Shown here: positions 1 to 64,000 of the stretch, one piece after another
Layout of the letters: each line of letters starts with the position of its first letter
Position numbering within the stretch: position 1 is the stretch's first letter
From: Pseudomonas sp. PSE14
Lineage (GTDB): Bacteria; Pseudomonadota; Gammaproteobacteria; Pseudomonadales; Pseudomonadaceae
NCBI RefSeq assembly: GCF_029203285.1
Contig: NZ_CP115669.1
Coordinates: forward strand, 3,534,001 to 3,598,000
Direction: 5' to 3'
DNA: 64,000 bases
Made by a program: the position numbers and the translations under genes
Notes under the pieces: generated by a model
What the model saw: only the letters and a program-made list of their open reading frames with translations
What the model was told of the DNA's origin: nothing
The model's database searches: none

Positions 1-218
1 GCTTCGTCCGCGTGGTGGCCCGCAAGGACAACCACCTGATCCTCGGCTGGCAGGCGGTAGGCAAGGCAGTCTCCGAGTTGTCCACGGCCTTCGTGCAGTC
101 CCTGGAAATGGGCGCCTGTCTGGAAGACATCGCCGGCACCATCCACGCCCACCCGACCCTGGGCGAGGCCGTGCAGGAAGCGGCGCTGCGCGCGCTGGGG
201 CACGCCCTGCACATCTGA
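1..218 (+). CDS. lpdV: Dihydrolipoyl dehydrogenase (E3 of branched-chain 2-oxoacid dehydrogenase), C-terminal part
   Basis: This is the last 71 codons of a gene that begins before the window; the frame is open from base 3. The residues fit the dimerisation domain of dihydrolipoyl dehydrogenases, and the HAHPTLGEA segment carries the conserved His-x-His-Pro-Thr of the active site, where the second His activates the substrate thiol. The ending (ALGHALHI) resembles Pseudomonas LpdV, the E3 of the Bkd complex that oxidises 2-oxoacids from valine, leucine and isoleucine. Other E3 paralogues (Lpd, Lpd3) cannot be fully excluded from this fragment. A strong terminator follows 20 bases after the stop, so this is probably the last gene of its operon. 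Confidence 0.82.
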
Positions 219-237
219 TCCGACTTCCCCCTCGCTT

Positions 238-265
238 GACCCGCCGATTGGCGGGTCTTTTTTTT
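238..265 (+). terminator. Rho-independent terminator after lpdV
   Basis: A perfect 8-bp stem (GACCCGCC / GGCGGGTC) with a GATT loop is followed by eight T residues. Confidence 0.95.
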
Positions 266-319
266 GCCTGGTGTTTTTTTGGTGCTCATGCAGCGTCAGG
301 GCGGGCCATGCCCGCCATT

Positions 320-553
320 CGCGGACAAGGTCCTACGAGAGCGCTCCAGGCCACCTGTAGGAGCAACTGTCTTTTTCCTGAAAGTCTGTGCCTGTGTTTC
401 CCCCTCACCCCAGCCCTCTCCCAGAGGGAGAGGGGGCAGATTGTTCCGGCTGACGCCGTAGTTTCATCCTGCACCGAACGGTTCCCTCTCCCGCTTGCGG
501 GAGAGGGTTAGGGTGAGGGGCTTTGATCTCGTAGGAGCGGACCTTGTACGCGA
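320..553. repeat. Composite palindromic repeat, copy A (inverted partner at 2165-2416)
   Basis: The stretch starts and ends with degenerate REP units (GCGGACAAGGTCC near 321 and GTAGGAGCGGACCTTG near 531). Between them are two hairpins of the type CCCTCTCCC / GGGAGAGGG (about 415-435 and 483-507) separated by a spacer containing GGCTGACGC, TTTCATCCTGCACCGAACGG and similar. Read in reverse complement, the same order of blocks is found at 2165-2416. It carries no coding signal, and the open frames across it are repeat translations. Confidence 0.85.
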
Positions 554-695
554 ATAGCCGATAACCGCACAAAACCTGATCCGTCGCACCCGATGCCCAC
601 GTCGACATTCCCAAACAATCACCGAACTTAGCAGCCAAATCGAGTCTTTAAGCAACGAAATCCCCCACACCCGATCTACGCACGCCTCCATTGAC

Positions 696-719
696 CAAAT
701 TAACCATTTGGTACATTTT
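696..719 (-). promoter_or_regulatory. Putative TetR-type operator upstream of aroQ
   Basis: On the minus strand these 24 bases match the site at 5242-5265 in 19 positions, with the shared core TGTACYAAMTGGTTA. The site also contains an inverted repeat (ACCAAAT / ATTTGGT, 694-712). It lies 54 bases before the aroQ start, in an otherwise AT-rich promoter region. Binding by the TetR regulator encoded at 2471-3136 is inferred. Confidence 0.6.
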
Positions 720-772
720 GCTCCCACAGGCTTTTTTATCGCGGCCATATAACAACGGAGCTCCTCACCCTC

Positions 773-1213
773 ATGCCTCACACCCTCCTCGTGCTCAACG
801 GCCCCAACCTCAACCTGCTCGGCACCCGCGAGCCGGCCACCTACGGCCACGAGGCCCTCGACGACATCGCCGCGATCTGCGAGCGCACCGGCGCCGAGCA
901 CGGCCTGGAGATCGACTTCCGCCAGACCAACCACGAAGGCCAGTTGATCGACTGGATTCACCAGGCACGCGGTCGCTGCGCGGGCATCCTGATCAACCCG
1001 GCGGCCTGGACCCACACCTCGGTGGCCATCCGCGACGCGCTGGCCGCCGTGGAGCTGCCGGTCATCGAGGTGCACCTGTCAAACGTGCACGCGCGCGAGG
1101 AATTCCGGCAGCACTCCTTCGTCTCCGGCATCGCCGTCGGCGTCATCGCCGGTCTGGGCAGCGACGGTTATCGCGCCGGCATCCGGCACTTCTCCAAACT
1201 GCTGAAAGGGTGA
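773..1213 (+). CDS. aroQ: Type II 3-dehydroquinate dehydratase (catabolic)
   Basis: Converts 3-dehydroquinate to 3-dehydroshikimate, shared by aromatic biosynthesis and quinate breakdown. The 146-residue length is normal for the type II dodecameric enzyme. The N-terminal [17 protein letters not shown] block holds the catalytic Arg19 and Tyr24 of the flexible lid, and the [12 protein letters not shown] segment holds the substrate-binding His and Arg. It is followed after 5 bases by a quinate/shikimate-type dehydrogenase and sits beside quiC and an importer, so a degradative role is more likely than housekeeping synthesis. This resembles the aroQ2 position in P. aeruginosa. An operator-like site at 696-719 suggests control by the local TetR protein. 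Confidence 0.93.
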
Positions 1214-1218
1214 GCGCC

Positions 1219-2067
1219 ATGAAAGAACAACGCACCGTACTGGCCGGCCTGATCGGCGCCGGCATCCAGGCTTCGCGCACCCCGGCCATGCACGAACGCG
1301 AAGGCGACGCCCAGGGCCTGCGCTACCTGTACCGGCTGATCGACCTGGACATGCTGGGCGTCGATGCCGGCGCCCTGCCCGACCTGCTGGCTGCCGCCGA
1401 GCGCATGGGCTACACCGGGCTGAACATCACCTTCCCCTGCAAGCAGGCGGTCATTCCGCTGCTCGATGAGCTGTCCGACGAGGCGCGCGGCATCGGCGCG
1501 GTGAATACCGTGGTCCTGCGCGACGGCAAACGCATCGGCCACAACACCGACTGTCTGGGCTTCGCCGAAGGCTTCCGGCGCAACCTCAGCGATGCGCCAC
1601 GCGAGCGCGTGGTGCAGCTGGGTGCCGGCGGCGCGGGCGCTGCGGTGGCCCACGCGCTGCTCAGCGAAGGCGTGCGGCAGCTGACGATCTTCGAAGTGGA
1701 CCCGGCCCGCTCCCAGGCACTGGTGGACAACCTCAACGCGCACTTCGGCGGCCAGCGTGCCCGCGTCGGTCATGATCTTGCCGGCGCAGTTACCGAGGCC
1801 GACGGGCTGGTCAACACCACCCCGGTGGGCATGGCCAAGCTGCCCGGCGCGCCGCTGCCGCTGGAGCTGCTGCACCCGCACCTGTGGGTGGCGGAGATCA
1901 TCTATTTCCCGCTGGAAACCGAACTGCTGAAACACGCCCGCAGCCTCGGCTGCCGCACGCTGGATGGCGGCAACATGGCAGTGTTCCAGGCGGTGAAGGC
2001 GTTCGAGCTGTTCAGTGGCGTCGCGGCAGATGCCCAGCGGATGTTGGCGCATTTCAGCGCGATGTAA
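1219..2067 (+). CDS. aroE: Quinate/shikimate dehydrogenase (AroE-like, NAD-preferring type)
   Basis: A 282-residue member of the shikimate dehydrogenase superfamily. Substrate-site residues are visible: Ser19 and Thr21 in SRTPAMHE, Thr71 and Lys75 in NITFPCKQ (Lys75 is the catalytic base), Asn96 and Asp111. The Ser-x-Thr pair replaces the Ser-x-Ser of strict biosynthetic AroE and is the arrangement of quinate/shikimate dehydrogenases such as the Corynebacterium enzyme. The nucleotide-binding loop GAGGAGAA (136-143) is followed by an acidic strand end (FEVD, 158-161) instead of the Arg/Thr that bind NADPH, which favours NAD+. With aroQ and quiC it would oxidise quinate or shikimate to dehydroquinate or dehydroshikimate. 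Many annotations call it shikimate 5-dehydrogenase; the catabolic assignment rests on these residues and on context. Confidence 0.88.
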   Translation: MKEQRTVLAGLIGAGIQASRTPAMHEREGDAQGLRYLYRLIDLDMLGVDAGALPDLLAAAERMGYTGLNITFPCKQAVIPLLDELSDEARGIGAVNTVVLRDGKRIGHNTDCLGFAEGFRRNLSDAPRERVVQLGAGGAGAAVAHALLSEGVRQLTIFEVDPARSQALVDNLNAHFGGQRARVGHDLAGAVTEADGLVNTTPVGMAKLPGAPLPLELLHPHLWVAEIIYFPLETELLKHARSLGCRTLDGGNMAVFQAVKAFELFSGVAADAQRMLAHFSAM

Positions 2068-2164
2068 CTGGCGTCAGGGGGCGATACCCTGCGATGGGTA
2101 TCGCTTCGCTCCACGCCATCCTACCCTGGTATTCGCCAGGAACATCGATGTGCGCTGAAGGATT

Positions 2165-2416
2165 TCGCGGACAAGGTCCGCTCCTATGAGGTACATCTGC
2201 GCTTGGGTCGGCCCTCACCCTAACCCTCTCCCAGGGGGAGAGGGGACCGTTCGGTGCAGGATGAAACCTTCGCGTCAGCCGGGTCGGACTGCCCCCTCTC
2301 CCTGAGGGAGAGGGCTGGGGTGAGGGGAATGCGCAGGCACGGACTCCCAGGAAGGAGACAGTTGCTCCTACAGTTGCCATCGGTGCGCACTCTCGTAGGA
2401 GCGGATCTTATCCGCG
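2165..2416. repeat. Composite palindromic repeat, copy B (inverted relative to 320-553)
   Basis: REP unit GCGGACAAGGTCCGCTCCTA at 2167, then CCCTCACCC-type hairpins (about 2213-2252 and 2291-2327), a spacer containing GGTGCAGGATGAAACC and GCGTCAGCCGG, then a second REP unit (GTAGGAGCGGATCTTATCCG). In reverse complement the block order and most of the sequence match 320-553. The 2068-2470 gap otherwise holds nothing recognisable except the 3' ends of the convergent flanking genes. Confidence 0.85.
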
Positions 2417-2470
2417 ATCCGCCGGCAGGGCCGGCGCAAATCCTGGTCCGCGAACAATCCCCGATCCGGC

Positions 2471-3136
2471 CTACGGCCGCACGTACCGCAACACCGCCTC
2501 GATGATCATTTCCTTGTGCCGCGCCTTCACCGCCGCATCTTCCAGCTCGATCTGGAACAACGAACCGACGGTGTGCCGGTTGGACACCCGATAGAAGCAG
2601 AACGAGCTGATCAGCATATGCACGTCGATGGCCTGCAGCCCCTCGCGGATAACGCCGCTGGCAGCGCCGCGACGGAGGATGTCCTCGATGGTGCGCAGGA
2701 TGTTGCTGCTCATCGAACGGATGGTTTCCGAGCCCGAGGCGAACTGGCCGTAGTGGATGTTCTCGATGCAGACGATGCGTACGAAGTCGACGTTGCGGTC
2801 GTGGTGGTCGAAGGTGAAGTCCACCAGCCGGCGCATGGCCTCCAGCGGTTCCAGTTCGGCCAGGTGCAAGGTCTGCTCGGTGCCGCGGATGTCCCCGTAG
2901 AGCTTCTCCAGCACCGCCTGGTACAGCTGCTCTTTGCTGCCGAAGTAGTAGTAGATCATCCGCTTGGAGGTGTTCATCCGCTCGGCGATGGCGTCGACCC
3001 GCGCGCCGGAAAGGCCCTGCTGGACGAACTCGACGATGGCCGCCTGGAGGATGTCTTCGCGGGTCTTCTCCGGGTTGTTCTTGCGCCCCCGGCGCGCGGT
3101 GTCGGCGGGGGTCGGCTGGGTGGCGCTGTCGGTCAT
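2471..3136 (-). CDS. TetR-family regulator of the quinate cluster
   Basis: A 221-residue TetR/AcrR repressor. The helix-turn-helix is at about residues 38-62 (ARVDAIAERMNTSKRMIYYYF, with the typical YYYF end of the recognition helix); the rest is the variable ligand-binding domain. The Met at 3136 is chosen over an upstream in-frame Met because the family starts shortly before the HTH. It lies 102 bases downstream of quiC on the same strand and may be cotranscribed with it. It corresponds in position to the TetR gene beside quiC in P. aeruginosa. Two matching 24-bp sites in front of quiC and aroQ are its most likely operators; the inducer may be dehydroshikimate, quinate or protocatechuate, which is inference. 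Confidence 0.85.
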   Translation of the reverse strand: MTDSATQPTPADTARRGRKNNPEKTREDILQAAIVEFVQQGLSGARVDAIAERMNTSKRMIYYYFGSKEQLYQAVLEKLYGDIRGTEQTLHLAELEPLEAMRRLVDFTFDHHDRNVDFVRIVCIENIHYGQFASGSETIRSMSSNILRTIEDILRRGAASGVIREGLQAIDVHMLISSFCFYRVSNRHTVGSLFQIELEDAAVKARHKEMIIEAVLRYVRP

Positions 3137-3238
3137 GGGCTCGGCTTTCGTTCGGCAGGCGCCAGGGCGCCTGCTATGCACTGGTAGGTGCGCGGATTAT
3201 GCGACCCGAGTGCACCCGAGGCCAAGCACGGTACCGAC

Positions 3239-5149
3239 CTAACCGCGCGGCCGGCGCGTGGTGCCGTTGCGTGCCTGGGCCATGGCCGCCAGGCGCACGG
3301 CAACGTTGGCCGCGCCGTAGCCGGCGTAACCACCGCGACGCTGGATGATCTCGAAGAAGAAGCGCTCCTCGAAGGGCTCGGTGTAGACGTGGAACAGTTC
3401 GCCGCCACTAGCGTCGCGGTCGTACAACACGTTGAAGTAGGCCAGCTCGCTCAAGAACTCGTCGTCGAAGTCGAAGCGCGCGGCCAGGTCGTCGTAGTAG
3501 TTGAGGGGGATTTCCAGCAGCGGCACCCCGGCATCCTTCGCCCGCTCCACCTCGGCGAAGATGTCGTCGCAGGCGAAGGCGATATGGTGAACGCCGGAGC
3601 CGCGATAGCTGGACAACGCGTGAGAGATCGCGGTGTTGCGGTTCTCCGAGATGTTCAGCGGCAAGCGCACGCTGCCGTTGGCGCTGCGCAGGGCGCGGCT
3701 TTTTACCAGGCCATAGGGGTCGGGCAGCACCACTTCGTCGTCAGCCTCGAAATCGAACAGACCCTTGTAGAACAGCACCCAGTTGTCCAGACCGTCCGCC
3801 GGCAGCGCCATGGCCATGTGGTCGATGCGCTGCAGCTTACCGCTGGGCTGGACATCGGGGTCAAGGCGGAAGTCCACGTCATAGATGGTCTGTCCGGCGG
3901 CGCGCTCTTCCACCAGGTAGATCAGGCTGCCGTCCGGCGCGCGCACGGCAGGAATCTCCCGCTCGTTGGGGCCGACCAACCCGCGATACGGCTGACCTTT
4001 GTAGGCCTGCGCCCGCTCCAGGGCGCTGCCGGCATCACGCACGCGCAACGCGGTGGCGCACAGCGACGGGCCGTGAGCCTCGAAGAAACTGTGGCCAAAG
4101 GAATACGGCTCGGCATTGAGCACGATGTTGATGTCGCCCTGGCGCAGCAAGCTCACCGCCTTGGAGCGGTGTTCGCCGGCGCGGGCGAAACCCAGGCGCT
4201 CCAGCCAGTTGCCCAGGCGCGCACCCAGGGCTTCGTCCACGGCGAATTCGAGGAACTCCACGCCCTCCAACTGACTGGCCGACGGCGGCGCGAACAGGCA
4301 GTCCAGCTGTTCCGGGGGCATGCCTTCGGCGTGCAGGCGTTCGCGGGTCTTCTCTTCTAGATAGAGCAACGAGCGCAGGCCATCGGCGGCATTGGCGCGC
4401 GGCGGCGCGGCACGGAAACCGTCGTTGAAGACCTCCAGCGACAGCGGGCCGCGATAGCCGCTCCTGAGGATTGGCGCGAGGAAGCCCGGCAGGTCGAACT
4501 CGCCCTGGCCGGGGAAATTGCGAAAGTGCCGGCTCCACTCCAGCACGTCCATGGCCAGGATCGGCGCATCGGCCATCTGCACGAAGAAGATCTTCTCCCC
4601 CGGAATCTGCGCGATGCCGCTGGGGTCGCCCTTGAGCGAGAGGGTGTGGAAGCTGTCGAGGATCACGCCCAGGGCCGGATGGTTCACTTCCCGCACCAGG
4701 TCCCAGACCTGTTGCCAGGTGTTCACATGGCGGCCCCAGGCCAGGGCTTCGTAGCCCACGCGCAGGCCACGGGCGCCGGCGCGTTCGGCGGCGAGCCCGA
4801 GGTCTTCGAGGAGGAATTCACGCTCGCCCAGGGAATCGGCGGCGACGTTACTGCACATCAGCACCAGGTCCGTACCCAGCTCCTGCATCAGGTCGAACTT
4901 GCGCTCCAGGCGGTCGAGGTTGCGCGGCAGGCGGTCGCGGCGGCAACCCTCGAAGTCGCGGAACGGCTGGAACAGGGTGATCGCCAGGCCCAGGTCGGCG
5001 CAGAGCCGGCGTACGTCACGCGGGCTGCCGCCATAGTAGAGGAGATCGTTCTCGAAGATTTCCACGCCGTCGAACCCGGCGGCGGCGATGGCTTCGAGCT
5101 TGTCCGGCAGGGTTCCGCTGAGGGAAACGGTGGCGATTGAACGCTGCAT
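3239..5149 (-). CDS. quiC: 3-dehydroshikimate dehydratase fused to an HPPD-like domain
   Basis: Dehydrates 3-dehydroshikimate to protocatechuate, the step that commits quinate and shikimate to the beta-ketoadipate pathway. The 636-residue length equals the two-domain QuiC1 type. The N-terminal TIM barrel (1-280) shows the metal ligands Glu134 (GYEALAW), Asp165 (DSFHTL), Gln191 (VQMADAP) and Glu239 (SLEVFND), plus His168. The C-terminal half (about 290-620) is a vicinal-oxygen-chelate region related to 4-hydroxyphenylpyruvate dioxygenase, with candidate iron ligands in IDHMAMAL, GVHHIAFAC and FFEIIQR. In characterised QuiC1 proteins the second domain aids activity and does not act as an HPPD. 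The operator-like site 93 bases upstream of the start suggests TetR control. Confidence 0.94.
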   Translation of the reverse strand: MQRSIATVSLSGTLPDKLEAIAAAGFDGVEIFENDLLYYGGSPRDVRRLCADLGLAITLFQPFRDFEGCRRDRLPRNLDRLERKFDLMQELGTDLVLMCSNVAADSLGEREFLLEDLGLAAERAGARGLRVGYEALAWGRHVNTWQQVWDLVREVNHPALGVILDSFHTLSLKGDPSGIAQIPGEKIFFVQMADAPILAMDVLEWSRHFRNFPGQGEFDLPGFLAPILRSGYRGPLSLEVFNDGFRAAPPRANAADGLRSLLYLEEKTRERLHAEGMPPEQLDCLFAPPSASQLEGVEFLEFAVDEALGARLGNWLERLGFARAGEHRSKAVSLLRQGDINIVLNAEPYSFGHSFFEAHGPSLCATALRVRDAGSALERAQAYKGQPYRGLVGPNEREIPAVRAPDGSLIYLVEERAAGQTIYDVDFRLDPDVQPSGKLQRIDHMAMALPADGLDNWVLFYKGLFDFEADDEVVLPDPYGLVKSRALRSANGSVRLPLNISENRNTAISHALSSYRGSGVHHIAFACDDIFAEVERAKDAGVPLLEIPLNYYDDLAARFDFDDEFLSELAYFNVLYDRDASGGELFHVYTEPFEERFFFEIIQRRGGYAGYGAANVAVRLAAMAQARNGTTRRPRG

Positions 5150-5241
5150 CTCATGACTCCTGCCGGGACTGGTTAGGGGTCTTGTCGGAAGGCTCCCCGG
5201 CTTGGCTCGATTATTCTGGCGGCCGGGGCTCGCAGCAATTT

Positions 5242-5265
5242 AAAGTGTACTAACTGGTTAGTTTT
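5242..5265 (+). promoter_or_regulatory. Putative TetR-type operator between quiC and the MFS importer
   Basis: The 24 bases contain a perfect inverted repeat ACTAAC-TG-GTTAGT (5249-5262) and share the core TGTACYAAMTGGTTA with the minus-strand site at 696-719 (19 of 24 identical). It lies 93 bases before quiC and about 410 bases before the divergent transporter start, so it more directly fits quiC. The rest of 5150-5672 is a leader without a convincing gene. Confidence 0.65.
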
Positions 5266-5634
5266 GTGTTCGATTACCGAACGGAAGGCCGTTTATCGAA
5301 TTGACGCTGTTCCGGCCGCTGCTCAAGATTTAGCCACGTCGACGCATTCCGGCAGCCTCCCCAGGCACCTGCCTCTGCCCTGGAGAAGCCCCTGAGCCGC
5401 TGCGAGATGGCCTGCGTGTCATCCATAACAATTTCAAGAACGGGTAACTGCTCATGTACGTACCTCACCTTCGCCCCGCCGCTTCCATTCCCTCTCCGCA
5501 AACCCGCCCGGCCCGCCTGATGCCAGGTCTGTGCCCGTTGCTCGGCCGCCGCCGCACGCACTGATTTCCGCCAGCCAACGCAAGCCTTTTCGCCCTCCCC
5601 GCCGCCCGGCGGCGACGCACACGGCTTGCGACAC

Positions 5635-5642
5635 AACAATAA
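5635..5642 (+). promoter_or_regulatory. Candidate Crc/Hfq catabolite-activity motif before the MFS gene
   Basis: AACAATAA fits the AAYAAYAA pattern of Pseudomonas Crc/Hfq targets. It is 31 bases before the ATG at 5673. Such motifs place translation under carbon catabolite repression; here this is predicted from the motif only. Confidence 0.45.
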
Positions 5643-5672
5643 TTCCCAAGGCTGCTCGCCAGCCTCAAACGG

Positions 5673-7019
5673 ATGGCCCCGATCATGATCCATACGCAAT
5701 CCGCTCCCCTCGCCGCCGTCGCTCCGCACGGCTCCTCCTTCTTCGGCAAGGTGCGTGGCGCCATGGCCGTCGGCAAGGTGCGCTGGGGCATGCTCGCCCT
5801 GGTGTTCTTCGCCACCACCCTGAACTACATCGACCGCGCCGCCCTCGGCGTGATGCAGCCGCTGCTCGCCGAGAAAATGGCCTGGACGGCCATGGACTAC
5901 GCCAACATCAACTTCTGGTTCCAGGTCGGCTACGCCATCGGCTTCGTGCTGCAGGGCCGGCTGATCGACCGCATCGGGGTGAAGCGTGCGTTCTTCTTCG
6001 CCGTGCTGCTGTGGAGCTTCGCCACCGGCGCCCATGGCCTGGCCAGTTCGGCGGCGGGCTTCATGGTCTGCCGCTTCATCCTCGGCCTGACCGAGGCGGC
6101 CAACTACCCGGCCTGCGTGAAGACCACGCGCCTGTGGTTCCCGGCCGGCGAGCGGGCCATGGCCACCGGCATCTTCAACGCCGGCACCAATGTCGGCGCC
6201 ATGCTCACCCCGGCCCTGCTGCCGCTGATCCTCGCAGCCTGGGGCTGGCAGGCGGCGTTCCTCTGCATGAGCGCGCTGGGCTTCGTCTGGGTGGTGCTGT
6301 GGGGCCTGAAGTACTTCAATCCCGAAGAGCACCCGACGGTGAAGCAGAGCGAGCTGGACTACATCCAGGCAGCCGACGAGCCGCCAGCCGAGCGCGTGCC
6401 CTTCTCCGCCATCCTGCGCATGCGCGGCACCTGGGCCTTCGCCGTGGCCCTTTCGCTGACCGCACCGGTGTTCTGGTTCTACCTGTACTGGCTGCCGCCC
6501 TTCCTCAACCAGCAGTACGGCCTGGGGATCAGCGTCACCCAGATGGGCATCCCGCTGATGCTGATCTGGCTGACCGCAGACTTCGGCAGCATCGGTGGCG
6601 GCATCCTGTCGTCCTGGCTGATCGGCCGCGGCATGAACGCCATCCATGCGCGCCTGCTGTCGATGTTCATCTGTGCCTGCGCAATAATCGGCGTGGTCTT
6701 CGCCGCCAAGGCCAGCGGCATGTGGATCGCCGTGGCCGCCATCGCCCTGGGCGTGGGTGCGCACCAGGCGTGGACGGCGAACATCTGGAGCCTGGTGATG
6801 GACTACACGCCCAAGCACATGATGAGCACGGTGTTCGGCTTCGGCGGCATGTGCGCGGCGATTGGTGGCATGTTCATGACCCAGATCGTCGGCTACATCC
6901 TCACCGTCACCCACAACAACTATGCGGTGCTGTTCACCATCATCCCGACCATGTACTTCCTGGCGCTGACCTGGATGTTCTTCATGGCCCCGCGCAAGGT
7001 ACCCGGCGCGACGGAGTGA
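5673..7019 (+). CDS. MFS transporter, anion:cation symporter type (probable quinate/shikimate or aromatic acid importer)
   Basis: A 448-residue inner-membrane protein with about 12 hydrophobic segments and an MFS signature loop (LQGRLIDRIGVKRAFF). FATTLNYIDRAALG in the first helix and LGLTEAANYPACVK in the fourth are hallmarks of the ACS subfamily (ExuT, GudP, hexuronate and aromatic-acid carriers). It diverges from quiC and matches the transporter adjoining quiC in P. aeruginosa, so import of quinate, shikimate or dehydroshikimate is likely. The start could also be the Met at 5685. A Crc-like motif lies upstream and a strong terminator follows. Confidence 0.85.
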   Translation: MAPIMIHTQSAPLAAVAPHGSSFFGKVRGAMAVGKVRWGMLALVFFATTLNYIDRAALGVMQPLLAEKMAWTAMDYANINFWFQVGYAIGFVLQGRLIDRIGVKRAFFFAVLLWSFATGAHGLASSAAGFMVCRFILGLTEAANYPACVKTTRLWFPAGERAMATGIFNAGTNVGAMLTPALLPLILAAWGWQAAFLCMSALGFVWVVLWGLKYFNPEEHPTVKQSELDYIQAADEPPAERVPFSAILRMRGTWAFAVALSLTAPVFWFYLYWLPPFLNQQYGLGISVTQMGIPLMLIWLTADFGSIGGGILSSWLIGRGMNAIHARLLSMFICACAIIGVVFAAKASGMWIAVAAIALGVGAHQAWTANIWSLVMDYTPKHMMSTVFGFGGMCAAIGGMFMTQIVGYILTVTHNNYAVLFTIIPTMYFLALTWMFFMAPRKVPGATE

Positions 7020-7038
7020 GCTTGAAGCCGTAACGACG

Positions 7039-7068
7039 AACCCCGCGAATACGCGGGGTTCTTTTTTC
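7039..7068. terminator. Bidirectional terminator between MFS gene and cupin gene
   Basis: A 9-bp perfect stem (AACCCCGCG / CGCGGGGTT) with an AATA loop and a T-rich tail on the plus strand; it sits between two convergent genes. Confidence 0.92.
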
Positions 7069-7073
7069 TACGC

Positions 7074-7487
7074 TCACTTCTTCAGCGGTGTGAGCACCGG
7101 GGCGTTCTCGTCCAACAACATCCACACCAGCAACTTGGCCGGCTTCTGGTTGCTGGCGTTGCGCGAGACCAGGTGCGGCGTGTTGGGCGCCTCGTACCAG
7201 GACTGGCCGGCCTGGTAGGTCACCGGTTTCTGCCCCTCCAGCTGGGAGATCACCGCACCTTCGAGCACGTAGGCGAACACCGAGCCACTGTGCACATGGG
7301 GGCCGGAGGACTGCCCCGGCTCGTAGGCAACGGTGATTACCAGGCCCTTCTTGCCCGCGGCGTCGGGGAGCTTGTGCTCCTGCTGGGTGGTGACCGTCTC
7401 TTCGCCGGTGCCATGGGCGAAGACCGGCAGGCTCAGGGCCAGGCCAAGACCAACGAACAGGCGTTTCAGGGAAGTGACTGCGGGCAT
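7074..7487 (-). CDS. Secreted cupin-domain protein
   Basis: A 137-residue protein with a signal peptide (hydrophobic run LFVGLGLALSLPVFA, cleavage after about residue 24). The rest is a single conserved beta-barrel cupin: the first motif is PHVHSGSVFAYVLEGA, with two His and a Glu-position changed, and the second is PNTPHLVSRNAS, with His. A metal-binding periplasmic protein is likely. No enzymatic role can be assigned; such cupins are often annotated as quercetinase-like or cytokinin-type domains. It is probably transcribed alone. Confidence 0.8.
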   Translation of the reverse strand: MPAVTSLKRLFVGLGLALSLPVFAHGTGEETVTTQQEHKLPDAAGKKGLVITVAYEPGQSSGPHVHSGSVFAYVLEGAVISQLEGQKPVTYQAGQSWYEAPNTPHLVSRNASNQKPAKLLVWMLLDENAPVLTPLKK

Positions 7488-7620
7488 GGCGCTTTCCTCG
7501 GGCAGTGGGGAGATGAGCCCACGCTACGCCCCGAGGTGGTGAGGGCCAACAGCCAATTCGGTGGAAGATCGGGGGGCCATTGGCGAAGTCTGTGCCGTGC
7601 GGTTCGCGAGCAGCGCCCAC

Positions 7621-7647
7621 AAAAAAGCCCCGCTCAGTGGCGGGGCT
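7621..7647 (-). terminator. Terminator of the DyP peroxidase gene
   Basis: On the minus strand an 8-bp stem (AGCCCCGC / GCGGGGCT) with a 6-base loop is followed by a run of T residues. Confidence 0.9.
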
Positions 7648-7666
7648 TCCGGCGGGCGGCGACAGA

Positions 7667-8551
7667 TCAGCCGAGCAGCGCGCGCAGGTCCAGCACACCA
7701 TCCTTGCGCGGCGGGCACCAGTAGTAGCCGCCGGTCAGCGGGCGGCTGAAGCGGTACAGGGCGTCGGTGATGCCGTCTTCCAGGCCGCTCATGCGCCGCA
7801 GTTGCACTTCGAAGGCGTCGAGGGTGCGGCCGAAGGCGAGGAACATCAGTCCGGCGTCCTGGTCGTGGGTCCAGGGCATGGAGCGGCGCACGATGAAGGC
7901 CTCGGGGTCGAAGCTCTCCTGGGCGGTGCGCTTGACGTGGGCGGACACCGGCGCGTCCTCCAGTTCCTCGTTGTCGCTCAGGCGGCGGCCCATGATGTCG
8001 TCGCGCTCGGCCTGGGGCAGCGCGGCGAAATCCTGCAACTGGTGACGCCACTGCTGGATGGCGGCGAAGCTGCCACCCGCCAGGCCTTCCACGCCATTGT
8101 CAACGATGGCGGCGGCGATCGCGTCGTCATCCTGCGGGTTCTCGGTGCCGTCCTCGTAACCGGTCAGGTCATGGCCATCGCCGTGGCGGAAGGCTTCGGT
8201 CAGCGTGGCCAGCTCCAGCGCCGGCGCCAGCAGCGCCTGCACCTGCTGGGTGCGCAGCAGCAGTTCGCCACGCTCCTCGCCGCGCAGCCAGACCCACAGG
8301 GCATGCGGGGTGGACGGGTTGTCCACGCCAACGCCGGCGATTGCCGGAAACTCGCGCAAACCCTCGATACCGCGACCCAGCGCGCGCACCAGCGACTCGC
8401 CGAAACCGACGACGGCCGCCTCGCCATCGGCGAACTGCACCAGGCGGTCCAGGGCGGCCGGCAGGTCCTGCAGCGAGGTCAGGTCGAAGAAAAGGTGGCG
8501 GGCGTGGGCGGGAACCGGGGTGGCGAGAATGCCGGGCTGGTAGAGGCTCAT
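7667..8551 (-). CDS. DyP-type heme peroxidase
   Basis: A 294-residue dye-decolourising peroxidase that uses hydrogen peroxide to oxidise phenolics and other substrates and may act on porphyrins. The family signature GYEDGTENP holds the distal Asp of the GxxDG motif; the proximal heme-ligand His is in SAHVKRTA, and the distal Arg is in FLAFGRTL. There is no signal peptide or Tat motif, so it is cytoplasmic, like E. coli YfeX (type P/B). The Met at 8551 is chosen because family members begin at about this point; the upstream extension is not conserved-looking. A DedA-type gene lies 79 bases upstream on the same strand. Confidence 0.92.
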   Translation of the reverse strand: MSLYQPGILATPVPAHARHLFFDLTSLQDLPAALDRLVQFADGEAAVVGFGESLVRALGRGIEGLREFPAIAGVGVDNPSTPHALWVWLRGEERGELLLRTQQVQALLAPALELATLTEAFRHGDGHDLTGYEDGTENPQDDDAIAAAIVDNGVEGLAGGSFAAIQQWRHQLQDFAALPQAERDDIMGRRLSDNEELEDAPVSAHVKRTAQESFDPEAFIVRRSMPWTHDQDAGLMFLAFGRTLDAFEVQLRRMSGLEDGITDALYRFSRPLTGGYYWCPPRKDGVLDLRALLG

Positions 8552-8630
8552 GGCTGCATCCTTGAACAAAAGAGCGGCAATTCTAATCGCCACGGGCGCG
8601 AATCCAAACCGCTCTACATCAAGGCACGGC

Positions 8631-9227
8631 TCACTGCCTGGGTTTACCGGCGGAAGACGGCGCGCGACGGCCGCGCCGACGCCGCCAGAGCTCGAAGCCA
8701 CCGCCCAGCAGCACGACGCCGACCAGGATCGGCAGCCGGTAGGGTTTCAGATCGCCCAGCCAGCTCTCCAGCATCTGCCCGGCCCAGTAGCCGGCGCTGG
8801 CGAACACCAGCGCCCAGCAGAACGCACCGAACAGGTTGATCAGCAAGAAGCGCAGCGGCGCCACCCGGCTGGCGCCGATCAGCAGCGGCCCGGCCAGGCG
8901 CATGCCGTAGAGGAAGCGCACGGCGAAGATCGCCAGCAGCGGATGACGCTCGATCAGCCCGGTCACCCGCTCCACCGCCAGGCCGCGCCGCTGCAGCCAG
9001 GGCAGCGCCCGCCCTCCTGCGCGGCGGCCGGCCCAGTACAGCAACTGGTCGCCGCAGGTGCCGCCGACACAGCCCCAGAACAGCACCGGCGCGAAGCCCA
9101 TCAGCCCCTGGTGCGCCGCGAGGCCGGCCAGCAGGAGCATGGTCTCGCCCTCCAGCAGGCAGCCGACGAAAAGCGCCAGATAGCCGTAGCTGGAAAGCAA
9201 TTGCGCGAGGTCGGGGTGATCGAACAT
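8631..9227 (-). CDS. DedA-family membrane protein
   Basis: A 198-residue integral membrane protein of the DedA/VTT (SNARE-associated) family, whose members act as flippases for undecaprenyl phosphate or phospholipids and support envelope homeostasis. The family signatures are visible: an acidic residue in LLEGETMLLLAG, G-x3-G-D in VGGTCGDQLLYWAGRRAG, and R-F-x-Y-G-x-R in FAVRFLYGMRLAGP. The last 15 residues are strongly basic (RRRRGRR). It may be cotranscribed with the DyP gene. Which DedA paralogue this is cannot be said. Confidence 0.9.
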   Translation of the reverse strand: MFDHPDLAQLLSSYGYLALFVGCLLEGETMLLLAGLAAHQGLMGFAPVLFWGCVGGTCGDQLLYWAGRRAGGRALPWLQRRGLAVERVTGLIERHPLLAIFAVRFLYGMRLAGPLLIGASRVAPLRFLLINLFGAFCWALVFASAGYWAGQMLESWLGDLKPYRLPILVGVVLLGGGFELWRRRRGRRAPSSAGKPRQ

Positions 9228-9608
9228 GAGTGTCCTTCGGCAATGCCCTGAGCCAAGAGCCTAGCGCCTTGGAAGATGTTCTGCTTATCAAACAGGGGTC
9301 GTAAAAAATAATCGACTATTGGGTCATCCAGAATCGTTAGCAGCCAATCAAATCAATCCTTTAAGAGCACCATCCGTCCGGAGATGTAATTTTTTTTACT
9401 CATGAGCGATTCAAGTGTTTGACATATTTGACGGATTTGGCAGACTGCGGCCCGTTGACGCAACTGGTTACGTTTCTCCGGCTCCCCCTGCCTGGTGCAC
9501 CGGATAACCGCTGCCGCGCAACCCAACAAAAACAACTTGTCAGTCGCGGCACCTCGGCCCGAGTTCCAACTCGGCAGTAGGTTCCCGGCGAGCCAACGGA
9601 ACGAAAGA
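9228..9608. other. Intergenic leader before the sodium:solute symporter
   Basis: This 381-base gap is AT-richer than its surroundings in its first half. It holds no gene. It contains an A-rich run of ARN triplets at 9525-9536 and a small hairpin (CCGAGT-TCCA-ACTCGG, about 9558-9573) shortly before the symporter start. Promoter elements cannot be fixed by eye. Confidence 0.5.
9525..9536 (+). promoter_or_regulatory. A-rich Hfq/Crc-like leader motif
   Basis: Four consecutive ARN triplets (AAC-AAA-AAC-AAC), 73 bases before the symporter ATG. This is the type of sequence bound by the distal face of Hfq with Crc in catabolite repression. Prediction from sequence only. Confidence 0.4.
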
Positions 9609-11066
9609 ATGCTGATCTGGTTTGTAGCGGGTTACCTGCTGATCACGGTAGGTGTCGGTTTCTACGCGTCCACTCGCGTGAAAAACTCCAAGGACTTCGC
9701 GGCTGGCGGCCGCAGCATGTCCTTCCCCTTGGTCGCAGCGATGGTGTTCGCTACCTGGTTCGGCTCCGAAGCCGTGCTGGGCATTCCCGCGACCTTCATC
9801 GAAGAGGGCTTTGCCGGGATCATCGAAGATCCGTTCGGCTCCTTCGGTTGCCTGATGCTGGTAGGCCTGGTCTTTGCCCGTCCGCTGTACCGCATGAACC
9901 TCCTGACCATCGGCGACTTCTTCAAGCAACGCTTCGGTCCGAACGTCGAAATGATCACCAGCCTGGTGATCATCGCGTCCTACCTGGGCTGGATCGCCGC
10001 GCAGCTCACCGCGCTGGGCGTGGTCTTCAACGTGCTGTCCGATGGCGCCATCACCACCACCCAGGGAATGTTGATCGGCACCGTCATCGTGCTGCTCTAT
10101 ACCCTGTTCGGCGGCATGTGGTCGGTCGCGCTGACTGACTTCATGCAGATGCTCATCATCGTCGCCGGCCTGGTCTACCTGACCTGGCTGATCGGCGACA
10201 TGGCCGGCGGCCCCGCCAAAGTGATCAGCCAGGCTGCCAGCGAAGGCAAGTTCAGCTTCATGCACAGCTTCGAGCCCAAGGATATCGTCGCCTTCATTGG
10301 CGCCGCGGTGACCATGATGTTCGGCTCGATTCCGCAGCAGGACGTCTACGCCCGGGTGATGTCGGCCAAGACCGAGAACATCGCCGCCCGTGCGTCCATG
10401 GCCGGCGCCTGCTTCTACCTGAGCTTCTGCATGCTGCCGATCTTCCTGACCTATGCCGCATCGATGATCGATCCGGAAATGGTCAAGCACTGGCTTGCCG
10501 AAGACTCGCAGATGATCCTTCCGCACCTGATCCTGGAACGCACCCCGCTGTTCGCCCAGGTCATGTTCTTCGGCGCGCTGCTGTCGGCGATCATGTCGAC
10601 CGCTTCCGGTACCCTGCTGGCGCCGTCGGTGACCTTCACCGAGAACATTCTCAAGCGCTTCCTGCCGGACATGAGCGACAAGCAGTTCCTGCTGGCCATG
10701 CGTCTGACCGTGGTCGGCTGCGCCATCGCCACCTGCCTGTTCGCGCTGCTGTCCAACGCCAGCATCTACGAAATGGTCGGCAACGCCTACAAGGTGACCC
10801 TGGTCGCCGCCGTGGTGCCGCTGTTCTTCGGCCTGTTCTGGAAGCGCGCCACCACCCAGGGCGCCCTGATCGCCATCGCCTGCGGCCTGGTCAGCTGGGT
10901 ATCTCTGGAACTGGGCTACCAGGAAGGCGATTTCTGGCCGCCGCAACTGGTCGGCCTGATCTGCAGCGCCCTCGGCATGATCGTCGGCTCCCTGACTCCG
11001 CAGTTCAGCCGGCAACGTGGCGAGAGCGTGTCGGACATGACCGCCGCCGCTGCTGCGGGCAACTGA
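9609..11066 (+). CDS. Sodium:solute symporter (SSS family)
   Basis: A 485-residue inner-membrane protein with about 13 hydrophobic segments. The N-terminal GFYASTRVKNSKDFAAGGRSM segment is typical of the SSS family (PutP, PanF, ActP and relatives), followed by the FATWFGSEAVLG and LGWIAAQLTALG helices of the LeuT-like core. The Met at 9609 gives the normal family N terminus; an earlier in-frame Met adds 38 polar residues that do not fit. The substrate is not evident: nothing metabolic is linked, and the gene stands alone between a leader and a terminator. Confidence 0.9.
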   Translation: MLIWFVAGYLLITVGVGFYASTRVKNSKDFAAGGRSMSFPLVAAMVFATWFGSEAVLGIPATFIEEGFAGIIEDPFGSFGCLMLVGLVFARPLYRMNLLTIGDFFKQRFGPNVEMITSLVIIASYLGWIAAQLTALGVVFNVLSDGAITTTQGMLIGTVIVLLYTLFGGMWSVALTDFMQMLIIVAGLVYLTWLIGDMAGGPAKVISQAASEGKFSFMHSFEPKDIVAFIGAAVTMMFGSIPQQDVYARVMSAKTENIAARASMAGACFYLSFCMLPIFLTYAASMIDPEMVKHWLAEDSQMILPHLILERTPLFAQVMFFGALLSAIMSTASGTLLAPSVTFTENILKRFLPDMSDKQFLLAMRLTVVGCAIATCLFALLSNASIYEMVGNAYKVTLVAAVVPLFFGLFWKRATTQGALIAIACGLVSWVSLELGYQEGDFWPPQLVGLICSALGMIVGSLTPQFSRQRGESVSDMTAAAAAGN

Positions 11067-11094
11067 TAGCCCGGTAGCTCGGTAGATAAGGAAG

Positions 11095-11121
11095 AAGCCC
11101 CGCCCAGCGCGGGGCTTTTTC
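11095..11121 (+). terminator. Terminator after the sodium:solute symporter
   Basis: A 9-bp stem (AAGCCCCGC / GCGGGGCTT) followed by a T run. Confidence 0.92.
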
Positions 11122-11322
11122 TTGCCCGCGATTTCCCGCCTCCCAAACCGTCGCTGCAGCCTGGTGCCCGGCGCACCGGCGAGCTGCGGAGACAAATTGA
11201 TACAGTAACCCTCTGATTCGTAGGACTTTTCCTATACAAATAGAACGTCCGTCCTCCTAAACTGGCCTGTCACCCTGCGGGAGCACCCGCAGGTCGTTGA
11301 CACCGGATATATGGAGCAACAC

Positions 11323-11655
11323 ATGCCCGGTTGGTATGAAATCAAGGAACTCAGCAGCGGCAACCGCCGTTTTCTTCTCAAGAACAGCGCCCACGGCACC
11401 CTGCTGGAAAGTCTTGCCTACCCGACACAGGAGGCAGCCGAGCAGGCCATCGGCAGCCTCCGCAGCTGCTGCGGCAGCGTCGATCGCTTCAAGCGGCAGA
11501 TGTCGCCGGGTGGCAAGAATTTCTTCGTGATCCGCGATAACACCGGTGCAGAACTGCTGAAGAGCAAGCTGTACGACTCCGAGGCCGCCCGTGAGCAGGC
11601 GATTGCAACGATCGCCCAGGCCGGCCTGAGCACCGAGCTGCGTCCGCATGCTTGA
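11323..11655 (+). CDS. YegP/DUF1508 repeat protein
   Basis: A 110-residue cytoplasmic protein made of two tandem DUF1508 units: GWYEIKEL...RFLLKN...SLAYPTQEAAEQAIGSLR, then RQMSPGGKNFFVIRDN...SKLYDSEAAREQAIATI. E. coli YegP has the same two-repeat form and the same MxGWxE beginning. The start at 11323 is preferred over the Met at 11311 because that upstream ATGGAG supplies the Shine-Dalgarno GGAG seven bases before it and because it matches YegP. Function is unknown; in other bacteria the fold appears in stress-linked small proteins. Confidence 0.85.
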   Translation: MPGWYEIKELSSGNRRFLLKNSAHGTLLESLAYPTQEAAEQAIGSLRSCCGSVDRFKRQMSPGGKNFFVIRDNTGAELLKSKLYDSEAAREQAIATIAQAGLSTELRPHA

Positions 11656-11673
11656 GTGACGAGTGAATGAAAG

Positions 11674-11699
11674 AGCCCCGCGCAATGCGGGGCTTTTTT
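11674..11699 (+). terminator. Terminator after the YegP-like gene
   Basis: An 8-bp stem (AGCCCCGC / GCGGGGCT) with a GCAAT loop and a run of six T residues. Confidence 0.92.
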
Positions 11700-11756
11700 G
11701 TGGGCGCGGAATCTCCCGCGCAGGCGATGCCAGCGGACAACGGTGCGCAATGCCGA

Positions 11757-11857
11757 TCGCGGACGGAGTCCGCTCCTACGCGGGCGGATCATTTGGGCAT
11801 TTCCCGATAAGGGCGGATTCATCCGCGACGGATTTCGCGGACAAGGTCCGCTCCTAC
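11757..11857. repeat. Two tandem REP units (GGACaagGTCC type)
   Basis: GCGGACGGAGTCCGCTCCTA at about 11759 and GCGGACAAGGTCCGCTCCTA at about 11838 are direct copies of the REP unit also found near 321, 531, 2167, 12202 and 17070. Each folds into a short hairpin (GCGGAC / GTCCGC). Confidence 0.85.
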
Positions 11858-11941
11858 GGGAGCGCACGCACCATACAGGCCCTGGCTCCTGAAGACTTCC
11901 AGAGAAATTTCCGAGCGCTCCGGACTGCCCCTTTCAGGAGG

Positions 11942-12050
11942 CCTCGTTGAATTGGAGTTTCAGGGGTTGAGCGGCATGGATGCCGCGAGAGCCGCGATGG
12001 GCCAGGGATGGCCCTTCGTGGCGTGCCCCTGAAACTCCGATTCAGCGAGG
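11942..12050. repeat. Long imperfect inverted repeat with internal hairpins
   Basis: The 25-bp arms 11942-11966 and 12026-12050 pair at 23 positions (13 bp uninterrupted, GGAGTTTCAGGGG / CCCCTGAAACTCC). The 59-base loop contains two further hairpins, GCGGCAT-GG-ATGCCGC (about 11971-11986) and GGGCCA-GGGA-TGGCCC (about 11998-12013), giving a cloverleaf-like plan. Immediately downstream is TTTTTCGC-CCCAA-GCGAAAAA. No protein is convincingly encoded. Identity unknown; it could be a structured RNA or a non-autonomous mobile repeat. Confidence 0.7.
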
Positions 12051-12200
12051 GAATTTTTCGCCCCAAGCGAAAAACCGGATGGAGGGGCAAGACCTTTTGG
12101 TTCCTTTTGTGTCGTTTGACAAAAGGGACTCGCCGAGAGGCGAAACCAAATCTCACAACGCACGCCGAGGCGGCGCAGAAACACTCAGAGCAAAAAGCAT

Positions 12201-12223
12201 CGCGGACAAAGTCCGCTCCTACG
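12201..12223 (+). repeat. REP unit (GGACaaaGTCC type)
   Basis: A single copy GCGGACAAAGTCCGCTCCTA, the same family as at 11757-11857. Confidence 0.85.
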
Positions 12224-12249
12224 CAAGAGCAATGCACTGATGTTCACCT

Positions 12250-12327
12250 GTAGGAGCGAGCTTGCTCGCGAACGCTCTTCCTGGCGGCTTCTACGCTGGG
12301 GCGGTTCGCGAGCAAGCTCGCTCCTAC
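12250..12327. repeat. REPIN-like pair of inverted REP sequences
   Basis: GTAGGAGCGAGCTTGCTCGC and its reverse complement flank a short spacer, forming a 78-base inverted pair. Each arm also contains its own GAGC-TT-GCTC hairpin. The same arrangement recurs at 26431-26503 and 30185-30261. No RAYT transposase gene is present in this window. Confidence 0.92.
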
Positions 12328-12689
12328 ACCGTCGGCTCCGCAACGGTGCTCATGCTCCTGCCATCCACCCGCCGCAACGGCAACGACTCCGGATCGAACC
12401 CATCGATGCAGCAGGCATTCACACTCAGCAGCCCCGGATTACTGCGCCGCTGGTGATAGACGTAGACCCCGCACGTCCCGCAGAAGTAATGCATCGCCAC
12501 CCCACTGTTCCAGCGATACAGGCACAACGCCTGCTCGCCGCGAGTAATGCGGAACAGGCCTTTCGGCACAGTCGCCATCAACGCATTGCGTTTCGCGCAC
12601 AGCGAACAGTCGCAGCGCACCAGTTCATCCAGTTCCGCCTCGAAGGCGAAGGCCACCGCGCCGCAGTGACAGGTGCCGGTGTAATGCAT
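12324..12689 (-). CDS. GFA/CENP-V family zinc-binding protein
   Basis: A 121-residue protein with the cysteine pattern of the GFA fold: CHCG (residues 7-9 region), CDCSLC, and CGTCG, which together bind two zinc ions. GFA proteins were named for a glutathione-dependent formaldehyde-activating enzyme, but most members have no proven reaction, so only the fold is assigned here. The last codons run into the edge of the REPIN at 12250-12327 (the stop is at 12324-12326, inside the repeat's GGAGCGAGC-complement end). Confidence 0.85.
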   Translation of the reverse strand: MHYTGTCHCGAVAFAFEAELDELVRCDCSLCAKRNALMATVPKGLFRITRGEQALCLYRWNSGVAMHYFCGTCGVYVYHQRRSNPGLLSVNACCIDGFDPESLPLRRVDGRSMSTVAEPTV

Positions 12690-12841
12690 GGCTGAATCCT
12701 CGTCATGGATCGTTCCAGCTTAGACGGACGATCAATTCGTGACTTGAGATCAACTATCCTTTGCCGTTCGCCGCGTTTTTCTCAAGGGACCGAATCGGGA
12801 GAATGCCCTCCATCGCATTCCACTATCCGGAGTCCCACCCC

Positions 12842-14041
12842 ATGCCCCTCGCACTCCTGGCGCTGACCCTGAGCGCCTTCGCCATCGGCACGACGGAGTT
12901 CGTCATCGTCGGCCTGATCCCCACCATCGCCGGCGACCTGGGCGTCACCCTACCCTCCGCCGGCCTGCTGGTCAGCCTTTACGCCCTCAGCGTGGCCATC
13001 GGCGCCCCGCTGCTCACCGCCCTCACCGGCCGCATCCCGCGCAAGGCGCTGCTGGTCGGCCTGATGGCGCTGTTCACCGTTGGCAACCTGGTGGCCTGGC
13101 AGGCGCCGAGTTATGAATCGCTGATCATCGCCCGCATCCTCACCGGCCTCGCCCACGGCGTGTTCTTCTCGGTCGGCTCGATCATCGCCACCAACCTGGT
13201 GAGCAAGGACAAGGCCGCCAGCGCCATCGCCACCATGTTCAGCGGCATGACCGTGGCCTTCGTCACCGGCATCCCGCTGGGCACCTTCATCGGCCAGCAC
13301 CTGGGCTGGCGCGTGACCTTCCTCGCGGTCGCCGCCTTCGGCGTGATCGCCCTGCTCGGCAGCCTGCTGTTCGTGCCGAAGAACATCCAGCACACCCCAC
13401 CGGCCCCGCTGCTGCGCCAGGCCCGCGTACTGCTGCAGCCGCGCCTGCTGCTGGTCTACGCGATGACCGCCGTGGGTTACGGCGGCTCGTTGATCGCCTT
13501 CACCTTCCTCGCGCCGATCCTCCAGGACCTGGCCGGTTTCAGCCCGAACATGGTCGGCGCCGTACTCCTGGCCTACGGTGTCTCGGTGGCCATCGGCAAT
13601 ATCTGGGGCGGTCGCCTGGCCGACAAACGCGGTCCGGTGAGCGCGCTGAAGATCATCTTCGGCCTGCTGGCGGCGGTGCTGCTGGTACTGACCTTCACTG
13701 CCGGCAACCCGTGGCTGGTGGTACTGACCGTACTGGCGTGGGGCGCCGTGGCCTTCGGCAACGTACCCGGCCTGCAGGTCTACGTGGTGCAGCAGGCCGA
13801 GCGTGTGGCGCCGGAAGCGGTAGACGTGGCCGCCGGCTTCAACATCGCCGCGTTCAACCTCGGCGTGGCCGGCGGTTCCTGGGCCGGCGGACTGGTGGTG
13901 AGCCACCTGGGCCTGGGCCATACGCCCTGGATCGCCGCCGTGGTAACGCTCGCCGCCTTCGGCCTGACCGCCCTGAGCGGCCGTCTGGACCGTCGCACAT
14001 CCATGGAACCGACCGCCCCTGGCGCGGTTCCCACTCACTGA
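12842..14041 (+). CDS. MFS efflux transporter, DHA1 family (AraJ/YdhP-like)
   Basis: A 399-residue, 12-helix drug:H+ antiporter-type protein. The first helix GTTEFVIVGLIPTIAGDLGV and the fourth-helix antiporter motif GLAHGVFFSVGSIIA are characteristic of the AraJ/YdhP/YdeA group. An upstream in-frame Met would add 27 residues without conservation; the start at 12842 follows CCGGAGTCCC. The gene is 21 bases before a dkgB-like reductase, so both may be cotranscribed. Substrate unknown; related proteins export sugars, arabinose analogues or drugs. Confidence 0.88.
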   Translation: MPLALLALTLSAFAIGTTEFVIVGLIPTIAGDLGVTLPSAGLLVSLYALSVAIGAPLLTALTGRIPRKALLVGLMALFTVGNLVAWQAPSYESLIIARILTGLAHGVFFSVGSIIATNLVSKDKAASAIATMFSGMTVAFVTGIPLGTFIGQHLGWRVTFLAVAAFGVIALLGSLLFVPKNIQHTPPAPLLRQARVLLQPRLLLVYAMTAVGYGGSLIAFTFLAPILQDLAGFSPNMVGAVLLAYGVSVAIGNIWGGRLADKRGPVSALKIIFGLLAAVLLVLTFTAGNPWLVVLTVLAWGAVAFGNVPGLQVYVVQQAERVAPEAVDVAAGFNIAAFNLGVAGGSWAGGLVVSHLGLGHTPWIAAVVTLAAFGLTALSGRLDRRTSMEPTAPGAVPTH

Positions 14042-14062
14042 TCGACCACAAGGAGTTCCTCC

Positions 14063-14866
14063 ATGAGCGTCCCCGCCTTCGGCCTCGGCACCTTCCGCCT
14101 CAAGGGCCAGACCGTCATCGACTCGATCCGCACCGCCATCGACCTGGGCTACCGCGCCATCGACACCGCGCAGATCTACGGCAACGAAGCCGACGTCGGC
14201 GAAGCCATCGCAGGCGCCAGGGTCAAGCGTGACGAGCTGTACCTGACCACCAAGATCTGGACCGAGAACTACGCCGCCGACAAGCTGATCCCCAGCCTCA
14301 AGGAAAGCCTGCACAAGCTGCGCACCGACCGCGTCGAGCTGACCCTGATCCACTGGCCCTCGCCCAAGGGGCAAGTGCCGGTCGCCGAGTTCATGAGCGC
14401 CCTGGCAGAAGCCAAGGCCCAGGGCCTGACCGGCGAGATCGGCGTGTCCAACTTCACCATCGCGCTGATGCAGGAAGCCATCGCCGCCGTCGGCGCCGGG
14501 CAGATCGCCACCAACCAGGTGGAACTGCACCCCTACCTGCAGAACCGCAAGGTGGCGGAGTTCGCCCGGAGCCAGGGCATCCACCTCACCTCCTACATGA
14601 CCCTGGGCTACGGCAAGGTGCTAAGCGACCCGGTGATCGACGAAATCGCCGGACGCCACGGCGCCACACCGGCGCAGGTGACCCTGGCCTGGGCGATGCA
14701 GCTCGGCTACTCGGTGATCCCGTCGTCCACCAAGCGTGAAAACCTGGAAAGCAATCTGCGCTCCGTCGACCTGCGCCTGACCAACGCCGACATGGCCGCC
14801 ATCGCCGCGCTGGATCGCAACGAGCGCATCACCAGCCCGGAAAGCCTGGCCCCGGCCTGGGACTGA
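14063..14866 (+). CDS. dkgB: Aldo/keto reductase, 2,5-diketo-D-gluconate reductase B type
   Basis: A 267-residue NADPH-dependent AKR. It is close to E. coli DkgB (YafB) along its whole length, sharing the runs [36 protein letters not shown] and SVIPSSTKR. The catalytic tetrad is visible: Asp34, Tyr39 (AQIYGN), Lys64 (TTKIW) and His97 (LIHWP). Likely substrates are methylglyoxal, other reactive aldehydes and 2,5-diketogluconate. A YafC-like LysR gene lies 2.3 kb downstream; in E. coli dkgB and yafC are also neighbours. Confidence 0.93.
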
Positions 14867-14882
14867 TCGATCACCCGCAGTC

Positions 14883-14906
14883 AGCCGCCCCTTCCGGGCG
14901 GCTTTC
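14883..14906 (+). terminator. Weak terminator-like hairpin after dkgB
   Basis: Stem AGCCGCCC / GGGCGGCT with a CTTCC loop, but only three T residues follow, so read-through is possible. Confidence 0.55.
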
Positions 14907-14925
14907 CCGTTCCCAAGGAATCTTC

Positions 14926-15960
14926 ATGAGTGCAACCAGCTATCTCAATGACTATGCCCTCAACGACTATGCCGCCTGGACCTGGACGCCCGGCGCCAGC
15001 CTCGACGGCCTGAAGCTGGCGCGTCTGCCGCTGCCCATCCCCGGCCCGGACGAGGTGCTGCTGGCCAACACCGCCATCGCGCTGAACCCGGTGGACTGGA
15101 AGATGATCGACTGGGGTCGTGACGACTGGCAGCAAGGCCAGGTGCCTGGCGTGGATGGCGTTGGCCGGGTCGTAGCTGCCGGCAGCGCGGTGAACCTGCG
15201 GGTCGGCACCCGTGTTGCCTACCACCAGGCGCTGCCCCGTGGCGGCAGCTTCGCCGAATACACCCTGCTGCGCGCCCACGCGGTGTACCCGGTGCCGGAC
15301 GCCCTGGACGACGCCACCGCCGCCAGCCTGCCCTGCCCCGGCCTCACCGCCTGGCAGGCGCTGGACAAGCTGCCGGCCTGCGGCAACCGTGACGTATTGG
15401 TGACCGGCGCCGGTGGCGCTGTCGGCTATCTGCTCGCACAACTGGCCGTGCAGCGCGGCTTGCGCGTGTGGGTGACGGCCGCGCCGAAGCACCGTGAGCA
15501 CCTGCTGCAACTGGGCATCGCCGGCGTCTTCGACTACCGCGACGCGCAATGGTCCGCACGCCTGCGCGAAGCCCTCGGCCCGCGCCGCCTGCACGGGGTG
15601 TTCGACACCGTCAGCGGCAGCCACGCCGCCAGCCTCGCTCCGCTGCTGGGCTACAACGGCCACCTGGTGTGCATCCAGGACCGCCAGGAACATGCCCCGC
15701 TGCCGGCCTTCAGTAGCGCCATCTCGCTACATGAAGTGGCGCTCAACAGCATCCATGCCCACGGCGATGCGCTGGACTGGCGGGAGCTGCGCCGCGCCGC
15801 CGCCAGCCTGATGCAGGGCGTCGCCGACGGGCGCTTGCAGCCGCCGGCGAAGCAGTTCTTCGAGTTCGCCGAGTTGCCCGAAGCACTGCGCCGCTTGAAG
15901 TCCGGCGAAGGCGGCGGTAAATGGATCAGTCTGCTGCCGGCCCCGGCGGTCACGTCGTAG
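14926..15960 (+). CDS. Zinc-free MDR-family alcohol/quinone oxidoreductase
   Basis: A 344-residue medium-chain dehydrogenase/reductase. The N-terminal GroES-like part shows GPDEVLLANTAIALNPVDWK, typical of NADPH quinone oxidoreductases, and the Rossmann part shows VTGAGGAVGYLLAQLAVQRG (about 160-180). The structural zinc cysteines are absent. The reaction is NADPH-dependent reduction of an enone, quinone or aldehyde; the substrate is unknown. The TAG stop at 15958-15960 is the TAG of the repeat element that starts at 15957, so the last residue or residues may have been set by insertion of the repeat. Confidence 0.85.
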   Translation: MSATSYLNDYALNDYAAWTWTPGASLDGLKLARLPLPIPGPDEVLLANTAIALNPVDWKMIDWGRDDWQQGQVPGVDGVGRVVAAGSAVNLRVGTRVAYHQALPRGGSFAEYTLLRAHAVYPVPDALDDATAASLPCPGLTAWQALDKLPACGNRDVLVTGAGGAVGYLLAQLAVQRGLRVWVTAAPKHREHLLQLGIAGVFDYRDAQWSARLREALGPRRLHGVFDTVSGSHAASLAPLLGYNGHLVCIQDRQEHAPLPAFSSAISLHEVALNSIHAHGDALDWRELRRAAASLMQGVADGRLQPPAKQFFEFAELPEALRRLKSGEGGGKWISLLPAPAVTS

Positions 15961-16119
15961 GGCGTACAACCGTTCGCGGTTGTACGCCGATACACCCTGC
16001 GTATCGCCGGTGCCTTGGCCAAGCCAGGAGAGTCCTGAAAGTGCGGCTCCGTGGCCAGCCCTGCAGCGCTCGGCGGCCATGGTCAAACGGCGTATAACGT
16101 CGAACGTTATACGCCCTAC
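15957..16119. repeat. Two-hairpin repeat element, copy 1
   Basis: Begins GTAGGGCG and ends CGCCCTAC. The first hairpin is GGCGTACAACCG-TTCG-CGGTTGTACGCC (12-bp stem); the last is GGCGTATAACG-TCGA-CGTTATACGCC (11-bp stem). Between them is a variable middle ending in GGTCAAA. Copies 2-4 are at 26543-26704, 34638-34764 and 58382-58509. Confidence 0.93.
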
Positions 16120-16193
16120 ATCTCAGCCCCGCCGCGCGTGGAATTGACCGATAACCTGACGCTCCGGCCACTCACACCGAACAGGAGAACCTC

Positions 16194-16976
16194 ATGGATC
16201 TAGGCATCAAGGGCCGCTGGGCCGTGGTCTGCGCCGCCAGCAAGGGCCTGGGCAAGGGCTGCGCCCTGGCGCTGGCCCGCGAGGGCGTGAACCTGGCGAT
16301 CAACGCCCGCGACGTCGATACCCTCGCAGCCACCGCCGCCGAACTGCGCCAGCTGGGCGTGGAAGTGCGCGAAGTGGCCGGCGACATCAGCGACCCGGAT
16401 GTACGCGCCGCGCTGCTGGCCGCCTGTCCGCAGGTGGACATCCTGGTCAACAACGCCGGCGGCCCGCCACCCGGTGACTTCCGCAACTGGGAGCGCGAGG
16501 ACTGGCTGCGCGCCCTGGACCTGAACATGCTCACCCCCATCGAGCTGATCAAGGCCACGGTGGACGGCATGGCCGCGCGCGGCTTCGGGCGCATCGTTAA
16601 CATCACCTCCGGCGCAGTGAAGGCACCGATCGACACGCTCGGCCTGTCCAACGGCGCACGCAGCGGCCTGACCGGTTTCGTCGCCGGCCTCGCCCGTCAG
16701 CCTCGGGTGGCCGGCTGCAACGTGACCATCAACGGCCTGCTGCCCGGCTCCTTCGATACCGACCGTTTGCGCAGCGGCCTCCAGCGCGCCGCCAAGCTCA
16801 GCGGGCGTGACGAGGGGGAACTGGTGGATGCCGAGCGCAAGGCGATTCCCGCCGGTCGCTTCGGCACCGCCGAGGAATTCGGTTCGTTCTGCGCCTTCCT
16901 GTGCAGCGCGCAGGCGGGCTATCTGACCGGGCAGAACCTGTTGCTCGATGGCGGGGCTTATCCGGGGACGTTCTGA
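16194..16976 (+). CDS. SDR-family oxidoreductase with an altered active site
   Basis: A 260-residue short-chain dehydrogenase-like protein. The cofactor region is ASKGLGKG (about 15-22) instead of the usual TGxxxGIG, and NNAG is kept (about 88-91). The catalytic Ser is present in NITSGAVK, but the usual Tyr-x-x-x-Lys is replaced by a LSNGAR segment, so Tyr and Lys are both missing. This fits the beta-ketoacyl reductase-like subgroup of SDRs described as lacking a perfect catalytic tetrad. The reaction is unknown, and a non-classical or non-catalytic role is possible. Confidence 0.82.
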   Translation: MDLGIKGRWAVVCAASKGLGKGCALALAREGVNLAINARDVDTLAATAAELRQLGVEVREVAGDISDPDVRAALLAACPQVDILVNNAGGPPPGDFRNWEREDWLRALDLNMLTPIELIKATVDGMAARGFGRIVNITSGAVKAPIDTLGLSNGARSGLTGFVAGLARQPRVAGCNVTINGLLPGSFDTDRLRSGLQRAAKLSGRDEGELVDAERKAIPAGRFGTAEEFGSFCAFLCSAQAGYLTGQNLLLDGGAYPGTF

Positions 16977-17032
16977 TTGCTGAAGGGCACGGCTGGCGCC
17001 GAGCGCACTTGCGCGGGCGCTGGACGGCTCTT

Positions 17033-17080
17033 CGTAGGAGCGGGCCATGACCGTGATCGCGGACAAGGTCCGCTCCTACA
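17033..17080. repeat. Pair of inverted REP units
   Basis: CGTAGGAGCGG... and GCGGACAAGGTCCGCTCCTAC face each other in the gap before the LysR gene. Confidence 0.8.
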
Positions 17081-17157
17081 AGGGACATCAAATCTTCAAT
17101 CCAACGCACCGATCACACTCTTACAATCCACCCCGCCGCTCCCCAACAGGCCCGCCG

Positions 17158-18063
17158 ATGAAAGCCCACTCCGACGAACTCAAGACCTTCGCCACGGTGA
17201 TCGACTGCGGCTCCATCACTGCCGCCGCCGAGCAACTGGGGCTGACCCCCTCGGCGGTCAGCCGTGCGCTGTCGAAGCTGGAGGAAAAGCTCGGCACCAC
17301 CCTGCTCAACCGCACCACGCGGCGGATGAAACTCACCGAAGAAGGCGAGTTCTTCCTCGAGCACGCGCGGCACATCCTCGAACAGATGGATGCCCTCGAA
17401 GAACGCCTCGCCCTGCGCCAGCAATCCCCCGCCGGGCGCCTGCGGATCAACGCCGCCTCGCCCTTCATGCTGCACGCCGTGGTGCCGCACATCGGCGCCT
17501 TCCGCGAGCGCTACCCGGACATCGAACTGCAGCTCAACACCAACGACCTGAACATCGACCTGCTGGAACAGAGCACCGACATCGCCATCCGCATCGGCCA
17601 GCTCGCCGACTCCAGCCTGCACGCCCGTCCCCTGGGCAGCAGCCGGCTGAACCTGCTGGCCTCGCCGGAGTACCTGGAACGCCACGGCATGCCGGCCGAC
17701 CTGGACGACCTGCTGGGCCGCACGCTGCTCGGCTTCACCCAGCCGGAGGCGCTGAACATCTGGCCGCTGCGGCATGCCGGCGGCGACACCCTGGCGATCA
17801 CCCCGCGGCTCTCCGCCTCCAGTGGCGAGACCCTGCGCCAGCTGGCCCTGAGCGGCCAGGGCATCGCCTGCCTGGCAAGTTTCATGACCTGCGCCGACAT
17901 CCAGTCCGGGCGCCTGGTGCGCGTGCTGCCGGAGCTGACCAGCGAACGCCGCCAGCCAATCCACGCGGTGTACTACCGCAACTCGCAGCTGGCTCTGCGC
18001 ATCCAGTGCTTCCTCGACTTCATCCAGGAGCGCCTGGCGCAATCGCTGGACAGCGTCGGCTGA
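17158..18063 (+). CDS. LysR-family regulator, YafC-like
   Basis: A 301-residue LTTR. The HTH occupies residues 17-45 (GSITAAAEQLGLTPSAVSRALSKLEEKLG), followed by NRTTRRMKLTEEGE and an effector-binding domain. It resembles E. coli YafC over its full length (for example GFTEP/GFTQPEALN-WP, SSGETL-QL-LSGQGIACL). YafC-like genes neighbour dkgB in E. coli, and here dkgB lies upstream, so control of the dkgB/MDR/SDR group is plausible. The start at 17158 directly precedes the usual LTTR N terminus. Confidence 0.88.
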   Translation: MKAHSDELKTFATVIDCGSITAAAEQLGLTPSAVSRALSKLEEKLGTTLLNRTTRRMKLTEEGEFFLEHARHILEQMDALEERLALRQQSPAGRLRINAASPFMLHAVVPHIGAFRERYPDIELQLNTNDLNIDLLEQSTDIAIRIGQLADSSLHARPLGSSRLNLLASPEYLERHGMPADLDDLLGRTLLGFTQPEALNIWPLRHAGGDTLAITPRLSASSGETLRQLALSGQGIACLASFMTCADIQSGRLVRVLPELTSERRQPIHAVYYRNSQLALRIQCFLDFIQERLAQSLDSVG

Positions 18064-18115
18064 AGCGCGAAGAAATCCCGCAACCTCGGCAATCCTCGAC
18101 CACACTATTTTGACC

Positions 18116-18141
18116 AGCCCCGGCCCTGCGCCGGGGCTTTC
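18116..18141 (+). terminator. Terminator after the LysR gene
   Basis: A 9-bp stem (AGCCCCGGC / GCCGGGGCT) with loop CCTGC and a short T run. Confidence 0.8.
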
Positions 18142-18166
18142 GTCACATCGACACGAGGGGGCCGGC

Positions 18167-20332
18167 ATGCCATCGCTGCTGCTGTATCTGCGCGCTGTCA
18201 TTCATCCGGGCAGGGACACCCTGTTGTTCGCCCTGCGCACCGTGCTGGCCGGGCTGCTGACCCTGTACCTGGCGTTCCTGCTGGACCTGGAGCAGCCCAA
18301 GTGGGCAACCATGACGGTGGTGATCATCAGCACCCCGCTGGCCGGCATGACCTTGCAGAAGAGTTTCTCCCAGGTGATCGGCACCACCATCGGCGCCATC
18401 GTCGCCGTGGCGATCATGGCGCTCTTCCCACAGGCGCCGTTGCCCTTCATCGTCACCCTGGCCGCCTGGCTGGCGATCTGCACCGCCGGCGGCACCCTGT
18501 TGCGCTTCACCCACTCCCACGCCTTCGTCCTCAGCGGCTTCACCGCGGTGATCGTCGCCCTGCTGGCCCAGCCCGCCCCCGATTCCACCTACACCCTGGC
18601 CATCACACGGGTCACCGAGACCTTGCTCGGGGTGGCCTGTGTGACCTTGGTCAGTCTGTTCTTCGCCCGTCCGCAGAGCGTGGCGCGGGGCTATTTCGCC
18701 AAGGTCGACCAGTTGATCCGGCTGATCGCCGTGCATGCCGCGGCGGTGATCCGCGGCGAGGAAGCCGAGGAGGACTTCCAGCAGCGGCAGATCCAGTTGC
18801 TGGGCGAAATCTCCGCGCTGGAGATGCTGCGCCGCCACCTCTACTTCGATGCGCCGCGCCTGCGCGGCGCCGACGAACTGGTGCAGCTGCTGGCCAACCA
18901 GCTGGTGCTGATGACCTCGCGGCTGGCCATCCTGCGCCGGCAGCGCAAGCTGATCCAGGCCCGCCTCACGGGGCCGATCCCGGAGTCGGTGCAGCGTCTG
19001 CGCGAGGATGAACTGGCCTGCCTGGAAGAACTGGCCGAGTACGGCCGTGCCCTGCCCACCCCGGTGCGCAAGCGCATCACCCGCCTGCGCCAGCGTTTCG
19101 ACGCCGCCGCCCGCCAGGCCGAGGAACTGGCCGACGGTCTGCCGACCTCGCTGCGCTCCCTGGCCTGGGCGCTGCGCATCGAGCAGGCGCGGCTGATGCA
19201 GCAGTTGGACGAGATGATCGAGCTGAGCGATGCAATCCAGGACGGTCGGCCAGGTAACCGCATCTCCCACCGCAGCCAGGCCCATTCCCTGCACCTGGAC
19301 TTCCACCTCGCGGCGATGAACGCCAGCCGCGCCTTCATCGCCCTGTGCTGCGCCGGCTGGATCTGGGTGGAGACCGCCTGGGACGGCGCCCGCGCCGGGA
19401 TGATCCTGGTGGGCATCCTCTGTTCCATGCTGGCGACTTTCCCGCGCCCCCTGCTGGCCAGCCAGGCGTACCTGCGCGGGCTGGCCCTGGCGCTGGTGGC
19501 GGCGGCGCTGCTGCAGTTCCTGCTGCTACCCAGCGTCGGCGACTTCGAGATGCTCGCGCTGTTCCTCACCCCGTTGCTCTACGTGATCGCCGTCGGCCTG
19601 GCCAACCCACAGACCGCCGGGATCGGCATCGGCCTGGGGCTGTCCACCTTCCTGTTAGTGGGCCCGCAGAACCAGGGCGCCTGGATCAACACCTCGTTGC
19701 AATGGTTCGAGTTCGCCGGCGGTTATGTCTGCGCGGGCGTACTGGCGTTGCTGGTGTACGCCTGGGTCTTCCCGTTCGACGCCGACGCGCGCCTGCGCCG
19801 CCAGTCGCGGCGCACCCGTGCCGAGGTGCGCGCGGTGCTGCTGTCAAAGCCCAGCGAGTCGCGCCGCTTCCTGTTCGAGAGCCGCATGGTCGACCGCCTG
19901 GCGATCATGCTCGGGCTGCTGCCGGCGGCCCGCGACAGCCAGTCCGGCGAGCGTTTCCAGTGCAGCCTGGCGAGCATGACCCTGGGCGTGGTGCTGCACC
20001 AACTGCGGCGCGAAAGCCTCAACCCCGACGGCCTGCCGGAAGCGCTGCGCGAACGCCTGTCACTGGTGCTCGACGAACTCGCCGCCTGCCTCGACCAGCC
20101 CCCCGCGGCGCCCCTGCAACGGGTCTTGCAGGCCATGCGTGAGCTGGGCACGGAGCTGGACGAGCTGCAAGGCCAGGACTCTCATTCCGGCGGCGAGGCC
20201 ATGCGCCCACTGTTCGTCAGCGGCGTGGCGCTCCTGGTAGCCGCCGCCCTGCTGGAGCGCTTCCGCGACCTCTACAGCGAAGCCGCGCGCTTCCACGACG
20301 ACCACGGGGAACAACCGCTCCATGCCCGTTGA
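18167..20332 (+). CDS. FUSC-family efflux membrane protein, AaeB-like
   Basis: A 721-residue inner-membrane protein with two clusters of about five or six membrane segments each (about 18-170 and 385-560), each followed by a cytoplasmic domain. This is the aromatic-acid exporter/fusaric acid resistance architecture. LDLEQPKWATMTVVIISTP and the KSFSQVIGTTIGA segment are family signatures. It forms an operon with the following AaeX-like (11-base overlap) and AaeA-like genes. Likely exports aromatic carboxylic acids or weak-acid toxins. The start follows GAGGGGG. Confidence 0.92.
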   Translation: MPSLLLYLRAVIHPGRDTLLFALRTVLAGLLTLYLAFLLDLEQPKWATMTVVIISTPLAGMTLQKSFSQVIGTTIGAIVAVAIMALFPQAPLPFIVTLAAWLAICTAGGTLLRFTHSHAFVLSGFTAVIVALLAQPAPDSTYTLAITRVTETLLGVACVTLVSLFFARPQSVARGYFAKVDQLIRLIAVHAAAVIRGEEAEEDFQQRQIQLLGEISALEMLRRHLYFDAPRLRGADELVQLLANQLVLMTSRLAILRRQRKLIQARLTGPIPESVQRLREDELACLEELAEYGRALPTPVRKRITRLRQRFDAAARQAEELADGLPTSLRSLAWALRIEQARLMQQLDEMIELSDAIQDGRPGNRISHRSQAHSLHLDFHLAAMNASRAFIALCCAGWIWVETAWDGARAGMILVGILCSMLATFPRPLLASQAYLRGLALALVAAALLQFLLLPSVGDFEMLALFLTPLLYVIAVGLANPQTAGIGIGLGLSTFLLVGPQNQGAWINTSLQWFEFAGGYVCAGVLALLVYAWVFPFDADARLRRQSRRTRAEVRAVLLSKPSESRRFLFESRMVDRLAIMLGLLPAARDSQSGERFQCSLASMTLGVVLHQLRRESLNPDGLPEALRERLSLVLDELAACLDQPPAAPLQRVLQAMRELGTELDELQGQDSHSGGEAMRPLFVSGVALLVAAALLERFRDLYSEAARFHDDHGEQPLHAR

Positions 20333-20528
20333 TATCGAACTGGGCGGCGTCTATCTACCGCCACTGGCCCAGGCCCTGCTCCTCGCCCTGCCGATCTTCC
20401 TGCTGCTGGACTGGGCGCTGCGTCGCCTCGGCGTGCTGCGCCTGGTCTGGCACGAAGCGCTGTTCGAGGGCGCACTCTACAGCTGCATCTGCGCCAGCCT
20501 GATCCTGCTCATGGGAGCACTGCACTGA
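20322..20528 (+). CDS. DUF1656 small membrane protein, AaeX-like
   Basis: A 68-residue protein with two hydrophobic helices (LAQALLLALPIFLLLDWAL and ALYSCICASLILLMGAL). DUF1656 proteins almost always sit between an FUSC permease and an HlyD-family adaptor, as here. It starts inside the last codons of the AaeB-like gene (11-base overlap) and ends 1 base before the adaptor gene, so the three are translationally linked. Its exact function is unknown. Confidence 0.92.
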   Translation: MPVDIELGGVYLPPLAQALLLALPIFLLLDWALRRLGVLRLVWHEALFEGALYSCICASLILLMGALH

Positions 20529-20529
20529 C

Positions 20530-21489
20530 ATGCTCGACATCCGCAAGGCGATCCCGCCGCTGATCACCCTCGCCGTGGTGGCGCTCGCCCTGGTGCTGGG
20601 CAGCTATGCCTGGGTCTACTACACCCGCGCGCCCTGGACCCGCGACGCCCGCGTGCGGGCCGACGTGGTGTCGCTGTCGGCGGATGTCACCGGGCGCATC
20701 GTCGATCTGCGCGTGCAGGACAACCAGCACGTGAACAAGGGCGACCTGCTGCTGCAGATCGACCCCGCCCGCTACGAGCTGGCGGTGCAGCACGCCGAGC
20801 GCGCGGTGGAAGTGGCGCGGGCGGCGCTGGGCCAGTCGCAGGCGTCCATCGTCGCCAACCAGGCGCTGCTGCGTCAGCGCAGGAGCGAGGAAGTCCGCCG
20901 GCGGGAGCTGAAGGCACGCTCGGCGATCTCCAACGAGGAATGGGAAAAGGCCAGCACCGATGTGTCCGTGGCCGAGGCGCAGCTGCTGCGCGAACAGGCC
21001 AACCTGGGCCTGGCCCAGGCCAACGTCAGCCTGGCGGAGGCGGCGCTGCGCCAGGCACGCCTGGACCTGGAGCGCACCCGCGTGCTGGCGCCGGTGAACG
21101 GCTACGTGACCAACCTGCTGACCCGCGCCGGCGACTACGCCACCGCTGGCAGCGCGCTGGTCGCGGTGGTGGACAGCGACTCCTTCCACGTCAGCGGCTA
21201 CTTCGAGGAAACCAAGCTGCCGCGCATTCACGAAGGCGACCGGGTCCGCATCGAACTGATGAGCGGCGAGCGCTTCGACGGCACCGTGCAAAGCATCGCC
21301 TTCGCCATCACCGACCGCGAGAACCTGCCCGGCAGCCGCCTGCTGGCCAACATCAACCCGACCTACACCTGGGTCAAGCTCGCCCAGCGCATCCCGGTGC
21401 GCATCGCCATCGACCCCGCCTACGCCGGGCGCGACCGCCTGCGCGCCGGGACCACGGCCACGGTCAGCGTAGTGGAAGCCGAGCCCTAG
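20530..21489 (+). CDS. HlyD-family periplasmic adaptor, AaeA-like
   Basis: A 319-residue membrane-fusion protein: one N-terminal membrane anchor (about 10-31), a biotinyl-lipoyl half-motif (VTGRIVDLRVQDNQHVNKGD), a long coiled-coil hairpin (about 80-180), a second lipoyl half (VLAPVNGYVTN) and a beta-barrel with GYFEETKL. It links the FUSC permease to an outer-membrane channel, which is not encoded in this window. The gene order aaeB-aaeX-aaeA differs from the E. coli order aaeX-aaeA-aaeB. Confidence 0.92.
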   Translation: MLDIRKAIPPLITLAVVALALVLGSYAWVYYTRAPWTRDARVRADVVSLSADVTGRIVDLRVQDNQHVNKGDLLLQIDPARYELAVQHAERAVEVARAALGQSQASIVANQALLRQRRSEEVRRRELKARSAISNEEWEKASTDVSVAEAQLLREQANLGLAQANVSLAEAALRQARLDLERTRVLAPVNGYVTNLLTRAGDYATAGSALVAVVDSDSFHVSGYFEETKLPRIHEGDRVRIELMSGERFDGTVQSIAFAITDRENLPGSRLLANINPTYTWVKLAQRIPVRIAIDPAYAGRDRLRAGTTATVSVVEAEP

Positions 21490-21575
21490 AAAATTGTGGA
21501 ATCATCGACTCCGTAGCACGTTTGTCATTCCCGCCGGTCAACATGGGTCCATTCGCACTCTGACCCGGGATCGCT

Positions 21576-22220
21576 GTGAACCCCACACACGCCGTACGAT
21601 CCATCGCCAGAAACCCCTACCTGGCCCTCCTGTTGCTGACCGGCATCACCCTGGCGCTGTGCGCCTGGCGCTCGGTCCTCCCCGAATCATTGGACAACCC
21701 CAGCGGCAGCGCCTTTCAGCAACGCTGGATGCAAGGCCGGGTGATCCTGCTGGTCCGCCACCTGGAACGCTGCGACCGGACCAGCGCCCCCTGCCTGGGC
21801 GCGGCCGATGGCATCACCGTCCGCGCCGCGGAAATGGCCAAGGGGCTGGGCCGGGCCATCGCCCACTACGGCCTGGCGGCCACCGATATCTACAGCAGCC
21901 CGCTGACCCGCACCGCACAGACGGCGGACCTGATGTTCGACCACACCGTCGCCCGCCAGGACTGGCTCTTCACCTGCAAGAACGACGACCTGCTGGGCCA
22001 GATCCGCCAGCACAAGGCCGCCCACCGCAACCTGGTGATGGTGACCCACAGCGAGTGCTTCGACCGCCTGATGCACAACCTCGACAAGCCCGAAGGCGAA
22101 ACGCCCGAGTACGGCGAGACCCTGGTGCTGTTCGACAACGGCAGTCGCTCGCCATGGATCGCCGGCGAAATCGAAGTGCCTGACTGGGCGGAGCTGAGGC
22201 ATCGGCCGAACGCCGGTTGA
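21576..22220 (+). CDS. Membrane-anchored histidine phosphatase (LPS heptose-phosphatase-like)
   Basis: A 214-residue protein with an N-terminal hydrophobic anchor (about 14-32, LALLLLTGITLALCAW) and a histidine-phosphatase core. The phospho-accepting motif is LLVRHLERCDR, where the usual RHG is RHLER, as in Ais/PmrG-type enzymes that remove phosphate from LPS core heptose. The second arginine is in SPLTRTAQTA and the second His in VTHSECFD. The start is GTG. Dephosphorylation of periplasmic or LPS substrates is likely but not shown. Confidence 0.8.
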   Translation: MNPTHAVRSIARNPYLALLLLTGITLALCAWRSVLPESLDNPSGSAFQQRWMQGRVILLVRHLERCDRTSAPCLGAADGITVRAAEMAKGLGRAIAHYGLAATDIYSSPLTRTAQTADLMFDHTVARQDWLFTCKNDDLLGQIRQHKAAHRNLVMVTHSECFDRLMHNLDKPEGETPEYGETLVLFDNGSRSPWIAGEIEVPDWAELRHRPNAG

Positions 22221-22281
22221 GACGGCTGCCAGAAGCGTTTTTCTGTGCCATCTTTTGCGCATCGTCCCACGGAGAGGCGCG

Positions 22282-23742
22282 ATGCCCGCCCTGCTCAGCC
22301 AACACCCCCTGTTCGCCGCCCCGGCGCTGCTGCTGATCGACCTGCTGCTCTGGCGCCTGCTCGGCATGGCCCATCCGCATTGGCGTCTGACCGCCCGCGT
22401 GCTCTGCTTCCTGCTGTTCAGCCTGCTGCTGTTCAACGCCGGGATGAACCCGCTGCGCGCCGCGCCCTGGCCCGACGACCTGCCCAGCCACCTGGTCGCC
22501 ACCGGCGTGCAGATCATCTGGTGGCTGTTCGCCGCGCGCTGCCTGACCGTGGTGCTCGGCTTCCTCCTGGTGCAACGCGTCGGCCACGCCGGGCGGCTGC
22601 TGCAGGATGTGGTCGGCGCGCTGATCTTCCTGATCGCCAGCATCGCCGCCGCCGGCTACGTGCTGGAGCTGCCGGTGAAGGGCCTCCTGGCCACTTCCGG
22701 GGTGGTCGCCATCGTCCTCGGCCTTGCGTTGCAGAGCACGCTGAGCGACGTGTTCTCCGGCATCGTGCTCAACACCACCAAGCCGTACCAGCTGGACGAC
22801 TGGATCTCCATCGACGGCATCGAGGGCCGGGTTACCGAGATCGACTGGCGCTCCACCTACCTGCAGACCGCCCAGGGTACCCTGGCGGTTGTGCCCAACT
22901 CCCTGGCGGCCAAGGCCAAGCTGCTCAACCTCAGCCGGCCGGCGAACCTCTACGGCTTGAGCCTGAGCCTGACGCTCAGCCCGCGGGTCCGCCCGCGCAA
23001 GGCCATCGAGGCGCTGGAACGCGCCCTGGGCGGCTGCCGCACGTTGCTGGCCAGCCCGGCGCCGACGGTGAGCGTACGCAAGTCATCGCCCGAGGGCGTG
23101 GAATACGAACTCAGCGGCTTCGTCGCCGCCATGGGCGAGAAGCGCGAGGCGCGCAACCAGCTTTACGACCTGGCCTTCCGCCACTTGCAGGCCGCCGGCA
23201 TCGAGCTGCTCAGCGATGTCGATATCCCGGCCCGCGAGCACGCCTCCCGCGCCCGCGCGCTGCTGGTGCGCTCCGGCCTGTTCGATGCCCTGGCCGATAC
23301 CGAACGGGACGAACTGGCGGCCACCATGCAGCGCCGGCCGTTCAAGGCCGGCGACGTGCTGCTGGCGGCCGGCGATGTCAGCGACCAGTTGCTGATCATC
23401 GACACCGGAGTGGTCAGCGTGACCCTGCCCCACGACGGGCAAACCCTCGAAGCCGGCCGCATGGGGCCGGGCGAGGTGATCGGCGAAGCCGGCGTGCTCA
23501 CCGGCTCCGCCTGGCAGGCGCAGTTCACCGCCTTGAGCGATGGCGCGGTCTATCGCCTTGACAAGGCCGTGCTGGGGCCTTGCCTGGAAGCGCGCCAGGA
23601 AATCGCCGAAGCCATGACCCGGCTGCTCGACTTCCGCCAGAAGGCCAGCGCCGCCCTGCTGGTGGAACAACCGGTGATAGCGCCGCAGCGTGGCCTGATG
23701 GCCTGGCTGAAGCAGTACGCCGGGCGCCGCTACAAGGTATGA
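22282..23742 (+). CDS. MscS-type channel with C-terminal cyclic-nucleotide-binding domain
   Basis: A 486-residue membrane protein with four N-terminal helices, then the pore-lining MscS helix and beta domain (GLLATSGVVAIVLGLALQSTLSDVFSGIVLNTTKPYQLDDWI, about 133-175), a cytoplasmic alpha/beta domain and a cNMP/CRP-like domain (about 345-450; the PBC-like stretch is GPGEVIGEAGVLTGS). This is the bacterial cyclic-nucleotide-gated (bCNG) layout. Such channels may gate on cAMP; their response to tension is generally weak. The start follows GGAGAGGCGCG. The upstream phosphatase gene ends 61 bases before. Confidence 0.9.
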   Translation: MPALLSQHPLFAAPALLLIDLLLWRLLGMAHPHWRLTARVLCFLLFSLLLFNAGMNPLRAAPWPDDLPSHLVATGVQIIWWLFAARCLTVVLGFLLVQRVGHAGRLLQDVVGALIFLIASIAAAGYVLELPVKGLLATSGVVAIVLGLALQSTLSDVFSGIVLNTTKPYQLDDWISIDGIEGRVTEIDWRSTYLQTAQGTLAVVPNSLAAKAKLLNLSRPANLYGLSLSLTLSPRVRPRKAIEALERALGGCRTLLASPAPTVSVRKSSPEGVEYELSGFVAAMGEKREARNQLYDLAFRHLQAAGIELLSDVDIPAREHASRARALLVRSGLFDALADTERDELAATMQRRPFKAGDVLLAAGDVSDQLLIIDTGVVSVTLPHDGQTLEAGRMGPGEVIGEAGVLTGSAWQAQFTALSDGAVYRLDKAVLGPCLEARQEIAEAMTRLLDFRQKASAALLVEQPVIAPQRGLMAWLKQYAGRRYKV

Positions 23743-23808
23743 GTCGCACTGGCCTCGGCGCGCAGGGCGGAGCAAGATGGAGCCCCGCCCACCGCGCCGA
23801 GGCCCGCC

Positions 23809-24564
23809 ATGCCGACCTGCACCGACACGCGCTCGCTGTTCACCGCCCAGTCCGACGCCTACCGCGCCAACCGCCCGACCTACGACCCGGCCTTCTTCGC
23901 CTGGCTGGCCCAGGCCGCGCCCGGCACGGCGCGCGCCTGGGACTGCGGCTGCGGTTCGGGCCAGGCCACCGAAGACCTGGCGAAGCACTTCGGCGAAGTC
24001 ATCGCCACCGACATCAACGCCGCGCAGCTGGACAAGGCGCCGCGCCTGCCCAACGTCGACTACCGCTGCGAACCGGCGGAAAGCACCTCGCTGGAACCCG
24101 CCAGCGTCGACCTCACCCTGGTCGCCCAGGCCCTGCACTGGTTCGACGTGCCGCGCTTCTACGAGGAGGTGCACCGCGTCTCCCAGCCCGATGCACTGCT
24201 GGCAGTGATCTCCTACAACATGCTGAACATCACCCCGGAACTGGACGCCCTGGTGAGCCACCTCTACCACGACGTCGTCGGCTCCTACTGGGCGCCCGAG
24301 CGCAAGCACGTGGAAACCGGCTACGAAACCATTGCCTTCCCCTTCGAGAGGGTGCCGACGCCGGCCTTCGCCCTGGAAGCGACCTGGGACCTGGCGCGCC
24401 TGCTGGGCTACTTCGAAAGCTGGTCCGCCGTCGCCAGCTACCGCGCCGCAACCGGGCTGGACCCGGTGGAGCCGCTGCGCGAGCAGTTCGCCCAGGCCTG
24501 GGGCGACGCACCGGAGCGCGCCGTGAGCTGGCCACTGACCATCAAGCTCGGCCGGGTCAGCTGA
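23809..24564 (+). CDS. Class I SAM-dependent methyltransferase
   Basis: A 251-residue methyltransferase. The SAM-binding motif I is AWDCGCGSGQATEDLA (about 44-59), and ATDINAAQ ends strand 2; the ALHWFD sequence of motif IV is typical of the UbiE/YcgJ-like group. The substrate is not evident. The last 8 bases overlap the end of a convergent SH3-domain gene. Confidence 0.86.
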   Translation: MPTCTDTRSLFTAQSDAYRANRPTYDPAFFAWLAQAAPGTARAWDCGCGSGQATEDLAKHFGEVIATDINAAQLDKAPRLPNVDYRCEPAESTSLEPASVDLTLVAQALHWFDVPRFYEEVHRVSQPDALLAVISYNMLNITPELDALVSHLYHDVVGSYWAPERKHVETGYETIAFPFERVPTPAFALEATWDLARLLGYFESWSAVASYRAATGLDPVEPLREQFAQAWGDAPERAVSWPLTIKLGRVS

Positions 24565-24913
24565 AACCGACTTCGCACAGGCACGCCAGCGGCACCCAGC
24601 CAGACTCGCCGCTGGCCCGGCTGCACCAGCGCCAGCCGCCCAGTTCGCGGCCGCCTTCCAGCCGCTCGCCGACCTCGACATCGAGTTCGCGGGCGGTGTA
24701 GTCCTCCGTTGCGATTCCGGCGCCCGGAGCCGTCAACTGGAAGACCTGCGCCGGCACCCAGCCATCCTTCTGCCCGGCCGTCGAACAGAAGTACCAGTCC
24801 TGCCAGTCTTCCTCACCTTCATAGCGCTCACCCACCGTCAGTGCCGTCCCCTTGCTGAAGGTGATCGGCTCGGGATATTCGCTGCGGTGGGGCCGGATCA
24901 CGTCGTACTGCAT
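24557..24913 (-). CDS. Small protein with two bacterial SH3-like domains
   Basis: A 118-residue protein, without signal peptide, made of two repeats of the same design: ALTVGERYEGEEDWQDWYFC..GWVPAQVF and ELDVEVGERLEGGRELGGWRWC..SGWVPLACL. The ALYDY-like and GWVP motifs mark the variant SH3 fold. Bacterial SH3 domains usually bind peptides or wall fragments, but without export a protein partner is more likely. The Met at 24913 (RBS AGGA upstream) is chosen over 24967. Confidence 0.8.
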   Translation of the reverse strand: MQYDVIRPHRSEYPEPITFSKGTALTVGERYEGEEDWQDWYFCSTAGQKDGWVPAQVFQLTAPGAGIATEDYTARELDVEVGERLEGGRELGGWRWCSRASGESGWVPLACLCEVGFS

Positions 24914-24953
24914 GCCGCATTCCTGATTCCATGGAAAGCACCGATGGTAACGC

Positions 24954-25664
24954 TCAGAGCGCGTCATGGAAGATCACCCCGAGGGTATAGCGCTCTCCGC
25001 TGTGCAGGCGGCTGACGCCATGGCGCAGGTTCACCCGGTGATAGCCGCGCACACCCCGCACCGGCCGCTGTGCCACGGCAAACACCACGGCATCGCCCTG
25101 CCTGAGCGGCACCACTTCCACCCGCGACTGCATGCGCGGCCGCTGTTCGGTGAGGACGAACTCGCCGCCCTCGAACTCCTCTCCGGGCCGGGACAGCAGG
25201 ATCGCCACCTGCAGCGGGAAGGCCAGTTCGCCATAGAGGTCCTGGTGCAGGCAGTTGTAGTCGCCGGCGCGGTAGCGCAGCAGCAAGGGCGTCGGGCGCA
25301 ATTGGCCTGCCGCGTGGCATTGGGCGAGGAAGTCGGCGTGCGCTCCCGGATAGCTGATCCCGGTGTCCATGCGTTCGTGCCAGGTATTGGCGATGCTGCG
25401 CAACGGCGGGTAGAAGGCCTCGCGAAGCGCCTGAACCAATGCGGGCAAGGGATAGGCGAAGTAGCGGTACTCGCCCAGGCCGAAATTGTGCCGGGCCATC
25501 ACTACGCGGCTGCGGAACGGCTTGTCCTGCGCGTAGAGCGCACGCAATGCCTCGCACTGGGCTGCGCCGAGCAGGCCGGGAATCAGCGCCTGGCCGCTGG
25601 CATCTAGCCGCGCGGCGAGGGCCGGCCAGTCCAGTTCGGCGATCTGTCGTGCGAGGGTGGGCAT
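24954..25664 (-). CDS. 2OG-Fe(II) oxygenase-type protein
   Basis: A 236-residue protein with the double-stranded beta-helix features of 2-oxoglutarate/Fe(II) oxygenases: HQD (CLHQDLYGE, about 156-163), a later metal His (GVSRLHSGER) and a following Arg. The pattern HxD...H plus an Arg that would hold 2OG is present. The substrate is unknown; PKHD- or AlkB-like relatives act on proteins, lipids or nucleic acids. Start at 25664 (MPTLARQ) is preferred because GGAG lies 8 bases before it. Divergent from a methyltransferase gene. Confidence 0.82.
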   Translation of the reverse strand: MPTLARQIAELDWPALAARLDASGQALIPGLLGAAQCEALRALYAQDKPFRSRVVMARHNFGLGEYRYFAYPLPALVQALREAFYPPLRSIANTWHERMDTGISYPGAHADFLAQCHAAGQLRPTPLLLRYRAGDYNCLHQDLYGELAFPLQVAILLSRPGEEFEGGEFVLTEQRPRMQSRVEVVPLRQGDAVVFAVAQRPVRGVRGYHRVNLRHGVSRLHSGERYTLGVIFHDAL

Positions 25665-25750
25665 AGCGGTGCTCCGGTCTGTCACGCCGCCAGTCTAGGC
25701 CTGCACAGGGGTCGCCGTTTGCCGCGGCTGACTTTCAAAGTCGCGTTAAG

Positions 25751-26410
25751 ATGACAGCTCCGATGAATCACCCGATGCCCGCCATGAGCCTCGACGACCA
25801 GACCCTGCGCGATATTTCCCGGCTGACCCTGGAGCACTACCAGGCCACCGCCGACGCCTTCCGCGAAGGCACCTGGGAGCACGATGTCAGCCAGAACATC
25901 GCCGCCCTGCTGCGCCATATCCAGGCCGAACCGCCTTTCGCCCTGCTCGACTTCGGCTGCGGCCCCGGCCGCGACCTGTGCGTGTTCCGCTCCATGGGGC
26001 ACCAGCCGGTCGGGCTGGACGGCTGCCCGAACTTCGTCGCCATGGCCCGAGAGGCCAGCGATTGCGAGGTGTGGCAGCAGGACTTCCTCGCCCTCGACCT
26101 GCCCGCCGAACGCTTCGACGGCATCTACGCCAACGCCAGCCTGTTCCATGTGCCGCGCCAGGAACTGTCGCGCGTGCTCGGCCAGTTGCGCGCCGCGCTG
26201 AAACCGGGCGGCGTGCTGTTCGCCTCCAATCCACGCGGCGAAAACGCCGAGGGCTGGAACGGCCCGCGCTACGGTTCCTATCACGATTGGGAGAGCTGGA
26301 AGCAGCTGCTGGAGGCGGCAGGCTTCGTGGAGCTGGAGCACTACTACCGGCCGGCGGGGCTGCCGCGGGAGCAGCAGCCGTGGTTGGCGAGTGTGTGGCG
26401 GCGGGTGTAG
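25751..26410 (+). CDS. Class I SAM-dependent methyltransferase
   Basis: A 219-residue protein. Motif I is LLDFGCGPGRDLCVF (about 65-79), and the acidic strand-2 end is VGLDGCPN. RAALKPGGVLFASNP is the post-II segment usual in this family. The N terminus has three close Met codons (residues 1, 5, 9, 12), so the start is uncertain within 36 bases. Divergent from the 2OG oxygenase gene, 86 bases away. Substrate unknown. Confidence 0.85.
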   Translation: MTAPMNHPMPAMSLDDQTLRDISRLTLEHYQATADAFREGTWEHDVSQNIAALLRHIQAEPPFALLDFGCGPGRDLCVFRSMGHQPVGLDGCPNFVAMAREASDCEVWQQDFLALDLPAERFDGIYANASLFHVPRQELSRVLGQLRAALKPGGVLFASNPRGENAEGWNGPRYGSYHDWESWKQLLEAAGFVELEHYYRPAGLPREQQPWLASVWRRV

Positions 26411-26430
26411 CGGCGATTTTTGTGCAATGC

Positions 26431-26503
26431 GGTTCGCGAGCAAGCTCGCTCCTACAGGATGGGCGCCGGCGTTTACCTGCAGGAGCGAGCTTGCTCGCGA
26501 ACC
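26431..26503. repeat. REPIN-like pair of inverted REP sequences
   Basis: GGTTCGCGAGCAAGCTCGCT and its inverted partner ending CTCGCGAACC flank a short spacer; same family as 12250-12327. Confidence 0.92.
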
Positions 26504-26542
26504 CGCCTCAAACTGCACCTACCGGCTGATCGACGACCGAGC

Positions 26543-26704
26543 GTAGGGCGCATAACGTTCGACGTTATACGCCGCTTGACCATGGCTCCCGAGCGTTCCA
26601 TTTCCAACCTGGAAACCTGCTACAAAGCGCTTCGAGCCCGGCCATAGCGCCAGCCAGCAATCACGGTGTAACGGCGTACAACCGCGAACGGTTGTACGCC
26701 CTAC
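26543..26704. repeat. Two-hairpin repeat element, copy 2 (inverted relative to copy 1)
   Basis: GTAGGGCGCATAACGTTCGA...CCGTTATACGCC hairpin first, then the GGCGTACAACCG-type hairpin at the end with CGCCCTAC. It lies just before the 3' end of the substrate-binding protein gene. Confidence 0.92.
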
Positions 26705-26723
26705 CGATAGAGCTCCGTGTGCC

Positions 26724-27755
26724 TCAAGGCGCCTTCGCCGCCCAGGCATTGAAGCGCTGTTCCAGATCTTCCCCATGATCCACCCAGAACGCGAAGTTCA
26801 CCGGCACCGCCTGCTCCAGGTTCGCCGGCGCCGTGTTCAGGCGCTCGACCAGTTTCGGATCGAGTAACGCGGTGGTGCCCAGGTTGACCGAGCCGTAGCC
26901 CAGCTTCACGGTGTGGATCTTCTGCTGCTCGGGCTGGAGCGAGAAGGCGATGAAGTCCTCGGCGGCCTTCTTGTTCGGGCTGCCCTTGGGAATCGCCCAG
27001 GAGTCGATGGCGTACAGGCTGCCGTTCCACACCACTTTCATTGGCGCGCCCTCCTCCTGGGCGGCGAACACGCGGCCGTTGTAGGCGGTGCTCATCACCA
27101 CGTCACCGCTGGCAAGGAACTGCATCGGCTGCGCGCCGGATTCCCACCACTGGATCGACGGCTTGATCTGATCGAGCTTCCTGAACGCGCGGTCCACGCC
27201 CTCTTTCGTCGCCAGCACCTGGTACAGGTCTTCCTTCTTCACCCCATCGGCCAGCAGGGCAATCTCCAGGGTGTACTTGGCGCCCTTGCGCAGCGAGCGC
27301 TTGCCGGGGAACTTCCGGGTGTCCCAGAAATCCGCCCAGCCGGTCGGGCCGTTGGGCAGGCGCTTGGCGTCGTACGCCATGGCCATCGACCACACCAGCA
27401 GGCCGGCGCCGCAGTCGGAGACGGTGCCGGGCACGTAGTCCTCGGTCTTGCCCAACAGCGCCGGGTCGAGGGGTTCGAACAGGCCTTCGTCGCAGCCGCG
27501 CAGCAGCTCGGGACCCTCGACCTGCACCACGTCCCAGTTGACGCTGCCGGTGTCGACCATGGCCTTGATCTTGCCCATCTCGCCGTTGTACTCGCCGGCG
27601 ATGACTTTCATCCCTTCCTTCTTCTCGAAGGGCTTGTAGAAGGCTTCGGTCTGCACGTCCTTGCTGGTGCCGCCGAAGGAGATCACGGTCAGGTCTGCGG
27701 CCATGGCGCCGGACGCCACACCCATGAGCAGGGCTCCCAGAATCGGGTTCTTCAT
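26724..27755 (-). CDS. Extracellular solute-binding protein (spermidine/putrescine type)
   Basis: A 343-residue periplasmic protein with a signal peptide (MKNPILGALLMGVASGAMA, cleavage about residue 20). The rest resembles PotD/PotF-type binding proteins: LTVISFGGTSKDVQTEAFYKPFEKKEGMKV, then DVVQVEGPEL and PSIQWWESGAQPMQFLASGDV. No permease or ATPase gene accompanies it here, so it is an orphan receptor in this window or pairs with components elsewhere. Upstream lies a class II aldolase gene on the same strand. Polyamine as ligand is plausible but not certain. Confidence 0.88.
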   Translation of the reverse strand: MKNPILGALLMGVASGAMAADLTVISFGGTSKDVQTEAFYKPFEKKEGMKVIAGEYNGEMGKIKAMVDTGSVNWDVVQVEGPELLRGCDEGLFEPLDPALLGKTEDYVPGTVSDCGAGLLVWSMAMAYDAKRLPNGPTGWADFWDTRKFPGKRSLRKGAKYTLEIALLADGVKKEDLYQVLATKEGVDRAFRKLDQIKPSIQWWESGAQPMQFLASGDVVMSTAYNGRVFAAQEEGAPMKVVWNGSLYAIDSWAIPKGSPNKKAAEDFIAFSLQPEQQKIHTVKLGYGSVNLGTTALLDPKLVERLNTAPANLEQAVPVNFAFWVDHGEDLEQRFNAWAAKAP

Positions 27756-27849
27756 TTCCACCTCTTGGCTTTGTTGTTGGCAGATGGTTAAAGCACGCAG
27801 GCGCCCGGCCTCTGCGGGCCGGAGCACGGTGATAGCGGGTCAGTTGCGA

Positions 27850-28623
27850 TCAGCTGCGGTAGTCGGCCTCGCCGTCTGCGATCAGGCGCAGCGCCGATTC
27901 CCAGGCGAGCAGGTGCAGGCCGTCGGCCAGGGCCTCCTCTTCCTGCACGGCGACGCGTTCGCACACGGCCTCCGGCGGGTAGCGCAGCTGGCGGCCGCCG
28001 GCCATGGCCTGGATCTGCGCCTGGCAAGCGCGTTCGAGGAAGTAGATCTGGTTGAAGGCTTCGGCGATGCAACGTCCGGTGGCCAGCAGGCCGTGATTGC
28101 GCAGGATCATCACCATGTGGCTGCCCAGGTCGCGCACCAGACGGGAGCGCTCGTCCGGGTCCAGGGCGATACCCTCGTAGTCGTGGTAGCCCAGGCGGTT
28201 GTAGAACTTCAGCGCGTGCTGGCTGATCGGCAGCAGGCCTTCTTCCTGGGCGGACACGGCAATGCCGGCGGCGGTGTGGGTATGGATCACGCAGGCCACG
28301 TCCTCGCGGGCGGCATGCACGGCCGAGTGGATGTTGAAGCCGGCGCGGTTGACGCTCTTCGGGCCGAAGCGCGGGTCGATGACGTCGCCGGCGTGGTCGA
28401 CCTTCACCAGGTCCGAGGCGCGCATTTCGTGGAACAGCACGCCGTAGCGGTTGATCAGGTAATGCCCCGGCTCGCCCGGCACCCGCGCGGAGATGTGGGT
28501 GTCGATGTGGTCGGTCCAGCGGAAGTGGGCGATCAGCCGATACAGTGCGGCGAGGTCGCAACGCGCCTGCCACTCTTCGGCGGAAATACTGGACGGATCG
28601 ATGTTGTAAGCTGTGTCACGCAT
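27850..28623 (-). CDS. Class II aldolase/adducin-family protein
   Basis: A 257-residue protein. The zinc ligands are visible: IHTHTAAG (two His) and the later HGLLATG His; the Glu/Asp proton donor is in the same fold. The family includes fuculose-phosphate aldolase and methylthioribulose dehydratase, and also non-enzymatic adducin-like proteins. No substrate is evident. It is divergent from a MocR-type regulator and 94 bases upstream of the substrate-binding protein gene, so it may be part of a small regulated unit. Confidence 0.85.
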   Translation of the reverse strand: MRDTAYNIDPSSISAEEWQARCDLAALYRLIAHFRWTDHIDTHISARVPGEPGHYLINRYGVLFHEMRASDLVKVDHAGDVIDPRFGPKSVNRAGFNIHSAVHAAREDVACVIHTHTAAGIAVSAQEEGLLPISQHALKFYNRLGYHDYEGIALDPDERSRLVRDLGSHMVMILRNHGLLATGRCIAEAFNQIYFLERACQAQIQAMAGGRQLRYPPEAVCERVAVQEEEALADGLHLLAWESALRLIADGEADYRS

Positions 28624-28787
28624 GGCGGTTCCTTGTTATCAGGCCGGTGCGGCGCGCTGCCGCATCACCGGGCCGATAGTGCTGGCCGGCGCCGCGGCGC
28701 ACCATGCACAGGAACAAGGCCCCCTCTGCAGTGCTGTTATGGTCGGCGGACCTGTACAGATTTCCCCTTACCTGAACGGACCTTCGG

Positions 28788-30188
28788 ATGCTGTTGCTCG
28801 ACCCCACCTCGGACATTCCCCTGGTCACCCAGATCGTCGACGGCATCGCCCAGGCCATCGACGAGCAGCGCCTGCGCCCCGGCGCCAAGCTGCCCTCGAT
28901 CCGCAAGTTCGCCCAGGCCAATGGCGTCAGCCACTTCACCGTGGTCGAGGCCTATGACCGGCTGGTGGCGCGCGGCTGCCTGAACGCCGTGCCCAACGCC
29001 GGTTTCTACGTGCGCGGCCCGGTGGTCGAAGACAGCGTCGGCAGCGAGGCACCGCCGGAATTCGACTTCGACGCCCACCTGCTGCTGCACAAGGTCTTCC
29101 AGCCGCTGGGCATGGAGATCCGCCCCGGCGTCGGCCTGCTGCCCGAGCACTGGCTCGACGGTGAAGGCCTGCTGCGCGGGCTGCGCAGCCTGGCGCGGGA
29201 GGAGCCGACCCAGTTCGGCAACTACGGCCACAGCAAGGGCAACCCGAAGCTGCGCGGCAAGCTGGCCGACCGCCTTGCCGATGCCGGCGTTGCCGCCAGT
29301 CCCGAGCAGATTCTGCTGACCGCCGGCGCCAGCCAGGCGCTGGACCTGACGGTGCGCTACCTGGTGCAGCGCGGCGACCCGGTGCTGGTGGACGAGCCCG
29401 GTTACCACAACCTGTTCCTCAACCTGCGCCTGCAGGGCGCGCAGCTCCTGGGCGTGCCGCGCAGCGCCGACGGCCTGGACCTGGACCGCCTGGAACAGCT
29501 GGCCCGCGAGCACCGGCCGAAGGTCTATTTCACCCAGGCGCGGTTGCAGAGCCCCACCGGCGGCAGTCTGTCCCTGGCGGCCAGCCACCGCCTGCTGCAA
29601 CTGGCGGAGAAGTACGATTTCCTCATCGTCGAGAACGACATCTACGCCGACCTCGATCCCGCCGGGCAGATGCTGCTGGCCAACCTCGACCAACTGGCGC
29701 GGGTGATCTATATCGGCAGCCTGTCGAAAGTCATCGCCCCGGCGCTGCGCACCGGCTTCATCGCCGCCCACCCGGAGCTGATCGAGGAGCTGGTGCCGCT
29801 GAAGATGGTCAGCGGCCTGACCAGCTCGGAACTCACCGAGACCCTGGCACTGGACATCCTCCTGCAGGGGCGTCACCGCAAGCATGTGAAGCAGTTGCGC
29901 GACCAGCTCAGCGAAGCCCACGACAGCGTGGCGCGGCGGCTGGAGGCGGCCGGCCTGGAAATCTTCCACGAGCCCCGCGCCGGGCTGTTCCTCTGGGCCC
30001 GCCACCGCGCGGTGGACGACGCCACCCTGCTCGCCGGCCGCGCCAAGGAGGCGAAGATCCTGCTGTTCCCCGGCCAGCTGTTCATGCCCGACGGGCGCAG
30101 CGTGCCGTGGATGCGCTTCAACGTCGCGCATTCGCTGGATGAGCGGCTGTATGACTTCCTCTCCGCCCAGGGCGATCTACCCCTGTAG
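28788..30188 (+). CDS. MocR-family PLP-dependent transcriptional regulator
   Basis: A 466-residue GntR-type N-terminal winged helix (about 10-75, [29 protein letters not shown]) joined to an aminotransferase fold type I domain. The PLP-binding lysine is in [11 protein letters not shown] (about residue 315) and the PLP Asp in VENDIYADL. Such regulators usually control a neighbouring gene in response to an amino compound; here the divergent aldolase and the binding protein are the likely targets. The TAG stop at 30186-30188 is the TAG of the REP unit starting at 30185. Confidence 0.9.
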
Positions 30189-30261
30189 GAGCGAGCTTGC
30201 TCGCGAACGGACCTCCCGGCGACTCCATCCCTGGACGGTTCGCGAGCAAGCTCGCTCCTAC
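30185..30261. repeat. REPIN-like pair of inverted REP sequences
   Basis: GTAGGAGCGAGCTTGCTCGC and its inverted copy, 77 bases in all. The first bases also form the TAG stop of the MocR gene. Confidence 0.93.
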
Positions 30262-30351
30262 CAAAAGCCTCGCCGGTCCGCCAGATATCGCCAGCGGCCG
30301 CGCCAGCCCTTAGACTTGCCGCCTATCAGTCACCGCCAGCTAGAGATCACT

Positions 30352-31053
30352 ATGGGCGCCCAGTGGAAAGCCAAACACAAAGAAGCCGCAGCTAACGCCA
30401 AGGGCCGCATCTTCGGCAAACTGTCCAAGGAAATCATGATCGCCGCGCGTAACGGCGCCGATCCGGACATGAACCCGAAACTGCGTCTGGTCGTCGAGCA
30501 GGCCAAGAAAGCCTCGATGCCCCGCGACACCCTGGAGCGCGCCATCAAGAAAGGCGCCGGCCTGCTGGACGGCGGCGCCAGCTTCGAGCGCGTGGTCTAC
30601 GAAGGCTTCGCCCCGCACCGCGTGCCGGTGATCGTCGAGTGCCTGACCGACAACGTGAACCGCACCGTCGCGGAAATCCGCGTGCTGTTCCGCAAGGGCC
30701 AGCTGGGCGCTTCCGGCTCGGTAGCCTGGGACTTCGATTACCTGGGCATGGTCGAGGCCACCCCGGCCAGCGCCGATGCCGATCCGGAACTGGCCGCCAT
30801 CGAAGCCGGCGCCCAGGACTTCGAACCGGGCGAGGAAGACGGCGACACCCTGTTCCTCACCGACTCCACCGACCTGGATGCCGTCTGCCGCGCCCTGCCG
30901 GAGCACGGTTTCACCGTCGCCTCGGCCAAGCTGGGCTACAAGGCGAAGAACCCGGTCAGCCTGTCCGGCACGGAGCTGGAAGAGGTCGAAGCCTTCCTCG
31001 ATGCCCTGGATGGCAACGACGACGTGCAGAACCTCTACGTCGGCCTGGCGTAA
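30352..31053 (+). CDS. YebC/PmpR-family transcription or translation regulator
   Basis: A 233-residue cytoplasmic protein with family signatures [18 protein letters not shown] and [34 protein letters not shown]. Its N terminus ([18 protein letters not shown]) is of the YeeN-like type, so this is probably the second YebC paralogue. Recent work on the family reports roles in relieving ribosome stalling and in quorum-sensing gene control. A strong terminator follows. Confidence 0.92.
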
Positions 31054-31056
31054 CGC

Positions 31057-31090
31057 AAACGGGCGGCCAATGGGCCGCCCGTTTTCTTTT
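31057..31090 (+). terminator. Terminator after the YebC-family gene
   Basis: A 12-bp stem (AAACGGGCGGCC / GGCCGCCCGTTT) with an AATG loop, followed by a T-rich run. Confidence 0.92.
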
Positions 31091-31122
31091 GAGGCATGCA
31101 TCGCATGCTCGATACGTCCGCA

Positions 31123-32019
31123 TTAGCCACTGCGCCCCATCAGTGCATCCTGGCTTCCCTCCGCCTTCTCCCGCAGGAAATCCCAGGTCGTACGCATCCG
31201 CGCGATGTCCTTGAGTTCGGTCGGCATCAGCATCCAGAAGGTCCGCACGAATTCGATTTCCCCCGCCAGCACCGGCTGCAATGACGGGTCCTCGGCTGCC
31301 GCGAACGCCGGCAGGATCGCCAGCCCGGCGCCTTCCGCCACCGCCCGCTGCTGGGCGAGGATGCTGGTGCACCGCAGCGCCATGTGCAGCGGCCGGCCGA
31401 TCTCGTCGAGGTATTGCAGCTCCTTGCTGTACAGCAGGTCGTCGACGTAGCCCACCAGCGCGTGATCGCGCAGGTCATCGCGGTTGCGGATCGGTCCGCG
31501 TTCGGCCAGATAGTCCTTCGAGGCGTAGAGCCGTAGCACATAGTCGGTCAGCCGGGTGATCAGGTAGGGGCCGCGTCCCGGCCGTTCCAGGGTGATCACG
31601 ATGTCCGCCTCGTGGCGCGACAGCTGCAACGCCCGTGGCACCGCCAGCAGGTCCACTCCCAGGTGCGGGTGGCGGCGGTTCAGCTCCACCAGTTGCGAGG
31701 TCAGCAGGGTCGATCCGTAGCCTTCGGTGGCGCCGATGCGCACCTTGCCGGAGAGGTTGTCCTCGGCCCCCGCCAGGCGCTTCTCGATCACCTTGCAGGC
31801 GCTTTCCATCGCCTCGGCCTGGGGCAGCAGGCCGTGGCCGGCCTCGGTCAGCCGGTAGCCGCCCGGCTCGCGCACCAGCAGTTGCGCACCGATACTCTTC
31901 TCCAGCGCCTGCAGGCGGCGCGCGACCGTGGTGTGGTCCACGCCCAGGCGGCGGGCCGCGACGGTGAGCTTGCCGGCGCGGGAGAGTTCGAGGAAGAAAC
32001 GCAGGTTATCCCAATCCAT
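31123..32019 (-). CDS. LysR-family regulator, divergent from mmsA
   Basis: A 298-residue LTTR with the HTH at about residues 15-45 (GKLTVAARRLGVDHTTVARRLQALEKSIG). It starts with MDWDNLRFFLEL, as is usual for the family, and so the Met at 32019 is chosen. It faces mmsA across a 131-base gap that contains an inverted repeat at 32043-32071. In P. aeruginosa mmsAB is controlled by the AraC-type MmsR; here a LysR gene takes that place. Regulation of mmsAB is inferred from position. Confidence 0.86.
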   Translation of the reverse strand: MDWDNLRFFLELSRAGKLTVAARRLGVDHTTVARRLQALEKSIGAQLLVREPGGYRLTEAGHGLLPQAEAMESACKVIEKRLAGAEDNLSGKVRIGATEGYGSTLLTSQLVELNRRHPHLGVDLLAVPRALQLSRHEADIVITLERPGRGPYLITRLTDYVLRLYASKDYLAERGPIRNRDDLRDHALVGYVDDLLYSKELQYLDEIGRPLHMALRCTSILAQQRAVAEGAGLAILPAFAAAEDPSLQPVLAGEIEFVRTFWMLMPTELKDIARMRTTWDFLREKAEGSQDALMGRSG

Positions 32020-32042
32020 GAATCGCCCCACTTTGCGGCAAT

Positions 32043-32071
32043 TGTGCAAAAACGCAGACCATACTTGCACA
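32043..32071. promoter_or_regulatory. Inverted repeat between LysR and mmsA
   Basis: TGTGCAA (32043-32049) and TTGCACA (32065-32071) are perfect reverse complements separated by 15 bases. It is a candidate binding site for the divergent LysR protein. Confidence 0.55.
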
Positions 32072-32150
32072 TCACCGCATTGAGAACATCAAAAATGCAC
32101 TGTTAGGATCGGTTCAGACAACAAGAAAGCCTCAGGCTGGGAGAATCCCG

Positions 32151-33659
32151 ATGACCGCAACTGCCGTCCCTACCGTCAAACTGTTCCTCGACGGCAAGCC
32201 CGTCGAGTCCACCACCTCCGAATGGCGCGATGTGATCAACCCCGCCACCCAGGAAGTCCTCGCCCGTGTGCCCTTCGCCACGCAAGAGGAAGTCGACCGC
32301 GCCGTCGCCAGCGCCAAGGCCGCGTTCAAGACCTGGAAGAAAACCCCCATCGGCGCCCGCGCGCGCATCTTCCTCAAGTACCAGCAGCTGATTCGCGAGA
32401 ACATGAAGGAGCTGGCGGCGATCCTCACCGCCGAACAGGGCAAAACCCTGCCCGACGCTGAAGGCGACGTATTCCGCGGCCTGGAAGTGGTCGAGCACGC
32501 TGCCGGCATCGGCAACCTGCAACTGGGCGAGCTGGCCAACAACGTGGCCGGCGGCGTGGATACCTTCACCCTGCTGCAGCCCATCGGCGTCTGCGCCGGC
32601 ATCACCCCCTTCAACTTCCCGGCGATGATCCCGCTGTGGATGTTCCCGATGGCGATCGCCACCGGCAACACCTTCGTCCTCAAGCCCTCCGAGCAGGACC
32701 CGATGGTGACCATGCGCCTGGTCGAACTGGCCCATGAAGCCGGCGTGCCGCCGGGCGTGCTCAACGTCATCCATGGTGGCCCGGACGTGGTGAACGCGAT
32801 CTGCGACCATCCGGACATCAAGGCCGTTTCCTTCGTCGGCTCGACCCGTGTCGGCACCCACGTCTACAACCGCGCCTCGCAGGCCGGCAAGCGCGTGCAG
32901 TGCATGATGGGTGCGAAGAACCACGCCATCGTGCTGCCCGACGCCAACAAGGAGCAGACCCTGAATGCCATCGCCGGCGCCGCCTTCGGTGCCGCCGGGC
33001 AGCGCTGCATGGCCCTGTCGGTGGCGATTCTCGTCGGCGAGGCCAACGAATGGATTCCCGACCTGGTGGCCAAGGCCAAGAGCCTCAAGGTCAGCGGCGG
33101 TACCGAAGCCAATACCGATGTCGGCCCGCTGGTTTCCTGCGCAGCGCTGGACCGTGTCAGCGGCCTGATCGAACGCGGCGCCCAGGAAGGCGCCAAGCTG
33201 GAGCTGGACGGCCGCAACCCGCAGGTCGCCGGCTACGCCAAGGGCAACTTCGTCGGCCCGACCGTCTTCTCCGGCGTCACCCCGCAGATGACCATCTACC
33301 GCGAAGAAATCTTCGGCCCGGTACTTTGCGTGGTGTCGGCGAAGACCTTCGACGAGGCCATCGAGCTGATCAACGCCAACCCCAACGGTAACGGCACCGC
33401 CCTGTTCACCCGCTCCGGCGCCGCCGCACGGCACTTCAAGGAAGAGATCGACGTGGGCCAGGTCGGCATCAACGTGCCGATCCCGGTGCCGGTGCCGATG
33501 TTCTCCTTCACCGGCTCGCGCGGCTCCAAACTGGGCGACCTCGGCCCGTACGGCAAGCAGGTGGTGCAGTTCTACACCCAGACCAAGACCGTCACCGAAC
33601 GCTGGTTCGACGAGAACGAAGTCGGTGGCGCGGTGAATACCACCATCCACCTCAAGTAA
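32151..33659 (+). CDS. mmsA: CoA-acylating methylmalonate-semialdehyde dehydrogenase
   Basis: A 502-residue aldehyde dehydrogenase that converts methylmalonate semialdehyde (from valine and thymine) to propionyl-CoA, and malonate semialdehyde to acetyl-CoA. The catalytic Cys286 is in GQRCMALS, and [23 protein letters not shown] and [13 protein letters not shown] bind cofactor. The absence of the general-base Glu used by hydrolytic aldehyde dehydrogenases is usual in MmsA. It heads the mmsA-mmsB operon (94-base gap). An AACAAGAAA run lies about 25 bases before the start. Confidence 0.95.
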
Positions 33660-33753
33660 GCCCTTCCCGCCCCAACCGCCCCGGACGCCAGCCAGGATGC
33701 TGGCGGGCCGGGGCCTGTTTCCTGTCCGACCATCAGAACAAGAGGACAACCCC

Positions 33754-34629
33754 ATGCGCATCGGCTTCATCGGACTCGGCAACATGGGCGGCCCCATGGC
33801 CGCCAACCTGCTCAAGGCCGGCTTCGACCTGAGCGTCTTCGACCTCTCCGCCAAGGCCGTGGAAGCGGCCGTCGCCCTCGGCGCCCGCGCGCTTGCCTCG
33901 CCCGCCGAAGTGGCCCGCGACGACGTCGAGGTGATCATCACCATGCTGCCCGCCGCTGCCCACGTGAAGCAGGTCTTCCTCGGCGACGACGGCCTGCTGG
34001 CCAACGTGCAGCCCGGCGTGCTGCTGATCGACTCGTCGACCATCGACCCGCTGAACGCCCGCGAGGTCTCCGCCGCCGCCCAGGCTCACGGCAACCCGAT
34101 GCTGGATGCGCCGGTCTCCGGCGGCACCGCCGGTGCCACAGCGGGCACCCTGACCTTCATGGTTGGCGGCGAGCCGGCCGACTTCGAACGCGCGCGCCCG
34201 GTGCTGGCGGCCATGGGCAAGAACATCGTGCACTGCGGCGGCGCCGGCAACGGCCAGGTGGCCAAGGTGGCGAACAACCTGCTGCTGGGTATTTCCATGA
34301 TCGGCGTGGCGGAAGCCATGTCCCTGGGCGTGAAGCTGGGGATGAACGCGGAAGTGCTGGCCGGCATCATCAACACCTCAAGCGGCCGCTGCTGGAGCTC
34401 GGAGGTGAACAACCCGCTCACCGGCGCCCCGGCGGCGCGCGGCTACAGTGGCGGCTTCGGCACCGACCTGATGCTCAAGGACCTGGGGCTGGCCAGCGAG
34501 GCCGCACGCCAGGTGCGCCAACCGGTACTGCTCGGCGCACTGGCCCAGCAGCTGTTCCAGACCTTCAGCAACCAGGGCAACGGCCAGTTGGACTTCTCGG
34601 CGATCGTGAAGCTTTACCAGCAAGGCTGA
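33754..34629 (+). CDS. mmsB: 3-hydroxyisobutyrate dehydrogenase
   Basis: A 291-residue beta-hydroxyacid dehydrogenase oxidising 3-hydroxyisobutyrate to methylmalonate semialdehyde, the step before MmsA. The Rossmann loop GFIGLGNMGGPMAANLL (4-20), the substrate motif DAPVSGGTAGA (about 116-126) and catalytic Lys in AGNGQVAKVANN are present. The start at 33754 puts the FIGLGNMG loop at the N terminus, as expected. A two-hairpin repeat begins 8 bases after the stop. Confidence 0.95.
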   Translation: MRIGFIGLGNMGGPMAANLLKAGFDLSVFDLSAKAVEAAVALGARALASPAEVARDDVEVIITMLPAAAHVKQVFLGDDGLLANVQPGVLLIDSSTIDPLNAREVSAAAQAHGNPMLDAPVSGGTAGATAGTLTFMVGGEPADFERARPVLAAMGKNIVHCGGAGNGQVAKVANNLLLGISMIGVAEAMSLGVKLGMNAEVLAGIINTSSGRCWSSEVNNPLTGAPAARGYSGGFGTDLMLKDLGLASEAARQVRQPVLLGALAQQLFQTFSNQGNGQLDFSAIVKLYQQG

Positions 34630-34637
34630 ACCTTACC

Positions 34638-34764
34638 GTAGGGCGTACAACCGTTCGCGGTTGTACGCCGATTCACCGCGTCCATCGTCCGCTCCAAGGT
34701 CAACCCTGGAGAGCCCGGAGGCCAAGGTCAAACGGCGTATAACGCGGAGCGTTATACGCCCTAC
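34638..34764. repeat. Two-hairpin repeat element, copy 3
   Basis: Same orientation as copy 1. First hairpin GGCGTACAACCG-TTCG-CGGTTGTACGCC; last hairpin GGCGTATAACGC-GGA-GCGTTATACGCC; flanked by GTAGG and CCTAC; 127 bases. Confidence 0.93.
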
Positions 34765-34830
34765 GCTCGAGCCCTCCTGACCGCTCGTCTCAGCTATCAT
34801 GCCCGCTCCACCGCTTCCGGACGCCGCCGC

Positions 34831-35751
34831 ATGATCCTCCGCCCGCAAACCCCGACACTCTGGGTCCTGCTGTTCTCGCTGAAGGGCTCGATCATCCCGG
34901 CCATCTGGCGCAAGGTGCTCTACACGGTGCTGCTCAGTTCGCTGGTGGTGGCCACCCACGGCACGCTCTACCACTACAAGGTGGTCATCACCTCTACGCC
35001 CTTTACCCTCTGGGGCCTGACGCTGGCCATCTTCCTGGGCTTTCGCAACAACGTGGCCTACCAGCGCTTCTGGGAGGCACGCACCCTGTGGGGCGAGCTG
35101 CTGATCGTGACGCGTAACCTGGCCCGCCAGACCCGCTCGCTGTTGCCGGACCTAGACCCGGAAGCCCGCCGCAGCCTGTGCAACCCGCTGATCGCCTTTG
35201 CCTATGTGCTACGCGACCAACTGCGCGGCAACCCGCAGAGCGAGGACGTGCGCCGCCTGCTCGGCACCGAAGAAGCGACCGCGCTGGACACCACCGCCTC
35301 CCCGACCAACGCCTTGCTGGCCAGCCTCGGCCAGCGCTTTGCCGAGCGCGCCCGGCAGGCCGGTGCCGGCGACATCACCCTGGCCGCCATCGACCAGCAG
35401 ATGACCCGGCTCTCCTACGTACTCGGCGGCTGCGAGCGCATCCGCAACACCCCGATTCCCTACCCCTACATCCTGATGCTGCACCGCATCGTGCACGTCT
35501 ACTGCTTCCTGCTGCCATTCTGCCTGGTCGACAGCATTGGCTGGTTCACCCCACTGGCGGTGTGCGTGCTGGCCTACACCTTCTTCGGGCTGGACGCCCT
35601 GGGTGACCAGATCGCCGACCCGTTCGACACCCAACCCAACGACCTGCCGCTGGACGCCATGAGCCGCAACCTGGAAATCGCCGTGCTGGAAATCCTCGGC
35701 GAGACGCCCCTGCCCGAACCGCTGAAGCCGGTGGACGGCCTGCTGCTCTGA
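34831..35751 (+). CDS. Bestrophin-like membrane protein
   Basis: A 306-residue member of the bacterial bestrophin/YneE (UPF0187) family, homologues of eukaryotic calcium-activated anion channels; bacterial members can conduct cations. Signatures: FLGFRNNVAYQRFWEARTLWG near residue 70-90, and the C-terminal DALGDQIADPFDTQPNDLPLD acidic segment, which is strongly conserved. About four membrane segments are visible (for example 30-45, 55-70, 225-265). Confidence 0.9.
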   Translation: MILRPQTPTLWVLLFSLKGSIIPAIWRKVLYTVLLSSLVVATHGTLYHYKVVITSTPFTLWGLTLAIFLGFRNNVAYQRFWEARTLWGELLIVTRNLARQTRSLLPDLDPEARRSLCNPLIAFAYVLRDQLRGNPQSEDVRRLLGTEEATALDTTASPTNALLASLGQRFAERARQAGAGDITLAAIDQQMTRLSYVLGGCERIRNTPIPYPYILMLHRIVHVYCFLLPFCLVDSIGWFTPLAVCVLAYTFFGLDALGDQIADPFDTQPNDLPLDAMSRNLEIAVLEILGETPLPEPLKPVDGLLL

Positions 35752-35773
35752 GCCCAGCCCCGAGGAACACTCA

Positions 35774-36340
35774 ATGAGTCACCTGAAAGACGTGCCGCTG
35801 GCCAAGGCCTACCTGCTGCTCAACCACGGCCCGAGCACCCTGGTCACTAGCGAACACAACGGCGTTGCCAATGTAATGGCCGCCGCCTGGGTCATGCCGC
35901 TGGACTTCGACCCACCCAAGCTGCTGCTGGTGCTCGACCGCAACACCTGGTCACGTCACCTGGTGGAAAACTCCGGAGCCTTCGTCATCCAGCTGCCCTC
36001 GCGCCAGCAGGCGGAACTGACCCTGGCGGTCGGCTCCAGCAATGGCGGCGAGATGAACAAGTTCGAGCAACTGGATATCCGCACCACGCGGGCACGCCAC
36101 ATCGAAGCGCCGATCGTCGAGGGCTGCGTGGCCTATCTGGAATGCAAGGTGATCAGCGAGCCGAACAACCAGGAAAAATACGACCTGTTCATCGCCGAGG
36201 TGGTGGCCGCCTACGCGGACGAGCGCGCCTTCTCCAACGGTCGCTGGCACTTCCCCAACGATGAGTTGCGCACCATCCACTACCAGGCCGGCGGCGCCTT
36301 CTTCGCCACCGGCGAGGCCTTCCAGGTCACGCGCAATTGA
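35774..36340 (+). CDS. Flavin reductase-like domain protein
   Basis: A 188-residue FMN-binding split-barrel protein. VMAAAWVMPLDFDPPKLLLVLDRNTWS is the FMN-binding strand-turn region of the flavin reductase-like family, and FVIQLPS follows as usual. It could be a short-chain flavin:NAD(P)H reductase or a flavoprotein of unknown substrate. It is 22 bases after the bestrophin gene, so they may be cotranscribed. A strong terminator follows. Confidence 0.87.
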   Translation: MSHLKDVPLAKAYLLLNHGPSTLVTSEHNGVANVMAAAWVMPLDFDPPKLLLVLDRNTWSRHLVENSGAFVIQLPSRQQAELTLAVGSSNGGEMNKFEQLDIRTTRARHIEAPIVEGCVAYLECKVISEPNNQEKYDLFIAEVVAAYADERAFSNGRWHFPNDELRTIHYQAGGAFFATGEAFQVTRN

Positions 36341-36390
36341 CCGTTCGCGGCCATCGCTGGCGACTGCGCCCGGCCAGATGACAGGCATAA

Positions 36391-36417
36391 AAAAGCCCGC
36401 TCGTATGCGGGCTTTTT
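36391..36417 (+). terminator. Terminator after the flavin reductase-like gene
   Basis: A stem AAAAGCCCGC / GCGGGCTTTT with a TCGTAT loop and a T run. Confidence 0.92.
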
Positions 36418-36527
36418 CATGGGGAGCTAATCCTTTAGCTGAAAGCCATACTCCCCTCACTCTCGTGAAAAAAACGTGAAGGCTTCATCAGTATTTGCAA
36501 CAAATTTCGTCGCCCGACGAGACGCCG

Positions 36528-36908
36528 TCAGCTCGAATAATCCAGGGCCGTCCAGGCCCGGCTGAGGCCGCCGCTGATCCGGCAGGCGGACAGGTCCTGC
36601 TCATCATCGCCAGGCGTCAAGCGCACCACGGAATCACCTTCCGTCTCGGTCAGCCACTGCAGCCGGCCGCAGTTGGGAGTGTCGATCACATAACTGGCGG
36701 CGATGCTGGAGCGCGCCTTCGGCAGGCGGATGGCGTCATGCACCGTGCCGCGCTCTTCGATGCGCTTGCCGTCGGCGATCAGCACCGCCCAGGCCTCGCG
36801 CCCCTCGATGATCAGATAGGCGCCATTGGCCCTGGGCACGTCCATCGGCGGTTCCGCGCAGCCAGCCAGTACCGCCAGCATCCCGCACGCCATCAGTTTC
36901 CCCAGCAT
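36528..36908 (-). CDS. Small hypothetical lipoprotein
   Basis: A 126-residue protein with a type II signal peptide: MLGKLMACGMLAVLAGC, with the lipobox LAGC and acylated Cys17. The remaining sequence shows no known fold to me; it has two further cysteines (CGRL, SACRI). The Met at 36908 is preceded by GAGGAGGGTG. The divergent region carries a LexA-like box at 37012-37027. Confidence 0.75.
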   Translation of the reverse strand: MLGKLMACGMLAVLAGCAEPPMDVPRANGAYLIIEGREAWAVLIADGKRIEERGTVHDAIRLPKARSSIAASYVIDTPNCGRLQWLTETEGDSVVRLTPGDDEQDLSACRISGGLSRAWTALDYSS

Positions 36909-37004
36909 CGCTACACCCTCCTCATTCGTCGACGGGCCCCGGACGCCATTCGGGCGCCTGCGGGCTTCCATGGATTCGGTCAGACAGCGAGGCAATAGTA
37001 ATCA

Positions 37005-37034
37005 CAAAATACTGTTCATGCATACAGTATTTTG
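37005..37034. promoter_or_regulatory. LexA-like SOS box in an extended palindrome
   Basis: CTGTTCATGCATACAG at 37012-37027 keeps the CTG-N10-CAG frame of LexA boxes, and the flanks extend it to an 11-bp inverted repeat (CAAAATACTGT / ACAGTATTTTG). It lies 97 bases before 37125 (plus strand) and 97 bases before the lipoprotein start (minus strand), so either or both could be controlled. Confidence 0.65.
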
Positions 37035-37124
37035 AGAACATTCGCTCAACGACGACAAAGGCGCGACGAACCGACATCACGGAGCGCCGCATTACGAGGG
37101 TCGGTCCCTCTCAAGGAGCGAGCG

Positions 37125-37430
37125 ATGGTGAGCATCCATCAGCTGAAGTACACCGTGAATCACATGGCCATCGACGAAGTGCGCGAAGCCGTCGAGGAAC
37201 TGCTCCTCGAGGGGCTGGTCACCGAAGGCAAGACCCCCTTCAGCCGCACGCACTTCAACGCCTGCTTCGCCGAGATCGAGGCGCTGCTGCAACGCGCCGG
37301 CTACCACCGCCCGCTGGACGTGGTCGGCTACCAGGGACAGGCCTATGCAATGTTCGACCCCAGCCGCTGGGACGCCGTGGAGGTGCTGCGCTGGCTCAAG
37401 GAATACGTCGAGGAGGCGGCGGCCAGCTGA
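37125..37430 (+). CDS. Hypothetical protein, possibly SOS-controlled
   Basis: A 101-residue acidic protein that I do not recognise. It begins MVSIHQLKYTVNHMAIDEVREAVEELLLEGLV and ends in an acidic helix (VLRWLKEYVEEAAAS). No membrane segment, signal or metal motif is visible. The start follows AAGGAG. It lies downstream of the LexA-like box. Function unknown; the name is justified only by position. Confidence 0.7.
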   Translation: MVSIHQLKYTVNHMAIDEVREAVEELLLEGLVTEGKTPFSRTHFNACFAEIEALLQRAGYHRPLDVVGYQGQAYAMFDPSRWDAVEVLRWLKEYVEEAAAS

Positions 37431-37523
37431 CCGCCGAACTGTGCGCGGGAGCGGAGACTTGCGCAGGCCCGTCCTGCGCACTAACGTCCTTGTACTTCCG
37501 CTTTTCGAATCAAGGACGATTCC

Positions 37524-37709
37524 ATGGGCGACTCCTCGAATGCCGACAGCTGGCACTGGGCCTACCGCAAACTGCGCAGCTGGGACGTCGGCCGTATCAG
37601 CTCCGCCTTCCTTGCCACACTCTTCCACTGGCGCGGCGATACCGGGCTGTTCTACAGCCACGGCGGCCTGCGCAAATCCCGCCTGACCCGCGACGACCAG
37701 CGCGACTGA
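37524..37709 (+). CDS. Small hypothetical protein
   Basis: A 61-residue basic protein, unusually rich in Trp and Arg for its size (SWHWAYRKLRSWDVGR, TLFHWRGDTG). CAAGGACGATTCC upstream could be a weak RBS. Convergent with the gene at 37712-38074. No family recognised; it could be real or a chance frame. Confidence 0.45.
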   Translation: MGDSSNADSWHWAYRKLRSWDVGRISSAFLATLFHWRGDTGLFYSHGGLRKSRLTRDDQRD

Positions 37710-37711
37710 CG

Positions 37712-38074
37712 TCAGGGCCGCGTCACCGGGTACACCGCGCCATTGGGGTATTCGATGCTTTGCCGGATACCCCCTCCGGACTGATTGATGATCACCGTGC
37801 TCGAACGCGACTCACCATAGCCGCGCGGCACCTGCACGCCGCCGTATCCGTCATTGCGTTGCCACCTCGACGAGCTGTCCACACTGCCGCTGGCCCCCGG
37901 ACTGACATAAATGCGCTGGATCACCGGCGGCGATTGCTGCCACTGCGACGGGGACGAGGATTGCCGCTGGTATTGGGGCTGGGGCTCTACGTGACCGGAG
38001 AACCTCTGCTGCGCCAGCACCGGTGTCGCCAGAGCGCAGCAGGCAATGAGCGCCAGGCTTCCGAGACTCTTCAT
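37712..38074 (-). CDS. Secreted hypothetical protein rich in Gln and Ser
   Basis: A 120-residue protein with a signal peptide (MKSLGSLALIACCALATPVLA, cleavage about residue 21). The mature part is low-complexity: QPQYQRQSSSPSQWQQSPP, then IYVSPGASGSVDSSSRWQRNDGYGG. A periplasmic or surface protein without enzymatic motifs. The start at 38074 is chosen because it gives a clean signal peptide. Confidence 0.7.
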   Translation of the reverse strand: MKSLGSLALIACCALATPVLAQQRFSGHVEPQPQYQRQSSSPSQWQQSPPVIQRIYVSPGASGSVDSSSRWQRNDGYGGVQVPRGYGESRSSTVIINQSGGGIRQSIEYPNGAVYPVTRP

Positions 38075-38361
38075 GGGATGCTCCGGGATATCTGGAAAGG
38101 CTTCAGGATACCAATCCATCCCAGGGTTGTGCAGGCCAGATCCCGAATAGCGACAAACCATATAAATCATTAAATTTCATATAGTTATAGAAAAAACATA
38201 ATCCTAAATATAAAGAAAATCCACTGATCGCCACCCCCGCTACGGCAAAACCCTATTCCAACCTGCTCCAGCAGGCTCCAGGCAGCCTTGCCATTCGATT
38301 GCCACGATTGGCAATTCTTTCTTAATCAGTAAGATGCAGCGACTTTCGTAAGGAATACCTC
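38075..38361. other. AT-rich intergenic region
   Basis: The stretch around 38160-38230 is markedly AT-rich (runs of ATAAATCATTAAATTTCATA type) compared with about 65% GC nearby. It holds the promoters of the flanking genes and nothing else recognisable. Confidence 0.6.
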
Positions 38362-39075
38362 ATGTTCCGACGCTGCCTGTCCCTGCTGCTGATTCTCGCC
38401 ATTCCCGCCGTTGCCTCCGCCGCCGCACCGCGCACCTTCGAGGAAGCCAAGAAGGTCGGCCGCAAGCTCTATGCCCGGCAGTCGGTGGAGTTCTATTGCG
38501 GCTGCCGCTACAGCGGCAACACGGTGGACCTCAAGAGTTGCGGCTACACCCCGCGCAAGAACGCCAAGCGCGCCTCGCGCATCGAGTGGGAGCACATCGT
38601 CCCGGCCTGGGTGATCGGCCACCAGCGCCAGTGCTGGCAGAGCGGCGGACGCAGCAACTGTTCGCGGCACGACCGCGTCTACCAGAAGGCGGAGGCCGAC
38701 CTGTTCAACCTGGTACCGAGCATCGGCGAGGTCAACGGCGACCGAAGCAACTTCAGCTATAGCTGGCTGCCGAAGCAGCCCCCGCAGTACGGCGCCTGCC
38801 CGATGGTCATCGACTTCAAGGCAAAGAAGGCCATGCCCCGCCCGCAGATCCGCGGGATGATCGCCCGCACTTACTTCTACATGAGCGACCGCTATGGCCT
38901 GAAGTTGTCCAAGCAGGACCGCCAGCTGTTCACCGCCTGGAGCAAGCAGTACCCGGTGGAAACCTGGGAGCGTCAGCGCAACCAGATGGTCGGCTGCGTG
39001 ATGGGCTGGGGCAATCCCTATGTCGGCGAGGTAGATTCCAGCCGCTGTCCATCACCCCGTGTCGCCGGGCGTTGA
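38362..39075 (+). CDS. endA: Endonuclease I, secreted
   Basis: A 237-residue periplasmic or extracellular nuclease with a signal peptide (MFRRCLSLLLILAIPAVASA, cleavage about residue 20). The His-metal finger motif RIEWEHIVPAWVIG and the NLVPSIGEVNGDRSNF segment (with the Mg-binding Asn) are the hallmarks of the EndA/Dns family. Paired cysteines (CGCRYSG...CGYTP and CWQSGGRSNC) suit an exported protein. It cleaves DNA and can open nutrient use of extracellular DNA. RNA cleavage may also occur. Confidence 0.93.
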   Translation: MFRRCLSLLLILAIPAVASAAAPRTFEEAKKVGRKLYARQSVEFYCGCRYSGNTVDLKSCGYTPRKNAKRASRIEWEHIVPAWVIGHQRQCWQSGGRSNCSRHDRVYQKAEADLFNLVPSIGEVNGDRSNFSYSWLPKQPPQYGACPMVIDFKAKKAMPRPQIRGMIARTYFYMSDRYGLKLSKQDRQLFTAWSKQYPVETWERQRNQMVGCVMGWGNPYVGEVDSSRCPSPRVAGR

Positions 39076-39162
39076 AGCCAGGCGACAGCACGCCGGCCCG
39101 GCAGTAGACTCCGACAGCCGTCCCCGCGACGAGCGCCCTTTTCCCTGTCTGGAGTACGCAGC

Positions 39163-39669
39163 ATGTCCTTCTCGATCTACCAGGCCTCCGTTCCCGTCTT
39201 CATCCGCATGCTCGGCAACCTCTCGGCGATCCTCGCCAAGGCCCAAGCCCATGCCGAAGCCAAGTCCATCGACCCATCCGTCCTGATCAACGCCCGCCTC
39301 GCCCCGGACATGTTCCCGCTGGCGCGCCAGGTACAGATCGCCAGTGACTCCGCCAAGGGCGCCGGCGCGCGCCTGGCCGGCGTCGAGGTGCCGAGCTTCG
39401 CCGACGATGAAACCACCTTTGCCGAGCTGCAGGCGCGGATCAGCAAGACCGTCGATTTCCTCAAGACCCTGAAGCCCGAGCAGTTCGAAGGCGCGGAGAA
39501 CCGCACCATCGAGCTGAAGCTGCGTACCCGCGAAATCAGCTTCACGGGCGCCGACTTCCTGCTCGGCTTCGTCAACCCGAACTTCTATTTCCATATCACC
39601 ACCGCCTACGACATCCTGCGCCACAACGGCGTGGAAGTCGGCAAGATGGATTACCTCGGCGGCGTGTGA
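39163..39669 (+). CDS. DUF1993 domain protein
   Basis: A 168-residue protein of the DUF1993 family (DinB-like fold). Motifs FIRMLGNLSAILAKAQAHAEAK at the N terminus, LAPDMFPLARQVQIASDSAKGAGARLAGVEVPSF in the middle, and FYFHITTAYDILRHNGV at the C terminus are typical. His in FHITT and the early His are likely metal ligands. Function unknown. Confidence 0.88.
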   Translation: MSFSIYQASVPVFIRMLGNLSAILAKAQAHAEAKSIDPSVLINARLAPDMFPLARQVQIASDSAKGAGARLAGVEVPSFADDETTFAELQARISKTVDFLKTLKPEQFEGAENRTIELKLRTREISFTGADFLLGFVNPNFYFHITTAYDILRHNGVEVGKMDYLGGV

Positions 39670-39699
39670 GCGCCCGGGCGCCGGCCACACCGGCGCCCT

Positions 39700-40173
39700 T
39701 CAGCCGCGCGGCAACGGCAGGCTGGTGGTGGATTTGATCTCGGACAGGGCGACGATGGAGTTGATCTCCTGCACGCCCGGTACCTGGGACAGCCGCTCGA
39801 AGAAGAAGCGCTCATACGCATCCACATCCTCCGTGACGATGCGCAGCATGAAGTCCACCGCCCCCATCAGCACATGGCACTCGAGCACCTCGGGGAACTC
39901 ACCGATGGCCTGGGCGAAATCCGTCAGGTGGTTGCGCCCATGGGCATTGAGCTTCACCTGGGCGAATATCTGGGTGTTCAGGCCGATCTTCTTGCGATCC
40001 AGCAGGGTCACCTGCTTGCGGATCACGCCCTCGTCCTTCAAGCGCTGAATCCGACGCCAGCACGGCGACTGCGACAGACCGATGCGTTCGGCGATCTCGG
40101 CGGTGGAGAGCGTCGCCTCCTCCTGCAACAGGGCGAGGATCTTCTTGTCTTGGGCATCCAGAGAAACCGGCAT
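39700..40173 (-). CDS. Lrp/AsnC-family regulator
   Basis: A 157-residue regulator: HTH at about residues 18-42 (LSTAEIAERIGLSQSPCWRRIQRLKDEGV), hinge, and the C-terminal RAM ligand-binding domain (ECHVLMGAVDFMLRIVTEDVDAYERFF; VPGVQEINSIVALSEIKSTTSLPL). The final TTSLPLPRG is common in Pseudomonas Lrp paralogues. Divergent from a small ACT-like gene. The ligand is probably an amino acid. Confidence 0.9.
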   Translation of the reverse strand: MPVSLDAQDKKILALLQEEATLSTAEIAERIGLSQSPCWRRIQRLKDEGVIRKQVTLLDRKKIGLNTQIFAQVKLNAHGRNHLTDFAQAIGEFPEVLECHVLMGAVDFMLRIVTEDVDAYERFFFERLSQVPGVQEINSIVALSEIKSTTSLPLPRG

Positions 40174-40306
40174 TAATCATTCTCGAAGTTAGTCCATAGA
40201 GAATCATTAATGCACAAATTCATCCAGCCATGCAGGAAACAGGCAAATAAATCCTCCCGGCAGCCCGCACAATCTCCTTAACTCCCCTCCCGAACGGCCG
40301 GCTGCC

Positions 40307-40642
40307 ATGACCCTTCTCGCGCTCACCCTCCCCGACTTCTCCCTGGATCAACAGGATCGCCCGGTTCCGGCCGAAACCGCTGCCGACGTTCGCTACCTGA
40401 TTCGCGCCGAGATCGACGCCGATATCCTCTGCCGGCTGCTGAACCAGTTCGCCTTGCAGGGCCATGTACCGATGGAGGTCGAGGCCTCGCGGCGGGAGGA
40501 CTGGCTGGACATCGCCTTGCGGGTGAACACCTTGCCCCGGTACCGCGCCGAAGTGATCGCCCAGCGCATGCGCGGGATGGTCAGCGTCTGCTCGGTCGAT
40601 CTGCATGTCGATGAGCCAAGGACTGTCCGTTCAGCGACATAA
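40307..40642 (+). CDS. Small ACT-like hypothetical protein
   Basis: A 111-residue protein with a possible ACT-type fold: DADILCRLLNQFALQGHVPMEVEASRREDWLDIALRV resembles the amino-acid-binding ACT domain, as in IlvM or YkoF-type stand-alone domains. No catalytic motif. It diverges from the Lrp gene, whose product is also an amino-acid sensor, so a shared role is possible but not shown. Confidence 0.65.
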   Translation: MTLLALTLPDFSLDQQDRPVPAETAADVRYLIRAEIDADILCRLLNQFALQGHVPMEVEASRREDWLDIALRVNTLPRYRAEVIAQRMRGMVSVCSVDLHVDEPRTVRSAT

Positions 40643-40749
40643 TCTGGCTCTCTGGCGTTAGCCGGCAAATTCCGTCGTGACTAGAGTGCAAGCTACCGCC
40701 CGCTTCCGCCGGGCGCGGTCACTTACACAACAACACGAGAGATGTGCCC

Positions 40750-41748
40750 ATGGCTCGCCCACGCCTGCTTCCCGACAACTTCACCCTGGCGCTGATCGCC
40801 ACCGTGACAGTCGCCAGCCTGCTGCCCTGCGAAGGCACGGCGGCGGTGATCTTCGGCTGGATCACCAACCTGGGCATCGCGCTGCTGTTCTTCCTCCACG
40901 GCGCCAAGCTGTCGCGCCAGGCGATCATCGCCGGTGCCACCCACTGGCGCCTGCACCTGCTGATATTCGCCTGCACCTTCATTCTCTTCCCGATCCTCGG
41001 TGTTGCACTCAAGCCGGTGCTGTCGCCGCTGGTCACTCCGGAGCTGTACCTGGGCATGCTCTACCTGTGCGCCCTACCCGCCACCGTGCAATCGGCGATC
41101 GCCTTCACCTCGCTGGCGCGCGGCAACATTCCGGCGGCGATCTGCAGCGCTTCCGCCTCCAGCCTGCTGGGCGTTTTCGTCACTCCGCTGCTGGTGCAGT
41201 TGCTGCTTGGCACCCAGGGCGAGACCGGCATGTCGACCCTCGACGCCATCGGCAAGATCACCCTGCAACTGCTGGTGCCCTTCATGGCCGGCCAGCTGCT
41301 GCGCCCCTGGATCGGCGCCTGGGTCGACCGCCACAAGCCGGTGCTGCGCTACGTCGACCAGGGATCGATCCTGCTGGTGGTCTACACCGCCTTCAGCGCC
41401 GCGGTGATCCAGGGGCTCTGGCACCAGATCCCGCTGCCCGCCCTGGCCGGCCTGACGGTTGCCTGCTGCGTGCTGCTGGCCCTGGTGCTCATCGCCACCA
41501 ACCTGCTCGGTCGCTACCTCGGTTTCTCCGTGGAAGACCGAATCACCATCGTCTTCTGCGGCTCGAAGAAGAGCCTGGCGACCGGCGTGCCCATGGCCTC
41601 GGTGCTGTTCGCCAGCAGCAGCGTGGGCGTGATCCTGCTGCCGCTGATGCTGTTCCACCAGATCCAGCTGATGGTCTGCGCGGTGCTCGCCCAGCGCTAC
41701 TCCCAGCGCCAGGAGGCCACCCATGCGCCGCTGGAGCGCGCCAACTGA
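40750..41748 (+). CDS. BASS-type (bile acid:Na+) transporter
   Basis: A 332-residue membrane protein with about ten hydrophobic helices, of the bile acid:sodium symporter/YfeH (SBF-like) family. Signatures: FFLHGAKLSR (second helix pair), YLCALPATVQSAIAFTSLARGNIPAAICSASASSLLG and VFCGSKKSLATGVPMA. The ATG at 40750 is preferred; a GTG at 40744 would add two residues. It is convergent with gor. Substrate unknown (organic anion). Confidence 0.88.
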   Translation: MARPRLLPDNFTLALIATVTVASLLPCEGTAAVIFGWITNLGIALLFFLHGAKLSRQAIIAGATHWRLHLLIFACTFILFPILGVALKPVLSPLVTPELYLGMLYLCALPATVQSAIAFTSLARGNIPAAICSASASSLLGVFVTPLLVQLLLGTQGETGMSTLDAIGKITLQLLVPFMAGQLLRPWIGAWVDRHKPVLRYVDQGSILLVVYTAFSAAVIQGLWHQIPLPALAGLTVACCVLLALVLIATNLLGRYLGFSVEDRITIVFCGSKKSLATGVPMASVLFASSSVGVILLPLMLFHQIQLMVCAVLAQRYSQRQEATHAPLERAN

Positions 41749-41768
41749 GGGGCGTCTCAGACCCACAA

Positions 41769-41796
41769 AAAAGCCGGTGCAATGCACCGGCTTTTT
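41769..41796. terminator. Bidirectional terminator between BASS gene and gor
   Basis: A 12-bp stem (AAAAGCCGGTGC / GCACCGGCTTTT) with an AAT loop and A/T runs on both sides. Confidence 0.93.
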
Positions 41797-41819
41797 CGTT
41801 TCCGCCGTGACGATCTGGG

Positions 41820-43178
41820 TCAGGCGCCGACCGGCGTACGCAGGGTAACGAACTCTTCCGCGGCAGTCGGGTGGATGCCGATGGTTTCGTCGAATATCCG
41901 CTTGGTCGCCCCGGCCTTCAGCGCAATGGCGATCCCCTGGAGGATTTCCCCGGCATCCGGACCGACCATATGGCAGCCCAGCACCTTGTCGCTCTCAGCA
42001 TCGACGATCAGCTTCATCAGGGTCCGTTCCTGGCACTCGGTCAGGGTCAGCTTCATCGGACGGAAGCGGCTCTCGAAGAGCTTGACCTTGTGGCCGGCAG
42101 CGCGCGCTTCATCCTCGGTCAGCCCGACGGTGCCGATGGTGGGCAGGCTGAACACGGCCGTCGGGATCAGCTTGTAGTCCACCGGGCGGTACTCCTCCGG
42201 GCGGAACAGGTGCCGCGCCACCGCCATGCCTTCGGCCAGTGCGACCGGAGTCAGCTGCACCTTGCCGATCACATCGCCGATGGCGTGGATGGACGGCTCG
42301 CTGGTGCGATACGCCTCGTCCACCTTGATGAAGCCACGCTCATCCAGCTCGACCGCAACGTTCTCCAGCCCCAGGTTGTCCAGCATCGGACGGCGGCCGG
42401 TGGCGTAGAACACGCAATCCGCCTCCAGCACACGGCCATCCTTGAGGGTGGCCAGCAGCGTGCCGTCGGCCTGCTTGTCGATGCGGGCGATATCGGCATT
42501 GAACTGCAGGTCGACGCCCTTCTTGCTCAGCTCGTCGCGCAGGTGTTCGCGCACGCTGCGGTCGAAGCCGCGCAGGAACAGCTCACGGCGGTACAGCAAG
42601 GTGGTCTGGGCACCCAGGCCATGGAAGATCGAAGCGAACTCCACCGAGATATAACCGCCCCCCACTACCAGCACGCGACGCGGCAGTTGCTCGAGGAAGA
42701 ACGCCTCGTTGGAGGTGATGGCGTGCTCCTTGCCGGGGATATCCGGTAGCTGCGGCCAGCCGCCGGTTGCAAGCAGGATGTGCTTGGCCGTGAAGCGCTG
42801 GCCGTCGACCTCGACGGAATGTGCGTCGCGCAGTTGCGCATGGCCTTCGAGCAGCGTTACACCGCTGTTGACCAGGAGATTGCGGTAAATGCCATTGAGA
42901 CGATGGATCTCGCGGTTCTTGTTGGCGATCAGGGTCGGCCAGTCGAATTTCGCGCCCTCGGTTGTCCAGCCGAAACCGGCGGCCTGCTCGAAGTCTTCAT
43001 GGTAATGAGCGCCATAGACCAGCAGCTTCTTGGGCACGCAGCCGACGTTCACGCAGGTGCCGCCCAGGTAGCGGCTCTCCGCGACGCCGACCCGCGCACC
43101 GAAGCCCGCCGCGAAACGCGCGGCGCGCACACCGCCGGAACCGGCGCCGATGACGAACAGGTCAAAATCGAAAGACAT
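41820..43178 (-). CDS. gor: Glutathione reductase
   Basis: A 452-residue FAD disulphide reductase, NADPH-dependent. FAD motif [20 protein letters not shown], redox pair in [18 protein letters not shown] motif [17 protein letters not shown] followed by the Arg pair [11 protein letters not shown], which discriminates NADPH, and the C-terminal GIHPTAAEE with catalytic His. The start at 43178 (MSFDFDL) fits the P. aeruginosa enzyme; an adjacent ATG at 43181 would add one residue. It keeps glutathione reduced. Confidence 0.96.
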
Positions 43179-43260
43179 CATGCTTCTCCGCGTGGATATG
43201 CCAGGCAGCATACCTTATACGCCCTGACCTATCCTGCGAGGAACCGAAGGAGGTATTCCC

Positions 43261-43692
43261 ATGCGACCGAGCCTGACCCACCTCGCCCTGCACGTTCCCG
43301 ACCTGGACGCCTGCATCGCCTTCTACGAGCGCTTCTGCGGCATGCGCATCATCCATCAGCGCGAGGGCAAGGGCTCGCGGATCGTCTGGATGGCCGAACC
43401 GGGCAAGGAACACAGCTTCATCTTCGTCATCATGCCCGGCGGCGAGGCACGCCACCTGGCCAGCGACGACTACAGCCACTTCGGTTTTGCCGTCGACAGC
43501 CACGCGGAAGTGGACCGGATCGCCCAGGAAGCACAGGACGCGGGCTGCCTGATCTGGGCGCCACGGGAGGAACCCTATCCGGTGGGCTATTACTGCGGCC
43601 TGCGCGACCCGGCCGGCAACTATGTCGAATTCAGCTACGGGCAGCCGCTGGGGCCCGGCTCGGAGGCCATGCCAATCCCGCCCTCGATGTGA
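43261..43692 (+). CDS. VOC-family protein, glyoxalase I-like
   Basis: A 143-residue single vicinal-oxygen-chelate module pair. Metal-ligand candidates: His8 (THLALHV), Glu in IVWMAEP, His in YSHFGFAV and Glu in YVEFSYG. The layout is that of glyoxalase I or of ring-cleaving dioxygenase-like proteins; P. aeruginosa has the same gene between gor and galU. Substrate unknown, with a link to glutathione metabolism plausible from the neighbouring gor. Confidence 0.85.
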   Translation: MRPSLTHLALHVPDLDACIAFYERFCGMRIIHQREGKGSRIVWMAEPGKEHSFIFVIMPGGEARHLASDDYSHFGFAVDSHAEVDRIAQEAQDAGCLIWAPREEPYPVGYYCGLRDPAGNYVEFSYGQPLGPGSEAMPIPPSM

Positions 43693-43718
43693 CGGCTCCA
43701 GCCCCAAAGCCAGGGAAC

Positions 43719-43745
43719 GAAAAAGCCACCCGAAGGTGGTTTTTT
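43719..43745. terminator. Bidirectional terminator before galU
   Basis: A stem AAAAGCCACC / GGTGGTTTTT (one G-T pair) with a CGAA loop; serves the convergent VOC gene and galU. Confidence 0.88.
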
Positions 43746-43770
43746 CGACGAACCGGGAAGGACGCTGGAC

Positions 43771-44610
43771 TTACCAGGCCTTGCCGGTCTTGTAGAGGTT
43801 CTCGTAACAGAAGTTGGTCGCCTCGATGTAACCCTCGGCGCTACCGCAGTCGAAACGCTTGCCCTTGAACTTGTACGCCAGCACGCAACCGTCCTGGGCC
43901 TGCTTCATCAGGGCGTCGGTGATCTGGATTTCACCGCCCTTGCCCGGCTCGGTCTGTTCGATCAGGTCAAAGATGTCCGGAGTCAGGATGTAGCGGCCAA
44001 TGATCGCCAGGTTCGACGGCGCCTCTTCCGGCTTCGGCTTCTCGACCATGGTGTTCACGCGGTAGATGTCGTCACGGATCATCTCGCCGGCGATCACGCC
44101 GTACTTGTTGGTCTCTTCCGGCGGCACTTCCTGGATCGCCACGATGGAGCAGCGGAACTGGTTGTACAGCTTGACCATCTGCTTGAGGACGCTGTCGCCT
44201 TCCAGGTTCAGGCACAGGTCGTCCGCCAGGACGACGGCGAACGGCTCATCGCCGATCAGCGGGCGGCCGGTCAGGATGGCGTGGCCCAGGCCCTTCATTT
44301 CGATCTGACGGGTGTAGGAGAAGGTGCACTCGTCGATCAGGCGACGGATGCCGACCAGGTACTTTTCCTTGTCGGTGTTGCGAATCTGGTGCTCCAGCTC
44401 ATAGCTGATGTCGAAGTGGTCTTCGAGGGAGCGCTTGCCACGGCCGGTCACGATGCCGATTTCGCCGAGGCCGGCTTCCAGGGCCTCTTCCACCGCGTAC
44501 TGGATCAGCGGCTTGTTCACCACCGGCAGCATTTCCTTGGGCATGGCCTTGGTGGCCGGGAGGAAGCGGGTACCGTAGCCAGCGGCCGGGAACAGACATT
44601 TCTTGATCAT
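43771..44610 (-). CDS. galU: UTP-glucose-1-phosphate uridylyltransferase
   Basis: A 279-residue nucleotidyltransferase that makes UDP-glucose for LPS core, cell-surface glycans and trehalose or glycogen-type sugars. The signature FPAAGYGTRFLPATKAMPKEMLP (positions 7-29) binds the nucleotide, ADDLCLN binds Mg, and KGKRFDCGSAEGYIEATNF is the C-terminal conserved block. Normal length. Confidence 0.96.
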   Translation of the reverse strand: MIKKCLFPAAGYGTRFLPATKAMPKEMLPVVNKPLIQYAVEEALEAGLGEIGIVTGRGKRSLEDHFDISYELEHQIRNTDKEKYLVGIRRLIDECTFSYTRQIEMKGLGHAILTGRPLIGDEPFAVVLADDLCLNLEGDSVLKQMVKLYNQFRCSIVAIQEVPPEETNKYGVIAGEMIRDDIYRVNTMVEKPKPEEAPSNLAIIGRYILTPDIFDLIEQTEPGKGGEIQITDALMKQAQDGCVLAYKFKGKRFDCGSAEGYIEATNFCYENLYKTGKAW

Positions 44611-44813
44611 GGGAGTCCTTCGAGGGGGACAGGGGTGCGAGTTGCGCGCAGTCTAATCAGGCTGCAGCCACCTTACAATGCCCCGGCATGCGGCGAACCG
44701 TGCTCTCATGAGCAGTTGCGATCCGTTTCTGAAACCGGTGGCAGCGCATCTGACCATAACCCAGGCGTCGAGTTCTCCACTAATGGCAAAAAGTCAGCAT
44801 CGCTACCACTCCT

Positions 44814-45161
44814 TCAGACTGCCACACCCTGCCCCGACAGACGCCGCCGCACCACACCCCAGATCGTCAGCTCATCGCCGTCGCCAACCCTGATGGACGG
44901 AAAGCGATCGCTCGCCGGCAACAGAGCGAAAGCACCTTCGATGATCGCCAGTCGCCGAATCAAGGCTTCTCCGTTGAGCTCCGCAACGACGATCTCACCC
45001 TCCACCGCCAACTCGGAGCGGTCGACCAACAGCAGGTCGTCGTGGTGAATCCCCGCCTCCGTCATGCCATCGCCATGTGCGCGCACTATGTATGTGTGAG
45101 ACGGCATCCACTGCGGGTGCGCGAGTGCGGCATTGTGGACGGATTCCGATGACTGATGCAT
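44814..45161 (-). CDS. UmuD'-like S24 protein lacking the Ser-Lys dyad
   Basis: A 115-residue protein of the LexA/UmuD (peptidase S24) fold. The core TYIVRAHGDGMTEAGI...DDLLLVDRS...GEIVVAELNGEALIRRL aligns with UmuD. The catalytic Ser position (GDSM) is Gly32 (GDGM), and the Lys position 37 residues later (TVKKL) is Arg69 (LIRRL), so it cannot self-cleave. The N terminus is too short to include the Cys-Gly cleavage site; the protein thus resembles cleaved UmuD' (also about 115 residues). No umuC gene is linked here. A close LexA box 16 bases upstream and a GAGGTGAGCC RBS suggest a real, damage-induced gene. Role unknown; a modulator of Pol V or of RecA*-LexA interactions is possible. Confidence 0.82.
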   Translation of the reverse strand: MHQSSESVHNAALAHPQWMPSHTYIVRAHGDGMTEAGIHHDDLLLVDRSELAVEGEIVVAELNGEALIRRLAIIEGAFALLPASDRFPSIRVGDGDELTIWGVVRRRLSGQGVAV

Positions 45162-45176
45162 GGCTCACCTCATATA

Positions 45177-45192
45177 CTGTATGCATATACAG
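45177..45192 (-). promoter_or_regulatory. LexA box upstream of the UmuD'-like gene
   Basis: On the minus strand CTGTATATGCATACAG fits the Pseudomonas LexA consensus CTGTATATNNATACAG at every fixed position. It ends 16 bases before the ATG at 45161, with the RBS between, so bound LexA would block transcription. Confidence 0.88.
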
Positions 45193-45315
45193 ATACCAGG
45201 TAGACACCCAGCTTTCAAGCCTTTATCGGAACCTCGAACGCCACGGCCACTCCATTGAGAAGGCGCGACGTGATCCGAGGTGGTCTACCCTTAACGAGGG
45301 GCGAGGACTATCGAT

Positions 45316-45477
45316 ATGAATCCGGGCACGTTCGTGACTCTCATGATTCTGGGGTGGCTGCTGCTGGCTGTGGTGACCCTGTGGGCGATCCTGCGAGTCC
45401 CCATGCGGCGGGCCCGGCTGCAGAAGCCCAAGGCAAAACCCGCCACTACAAGAGGGCGGAACCCGCTTCCTCATTGA
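45316..45477 (+). CDS. Small single-pass membrane protein
   Basis: A 53-residue frame: MNPGT, one hydrophobic segment (FVTLMILGWLLLAVVTLWAI, about 6-25), then a basic tail (RRARLQKPKAKPATTRGR). The preceding GAGG at about 45303 could be a weak RBS. Positive-inside orientation would place the tail in the cytoplasm. No family recognised; it could be real because of the clean topology, but it is short. Confidence 0.5.
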   Translation: MNPGTFVTLMILGWLLLAVVTLWAILRVPMRRARLQKPKAKPATTRGRNPLPH

Positions 45478-45668
45478 TGCCGGGGATCGTGCAAATTGCC
45501 TTGTGATTGCGGCTGCCTCCTGCAAGCTGCACGACGCATTTTCCAATGAAGCCTTGTAAATCCATGATCTGAAAGGCTCTTTTCCAGCCTGAACGCTGGT
45601 ACGCCCCCTGCAATGGTCCTTGCAAAGAGTACGGAAGGATTTCTCCATTCTTTGCCGAGGACAGCGAC

Positions 45669-46034
45669 ATGAAGATCGAACGACTTCCTGCCACACAATA
45701 TCTCTGCCGCCAGTTTCCGGAGTTCGAGGTGGAGTTCGCCTCACGGCCCGATGGCAACCTGGTCATGACACTCAGTGATAGGGAGGGCGCAATGGTGGCC
45801 TGCCGGGTGGTCCAGTTGGACGAACAGCAGGATGCGCATCTGCTCGACAGCCTGGTAAGCCGCATCCGCAGGGATCTGGCAACCGAAGAAGGCCCACTGC
45901 AGCCGGAAGACGTGGATCATTTCAAGGAGCCGGTTCAACTGCAGAACTTCCATGAGTCCTCCGAACCGCTACGCAAACGTCGCATCGTGAACGCTGGGCA
46001 AAAACTGCGAGCCTTGGCGCATCTGAGTGCGTGA
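45669..46034 (+). CDS. Small hypothetical protein, DUF3509-like
   Basis: A 121-residue protein that resembles Pseudomonas DUF3509 proteins: a beta-rich first half (FPEFEVEFASRPDGNLVMTLSDREGAMVACRVVQLD) and a helix LLDSLVSRIRRDLATEEG. The C-terminal tail (LRKRRIVNAGQKLRAL) is basic. Function unknown. Stops 108 bases before the 3' end of tRNA-Leu. Confidence 0.65.
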   Translation: MKIERLPATQYLCRQFPEFEVEFASRPDGNLVMTLSDREGAMVACRVVQLDEQQDAHLLDSLVSRIRRDLATEEGPLQPEDVDHFKEPVQLQNFHESSEPLRKRRIVNAGQKLRALAHLSA

Positions 46035-46141
46035 GCCAGTCTGCGGCCCCCTCTTCCGAGTTTCTGCAGCCGCAGGCCGACCGCTCTCATCGACCTGTGA
46101 TCGACGGTAGCGAACGAATAGCTCAAAGAAGAGAGGGAAGA

Positions 46142-46228
46142 TGGTGCCCGGAGCCGGGGTCGAACCGGCACGCCCTTGCGGACGAGGGATTTTAAGTCCC
46201 TTGCGTCTACCGATTTCGCCATCCGGGC
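46142..46228 (-). tRNA. tRNA-Leu (anticodon TAA)
   Basis: Read on the minus strand it begins GCCCGGA and ends with encoded CCA; the anticodon loop is C-T-T-A-A-A-A (anticodon at 46192-46194). The long variable arm (CTCGTCCGCAAGGGCG region) marks a class II tRNA. It is the last of three clustered tRNA genes and lies after a terminator-like hairpin, so it may have its own promoter. Confidence 0.95.
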
Positions 46229-46348
46229 GGTAGCGCTATTCAGCGGTGAGAGGCTCTGGCGAGCCGGAAGCGGGCTGGACTGTGCGTTAGCCCCTTCGAT
46301 AATTGCAACCTGCGGAATCTAATTGCAGGCGCAATTGTCTGCTAAAGA

Positions 46349-46384
46349 AAAAGCCCTGTAAATCTTGGATTTACAGGGCTTTTC
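46349..46384 (-). terminator. Terminator between tRNA-Cys and tRNA-Leu
   Basis: A 16-bp stem (46349-46364 with 46368-46383) around a TTG loop. On the minus strand it is followed by a T-rich run, so it would end the pgsA-tRNA-Gly-tRNA-Cys transcript. Confidence 0.85.
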
Positions 46385-46387
46385 TAT

Positions 46388-46461
46388 TGGAGGCTGAGGT
46401 CGGAATCGAACCGGCGTTCACGGATTTGCAATCCGGTGCATAACCACTCTGCTACTCAGCC
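46388..46461 (-). tRNA. tRNA-Cys (anticodon GCA)
   Basis: Minus strand: begins GGCTGAG, has anticodon loop TTGCAAA (GCA), T-loop GGTTCGATTCC and encoded CCA. Confidence 0.96.
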
Positions 46462-46498
46462 ATGAAACAAACGGCCTGCATCGCAAACCGTCAAAATT

Positions 46499-46574
<76 letters not shown>

Positions 46575-46639
46575 GTCGTGTTGACGGGCGCCATTCTATC
46601 GTTTCGAAAAGCCCTGTCAACTCCTTGATTCAAAAAAAC

Positions 46640-47200
46640 TTATTTCTCTTTCGGGGTGGTATTGAGATGGGGCCAGGCGGCGAGCAGATAGTGCAGCATC
46701 GACCAAAGGGTCAACACGGCGGCAACGATCAGCAGCACGTAACCCACCACTACCCAGAAACTTATCATCGGCGAATTGGCCAGCAGGATGATCAGCGCCA
46801 GCATCTGGGCCGCGGTCTTCCATTTGCCGAGGTTGGAAACGGCCACATGCGCCCTCGCCCCCAGTTCGGCCATCCATTCGCGCAACGCCGAGACCACGAT
46901 TTCACGACCGATGATGATCACCGCCGGCAGGGTCAGCCACAGGTTCGCGTGTTCCTCCACCAGCAGCACTAGTGCGGTGGCTACCATCAGCTTGTCCGCC
47001 ACCGGATCGAGGAATGCCCCGAACGGCGTGCTCTGCCCCAGGCGACGTGCCAGGTAGCCATCCAGCCAGTCGGTGGCCGCCGCCAGGGCGAACACGGCGC
47101 TGGCTACCAGATGGCTGGCAGGGAACGAGGAATAGAACAGCAGGATGAAGATCGGGATGAGAACGACGCGAAGCAGGGTGAGCAGGTTCGGAATATTCAT
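46640..47200 (-). CDS. pgsA: CDP-diacylglycerol-glycerol-3-phosphate 3-phosphatidyltransferase
   Basis: A 186-residue inner-membrane enzyme making phosphatidylglycerol phosphate, the first step to phosphatidylglycerol and cardiolipin. The CDP-alcohol phosphotransferase motif D-G-x2-A-R-x8-G-x3-D-x3-D is intact in [26 protein letters not shown] (D47 region). Several membrane helices. It lies between uvrC and the tRNA cluster, the conserved order. Confidence 0.96.
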
Positions 47201-47233
47201 CGGGTCAGGAGGTCTGCGAGTTGAGCCGGCATT

Positions 47234-49060
47234 CTACTCGCTGTGAAGAATCGCATAAATCTGCTCAGCCAGCTTTTTACTGATACCGGGGGACTTGGCA
47301 ATCTCTTCGATACTGGCCCGCGACAGTTCCTGCAACCCACCGAAATGCTTGAGCAGGTCTCGACGGCGCTTGGGCCCTACGCCTGGCACATCCTCGAGCG
47401 TGGAGGTACGCCGCGCTTTTCCTCGGCGAGCACGGTGGCCAGTGATTGCGAAACGGTGCGCTTCGTCACGGATCTGCTGGATCAGGTGCAGCGCCGGGGA
47501 ATCCGCCGGCAGCGTGAATTCATGTTCGGCGTCGTTCAGGTAAAGGGTTTCCAGCCCCGGCTTGCGCGTCACGCCCTTGGCCACACCGAGCAGCGTCAGG
47601 CCAACCACCGCCAGCTCCTGAAGCACCTCCTGCGCCATCGCCAACTGCCCCTTGCCACCGTCGACCAGAAGGATGTCCGGCATCTTGCCCTCGCCTTCCT
47701 TCAGGCGACTGAAGCGCCGGGTCAACGCCTGATGCATCGCCGCATAGTCATCGCCCGCGGTGATGCCCTCGATATTGAAGCGGCGGTAGTCCGACTTCAG
47801 CGCCCCCTCCGGCCCGAACACCACACAGGAGGCAACGGTCGCCTCGCCACTGGAATGGCTGATGTCGAAGCACTCGAGGCGTTGCGGCGGCTCGGCGAGA
47901 TCCAGCGCCTCACCCAGTGCATCGAATCGGGCGGCCATGTGCTGTCGATTGGCCAGGCGCGCCGCCAGGGCCTGTTCGGCGTTGGTCACGGCCAGTTGTT
48001 GCCAGCGTGCACGGGTGCCGCGCACGCGATGAGTGATTTCCAGCGATTTGCCTCGGGACTCTTCGATGGCCGACACCAGCACCGGAAAATCCTCATGCAC
48101 GGCGTTGACGATCAGTTCCGTGGGAAGGTCGCGCTCGTGATGGCTGAGGTAGTACTGCCCGAGGAAAGCCAGCATCACGTCGCCCACCTCCTCCTCGATC
48201 GCCACCTGCGGGAAGAAGTTCTTGCTGCCCAGCACGCGGCCACCGCGCACGCTGATCAGGTGCACACAGGCGCCGCCCGGTGTGACGATGGCGGCGACCA
48301 CATCGACGTTGCCGCTGCCACCCTCCATGCTCTGCTGGTCCTGCACGCGACGCAGGATGGCCACCTGGTCGCGCAGCTCGGCGGCCTTCTCGAAGTCCAG
48401 GCGCATGGCAGCCTGTTCCATGCTGGTGGTGAGCTCATCCGCCAGCACATTGCTGCGTCCTTCGAGGAACATGATCGAGTGGCGTACGTCTTCGGCGTAT
48501 TCCTCTTCGCTGACCAGCCCGACGCAGGGCGCCTTGCAGCGCTTGATCTGGTATTGCAGGCAGGGCCGCGTGCGATTGCGGAAGTAGCTGTCCTCGCACT
48601 GCCGCACGAAGAAGGCCTTCTGCAGCAGCGCCAGGCTTTCGCGGATAGCGCCCGCGCTGGGGTACGGGCCGAAGTAGCGCCCCTTCTGCTTCTTCGCGCC
48701 GCGATGGATGGTCAGCCGGGGATACTTGTCCTCGTTGGAGAGGAACACATAGGGATAGGACTTATCGTCCCGCAGCAGGATGTTGTAGGGCGGCCGCCAC
48801 TCTTTGATCAGCGTCTGCTCCAGCAGCAGCGCCTCGGTTTCGTTGGCGGTGATGGTGGTTTCGACCTGAGCGATCCGCGCCACAAGCGCAGCAGTCTTCG
48901 GCGCAAGGCCGGACTTGCGGAAATAGCTGGAAAGCCGCTTCTTGAGGTCCTTCGCCTTGCCGACATAGAGCAGCTTGGCGTCCGCATCGAACATGCGGTA
49001 GACGCCCGGCCGCCCGCTGCAGGTGGCCAGGAATGCCGCCGAATCGAATACTGCGGCCAT
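47234..49060 (-). CDS. uvrC: UvrABC excinuclease subunit C
   Basis: A 608-residue nucleotide-excision-repair nuclease. N-terminal GIY-YIG domain ([21 protein letters not shown], about 19-40, Glu in [16 protein letters not shown]), a Cys-rich [14 protein letters not shown] segment, UVR domain ([11 protein letters not shown]), RNase H-like endonuclease ([11 protein letters not shown]...LVDGGKGQL) and a C-terminal helix-hairpin-helix pair ([16 protein letters not shown]). Starts 2 bases after the gacA stop, so it is translated from the gacA-uvrC-pgsA transcript. Confidence 0.97.
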
Positions 49061-49062
49061 CG

Positions 49063-49707
49063 TCAGTTGCTGGTATCGACCATGCCGTGCCGAACGGCCA
49101 GCAACGCCAGTTCCACGTCGCTGGTGATCGAGAGCTTCTCGAAGATGCGGTAACGGTAGGTGTTGACGGTCTTGGGTGACAGGCAGAGCTTGTCCGAGAT
49201 GCTCTGCACCTTGTGGCAGTTGGCGATCATCAGGGCGATCTGGATCTCCCGCTCGGACAGGGTGTCGAAGGGAGACGCGTTCTTCTCGGGCTCGAAGGAC
49301 TTCAGCGCCAGGCTCTGGGCGATCTGCGGACTGATATAGCGCTGGCCGGCGAATACCTGGCGGATCGCCTGGACCATCTCCTCCAGCGCCGCGCCCTTGG
49401 TGAGGTAGCCGGCAGCGCCGGCCTGCATCAACCGCGTCGGGAAGGGGTCTTCCTCGCACACGGTCACCACCACCACACGTACATCGGGCTGGCTGCGCAG
49501 CAGCTTGCGGGTTGCCTCCAGCCCGCCGATGCCGGGCATCTTCACATCCATCAGCACCACATCGGGCTTGAGTTCCCTGGCCAGCTGCAACCCCCGCTCG
49601 CCAGAGTCCGCCTGACCGACGACCTGCAGGCCGTCGATATCGGCCAGCATGCGGGTAATTCCGGTGCGCACCAGATCGTGGTCATCGACCACCAGCACCT
49701 TGATCAC
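49063..49707 (-). CDS. gacA: GacA response regulator
   Basis: A 214-residue NarL/FixJ-type regulator. Receiver domain with phosphorylated Asp54 ([10 protein letters not shown]) and the acidic pocket Asp8/Asp9; C-terminal LuxR-type HTH ([43 protein letters not shown]). It is nearly identical in pattern to P. aeruginosa GacA. With the sensor GacS it activates the small RNAs RsmY and RsmZ and so controls secondary metabolism, biofilm and quorum sensing. The start is GTG, as in other Pseudomonas gacA genes. Confidence 0.97.
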
Positions 49708-49929
49708 GCAGCACCCCTTTGCACATAAATGGAATTGTGAAGACCCAGCGAGAGCTTCGTGGAATTCACGAACCTTAACAGAAAGCACCGTCTCGACCTA
49801 GCTTGGTGCAGGCTCGTCAAAATGCAAACGCCAGAGAACCGCCCCAGCGAGCCCGCAAATGCTGACAGACCGGCATCGGAACGTCTAGGACGGGCTTTCC
49901 ACGCAGAAAGACAGAGGAAGAAAGATGCA

Positions 49930-50243
49930 TCCCAGCTCAGGGCCCGAACCTTCCATTCACGTCTGATCGCCCCGCGCCCAGGCTCACGTCCCGCCTCGGT
50001 TTCGACGACGTCGAAACGCTCGCCCTGGCCGCCATGCGTGGCGCGGGGCTGATCCATGTGCCGCGCTGGCTGGTCCGTGAATCCTTGCGTACCGGGGCCC
50101 TGGTGCAGGTCCTGGAAACCGCTTCCGTGGTGAACACACCGCTCCACGTCCTATGGCCGCACACCCGTTTCCTGCCCTACAAGCTGCGGGTGACCATCGA
50201 TGCGCTGCTGGAGGCCATCCCGCCGCTGCTGGCTCCGGACTGA
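49930..50243 (+). pseudogene. Remnant of a LysR-family regulator (C-terminal effector domain)
   Basis: In one frame about 95 residues (from about RLTSRLGFDDVETLALAAMRGAGLIHVPRW to the end LLEAIPPLLAPD) match the last third of LTTR effector domains, with the typical GAGLIHVPRWLVRESL and PHTRFLPYKLRVTIDALLE runs. There is no HTH, start codon or RBS upstream; the region before it holds only the gacA promoter. It appears to be a decayed gene left by an insertion or deletion next to gacA. Part of it is fully readable, so a short product cannot be excluded. Confidence 0.65.
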
Positions 50244-50259
50244 GCGGACGCCCGCTCCG

Positions 50260-50856
50260 TCAGCGTCGGCCAACCGGCTGGAGAATGGCCATCTGCGTGC
50301 GGATCGCCGCCTCATCGGTGGGCACCAGGCAGTACGCGAGCCCGATACGGCTGATCAGCGCAATCAGGTCGTCCAGAGCCACGACAGCCGGGCCGTGGCG
50401 CTCGACATAGCGCAGATAGGGCTCTTCCAGCACACCACGCCACATCGGCGCGATGTTCTCGAGGATGTAGCTGAAGACGTCCGAGGTCGAACTCTTCGCC
50501 AGATAGCTGTGGTGAAAGCCCCCGTTGTGCCGATCCAGGTAGCGCACGGAGAAGCACACGCACTCCTCCAGATAACGCTCGAAGTCATCCTCGAACGGCT
50601 GCACGCTGCGCTGCATTTCCTCGAAGAACGCGCCGTTCTCCGCACTGATGACCGCCTGGATCAACTCCTTCTTGTTGCTGAAATAGCGGTACAGGGTGCG
50701 TCGCGAGATGTTCGCCCGCTGCGCCACATCATCGATCGAAAAACTCTCGGCGCCCTCCTCGATCATGACCTCCAGTGCCGCCCGCAGGATCAGCGAGCGG
50801 CCATCACTGGCATTTCCCATCCGGCTGGCGTCACCCCAGCGTAGCTGTCGACTCAT
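50260..50856 (-). CDS. TetR-family regulator of the FAD-dehydrogenase/SDR cluster
   Basis: A 198-residue TetR protein. HTH at about 31-60 (SIDDVAQRANISRRTLYRYFSNKKELIQAV); the C-terminal half is unassigned. The Met at 50856 follows GAAGGTGCAC; a second Met at 50820 is possible. It diverges from a FAD dehydrogenase gene; the 229-base gap holds an inverted repeat at 50961-50986 that resembles two more at 55211-55270 in front of the VOC gene. Likely represses both transcription units. Confidence 0.86.
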   Translation of the reverse strand: MSRQLRWGDASRMGNASDGRSLILRAALEVMIEEGAESFSIDDVAQRANISRRTLYRYFSNKKELIQAVISAENGAFFEEMQRSVQPFEDDFERYLEECVCFSVRYLDRHNGGFHHSYLAKSSTSDVFSYILENIAPMWRGVLEEPYLRYVERHGPAVVALDDLIALISRIGLAYCLVPTDEAAIRTQMAILQPVGRR

Positions 50857-50960
50857 GTGCACCTTCGTCCGCTCAGGGGCCGCCGTCTTGGTCCGGCCCG
50901 GGGTACTTCCGAGCCCCATTCTCGCATGCAATGGCACAAAAAAATAATTTGCGCCGCAGA

Positions 50961-50986
50961 TGTCACAACTTGTAGTTTGTGTGACA
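50961..50986. promoter_or_regulatory. Putative operator before the FAD-dehydrogenase operon
   Basis: TGTCACAACT...GTGTGACA: the two ends are reverse complements apart from an insertion. The half-site TGNCACAAA recurs in the two repeats at 55211-55238 and 55243-55270. Confidence 0.5.
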
Positions 50987-51085
50987 TTGCTACGCATAGC
51001 CCAGTCATTTACCCCAAGGCGACGCACTCGGGCGCCTCCACACAGTGCAAGCCACCGGAAACCTGTTCCAGGGAGAGATGCCGCC

Positions 51086-52846
51086 ATGACCAGCCATCAG
51101 CATGATGCGAAGTGGGACCATGAGTACGACGTGGTGGTCGTCGGATCAGGCGCAGGCGCGCTGACGGCGGCATTGCGCGCCCACGACAACGGCCTCTCGG
51201 TTCTGGTGATCGAGAAGAGCGACGTCTACGGCGGTACGACCGCCGTCTCCGGTGGCGGCGTCTGGATTCCCTGCAACAGCCAGATCGCCGCCCTCGGCGG
51301 CAGCGACTCTTATGAAGAGGCGATCACCTACCTTCGCGACGTGGTCGGCGAGGAGTTCGATCAGCCCCGCATCGACGCCTATCTGGCCAATGGCCCCGAG
51401 ATGATCGAGTACCTGGCCCGGCAGGCGCAGACGCATTTCCAGGCGGTTCCGCGCTACCCCGACTACTACCCTGACCGCAAGGGCGGCAAGCCGGGCTACC
51501 GCACCATGGAGCCCGCGCCCTTCGATGCGGCGCGCCTGGGCGAGTCCTTCGCGCAACTGCGCCCATCATCGCCGGCCACGCTTATCGGCGGGCGTATCGC
51601 CATGACCCAGGTGGAAGCGCACACCATCCTCGCCAAGGAGTCTGGCTGGCTGCTGCTCACCGCCCGCCTGGCGCTGCGCTACCTGGGCGACTTCCGCTGG
51701 CGTCGACACAGCCGTCGCGACCGCCGCCTGACCCTAGGCAATGCATTGATCGCCAGCCTGCGTGCAGCCCTTGCCCAGCGCGGCATCCCCCTATGGCTGG
51801 AAACGTCCATGCAGTCGCTGCGCCAGGAAGGCGACCGGGTGGTAGGCGTGGAGGTGCTTCGGCAAGGCCGTCCCCACGCTCTGCGCGCACGCCGCGGCGT
51901 CGTGCTTGCCTGCGGCGGGTTCGAGTCGAACCAGTCCATGCGCGAGCTCTACCTGCCCAAACCTACCCGCGCGGAATGGACCGCCGCGCCGCCGATCAAT
52001 ACCGGCGACGGCATTCGCGCCGGCATGGCGGCCGGAGGATCGGTGGCGTTGATGGAACACACCTGGGGAGCGCCGACGGTGGGCGTGCCCGGCGAGGCGA
52101 GCCAACGTGCGCTCTTCGTCGAACGCGCCTTCCCGCGCTGCGTCATGGTCAACCGGCTGGGACAGCGCTTCGTCAATGAAGCCGCGCCCTACACCGACAT
52201 CATCTACGCCATGTACGCGGACCACCAACGCACCCAGGCCAACGCACCGGCCTGGCTGGTGTTCGACGCCGAGTACCGCAAGCGCTACCCGTGCGGCGTG
52301 CTGCTGCCGGGCAGCGTACAGCCGGACGCGAAGATCCCCGATGGCTGGCTGGACAGGGTGATCTATCGCGCCGAGACACTCCCCGCGCTGGCGCAGAAGA
52401 TCGGCGTGGATGCCGCCGGACTGGCCGCCACCGTCGAGCAGATGAACCAGCTCGCCGCCGACGGCATCGACCCCCAGTTCGGCAAGGGCGGCAACCTGTT
52501 CGACCGCTACTACGGCGACTCCAACTGCAAGCCGAACCCCTGCCTCGGCCCCATCGAACGAGCGCCCTTCTATGCCCTGCGCATCGATCCGGGCGAGCTT
52601 GGCACCAAGGGCGGCTTGCGGACCGACGCCTTCGCCCGGGTCCTGCGTGCCGACGGATCGGTAGTGGCCGGCTGCTACGCGGTGGGCAATACCTCGGCCG
52701 CACTCATGGGCAAGACCTACCCCGGCCCCGGCTCGACCATCGGCCCGGCCATGACCTTCGCCTACATCGCCGCCAACCACCTGGCGCAGGCCGAACCGGC
52801 GCAGCCAAGCGATTCGATCCAGAGTGCTGCCGGGCACCCGGCGTGA
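51086..52846 (+). CDS. FAD-dependent dehydrogenase, 3-ketosteroid-1-dehydrogenase-like
   Basis: A 586-residue flavoprotein of the FAD-binding_2/KstD group. FAD motif VVVVGSGAGALTAALRAHDNG (about 16-36) with IEKSDVYGGTTAVSGGGVW, and the C-terminal flavin block GCYAVGNTSAALMGKTYPGPGSTIGPAMTFAYIAA. The family introduces C=C bonds next to ketones in steroids and related rings. The following SDR gene and the downstream pair on the other strand suggest a catabolic unit for an alicyclic ketone; the real substrate is unknown. Start follows GGGAGAGATGCCGCC. Confidence 0.88.
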   Translation: MTSHQHDAKWDHEYDVVVVGSGAGALTAALRAHDNGLSVLVIEKSDVYGGTTAVSGGGVWIPCNSQIAALGGSDSYEEAITYLRDVVGEEFDQPRIDAYLANGPEMIEYLARQAQTHFQAVPRYPDYYPDRKGGKPGYRTMEPAPFDAARLGESFAQLRPSSPATLIGGRIAMTQVEAHTILAKESGWLLLTARLALRYLGDFRWRRHSRRDRRLTLGNALIASLRAALAQRGIPLWLETSMQSLRQEGDRVVGVEVLRQGRPHALRARRGVVLACGGFESNQSMRELYLPKPTRAEWTAAPPINTGDGIRAGMAAGGSVALMEHTWGAPTVGVPGEASQRALFVERAFPRCVMVNRLGQRFVNEAAPYTDIIYAMYADHQRTQANAPAWLVFDAEYRKRYPCGVLLPGSVQPDAKIPDGWLDRVIYRAETLPALAQKIGVDAAGLAATVEQMNQLAADGIDPQFGKGGNLFDRYYGDSNCKPNPCLGPIERAPFYALRIDPGELGTKGGLRTDAFARVLRADGSVVAGCYAVGNTSAALMGKTYPGPGSTIGPAMTFAYIAANHLAQAEPAQPSDSIQSAAGHPA

Positions 52847-52901
52847 CACGCCCACACACCAGATCCTGGCCAAGCGCCAGTGCAACCCAACGAGGATATC
52901 G

Positions 52902-53639
52902 ATGAGCAGTTCAGACCTTGCCGGAAAAGTCGGCGTTGTAACGGGTGGCCGCCAGGGGATAGGCCGGGCCTGCGTCGACGCCCTTGTCGCAGCGGGCGCC
53001 ACCGTCGTGGTGCTCGATCGTGGAACCGGGGAAGCGGTGCCGGGCGCAGCGCTGACCCTGGCGGTCGACGTGACCGACGCGGACGCCATCGCGGCCGCGT
53101 TCGCTCGCATCGATTCGGCCTTCGGCCGCCTGGATTTCGCCGTCAACAACGCCGGCATCGACATCGAGACGGAACCCGCCGTGGAATGGCGCGCCGAGCC
53201 GCTTGACCTGACCCTCGACGTGAACCTGAAGGGCGTTTACCACTGCATGAGACAGGAACTCTCCCTCATGCGGCGCCAGGGCGGCGGCTCCATCGTCAAT
53301 ATCGGCTCGGTGGCCGCGATCGTCGGCACGCCCACCCGGGCAGCCTACGCGGCGAGCAAGCACGGCGTCGTCGGGCTCACGCGCAGCGCGGCGCTGGAGT
53401 TCGGCAAGGACAACGTCCGCACCAACATCGTCTGTCCGGGCGGCACCCGGACCCAACTGCTGGAAAAGGTCATGACGGACAACCCCATGCTGCGCGAGCA
53501 CATTGCCGCGACCTGCCCGCTGGGTCGCCTGGCCGAACCTTCGGAGATCGCCGAAGCCGTGCTGTGGCTGGCCTCGCCGAAATCGAGCTACGTCAACGGT
53601 GCCGTGCTCCCTGTCGATGGTGGATATACCGCCGGCTGA
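52902..53639 (+). CDS. SDR-family dehydrogenase
   Basis: A 245-residue classical SDR. Cofactor loop TGGRQGIG (about 15-22), Asp39 (VLDRG) favouring NAD+, NNAG (about 83-86), catalytic Ser in NIGSVAA and Tyr-Lys in AAYAASKHG. It is 55 bases after the FAD dehydrogenase gene, on the same transcript. An alcohol dehydrogenase step beside the FAD dehydrogenase is likely. Confidence 0.9.
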   Translation: MSSSDLAGKVGVVTGGRQGIGRACVDALVAAGATVVVLDRGTGEAVPGAALTLAVDVTDADAIAAAFARIDSAFGRLDFAVNNAGIDIETEPAVEWRAEPLDLTLDVNLKGVYHCMRQELSLMRRQGGGSIVNIGSVAAIVGTPTRAAYAASKHGVVGLTRSAALEFGKDNVRTNIVCPGGTRTQLLEKVMTDNPMLREHIAATCPLGRLAEPSEIAEAVLWLASPKSSYVNGAVLPVDGGYTAG

Positions 53640-53776
53640 TCCGTCTCCAGGTGCTCTTCACGCGCCTGGAGGTTTGCTGCTGGCTGATACGCAGCCCGCG
53701 CGCCCCTCGCTGAATCGACACACTCCCCGCCCACCGACCCTCGTCGACAAGGAAAGGCTCCCCTGGAAACGCCAGC

Positions 53777-53793
53777 GGCCGGCAATGCCGGCC
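53777..53793. repeat. GC-rich hairpin between convergent operons
   Basis: GGCCGGC-AAT-GCCGGCC with CCAG/CTGG flanks (11 of 12 paired). No T run, so terminator function is uncertain, but it sits exactly between the two convergent operons. Confidence 0.6.
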
Positions 53794-53813
53794 ACTGGTT
53801 TCAGGTTGTCGCT

Positions 53814-54611
53814 TCAGTGCGTCCCGGCAGCCCCCGTGGCAGCGGCATAGACCTCGGCGAGCGACGGGTTGCGCCGCAGCGTCTGGCCACCGCTGACATG
53901 GATGACCTGGCCGGTAACGAAGCTGGACTCATCGCTCGCCAGCCAGAGGGCGGCATCGGCGACCTCTGCCGCAACACCGCTGCGCCCCAGCGGAATCTCG
54001 CGGTGGTAAAGCGCGGCGATGCCAGGATGCATCAGCCCGCCTCCCGACATCGGCGCATCCGCCACGCCCCCCGGCGCAATGGAATTGGCGCGGATGCCCT
54101 GGTGACCGAACTCATGGGCAATGCAGCGGATGACATGGTCGATACCCGCCTTGGTGCCCATGTAGGCGGCATGGTTGTCGAACATGATGCTGGCGGTCAC
54201 CGACGAAACCTGGATGATCGAGCCACCCTTCGGCATGTGCCGCAACAACGCCTGGAAATACTGGAAAGGCCCGGTGAACTGGACCGCATTCATCGTATCC
54301 AGGTCCTCCTGGCTGTGCTCCAGGAAAGGCTTCAGCAGCCCCCAGCCCGTCGCATTGACCCCGATATCGAGCCCGCCCAGGCGCTTCACACTCTGGGCAA
54401 CCAGCTCCGCCACCTCGCTCTGCGACCTGATATCGCAAGCCAGCCAGGCTACGCCCAGGTTGTCGGCAACGGCCGCCAGCGCATCGGGACGGCGCCCGGC
54501 CACCAGCACCCGCGCGCCCTGCTCGACATAACGCCGGGCGATGGCTTCGCCGATATTCCCCGGCGCGACGCCGAGCACCAGTGCCGCCTTATCTTGCAAT
54601 CGATTCGACAT
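53814..54611 (-). CDS. SDR-family dehydrogenase
   Basis: A 265-residue SDR with an unusual cofactor loop LVLGVAPGNIGEAIA (G-x4-G-x-I-G) that resembles enoyl-ACP-reductase-like SDRs, and an NATG instead of NNAG (about 84-87). Catalytic Ser in VSSVTAS and Tyr-Lys in AAYMGTKAG are present. The start MSNRLQDK is 9 bases after the VOC gene stop, on the same transcript. Substrate unknown. Confidence 0.88.
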   Translation of the reverse strand: MSNRLQDKAALVLGVAPGNIGEAIARRYVEQGARVLVAGRRPDALAAVADNLGVAWLACDIRSQSEVAELVAQSVKRLGGLDIGVNATGWGLLKPFLEHSQEDLDTMNAVQFTGPFQYFQALLRHMPKGGSIIQVSSVTASIMFDNHAAYMGTKAGIDHVIRCIAHEFGHQGIRANSIAPGGVADAPMSGGGLMHPGIAALYHREIPLGRSGVAAEVADAALWLASDESSFVTGQVIHVSGGQTLRRNPSLAEVYAAATGAAGTH

Positions 54612-54620
54612 GCCGAACTC

Positions 54621-55148
54621 TCACGCAGAAACGTCAATGACGTGAATGGGAGTGGCGCCGTCCCAGGCCCTGGCGGCTTCGATGCCCTGCGCGATCATCT
54701 CGCGCATGCCAATACCGTGGATGACCTCGTAGAGCACTCCGGGCTCCGCCTCGTTCTCGAAATAGGCAACGCGGGTCGAAGGGTTGCTCGCTTCGAACAC
54801 TACCCGTAGTCCCGTGGACGTCAGCCGCGCAATCGCCTGGTCAATGTCATCGACCACCCAGGCGATATGGTGCATACCCCGGAGCGCACGGCCCTGATCG
54901 TCCCGATAGGGCGATTTCGACGCATTGGTCGCCTGGATCAATTCGATCTGCATCCCGCCCTGATAACCGAGGCCGACATCCATGGTGACAGTCACGGGTT
55001 CACCGCGGTATTTCCCCTCCAGGGTCACGTTCCGAAAGACCGTCCATGGCCCCACACCGAAGTGCCGTTGCCAACGCCCGATGCTCTGTTCCAGGTCATC
55101 AACGAGATAGCCGATCTGGTCCATGGGACCGAGCCAAGCAGTACTCAT
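54621..55148 (-). CDS. VOC-family protein, glyoxalase_4/methylmalonyl-CoA epimerase-like
   Basis: A 175-residue vicinal-oxygen-chelate protein. Metal-ligand candidates are His/Asp in MDQIGYLVDDL (here His is replaced by Gln), Glu in MQIELIQ, His in MHHIAWVVDD and Glu in GVLYEVIHG. This pattern is found in the glyoxalase_4 family (epimerases, steroid-degradation accessory proteins). It heads a two-gene unit with the second SDR; two operator-like repeats lie upstream. Confidence 0.82.
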   Translation of the reverse strand: MSTAWLGPMDQIGYLVDDLEQSIGRWQRHFGVGPWTVFRNVTLEGKYRGEPVTVTMDVGLGYQGGMQIELIQATNASKSPYRDDQGRALRGMHHIAWVVDDIDQAIARLTSTGLRVVFEASNPSTRVAYFENEAEPGVLYEVIHGIGMREMIAQGIEAARAWDGATPIHVIDVSA

Positions 55149-55210
55149 GACAATTCCTTGCGAAGGTTCTCAGTGGGAAAAGAATCGCCGGCAGTTCATG
55201 GCGATCGCTA

Positions 55211-55270
55211 TGACACAAATAGAAATATTTGCGACACAGAGTTTGGCACATAATTTATATTTTGTGCCAA
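55211..55270. promoter_or_regulatory. Two operator-like inverted repeats before the VOC gene
   Basis: Repeat one (55211-55238) has ends TGACACAAAT and TTTGCGACACA; repeat two (55243-55270) has TTGGCACA and TGTGCCAA with an AT-rich centre. Both use the half-site TGNCACAAA seen at 50961-50986. Confidence 0.55.
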
Positions 55271-55340
55271 TTCTTACAGAAGCGACTCAAGGCGGAAGAA
55301 AGCGGTTTGTCCGAGGGGAAAATGAAATCTGCACACCATG

Positions 55341-55370
55341 AAAAAGGCCCGCACGGATGCGGGCCTTTTC
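55341..55370 (-). terminator. Terminator after phnX
   Basis: An 11-bp stem (AAAAGGCCCGC / GCGGGCCTTTT) with a 6-base loop; on the minus strand it lies 16 bases after the phnX stop. Confidence 0.9.
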
Positions 55371-55385
55371 GTGACTGACCGAAGA

Positions 55386-56213
55386 TCAGCTGCTCTGCGG
55401 CATTTCGCCCCGAGCCAGGCGGGCGTTGATGTCAGTGATCACCGCCGGCAGATCGGCGATGGTGTCGATCAGGTAGTGCGGGCGCGAGCCTTCGAATATC
55501 TGGCCGATGCGGCGGCGTTCCTGCTCCAGCTTGTCCGCCGGCAGCGCCTTGTACTGCTCATAGGTCAGACCCAGGGCGTTGCCCGAGCAGGTCAGCGCCA
55601 CGGTCCACATTCCGGCGCTGCGGCCTTCGAGGATGCCCGGCCAGGTGTCGTCGACCTTCACGCAAGCCGCCACATCGTTGATGCCCAGGGCGATCACGTT
55701 GGCCAGTGCCTGTGCCGGGTGCGGGCGGCCGTTGGGCACTTCGTCGGTGGCGACCACGTGGTCGGCGACGTAGCCGTTGGTCTTGGCCAGGGCCACCACC
55801 TTCTCCATCACCACCGCCGGGTAGCCGGAGCAGGAGCCGACCTTCAGGCCCTGCTTGCGCAGCGCGGCGATGGCGTCCAGCGCGCCGGGGATCAGCGCGG
55901 AATGCTCGGCGATCTTCTCGATCTGCAGCGGCATGAAGCGCTCGTAGATGGCGGTGACGTCGTCGTCGGTCGGCGCGCGGCCGAACTTGACCTTGTAGCG
56001 CTCGGCGATGGCGGGGATGTCGCACAGGGTGCGGATGTGGTCCCACTTGCCCATGCCCATCGGGCCGCGCGCTTCTTCCAGGCTGACCTGGACGCCGAAC
56101 TCGGCGAAGGCTTCGACGAAGATCTGGGTCGGGGCGAAGGAGCCGAAGTCGACCACGGTGCCGGCCCAATCGAGGATGACTGCTTGCAGTTGCTTGGGTT
56201 GTTCGTAGTTCAT
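55386..56213 (-). CDS. phnX: Phosphonoacetaldehyde hydrolase (phosphonatase)
   Basis: A 275-residue HAD-superfamily enzyme that cleaves phosphonoacetaldehyde to acetaldehyde and phosphate. Nucleophile Asp15 ([10 protein letters not shown]), Schiff-base Lys56 ([11 protein letters not shown]) and the Mg-binding KVDDTWPG are present. Close in pattern to P. aeruginosa PhnX. Lies 30 bases after phnW on the same strand: a two-gene operon for 2-aminoethylphosphonate. The ATG at 56213 gives MNYEQPKQ, as in the P. aeruginosa protein. Confidence 0.97.
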
Positions 56214-56243
56214 GAGATTCAATCCTGTGGCAATCGGCCGGGG

Positions 56244-57359
56244 TCAGATTTCGAAGACTTCCATCTCTTTCAGGGTCTCGGCGATGGCCGCGACCGCTGC
56301 ACGCATGCCGCTGCCATCGACCTGGCCGATGCAGCCGACACGGAAGGTTTCCACCTGGGTCAGCTTGCCCGGATAGAGGATGAAGCCCTTCTCGCGCACC
56401 CGGTTGTAGAACTCGGTGAAGCTGTAGCGGGGATCACGCGGGGCATGGAAGGTGACAATGATCGGCGCCTGGATCTGCGCCGGCAGGAAGCTGCGGAAGC
56501 CCAGCTTGCCCATCTCCGCCAGCAGAGTCTGGCAGTTGTTTGCGTAGCGCTGATGACGGGCCGCGAGACCACCCTCCTCCTCGTACTGGCTCAGCGCTTC
56601 GTGCAGCGCGGCCACCACGTGGGTCGGCGGGGTGAAGCGCCACTGGCCGGTCTTGGCCATGTAGGCCTGCTGGTCCTGCAGGTCCATGGACAGCGAATGG
56701 CAGTTGCCGGCGCTGGCGTTCAGCGCGGTGGTGCGGGCGAAGACGAAGCCCATGCCCGGCACACCTTCCAGGCACTTGCCGGAGGCGGCGATCAGCGCGT
56801 CGAACGGGACGTTGCGGGCGTCAATATCCAGCGCCCCGAAGGAGCTCATGGCGTCGATAATCAGCCGCTTGCCGTGGGACTCGATGACCTTGGCGATGTC
56901 CTGCAACGGGTTGAGGATGCCGGTGCTGGTCTCGCAGTGGATCAGTGCGACGTGGGTGACGCTGGGGTCCGCGCTGAGCAGACGATCGACGTCGGCGGCG
57001 GTGGTCGGCACATCTTCTTCGGTTTCGAAGGTGCTGAACTCGCGGCCGATCACCTGGCAGATCTTCGCCAGGCGCTTGCCGTAGGCGCCGTTGATCAGCA
57101 CCAGCACCTTGCCGTCGCGCGGCACCAGGGTGCCAACGGCGGCCTCCACGGAGAAGGTGCCGCTGCCCTGCAGGGGCACGCAGGTGTGAGTCGCCTCACC
57201 GTGGATGATCGCCAGCAGGCGCTTGCAGACATCGGCGGTCAGGGCGTTGAAGTCGCTGTCCCAGGAGCCCCAGTCGACCATCATGGCGCGACGGGTGCGG
57301 GGGGACGTGGTCAGCGGACCGGGAGTCAGCAGGATGGGGGCTCGCTCGGCAGTGCTCAT
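56244..57359 (-). CDS. phnW: 2-aminoethylphosphonate:pyruvate transaminase
   Basis: A 371-residue class V PLP aminotransferase converting 2-aminoethylphosphonate and pyruvate to phosphonoacetaldehyde and alanine. PLP Asp169 (IDAMSSFG) and Schiff-base Lys195 (ASGKCLEG) are visible; [25 protein letters not shown] is the family N-terminal motif. The Met at 57359 is preferred over an earlier frame extension. Divergent from a LysR gene, as in P. aeruginosa. Confidence 0.97.
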
Positions 57360-57456
57360 GCTCGATTCCTCTTTCTTGGGAACGTCGTCAGGGCGTAATT
57401 CGGTTGGGCCGAGCGTCATCGCTGCGGCCTGGGCATAACTTGCCGACACCCCTGAT

Positions 57457-57480
57457 ATCGTTCAAATTGTTTATCACGAT
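57457..57480. promoter_or_regulatory. Inverted repeat between phnW and its LysR
   Basis: ATCGT (57457-57461) and ACGAT (57476-57480) are reverse complements separated by 14 AT-rich bases; candidate LysR operator. Confidence 0.4.
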
Positions 57481-57507
57481 GCACCACATAAGCCGGACAT
57501 ATACCTC

Positions 57508-58368
57508 ATGAACCTCTTCCAGCTCCGCGCCTTCGACGCGGTCGCCCGCGAACGCAGTTTCACCCGCGCCGCAGAACGCCTGTTCATCAGCCAGCCCGCG
57601 GTGACCGGGCACGTCAAAGCCCTGGAGGAGCACTACCAGGTCAACCTGTTCCGCCGCACCGCACGAGGCGTGGAGCTGACCGAGGACGGCGTACGCCTGT
57701 CGGCCATCAGCCGCACCCTGTTCGCCCTGGAGGAAGAAGCCGAGGCCATGCTCGACGCCAGCCGCGAACTGGTGACCGGACGCATCGAAGTGGCCGCCGA
57801 CGGCCCACACCTGGTGATGCCGATGCTCGCTCGGCTGCGCGCACGCTACCCCGGCATCACCGTCAACCTGCGCCTGGGCAACGCCCAGGAGACTCTGGCT
57901 GCGCTGCTCGACGAGCACGTCGACATTGCCGTCCTCACCGAGGTCGAGGCGCGCACTGGCCTGTATCTGCGGGAGCTGGTGGAGTCGCATATCTGCGCAC
58001 TGGTGCCGGCAAGCCATCCCTGGAGCACCGGCATGGAAGAGCTGGCCCTGAGCGAGCTGGACCAGCAGATCATGGTGCTGCGCGAACCCGATTCCATCAC
58101 CCGCCGGACCTTCGATACGGCCTGTGCGGCGCGCTCGGTGCAACCGCGCGTCCTGCTCGAACTGGACAGTCGCGAAGCGGTTACCGAGGCGGTGGCGGCA
58201 GAGCTGGGGATCGGAATCGTATCGTCGATGGAGGTGAGCCCGGACCCACGGGTGAAAGCCATCCCCCTGGTCGGTGACGGACTACAGAACCGCCACGCCA
58301 TCGGCTGCCTGGAACGGCGCCGCGGGTTACGGGTGGTGAGTGCGTTTCTGGAGCTGGCGGAAGGTTGA
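57508..58368 (+). CDS. LysR-family regulator of phnWX
   Basis: A 286-residue LTTR with HTH at about 17-45 (RSFTRAAERLFISQPAVTGHVKALEEHYQ) and effector domain. It matches the position of the regulator beside phnWX in P. aeruginosa and so probably responds to 2-aminoethylphosphonate or phosphonoacetaldehyde. A two-hairpin repeat follows immediately after the gene, separating it from the second LysR. Confidence 0.88.
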   Translation: MNLFQLRAFDAVARERSFTRAAERLFISQPAVTGHVKALEEHYQVNLFRRTARGVELTEDGVRLSAISRTLFALEEEAEAMLDASRELVTGRIEVAADGPHLVMPMLARLRARYPGITVNLRLGNAQETLAALLDEHVDIAVLTEVEARTGLYLRELVESHICALVPASHPWSTGMEELALSELDQQIMVLREPDSITRRTFDTACAARSVQPRVLLELDSREAVTEAVAAELGIGIVSSMEVSPDPRVKAIPLVGDGLQNRHAIGCLERRRGLRVVSAFLELAEG

Positions 58369-58381
58369 GGCACGGCTGACC

Positions 58382-58509
58382 GTACGGCGTATGACGCTCC
58401 GCGTTATACGCCGTTTGACCTTGGTCCCCGCGCGCTCCGAGTTCAACCCCGGAGCCGCCAACTACGCACGGTGAGCCGGCGTACAACCGCGAACGGTTGT
58501 ACGCCCTAC
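58382..58509. repeat. Two-hairpin repeat element, copy 4 (inverted relative to copy 1)
   Basis: First hairpin GGCGTATGACGC-TCC-GCGTTATACGCC (one G-T pair), last hairpin GGCGTACAACCG-type ending CGCCCTAC. It supplies, on the minus strand, the TAG stop (58506-58508) of the LysR gene at 58506-59381. Confidence 0.93.
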
Positions 58510-59381
58510 GCTGGCAAATCCTCACGCACCAGGTCGAGAAAGGTCGCCACGATCCGCCGGGAGCTCTGCTCGCGCAGGCACACCAGGGTCTCGCTCATGT
58601 GTCGCTCGCAATCGATGATGGGCAGGGCGTGCACGCGGTTGTCCGAGCCGAACTCGGCGGCCGACACCACTCCGACGCCGATTCCCGCGACCACTGCCTC
58701 GCGCGCCGCCTCGCGTCCCTCCACCTCGATAGCGGCACGAATCCGCAGGCCGGCACTGCGCATCTCCTCTTCCAGGGTCTGGCGCGTGACGGAACCATGC
58801 TCGCGCAACACCAGCGGCGCATCGTCCAGATCAGCCAGGCGAATCGACTCGCGCCCCGCCCAGGGATGACTGTTGGCGACGAAAGCGACGATGGGATCGC
58901 GGCGCAGGGTGAAGGACACCAGGCGCTCGTCTTCCACGGCCCGCCCCAGCAATGCCAGGTCAGCGCGGTAGGCGAACAGTGCCTGCAGGGACTCGTCGGT
59001 GTTGCCGGTTTCTATGCGCACGCGGATGCCGGGATGCCGCTGGCAGAACGACGCCACCTGGGGCAGCAGGTGTACCGCCGCGTCCACCGCCAGCACCAGA
59101 CTGCCAGTCTGCAGGGCGCGGGACTCCTGTAGCAGCTCCTGCGCCTCGGCCTCGATGACGAACAGCCGCTGGGTCACCGCCAGCAGGCGCTCGCCCAGTT
59201 CCGTCAGGCGCACCGAGCGTTTGTTGCGATGGAACAGCAGCACCCCGTAGCGCTCTTCCAGCTTGCGGACCTGGTCGGACACCGCCGGCTGGGTCAGGAA
59301 CAGACGCTCGGCGGCACGGGTGAAACTGCCGTGCACGGCGACCGCATGGAACGCCTTGAGCTGGGCATGGGACACGGACAT
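58506..59381 (-). CDS. LysR-family regulator, probable control of the OPA transporter/amine oxidase unit
   Basis: A 291-residue LTTR (HTH about 19-48, GSFTRAAERLFLTQPAVSDQVRKLEERYG). Its first 60 residues resemble those of the phnWX regulator, so the two LysR genes are probably paralogues. It diverges from the OPA transporter across 340 bases. Its stop codon is taken from repeat copy 4. The start MSVSHAQL at 59381 is chosen because the longer version adds a polar, non-conserved stretch. Confidence 0.86.
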   Translation of the reverse strand: MSVSHAQLKAFHAVAVHGSFTRAAERLFLTQPAVSDQVRKLEERYGVLLFHRNKRSVRLTELGERLLAVTQRLFVIEAEAQELLQESRALQTGSLVLAVDAAVHLLPQVASFCQRHPGIRVRIETGNTDESLQALFAYRADLALLGRAVEDERLVSFTLRRDPIVAFVANSHPWAGRESIRLADLDDAPLVLREHGSVTRQTLEEEMRSAGLRIRAAIEVEGREAAREAVVAGIGVGVVSAAEFGSDNRVHALPIIDCERHMSETLVCLREQSSRRIVATFLDLVREDLPA

Positions 59382-59501
59382 CGCGGTGATCCTCGCAGGC
59401 GATTCTGACTGTTGCGCTCCACTCCGACAGAAAGCGACTTCCCGGTCACAGGGGAGGTTCGCCACCCTCTCACGCAGACTTACTACAAGGAAAACTTATT
59501 T

Positions 59502-59520
59502 TCGAAATTTGATAAATCGA
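59502..59520. promoter_or_regulatory. Candidate LysR site before the transporter
   Basis: TCGAAATTTGATAAATCGA is bounded by TCGA on each side with an AT-rich centre, in the gap between the divergent LysR and transporter genes. Confidence 0.4.
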
Positions 59521-59643
59521 TTTCAGTTATTTGTTCGGAATTGTTTCCATCCCTCCACCGTCACCCCATGGCAACGGCACCACGACAATTCCTGCGCTTC
59601 TGACCCGCACCGCAAGGACGGTGCGACGTGCTCCTTCTCTTGA

Positions 59644-59667
59644 AACAAGAACGACAAGAACAAGAAA
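59644..59667 (+). promoter_or_regulatory. Extended ARN-repeat leader (Hfq/Crc-like)
   Basis: Eight consecutive triplets, seven fitting ARN (AAC-AAG-AAC-GAC-AAG-AAC-AAG-AAA), 54 bases before the transporter start. ARN repeats are bound by the distal face of Hfq, and in Pseudomonas with Crc. Another run of A-A-C triplets (ACTACAACAACG) ends just before the RBS. Confidence 0.6.
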
Positions 59668-59721
59668 GGCGTTACCTCACTGACTGCCGGCACAGCACAA
59701 CTACAACAACGAGGTCGGAAC

Positions 59722-61077
59722 ATGCTTACCCCACAAGGCAACGCAACACCCCGCTCACCTCTGGCGTCGATCCAGCGCTGGCGCTGGCAGATCTTCGCCA
59801 TCACCTGGCTGGCCTACGCGGCCTTCTACTTCACCCGCAAAGCCTTTTCGGTAGCCAAGCTCGGCATTGCCGAAGACCCCAGTTTCCATCTCGACAAGGC
59901 CATGATGGCCAACCTCGACGCGACCTATCTCGCCGCCTATGCCGTCGGCCAGTTCACCTGGGGCGTGCTGGCCGATCGTTTCGGCCCGCGGGTGGTCGTG
60001 CTCGGCGGGCTGCTGATCTCAGCCGGCGCGGCAATCGTCATGGGCACCTGGGCGACGCTGCCGGTGTTCGCCACCTGCATGGTCGTCCAGGGCCTGGCGC
60101 AGTCCACCGGCTGGTCAGGGTTGTGCAAGAACATCGGGAGCTTCTTCGCCACCCATGAACGCGGCCGCATCCTCGGCCTGTGGAGCACCTGCTATGCCTT
60201 CGGCGGGCTGGTGGCCTCGCCGTTCGCCGGCTGGTGGGCCTACTCCATCTTCGGCACCTGGCACGCGGCGTTCTACTCCAGTGCCGCCGTGGTGGGCGGC
60301 GTGGCGTTGCTGTTCCTCCTGCTGCAACGCAATCGCCCGCAGGATGTCGGTCTGCCGCCCGTGGAAGACGAACCCGAAGCGGTTCGCTACGCCGGTTTCA
60401 AACCCGAGGGGCAGAACCCCGGCGTCGGCGAAACCCTGCGCCTTGTGCTGGGCAACCGTACCGTACTGACCCTCGGGCTGGCCTACTTCCTGCTCAAGCC
60501 GGCGCGCTACGCCATCCTCCTCTGGGGACCGGTGATCGTGTACGAACGCATGCCCGGCCTGGGCAAGGTTGGCGCGGCCATCCTGCCGACCTCCTTCGAG
60601 ATCGCCGGCCTGCTCGGTCCGATCCTGATCGGCCTGGCCTCGGACAAGCTCTTCGGCGCGCGGCGCATGCCGGCCTGCGTGATCAGCCTGATCGGCCTGA
60701 CCGCCTGCCTCGCACTGTTCGTCCCGGCCATGCAGACCGGCAGCAGCCTGCTGGTGTTCGGCCTGCTGTTCATGATGGGCCTGACCCTCTACGGACCGGA
60801 TTCGATGATCAGCGGCGCCGCCGCCATCGACTTCGGCACCGGCAAGGCCGCTGCCACCGCCGCTGGCTTCGTCAACGGTTGCGGCTCGGTCGGCGCGATC
60901 CTCGGCGGGCTGCTGCCGGGCTACTTCGATACCTACTCGGTGTTCATCGGCTTCACCGTTGCCGCCCTGGTGTCGGCCGGCATCCTGCTGCCGCACTGGA
61001 ACAGCCTGCCCGAAGGTACGGCGACCAACGCGCGCGTACCCAACCGCTCCGTCAAGGTGCGCATGGCGCGCTCCTGA
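59722..61077 (+). CDS. OPA-family (GlpT/UhpT-like) transporter, probable phosphonate importer
   Basis: A 451-residue 12-helix MFS protein of the organophosphate:phosphate antiporter group. LAYAAFYFTRKAFSVAKLGI (about 33-52) is the characteristic second segment of OPA carriers, and GFVNGCGSVGAILGG the late signature. It is followed by RidA and an FAD amine oxidase and sits 2.4 kb from phnWX. Uptake of 2-aminoethylphosphonate or an N-alkyl derivative is the best guess; sugar or glycerol phosphate is the alternative. Strong Hfq/Crc-like leader upstream. Confidence 0.85.
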   Translation: MLTPQGNATPRSPLASIQRWRWQIFAITWLAYAAFYFTRKAFSVAKLGIAEDPSFHLDKAMMANLDATYLAAYAVGQFTWGVLADRFGPRVVVLGGLLISAGAAIVMGTWATLPVFATCMVVQGLAQSTGWSGLCKNIGSFFATHERGRILGLWSTCYAFGGLVASPFAGWWAYSIFGTWHAAFYSSAAVVGGVALLFLLLQRNRPQDVGLPPVEDEPEAVRYAGFKPEGQNPGVGETLRLVLGNRTVLTLGLAYFLLKPARYAILLWGPVIVYERMPGLGKVGAAILPTSFEIAGLLGPILIGLASDKLFGARRMPACVISLIGLTACLALFVPAMQTGSSLLVFGLLFMMGLTLYGPDSMISGAAAIDFGTGKAAATAAGFVNGCGSVGAILGGLLPGYFDTYSVFIGFTVAALVSAGILLPHWNSLPEGTATNARVPNRSVKVRMARS

Positions 61078-61120
61078 TTCCCCGGCACAGGGAAGTGCCC
61101 CAGCCCTACAAGGTCACCCC

Positions 61121-61477
61121 ATGAACATAGAACGCTTTGGTGTGGTACAGCGCCGCGCCGAAATGGTCCTGCACGCCCACACCCTCTACATCGGTGGGCA
61201 GGTCGCCAGCGACACCAGCGCCGATATCGAAGGCCAGACCCTCGAGGTACTGCTCGGGATTGAACGACTGCTGGAAAGTGTCGGCGGCGACCGCACGCAT
61301 CTGCTGACGGTGCGCATCCTGCTGGCCCGCCGCGAGGACTACGCCGGGCTCAATCGCGTGTGGGACGCCTTCTTCCCCTTCGGCCACGCCCCGGCCCGCG
61401 CCTGCACCCTGGCAGAACTGATCGATCCGGCATGGCGCGTCGAGATGATCGCCACCGCCGCCCTGCCCAATCGCTGA
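61121..61477 (+). CDS. RidA/YjgF family enamine-imine deaminase
   Basis: A 118-residue Rid protein. The arginine that binds the carboxylate in active RidA is present in ARACTLAELI, and LYIGGQVASDTSADIEGQTLEVLLGIERLLESVG is the conserved N-terminal half. It hydrolyses reactive imines made by amine oxidases and transaminases. Here it precedes an FAD amine oxidase by 14 bases, which makes a direct partnership likely. Confidence 0.9.
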   Translation: MNIERFGVVQRRAEMVLHAHTLYIGGQVASDTSADIEGQTLEVLLGIERLLESVGGDRTHLLTVRILLARREDYAGLNRVWDAFFPFGHAPARACTLAELIDPAWRVEMIATAALPNR

Positions 61478-61491
61478 ACACGGAGAATCCC

Positions 61492-62880
61492 ATGCGTCCC
61501 TTCTGGCTTGAACAGGCCCTGCAGCACGATCAGGAGCGCGCCGCGCCGCTCCAGGAGAACACCCGCGCCGATGTCTGCATCGTCGGCGGCGGCTACACCG
61601 GTCTGTGGACTGCGATCATGCTCAAGGAGCAAAACCCGGAGCTCGACGTGGTGATCGTCGAGGCCGACATCTGCGGCGCCGGCGCCAGCGGTCGCAACGG
61701 TGGCTGCGCGCTGTCCTGGTCGGCCAAGTTCTTCACCCTCGAACGATTGTTCGGCCTGGCGGAAGCGATTCGCCTGGTGCAAGCGTCCGAACGCAGCATC
61801 CACGCCATCGGTGAGTTCTGCCAGCGCTACGGCGTGGATGCCGACTACCGCCTCGACGGCACGCTGTATACCGCCACCAACGCCGCCCAGGTCGGCGCCA
61901 CCGACGGCGTGATCGCGGCGCTGGAAAAGCATGGCATCAACTCCTTCAGCAAGCGTCCGCTGGAAGATGTGCAGCGTATGGCCGGTTCGCGCAAGCATCT
62001 GGAGGGCTGGTTCTCCCCTGCCGCCGCCAGCGTGCAGCCGGGCAAGCTGGTGCGCGGCCTGCGGCGCGTAGCGCTGCAACTGGGCGTGCGGCTGTACGAG
62101 GGCAGCCCGATGATCGGCCTGGACCACGGCCGGCCTGCCACCGTGCGGACCACCCTGGGAGCGGTGAGCGCCGACCGCGTGGTGCTGGCGATCAATGCCT
62201 GGATGGCGCGCGCCTTCCCGCAATTCGAACGCAGTGTGGCGATCGTCTCCAGCGACATGGTGATTACCGAGCCGAGGCCGGACCTGCTGGCAGAGATCGG
62301 CCTGACCTCCGGCGTCACCGTGCTGGATTCGCGCATTTTCGTGCACTACTACCACAACACCCCGGACGGCCGGATCATGCTTGGCAAGGGCGGCAATACC
62401 TTCGCCTACGGCGGACGCATGCTGCCGGTGTTCGATCGGCCGTCGCCCTATCTGGGGCTGCTCAGGGAAAGCCTCAATGAATTCTTCCCGGCCTTCGCCG
62501 ACGTTCCCATCGCCGCCAGCTGGAACGGGCCGTCCGACCGCTCGGTGACCGGCCTGCCGTTCTTCGGCCGGTTGGGCGAACCAGGCAACGTGTTCTACGG
62601 ATTCGGCTACTCGGGCAGCGGTGTCGGGCCCTGCCACATGGGCGGGCAGATACTCAGCTCGCTGGTGCTGGGGCAGGACAACGACTGGACGCGCTCGCCA
62701 CTGACCCAGGGCCCGCTGGGGCATTTCCCGCCGGAACCGATTCGCTACGTTGGCTCGCTGATGGTGCGCAACGCGATCCGCCGCAAGGAGCATGCGGAGG
62801 ATCGCGGCCACCGGCCGCGCCGCCTGGACGTAAGGCTGGCACGCTTCGCCGCGGCGGCTGGCAAGGCCGACAAGGCCTGA
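61492..62880 (+). CDS. FAD-dependent D-amino-acid-oxidase-type amine oxidase
   Basis: A 462-residue DAO-family flavoenzyme. ADP-binding motif VCIVGGGYTGLWTAIMLKEQNPELDVVIVEAD (about 28-60), with GAGASGRNGGCALSW, and the C-terminal FYGFGYSGSGVGPCHMGGQI loop are typical. In phosphonate gene clusters related FAD enzymes (PbfC/PbfD class) oxidise aminoethylphosphonates, including N-alkyl forms, to phosphonoacetaldehyde, which PhnX can cleave. The linkage to phnWX and RidA supports that role; gamma-glutamylputrescine oxidase-like function (PuuB) is the alternative. Confidence 0.85.
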   Translation: MRPFWLEQALQHDQERAAPLQENTRADVCIVGGGYTGLWTAIMLKEQNPELDVVIVEADICGAGASGRNGGCALSWSAKFFTLERLFGLAEAIRLVQASERSIHAIGEFCQRYGVDADYRLDGTLYTATNAAQVGATDGVIAALEKHGINSFSKRPLEDVQRMAGSRKHLEGWFSPAAASVQPGKLVRGLRRVALQLGVRLYEGSPMIGLDHGRPATVRTTLGAVSADRVVLAINAWMARAFPQFERSVAIVSSDMVITEPRPDLLAEIGLTSGVTVLDSRIFVHYYHNTPDGRIMLGKGGNTFAYGGRMLPVFDRPSPYLGLLRESLNEFFPAFADVPIAASWNGPSDRSVTGLPFFGRLGEPGNVFYGFGYSGSGVGPCHMGGQILSSLVLGQDNDWTRSPLTQGPLGHFPPEPIRYVGSLMVRNAIRRKEHAEDRGHRPRRLDVRLARFAAAAGKADKA

Positions 62881-62911
62881 CGCGTTGCCCTCACCTGCCG
62901 GCTGAGGGAAT

Positions 62912-62944
62912 GGGCGGGGCACGCTGCGTGCCTCGCCCTTTTTT
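62912..62944 (+). terminator. Terminator after the FAD amine oxidase
   Basis: An 11-bp stem (GGGCGGGGCAC / GTGCCTCGCCC, one G-T pair) with a GCTGC loop and a T run. Confidence 0.9.
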
Positions 62945-63001
62945 CAGAGCCGCCCGCAGCGCACAGGGCGCACGGCGGTCTTGTGCCCTTCGCTCCGTAC
63001 G

Positions 63002-63020
63002 AATAATAATAATTATCATT
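63002..63020 (+). promoter_or_regulatory. Fur box before the ECF sigma gene
   Basis: AATAATAATAATTATCATT matches the Fur consensus (GATAATGATAATCATTATC) at 14 of 19 positions and ends 27 bases before the GTG start of the sigma gene. Confidence 0.75.
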
Positions 63021-63047
63021 TGTAAATTATTCCTGCTGGACGCCCCT

Positions 63048-63569
63048 GTGAGCACTTCCAACCTCGACGCGGTCTTCCTGGCCCAGCGCCTGCCACTGCT
63101 GCGCACGCTGGTGCGGATGGTGAACAACCCGAGCATTGCCGAAGACCTGGTGCAGGAAACCTACCTGCGCGTCGCCCGCACCCTGCTCGAACGCCGCATC
63201 GACCACCTCGAACCCTTCCTCTTCCAGACCGGCCGCAACCTCGCGCTGGACCACCTGCGTCACCTGCGCATGCAATCGCGGACCCTGCTCGACGACGTTC
63301 CCACCGAGGTGCTTCAAGCCGTGCCGGCGCCCAGCTCCAGCGCCGAAGACCAGCTCCACGCGGAGAAACTGCTGGAGCGCCTGGGCGCCACCCTCGGCCA
63401 GCTCAGCGAGCGCCAGCAGCGCATCTTCATCCTCAGCCGCCTGCATGGCTGCGGCTATGCGGAAATCGCCGAGCAGCTCGGCGTTTCGCCCAGCACGGTG
63501 CAGAAGGAGCTGAAGCTGATCATGGCGATCTGCGTCGGCCTGGTCAGCCGCCTCGAGGAGACGGTATGA
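63048..63569 (+). CDS. FecI-type ECF sigma factor (iron starvation)
   Basis: A 173-residue sigma factor. Region 2 (PLLRTLVRMVNNPSIAEDLVQETYLRVART...FLFQTGRNLALDHLR) binds the -10 element; region 4 (LSERQQRIFILSRLHGCGYAEIAEQLGVSPSTVQKEL) binds the -35. GTG at 63048 is the only sensible start near region 2. It overlaps the start of fecR by 4 bases. With FecR and a TonB-dependent receptor (outside the window) it would switch on uptake of a specific siderophore. Confidence 0.92.
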   Translation: MSTSNLDAVFLAQRLPLLRTLVRMVNNPSIAEDLVQETYLRVARTLLERRIDHLEPFLFQTGRNLALDHLRHLRMQSRTLLDDVPTEVLQAVPAPSSSAEDQLHAEKLLERLGATLGQLSERQQRIFILSRLHGCGYAEIAEQLGVSPSTVQKELKLIMAICVGLVSRLEETV

Positions 63570-64000
63570 CGGACTATCGTTCGCCTGCCGATTCGACAAG
63601 AATACGCGGCCCTCAATCCCAGGATCATGCCGAGGAACGCCCCGTGTCCCACGCCACGCCGCCCGATGACCCGCAGATGGCCGAAGCCCTCGACTGGTTG
63701 ATGCTCGAGGACGACATGGACGCCGCGACGCGCCAGCGCTTCGAGGCCTGGCTTGCCGCCAGCGAAGGCAACGCGCGGGCCTACCAGCGGGTACGCGATG
63801 CCTGGCAGTCACCGCTGCTGACCACCGCGGCGGCGCGCCTGGAGCAACGACTCGCGGCGCCGCCGCGCCGACGGCCGCTGTGGAAGCCGATAGCGACCGC
63901 CGCGGTGCTGGTCCTGGCGGTCGGCGCCGCCCTGCAGAGCGACCTGCTGCTGCGCTTGCGCGCCGATCACCTGACCGCCGTGGGCGAACGGCAGAACCTC
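63566..64000 (+). CDS. FecR-type anti-sigma factor, N-terminal part
   Basis: The frame is open to the end of the window (145 codons). Cytoplasmic N-terminal sigma-binding domain (MAEALDWLMLEDDMDAATRQRFEAWLAASEGNARAYQRVRDAW, about 38-81), then a membrane segment (IATAAVLVLAVGAALQ, about 110-125) and the start of the periplasmic part (TAVGERQNL). A GTG at 63644 with GAGGAACG upstream is an alternative start; the ATG at 63566 follows CGAGGAGACGG and overlaps the sigma gene stop as ATGA. Confidence 0.92.
   Translation, partial: MTDYRSPADSTRIRGPQSQDHAEERPVSHATPPDDPQMAEALDWLMLEDDMDAATRQRFEAWLAASEGNARAYQRVRDAWQSPLLTTAAARLEQRLAAPPRRRPLWKPIATAAVLVLAVGAALQSDLLLRLRADHLTAVGERQNL

Follow-up and report, generated by a model that had tools for sequence, protein, structure and literature searches.

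Cleavage of UmuD is the switch that times the change from restrained to mutagenic repair in Pol V, and UmuD′ itself can do without Ser60. UmuD′ of Escherichia coli is the cleaved form of UmuD and a subunit of Pol V, whereas the protein described here (the dead protein) is encoded already short, has both Ser60 and Lys97 replaced, and belongs to a set of 22 carriers of which 15 have no UmuC match. A UmuD′ whose gene lacks the arm has a precedent in HumD of phage P1, which McLenigan in 1999 is said to have called a functional UmuD′ homologue. HumD is likewise encoded in processed form (PMC7092418, in part); unlike the dead protein, it shows Ser and Lys at the aligned positions, starts at GFPSPA, is 129 aa long and belongs to a phage, and identity between the two is 41% over 51 residues only. 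The UmuD of pUM505 (P. aeruginosa) resembles the dead protein in coming from a Pseudomonas and in having no umuC among the genes listed for the surrounding 5.3 kb, a stretch for which the gene table is incomplete, and it is reported to act on SOS genes (cited in PMC6636244, in part); unlike the dead protein, it is plasmid-borne and retains AGFPSPA, Ser and Lys. UmuDAb of Acinetobacter, also of the UmuD type, has a function outside Pol V, but it requires for repression an N-terminal domain (PMC4807011, in part) that the dead protein lacks. P. aeruginosa is described, in the excerpt of PMC13114513 available, as having no umuDC and about 15 genes in its LexA regulon, and umuDC is found on islands in some isolates (PMC6636244, in part). 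No report of a dead UmuD′ was found among the open-licence PMC papers searched.

The gene lies in a 64,000-nucleotide stretch of the Pseudomonas sp. PSE14 genome (NZ_CP115669.1, positions 3,534,001 to 3,598,000), the whole of which we call the window (Table 1). A first-pass annotation had given its product the length of cleaved UmuD′, 115 residues, and the open reading frame agrees.

Table 1. Features at the locus, numbered from the first base of the window.
Feature	Positions	Strand	Remarks
LexA box CTGTATGCATATACAG	45177..45192	not assigned	15 nt upstream of the ATG
Dead UmuD′-like CDS	44814..45161	minus	ATG start, 115 aa; S24 domain at residues 16-104 (profile, sequence, predicted fold)
Codon 32, Gly (GGC)	45066..45068	minus	at the catalytic Ser60 position of UmuD (alignment)
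Codon 69, Arg (CGG)	44955..44957	minus	at the catalytic Lys97 position of UmuD (alignment)
galU	43771..44610	minus	next gene downstream, same strand as the dead UmuD′-like gene
53-aa protein	45316..45477	plus	one membrane span predicted by eye; divergent neighbour in 22/22 carriers

By profile and modelled fold, the 115-aa protein is a member of the Peptidase S24 / LexA-UmuD fold family: a profile search matches it to Pfam PF00717 at 69.2 bits (cut-off 23.3), and comparison of the predicted fold, after re-alignment, gives UmuD′ as the best PDB match. Although an S24 member by fold, it is outside the UmuD and HumD families by their defining features, scoring 84.8 bits against NCBIfam PRK10276 (UmuD), under the cut-off of 110, and 30.7 bits (E 2.4e-7) against the NCBIfam HumD model, far under the cut-off of 120. 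Identity to the umuD product of the same genome is 48%.

The proposal that Gly32 replaces Ser60 and Arg69 replaces Lys97 is borne out by the alignment, in which the two residues are 37 apart, equal to the spacing of 60 and 97 in UmuD. The structure 8gmt, which we take to be that of the K97A mutant of UmuD, supports this register, since its chain B (PDB 8gmt_B) shows Ala aligned with Arg69. Across the 22 orthologs identified below, the Ser position is occupied by Gly in 19 and Glu in three and the Lys position by Arg in all, and the Ser-Lys catalytic dyad is absent from every one; Ser and Lys are both present in 40 of 40 outgroup UmuDs, a set consisting of what the searches returned rather than a systematic survey. 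The cleavable arm is missing as well. The N-terminus of the window protein lacks not only Cys-Gly, as first annotated, but also Ala-Gly and GFPSPA, and the cleavage motif [AC]GF[PA][SA]P occurs in none of the 22 orthologs and in 26 of the 28 relatives recognised as active, a count for which the script recognised 43 of 46 alignment rows, with the dead/active split off by at least one row, and sorted them by a different pattern from that used for the 40 outgroup proteins. Some Ala-Gly or Cys-Gly is found in the N-terminus of seven of the 22, though none has the full motif. This region varies among ortholog sub-clades, one of which retains an SLDDLL-like stretch as in UmuD, and besides the catalytic positions the dead clade is consistently distinct at residues 28, 83 and 85.

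Searching 25 genomes of the genus identified an ortholog in 22, each at E 4.5e-52 or better; the next match was at 4.6e-33, and in this lower tier the matches examined proved to be true UmuDs. A wider family search, covering 398 genomes sampled evenly from a larger set at an E cut-off of 1e-30, gave the 22 orthologs and 17 weaker matches, some of which were fetched and read; of 19 loci checked, 18 matched, each with both Ser and Lys, and one (L134) gave no match. Among the best 80 of 165 relatives, from named genomes, 13 have the Gly/Arg pair (at least 69% identity) and 67 have Ser/Lys, and the carriers named there include P. nitroreducens, P. pseudonitroreducens, P. nicosulfuronedens, P. citronellolis, P. 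delhiensis, P. schmalbachii, P. jinjuensis and P. panipatensis. In a tree of 62 proteins, a single branch with support of 100/100 splits the 22 dead proteins from 40 active ones.

The reading frame is intact in all 22 orthologs, and dN/dS (Nei-Gojobori) is 0.07-0.34 in 17 listed pairs, with a median of 0.23 and a range of 0.05-0.55 over 226 usable pairs of 231 at 108 shared codons. The gene is under purifying selection and, because these ratios are low and every frame is open, it looks like a functioning gene rather than a relic. The first-pass annotation had suggested looking for intact Ser and Lys in related strains as a sign of local decay; the 22 orthologs are uniformly dead and under purifying selection. 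Local decay or sequencing error is ruled out by these open dead orthologs, their LexA boxes, the dN/dS values and their grouping in one clade. That the gene is a decaying umuD pseudogene, for which the loss of active site, arm and umuC might speak, is barely credible, contradicted as it is by 22 open frames of one origin, the median dN/dS, and an invariant Arg69 and LexA box. An origin from phage or plasmid was also rejected: 29 phage records match, all below 60% identity, as do at least 5000 plasmid records, all below 60% among the matches listed. The two catalytic sites were read in these lists for pUM505 alone; four viral-contig relatives have both Ser and Lys, and no dead relative on a mobile record was seen among the sites read (the four viral contigs and pUM505).

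Two genomes, G005 and G012 (the latter by inference of the P. aeruginosa clade), have imuABC, dinB and galU and are missing the dead gene; no significant match to it was found within about 1.5 kb of galU in either, nor around the small membrane gene in G012. The dead protein is therefore not a generally required subunit. Absence from G014 carries no weight, because that draft is also without galU (best match 1.7e-8).

A full-consensus LexA box had been placed 16 bases before the start codon; the box is confirmed, at a distance of 15 bases. The loose form CTGT-N8-ACAG is uninformative alone, with two exact copies in the window and 13 found at one mismatch against 17.7 expected. The form CTGTAT-N4-ATACAG, allowing up to one mismatch, occurs once in the window against 0.03 expected, and it also precedes imuA and the true umuD of the PSE14 genome. 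A perfect CTGT-N8-ACAG box stands 14-22 nt before the ATG in 22/22 orthologs, the window gene included. Such boxes suggest that the gene is under LexA control and would be induced by damage.

The LexA box lies within the intergenic stretch shared with the divergent 53-aa gene, and this constant partnership raises the question of whether the dead protein has its role linked with the small membrane protein, or with some other neighbour, instead of with SOS polymerases. We consider this very unlikely: the 53-aa gene, present in 23 of the 25 genomes of the genus (its product having an extended tail in the citronellolis group), persists in G012 without the dead gene and with no LexA box near it, and the partial rate correlation of the two proteins is -0.14. 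On the other side, galU adjoins the dead gene in 17 of 22 carriers, one of them PSE14, with no imuABC in the fetched flank. In four others (G009, G011, G016 and G019) imuA-imuB-dnaE2 lies between galU and the dead gene, which is convergent with dnaE2, and in G007 imuABC adjoins galU while the dead gene is elsewhere. Judged from context and tree, the presence of imuABC beside the dead gene probably reflects a single move of the cassette within one clade. The imuA-imuB-dnaE2 cassette moves within the genus, adjoining galU in five genomes (loci L160, L164, L166, L169 and L179), and its protein distances do not track those of the galU region.

No umuC lies nearby, as first noted: the Y-family matches of PSE14 are at 2.72, 3.69 and 4.38 Mb and the window spans 3.534-3.598 Mb, with a full-length umuD followed by umuC about 110 kb from the dead gene. 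The flanks fetched (about 2-3 kb a side, some short) contain a UmuC-like gene at none of 13 dead loci and at 53 of 67 Ser/Lys loci among the best 80 of 165 relatives. Two Y-family matches, DinB and ImuB by score, were found in 15 of the 22 carriers and more, some of them fragments, in seven. Since those 15 have no match beyond DinB and ImuB, UmuC is not the general partner. The earlier reading of an orphan, armless, protease-dead protein of UmuD′-type fold behind a LexA box stands, and its idea of a polymerase partner loses UmuC in that general role.

The additional matches in seven carriers would suit a decoy against incoming Pol V, in which heterodimers with plasmid or prophage UmuD block or destabilise the foreign polymerase. 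The abundance of umuD-like genes on plasmids and the heterodimerisation of E. coli UmuD variants (PMC5342242, in part) also favour it. However, identity to the UmuD of the carrier's own genome is only 48% in PSE14, the dimer is itself presumed, and the gene and its LexA box are kept also in the 15 carriers without a UmuC match; we regard the decoy as improbable.

With UmuC missing from most carriers, the candidates become ImuB-DnaE2, DinB, Pol III and RecA. In E. coli the alpha subunit of Pol III, a homologue of DnaE2 (PMC6511836, in part), is bound by both UmuD and UmuD′ (PMC5342242, in part), and UmuD binds DinB (PMC3901139, in part). Full-length UmuD disturbs the alpha-beta contact of Pol III and restrains mutagenesis, which UmuD′ promotes, and S60A stops cleavage of the full-length protein (PMC3901139 and PMC5342242, both in part). 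In four genomes the gene lies beside dnaE2, a hint that the ImuB-DnaE2 mutasome is the partner; a point against it is that ImuB is believed to carry already, in fused form, a small-subunit analogue of its own (PMC6511836, in part). Rate covariation, assessed with a background-corrected distance-matrix test on 19 of the 22 carriers per gene (15 for DUF3509; carriers were dropped where Gor was incomplete or outside the fetched stretch), gives a partnership with the polymerases no support, being negative for DnaE2 (-0.26), ImuB (-0.49), ImuA (-0.34) and DinB (-0.22). Values were 0.02 for GalU and -0.14 for the small membrane protein, and the linked neighbours gave positive ones (Gor 0.74, DUF3509 0.76, Diox 0.37), with permutation p printed as 0.000 for Gor and DUF3509, 0.005 for Diox and 0.41 to 1 for the others. 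Shared locus history would give this positive pattern, and the test cannot tell linkage from function.

We tentatively favour, at somewhat short of an even chance, a lineage-specific, vertically inherited, armless and dead UmuD paralogue that is held by LexA and works by binding as a ready-made polymerase manager. A UmuD paralogue would have lost its cleavable arm and both catalytic residues and passed down vertically in one lineage; LexA would repress the gene until DNA damage, upon which the UmuD′-shaped protein would be made without RecA-stimulated processing. This protein, presumably a dimer and unable to cut itself or others, would most likely act purely by binding to the resident error-prone machinery. 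Action by binding alone is expected because UmuD′ promotes mutagenesis, S60A affects cleavage, and Ser60 is dispensable in UmuD′. As to partner and direction of effect, which we infer, the ImuB-DnaE2 mutasome would come first, followed by DinB or the Pol III alpha subunit. A bolder reading is rather unlikely: a fixed, always mature UmuD′ in one Pseudomonas group, acting either within the ImuB-DnaE2 mutasome, as an optional extra subunit or clamp, or as a RecA-directed damper of SOS, with transcription-only control replacing the transcription-plus-cleavage switch of Pol V.

The dead protein could instead be an SOS attenuator with no polymerase partner, occupying the LexA/UmuD site on the RecA filament and so damping or timing SOS, perhaps also recombination. 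UmuD and LexA have each been solved on the RecA filament, going by the PDB titles of 8gmt, 8gms and 8s7g; such a role needs no UmuC, as suits most carriers; and the pUM505 UmuD, likewise with no umuC listed around it in that incomplete gene table, is reported to regulate SOS genes in P. aeruginosa and has been suggested to be anti-SOS (Diaz-Magana 2015, cited in PMC6636244, in part). However, the latter retains its cleavage site, Ser and Lys and is thus a precedent of a different form; the dead protein is missing the arm that enters the active site. We think attenuation unlikely.

Under the favoured reading, the dead protein is a UmuD′ that needs no cleavage and is capable of none, behind a LexA box, and selection retains its gene though most examined carriers are without UmuC. 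If it tunes ImuB-DnaE2, DinB or RecA, the role of UmuD′ could be studied separately from both its protease and UmuC, and the P. nitroreducens/P. citronellolis group would have one more SOS gene.

PA0922 of P. aeruginosa, a LexA-regulated gene divergent from dinB (PMC8944484, in part), was considered as a counterpart of the dead gene and rejected, the G012 gene divergent from dinB being unrelated to it by eye. The window does hold a homologue, by eye, of that G012 gene (PA0922 by position) at 37122-37430 (+), with a perfect CTGT-N8-ACAG LexA-type box upstream at 37012-37027; similar boxes lie at about matching distance in G001 and G003. The gene at 37122-37430 is a probable second SOS gene of the window. 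In G012, an isolated LexA-type box stands just past dnaE2 (L175, 12642-12657) with no obvious gene. Finally, the divergence of the DUF3509 protein encoded at 45669-46034 (+) of the window closely tracks that of the dead protein (partial r 0.76, 15 genomes), probably owing to linkage.
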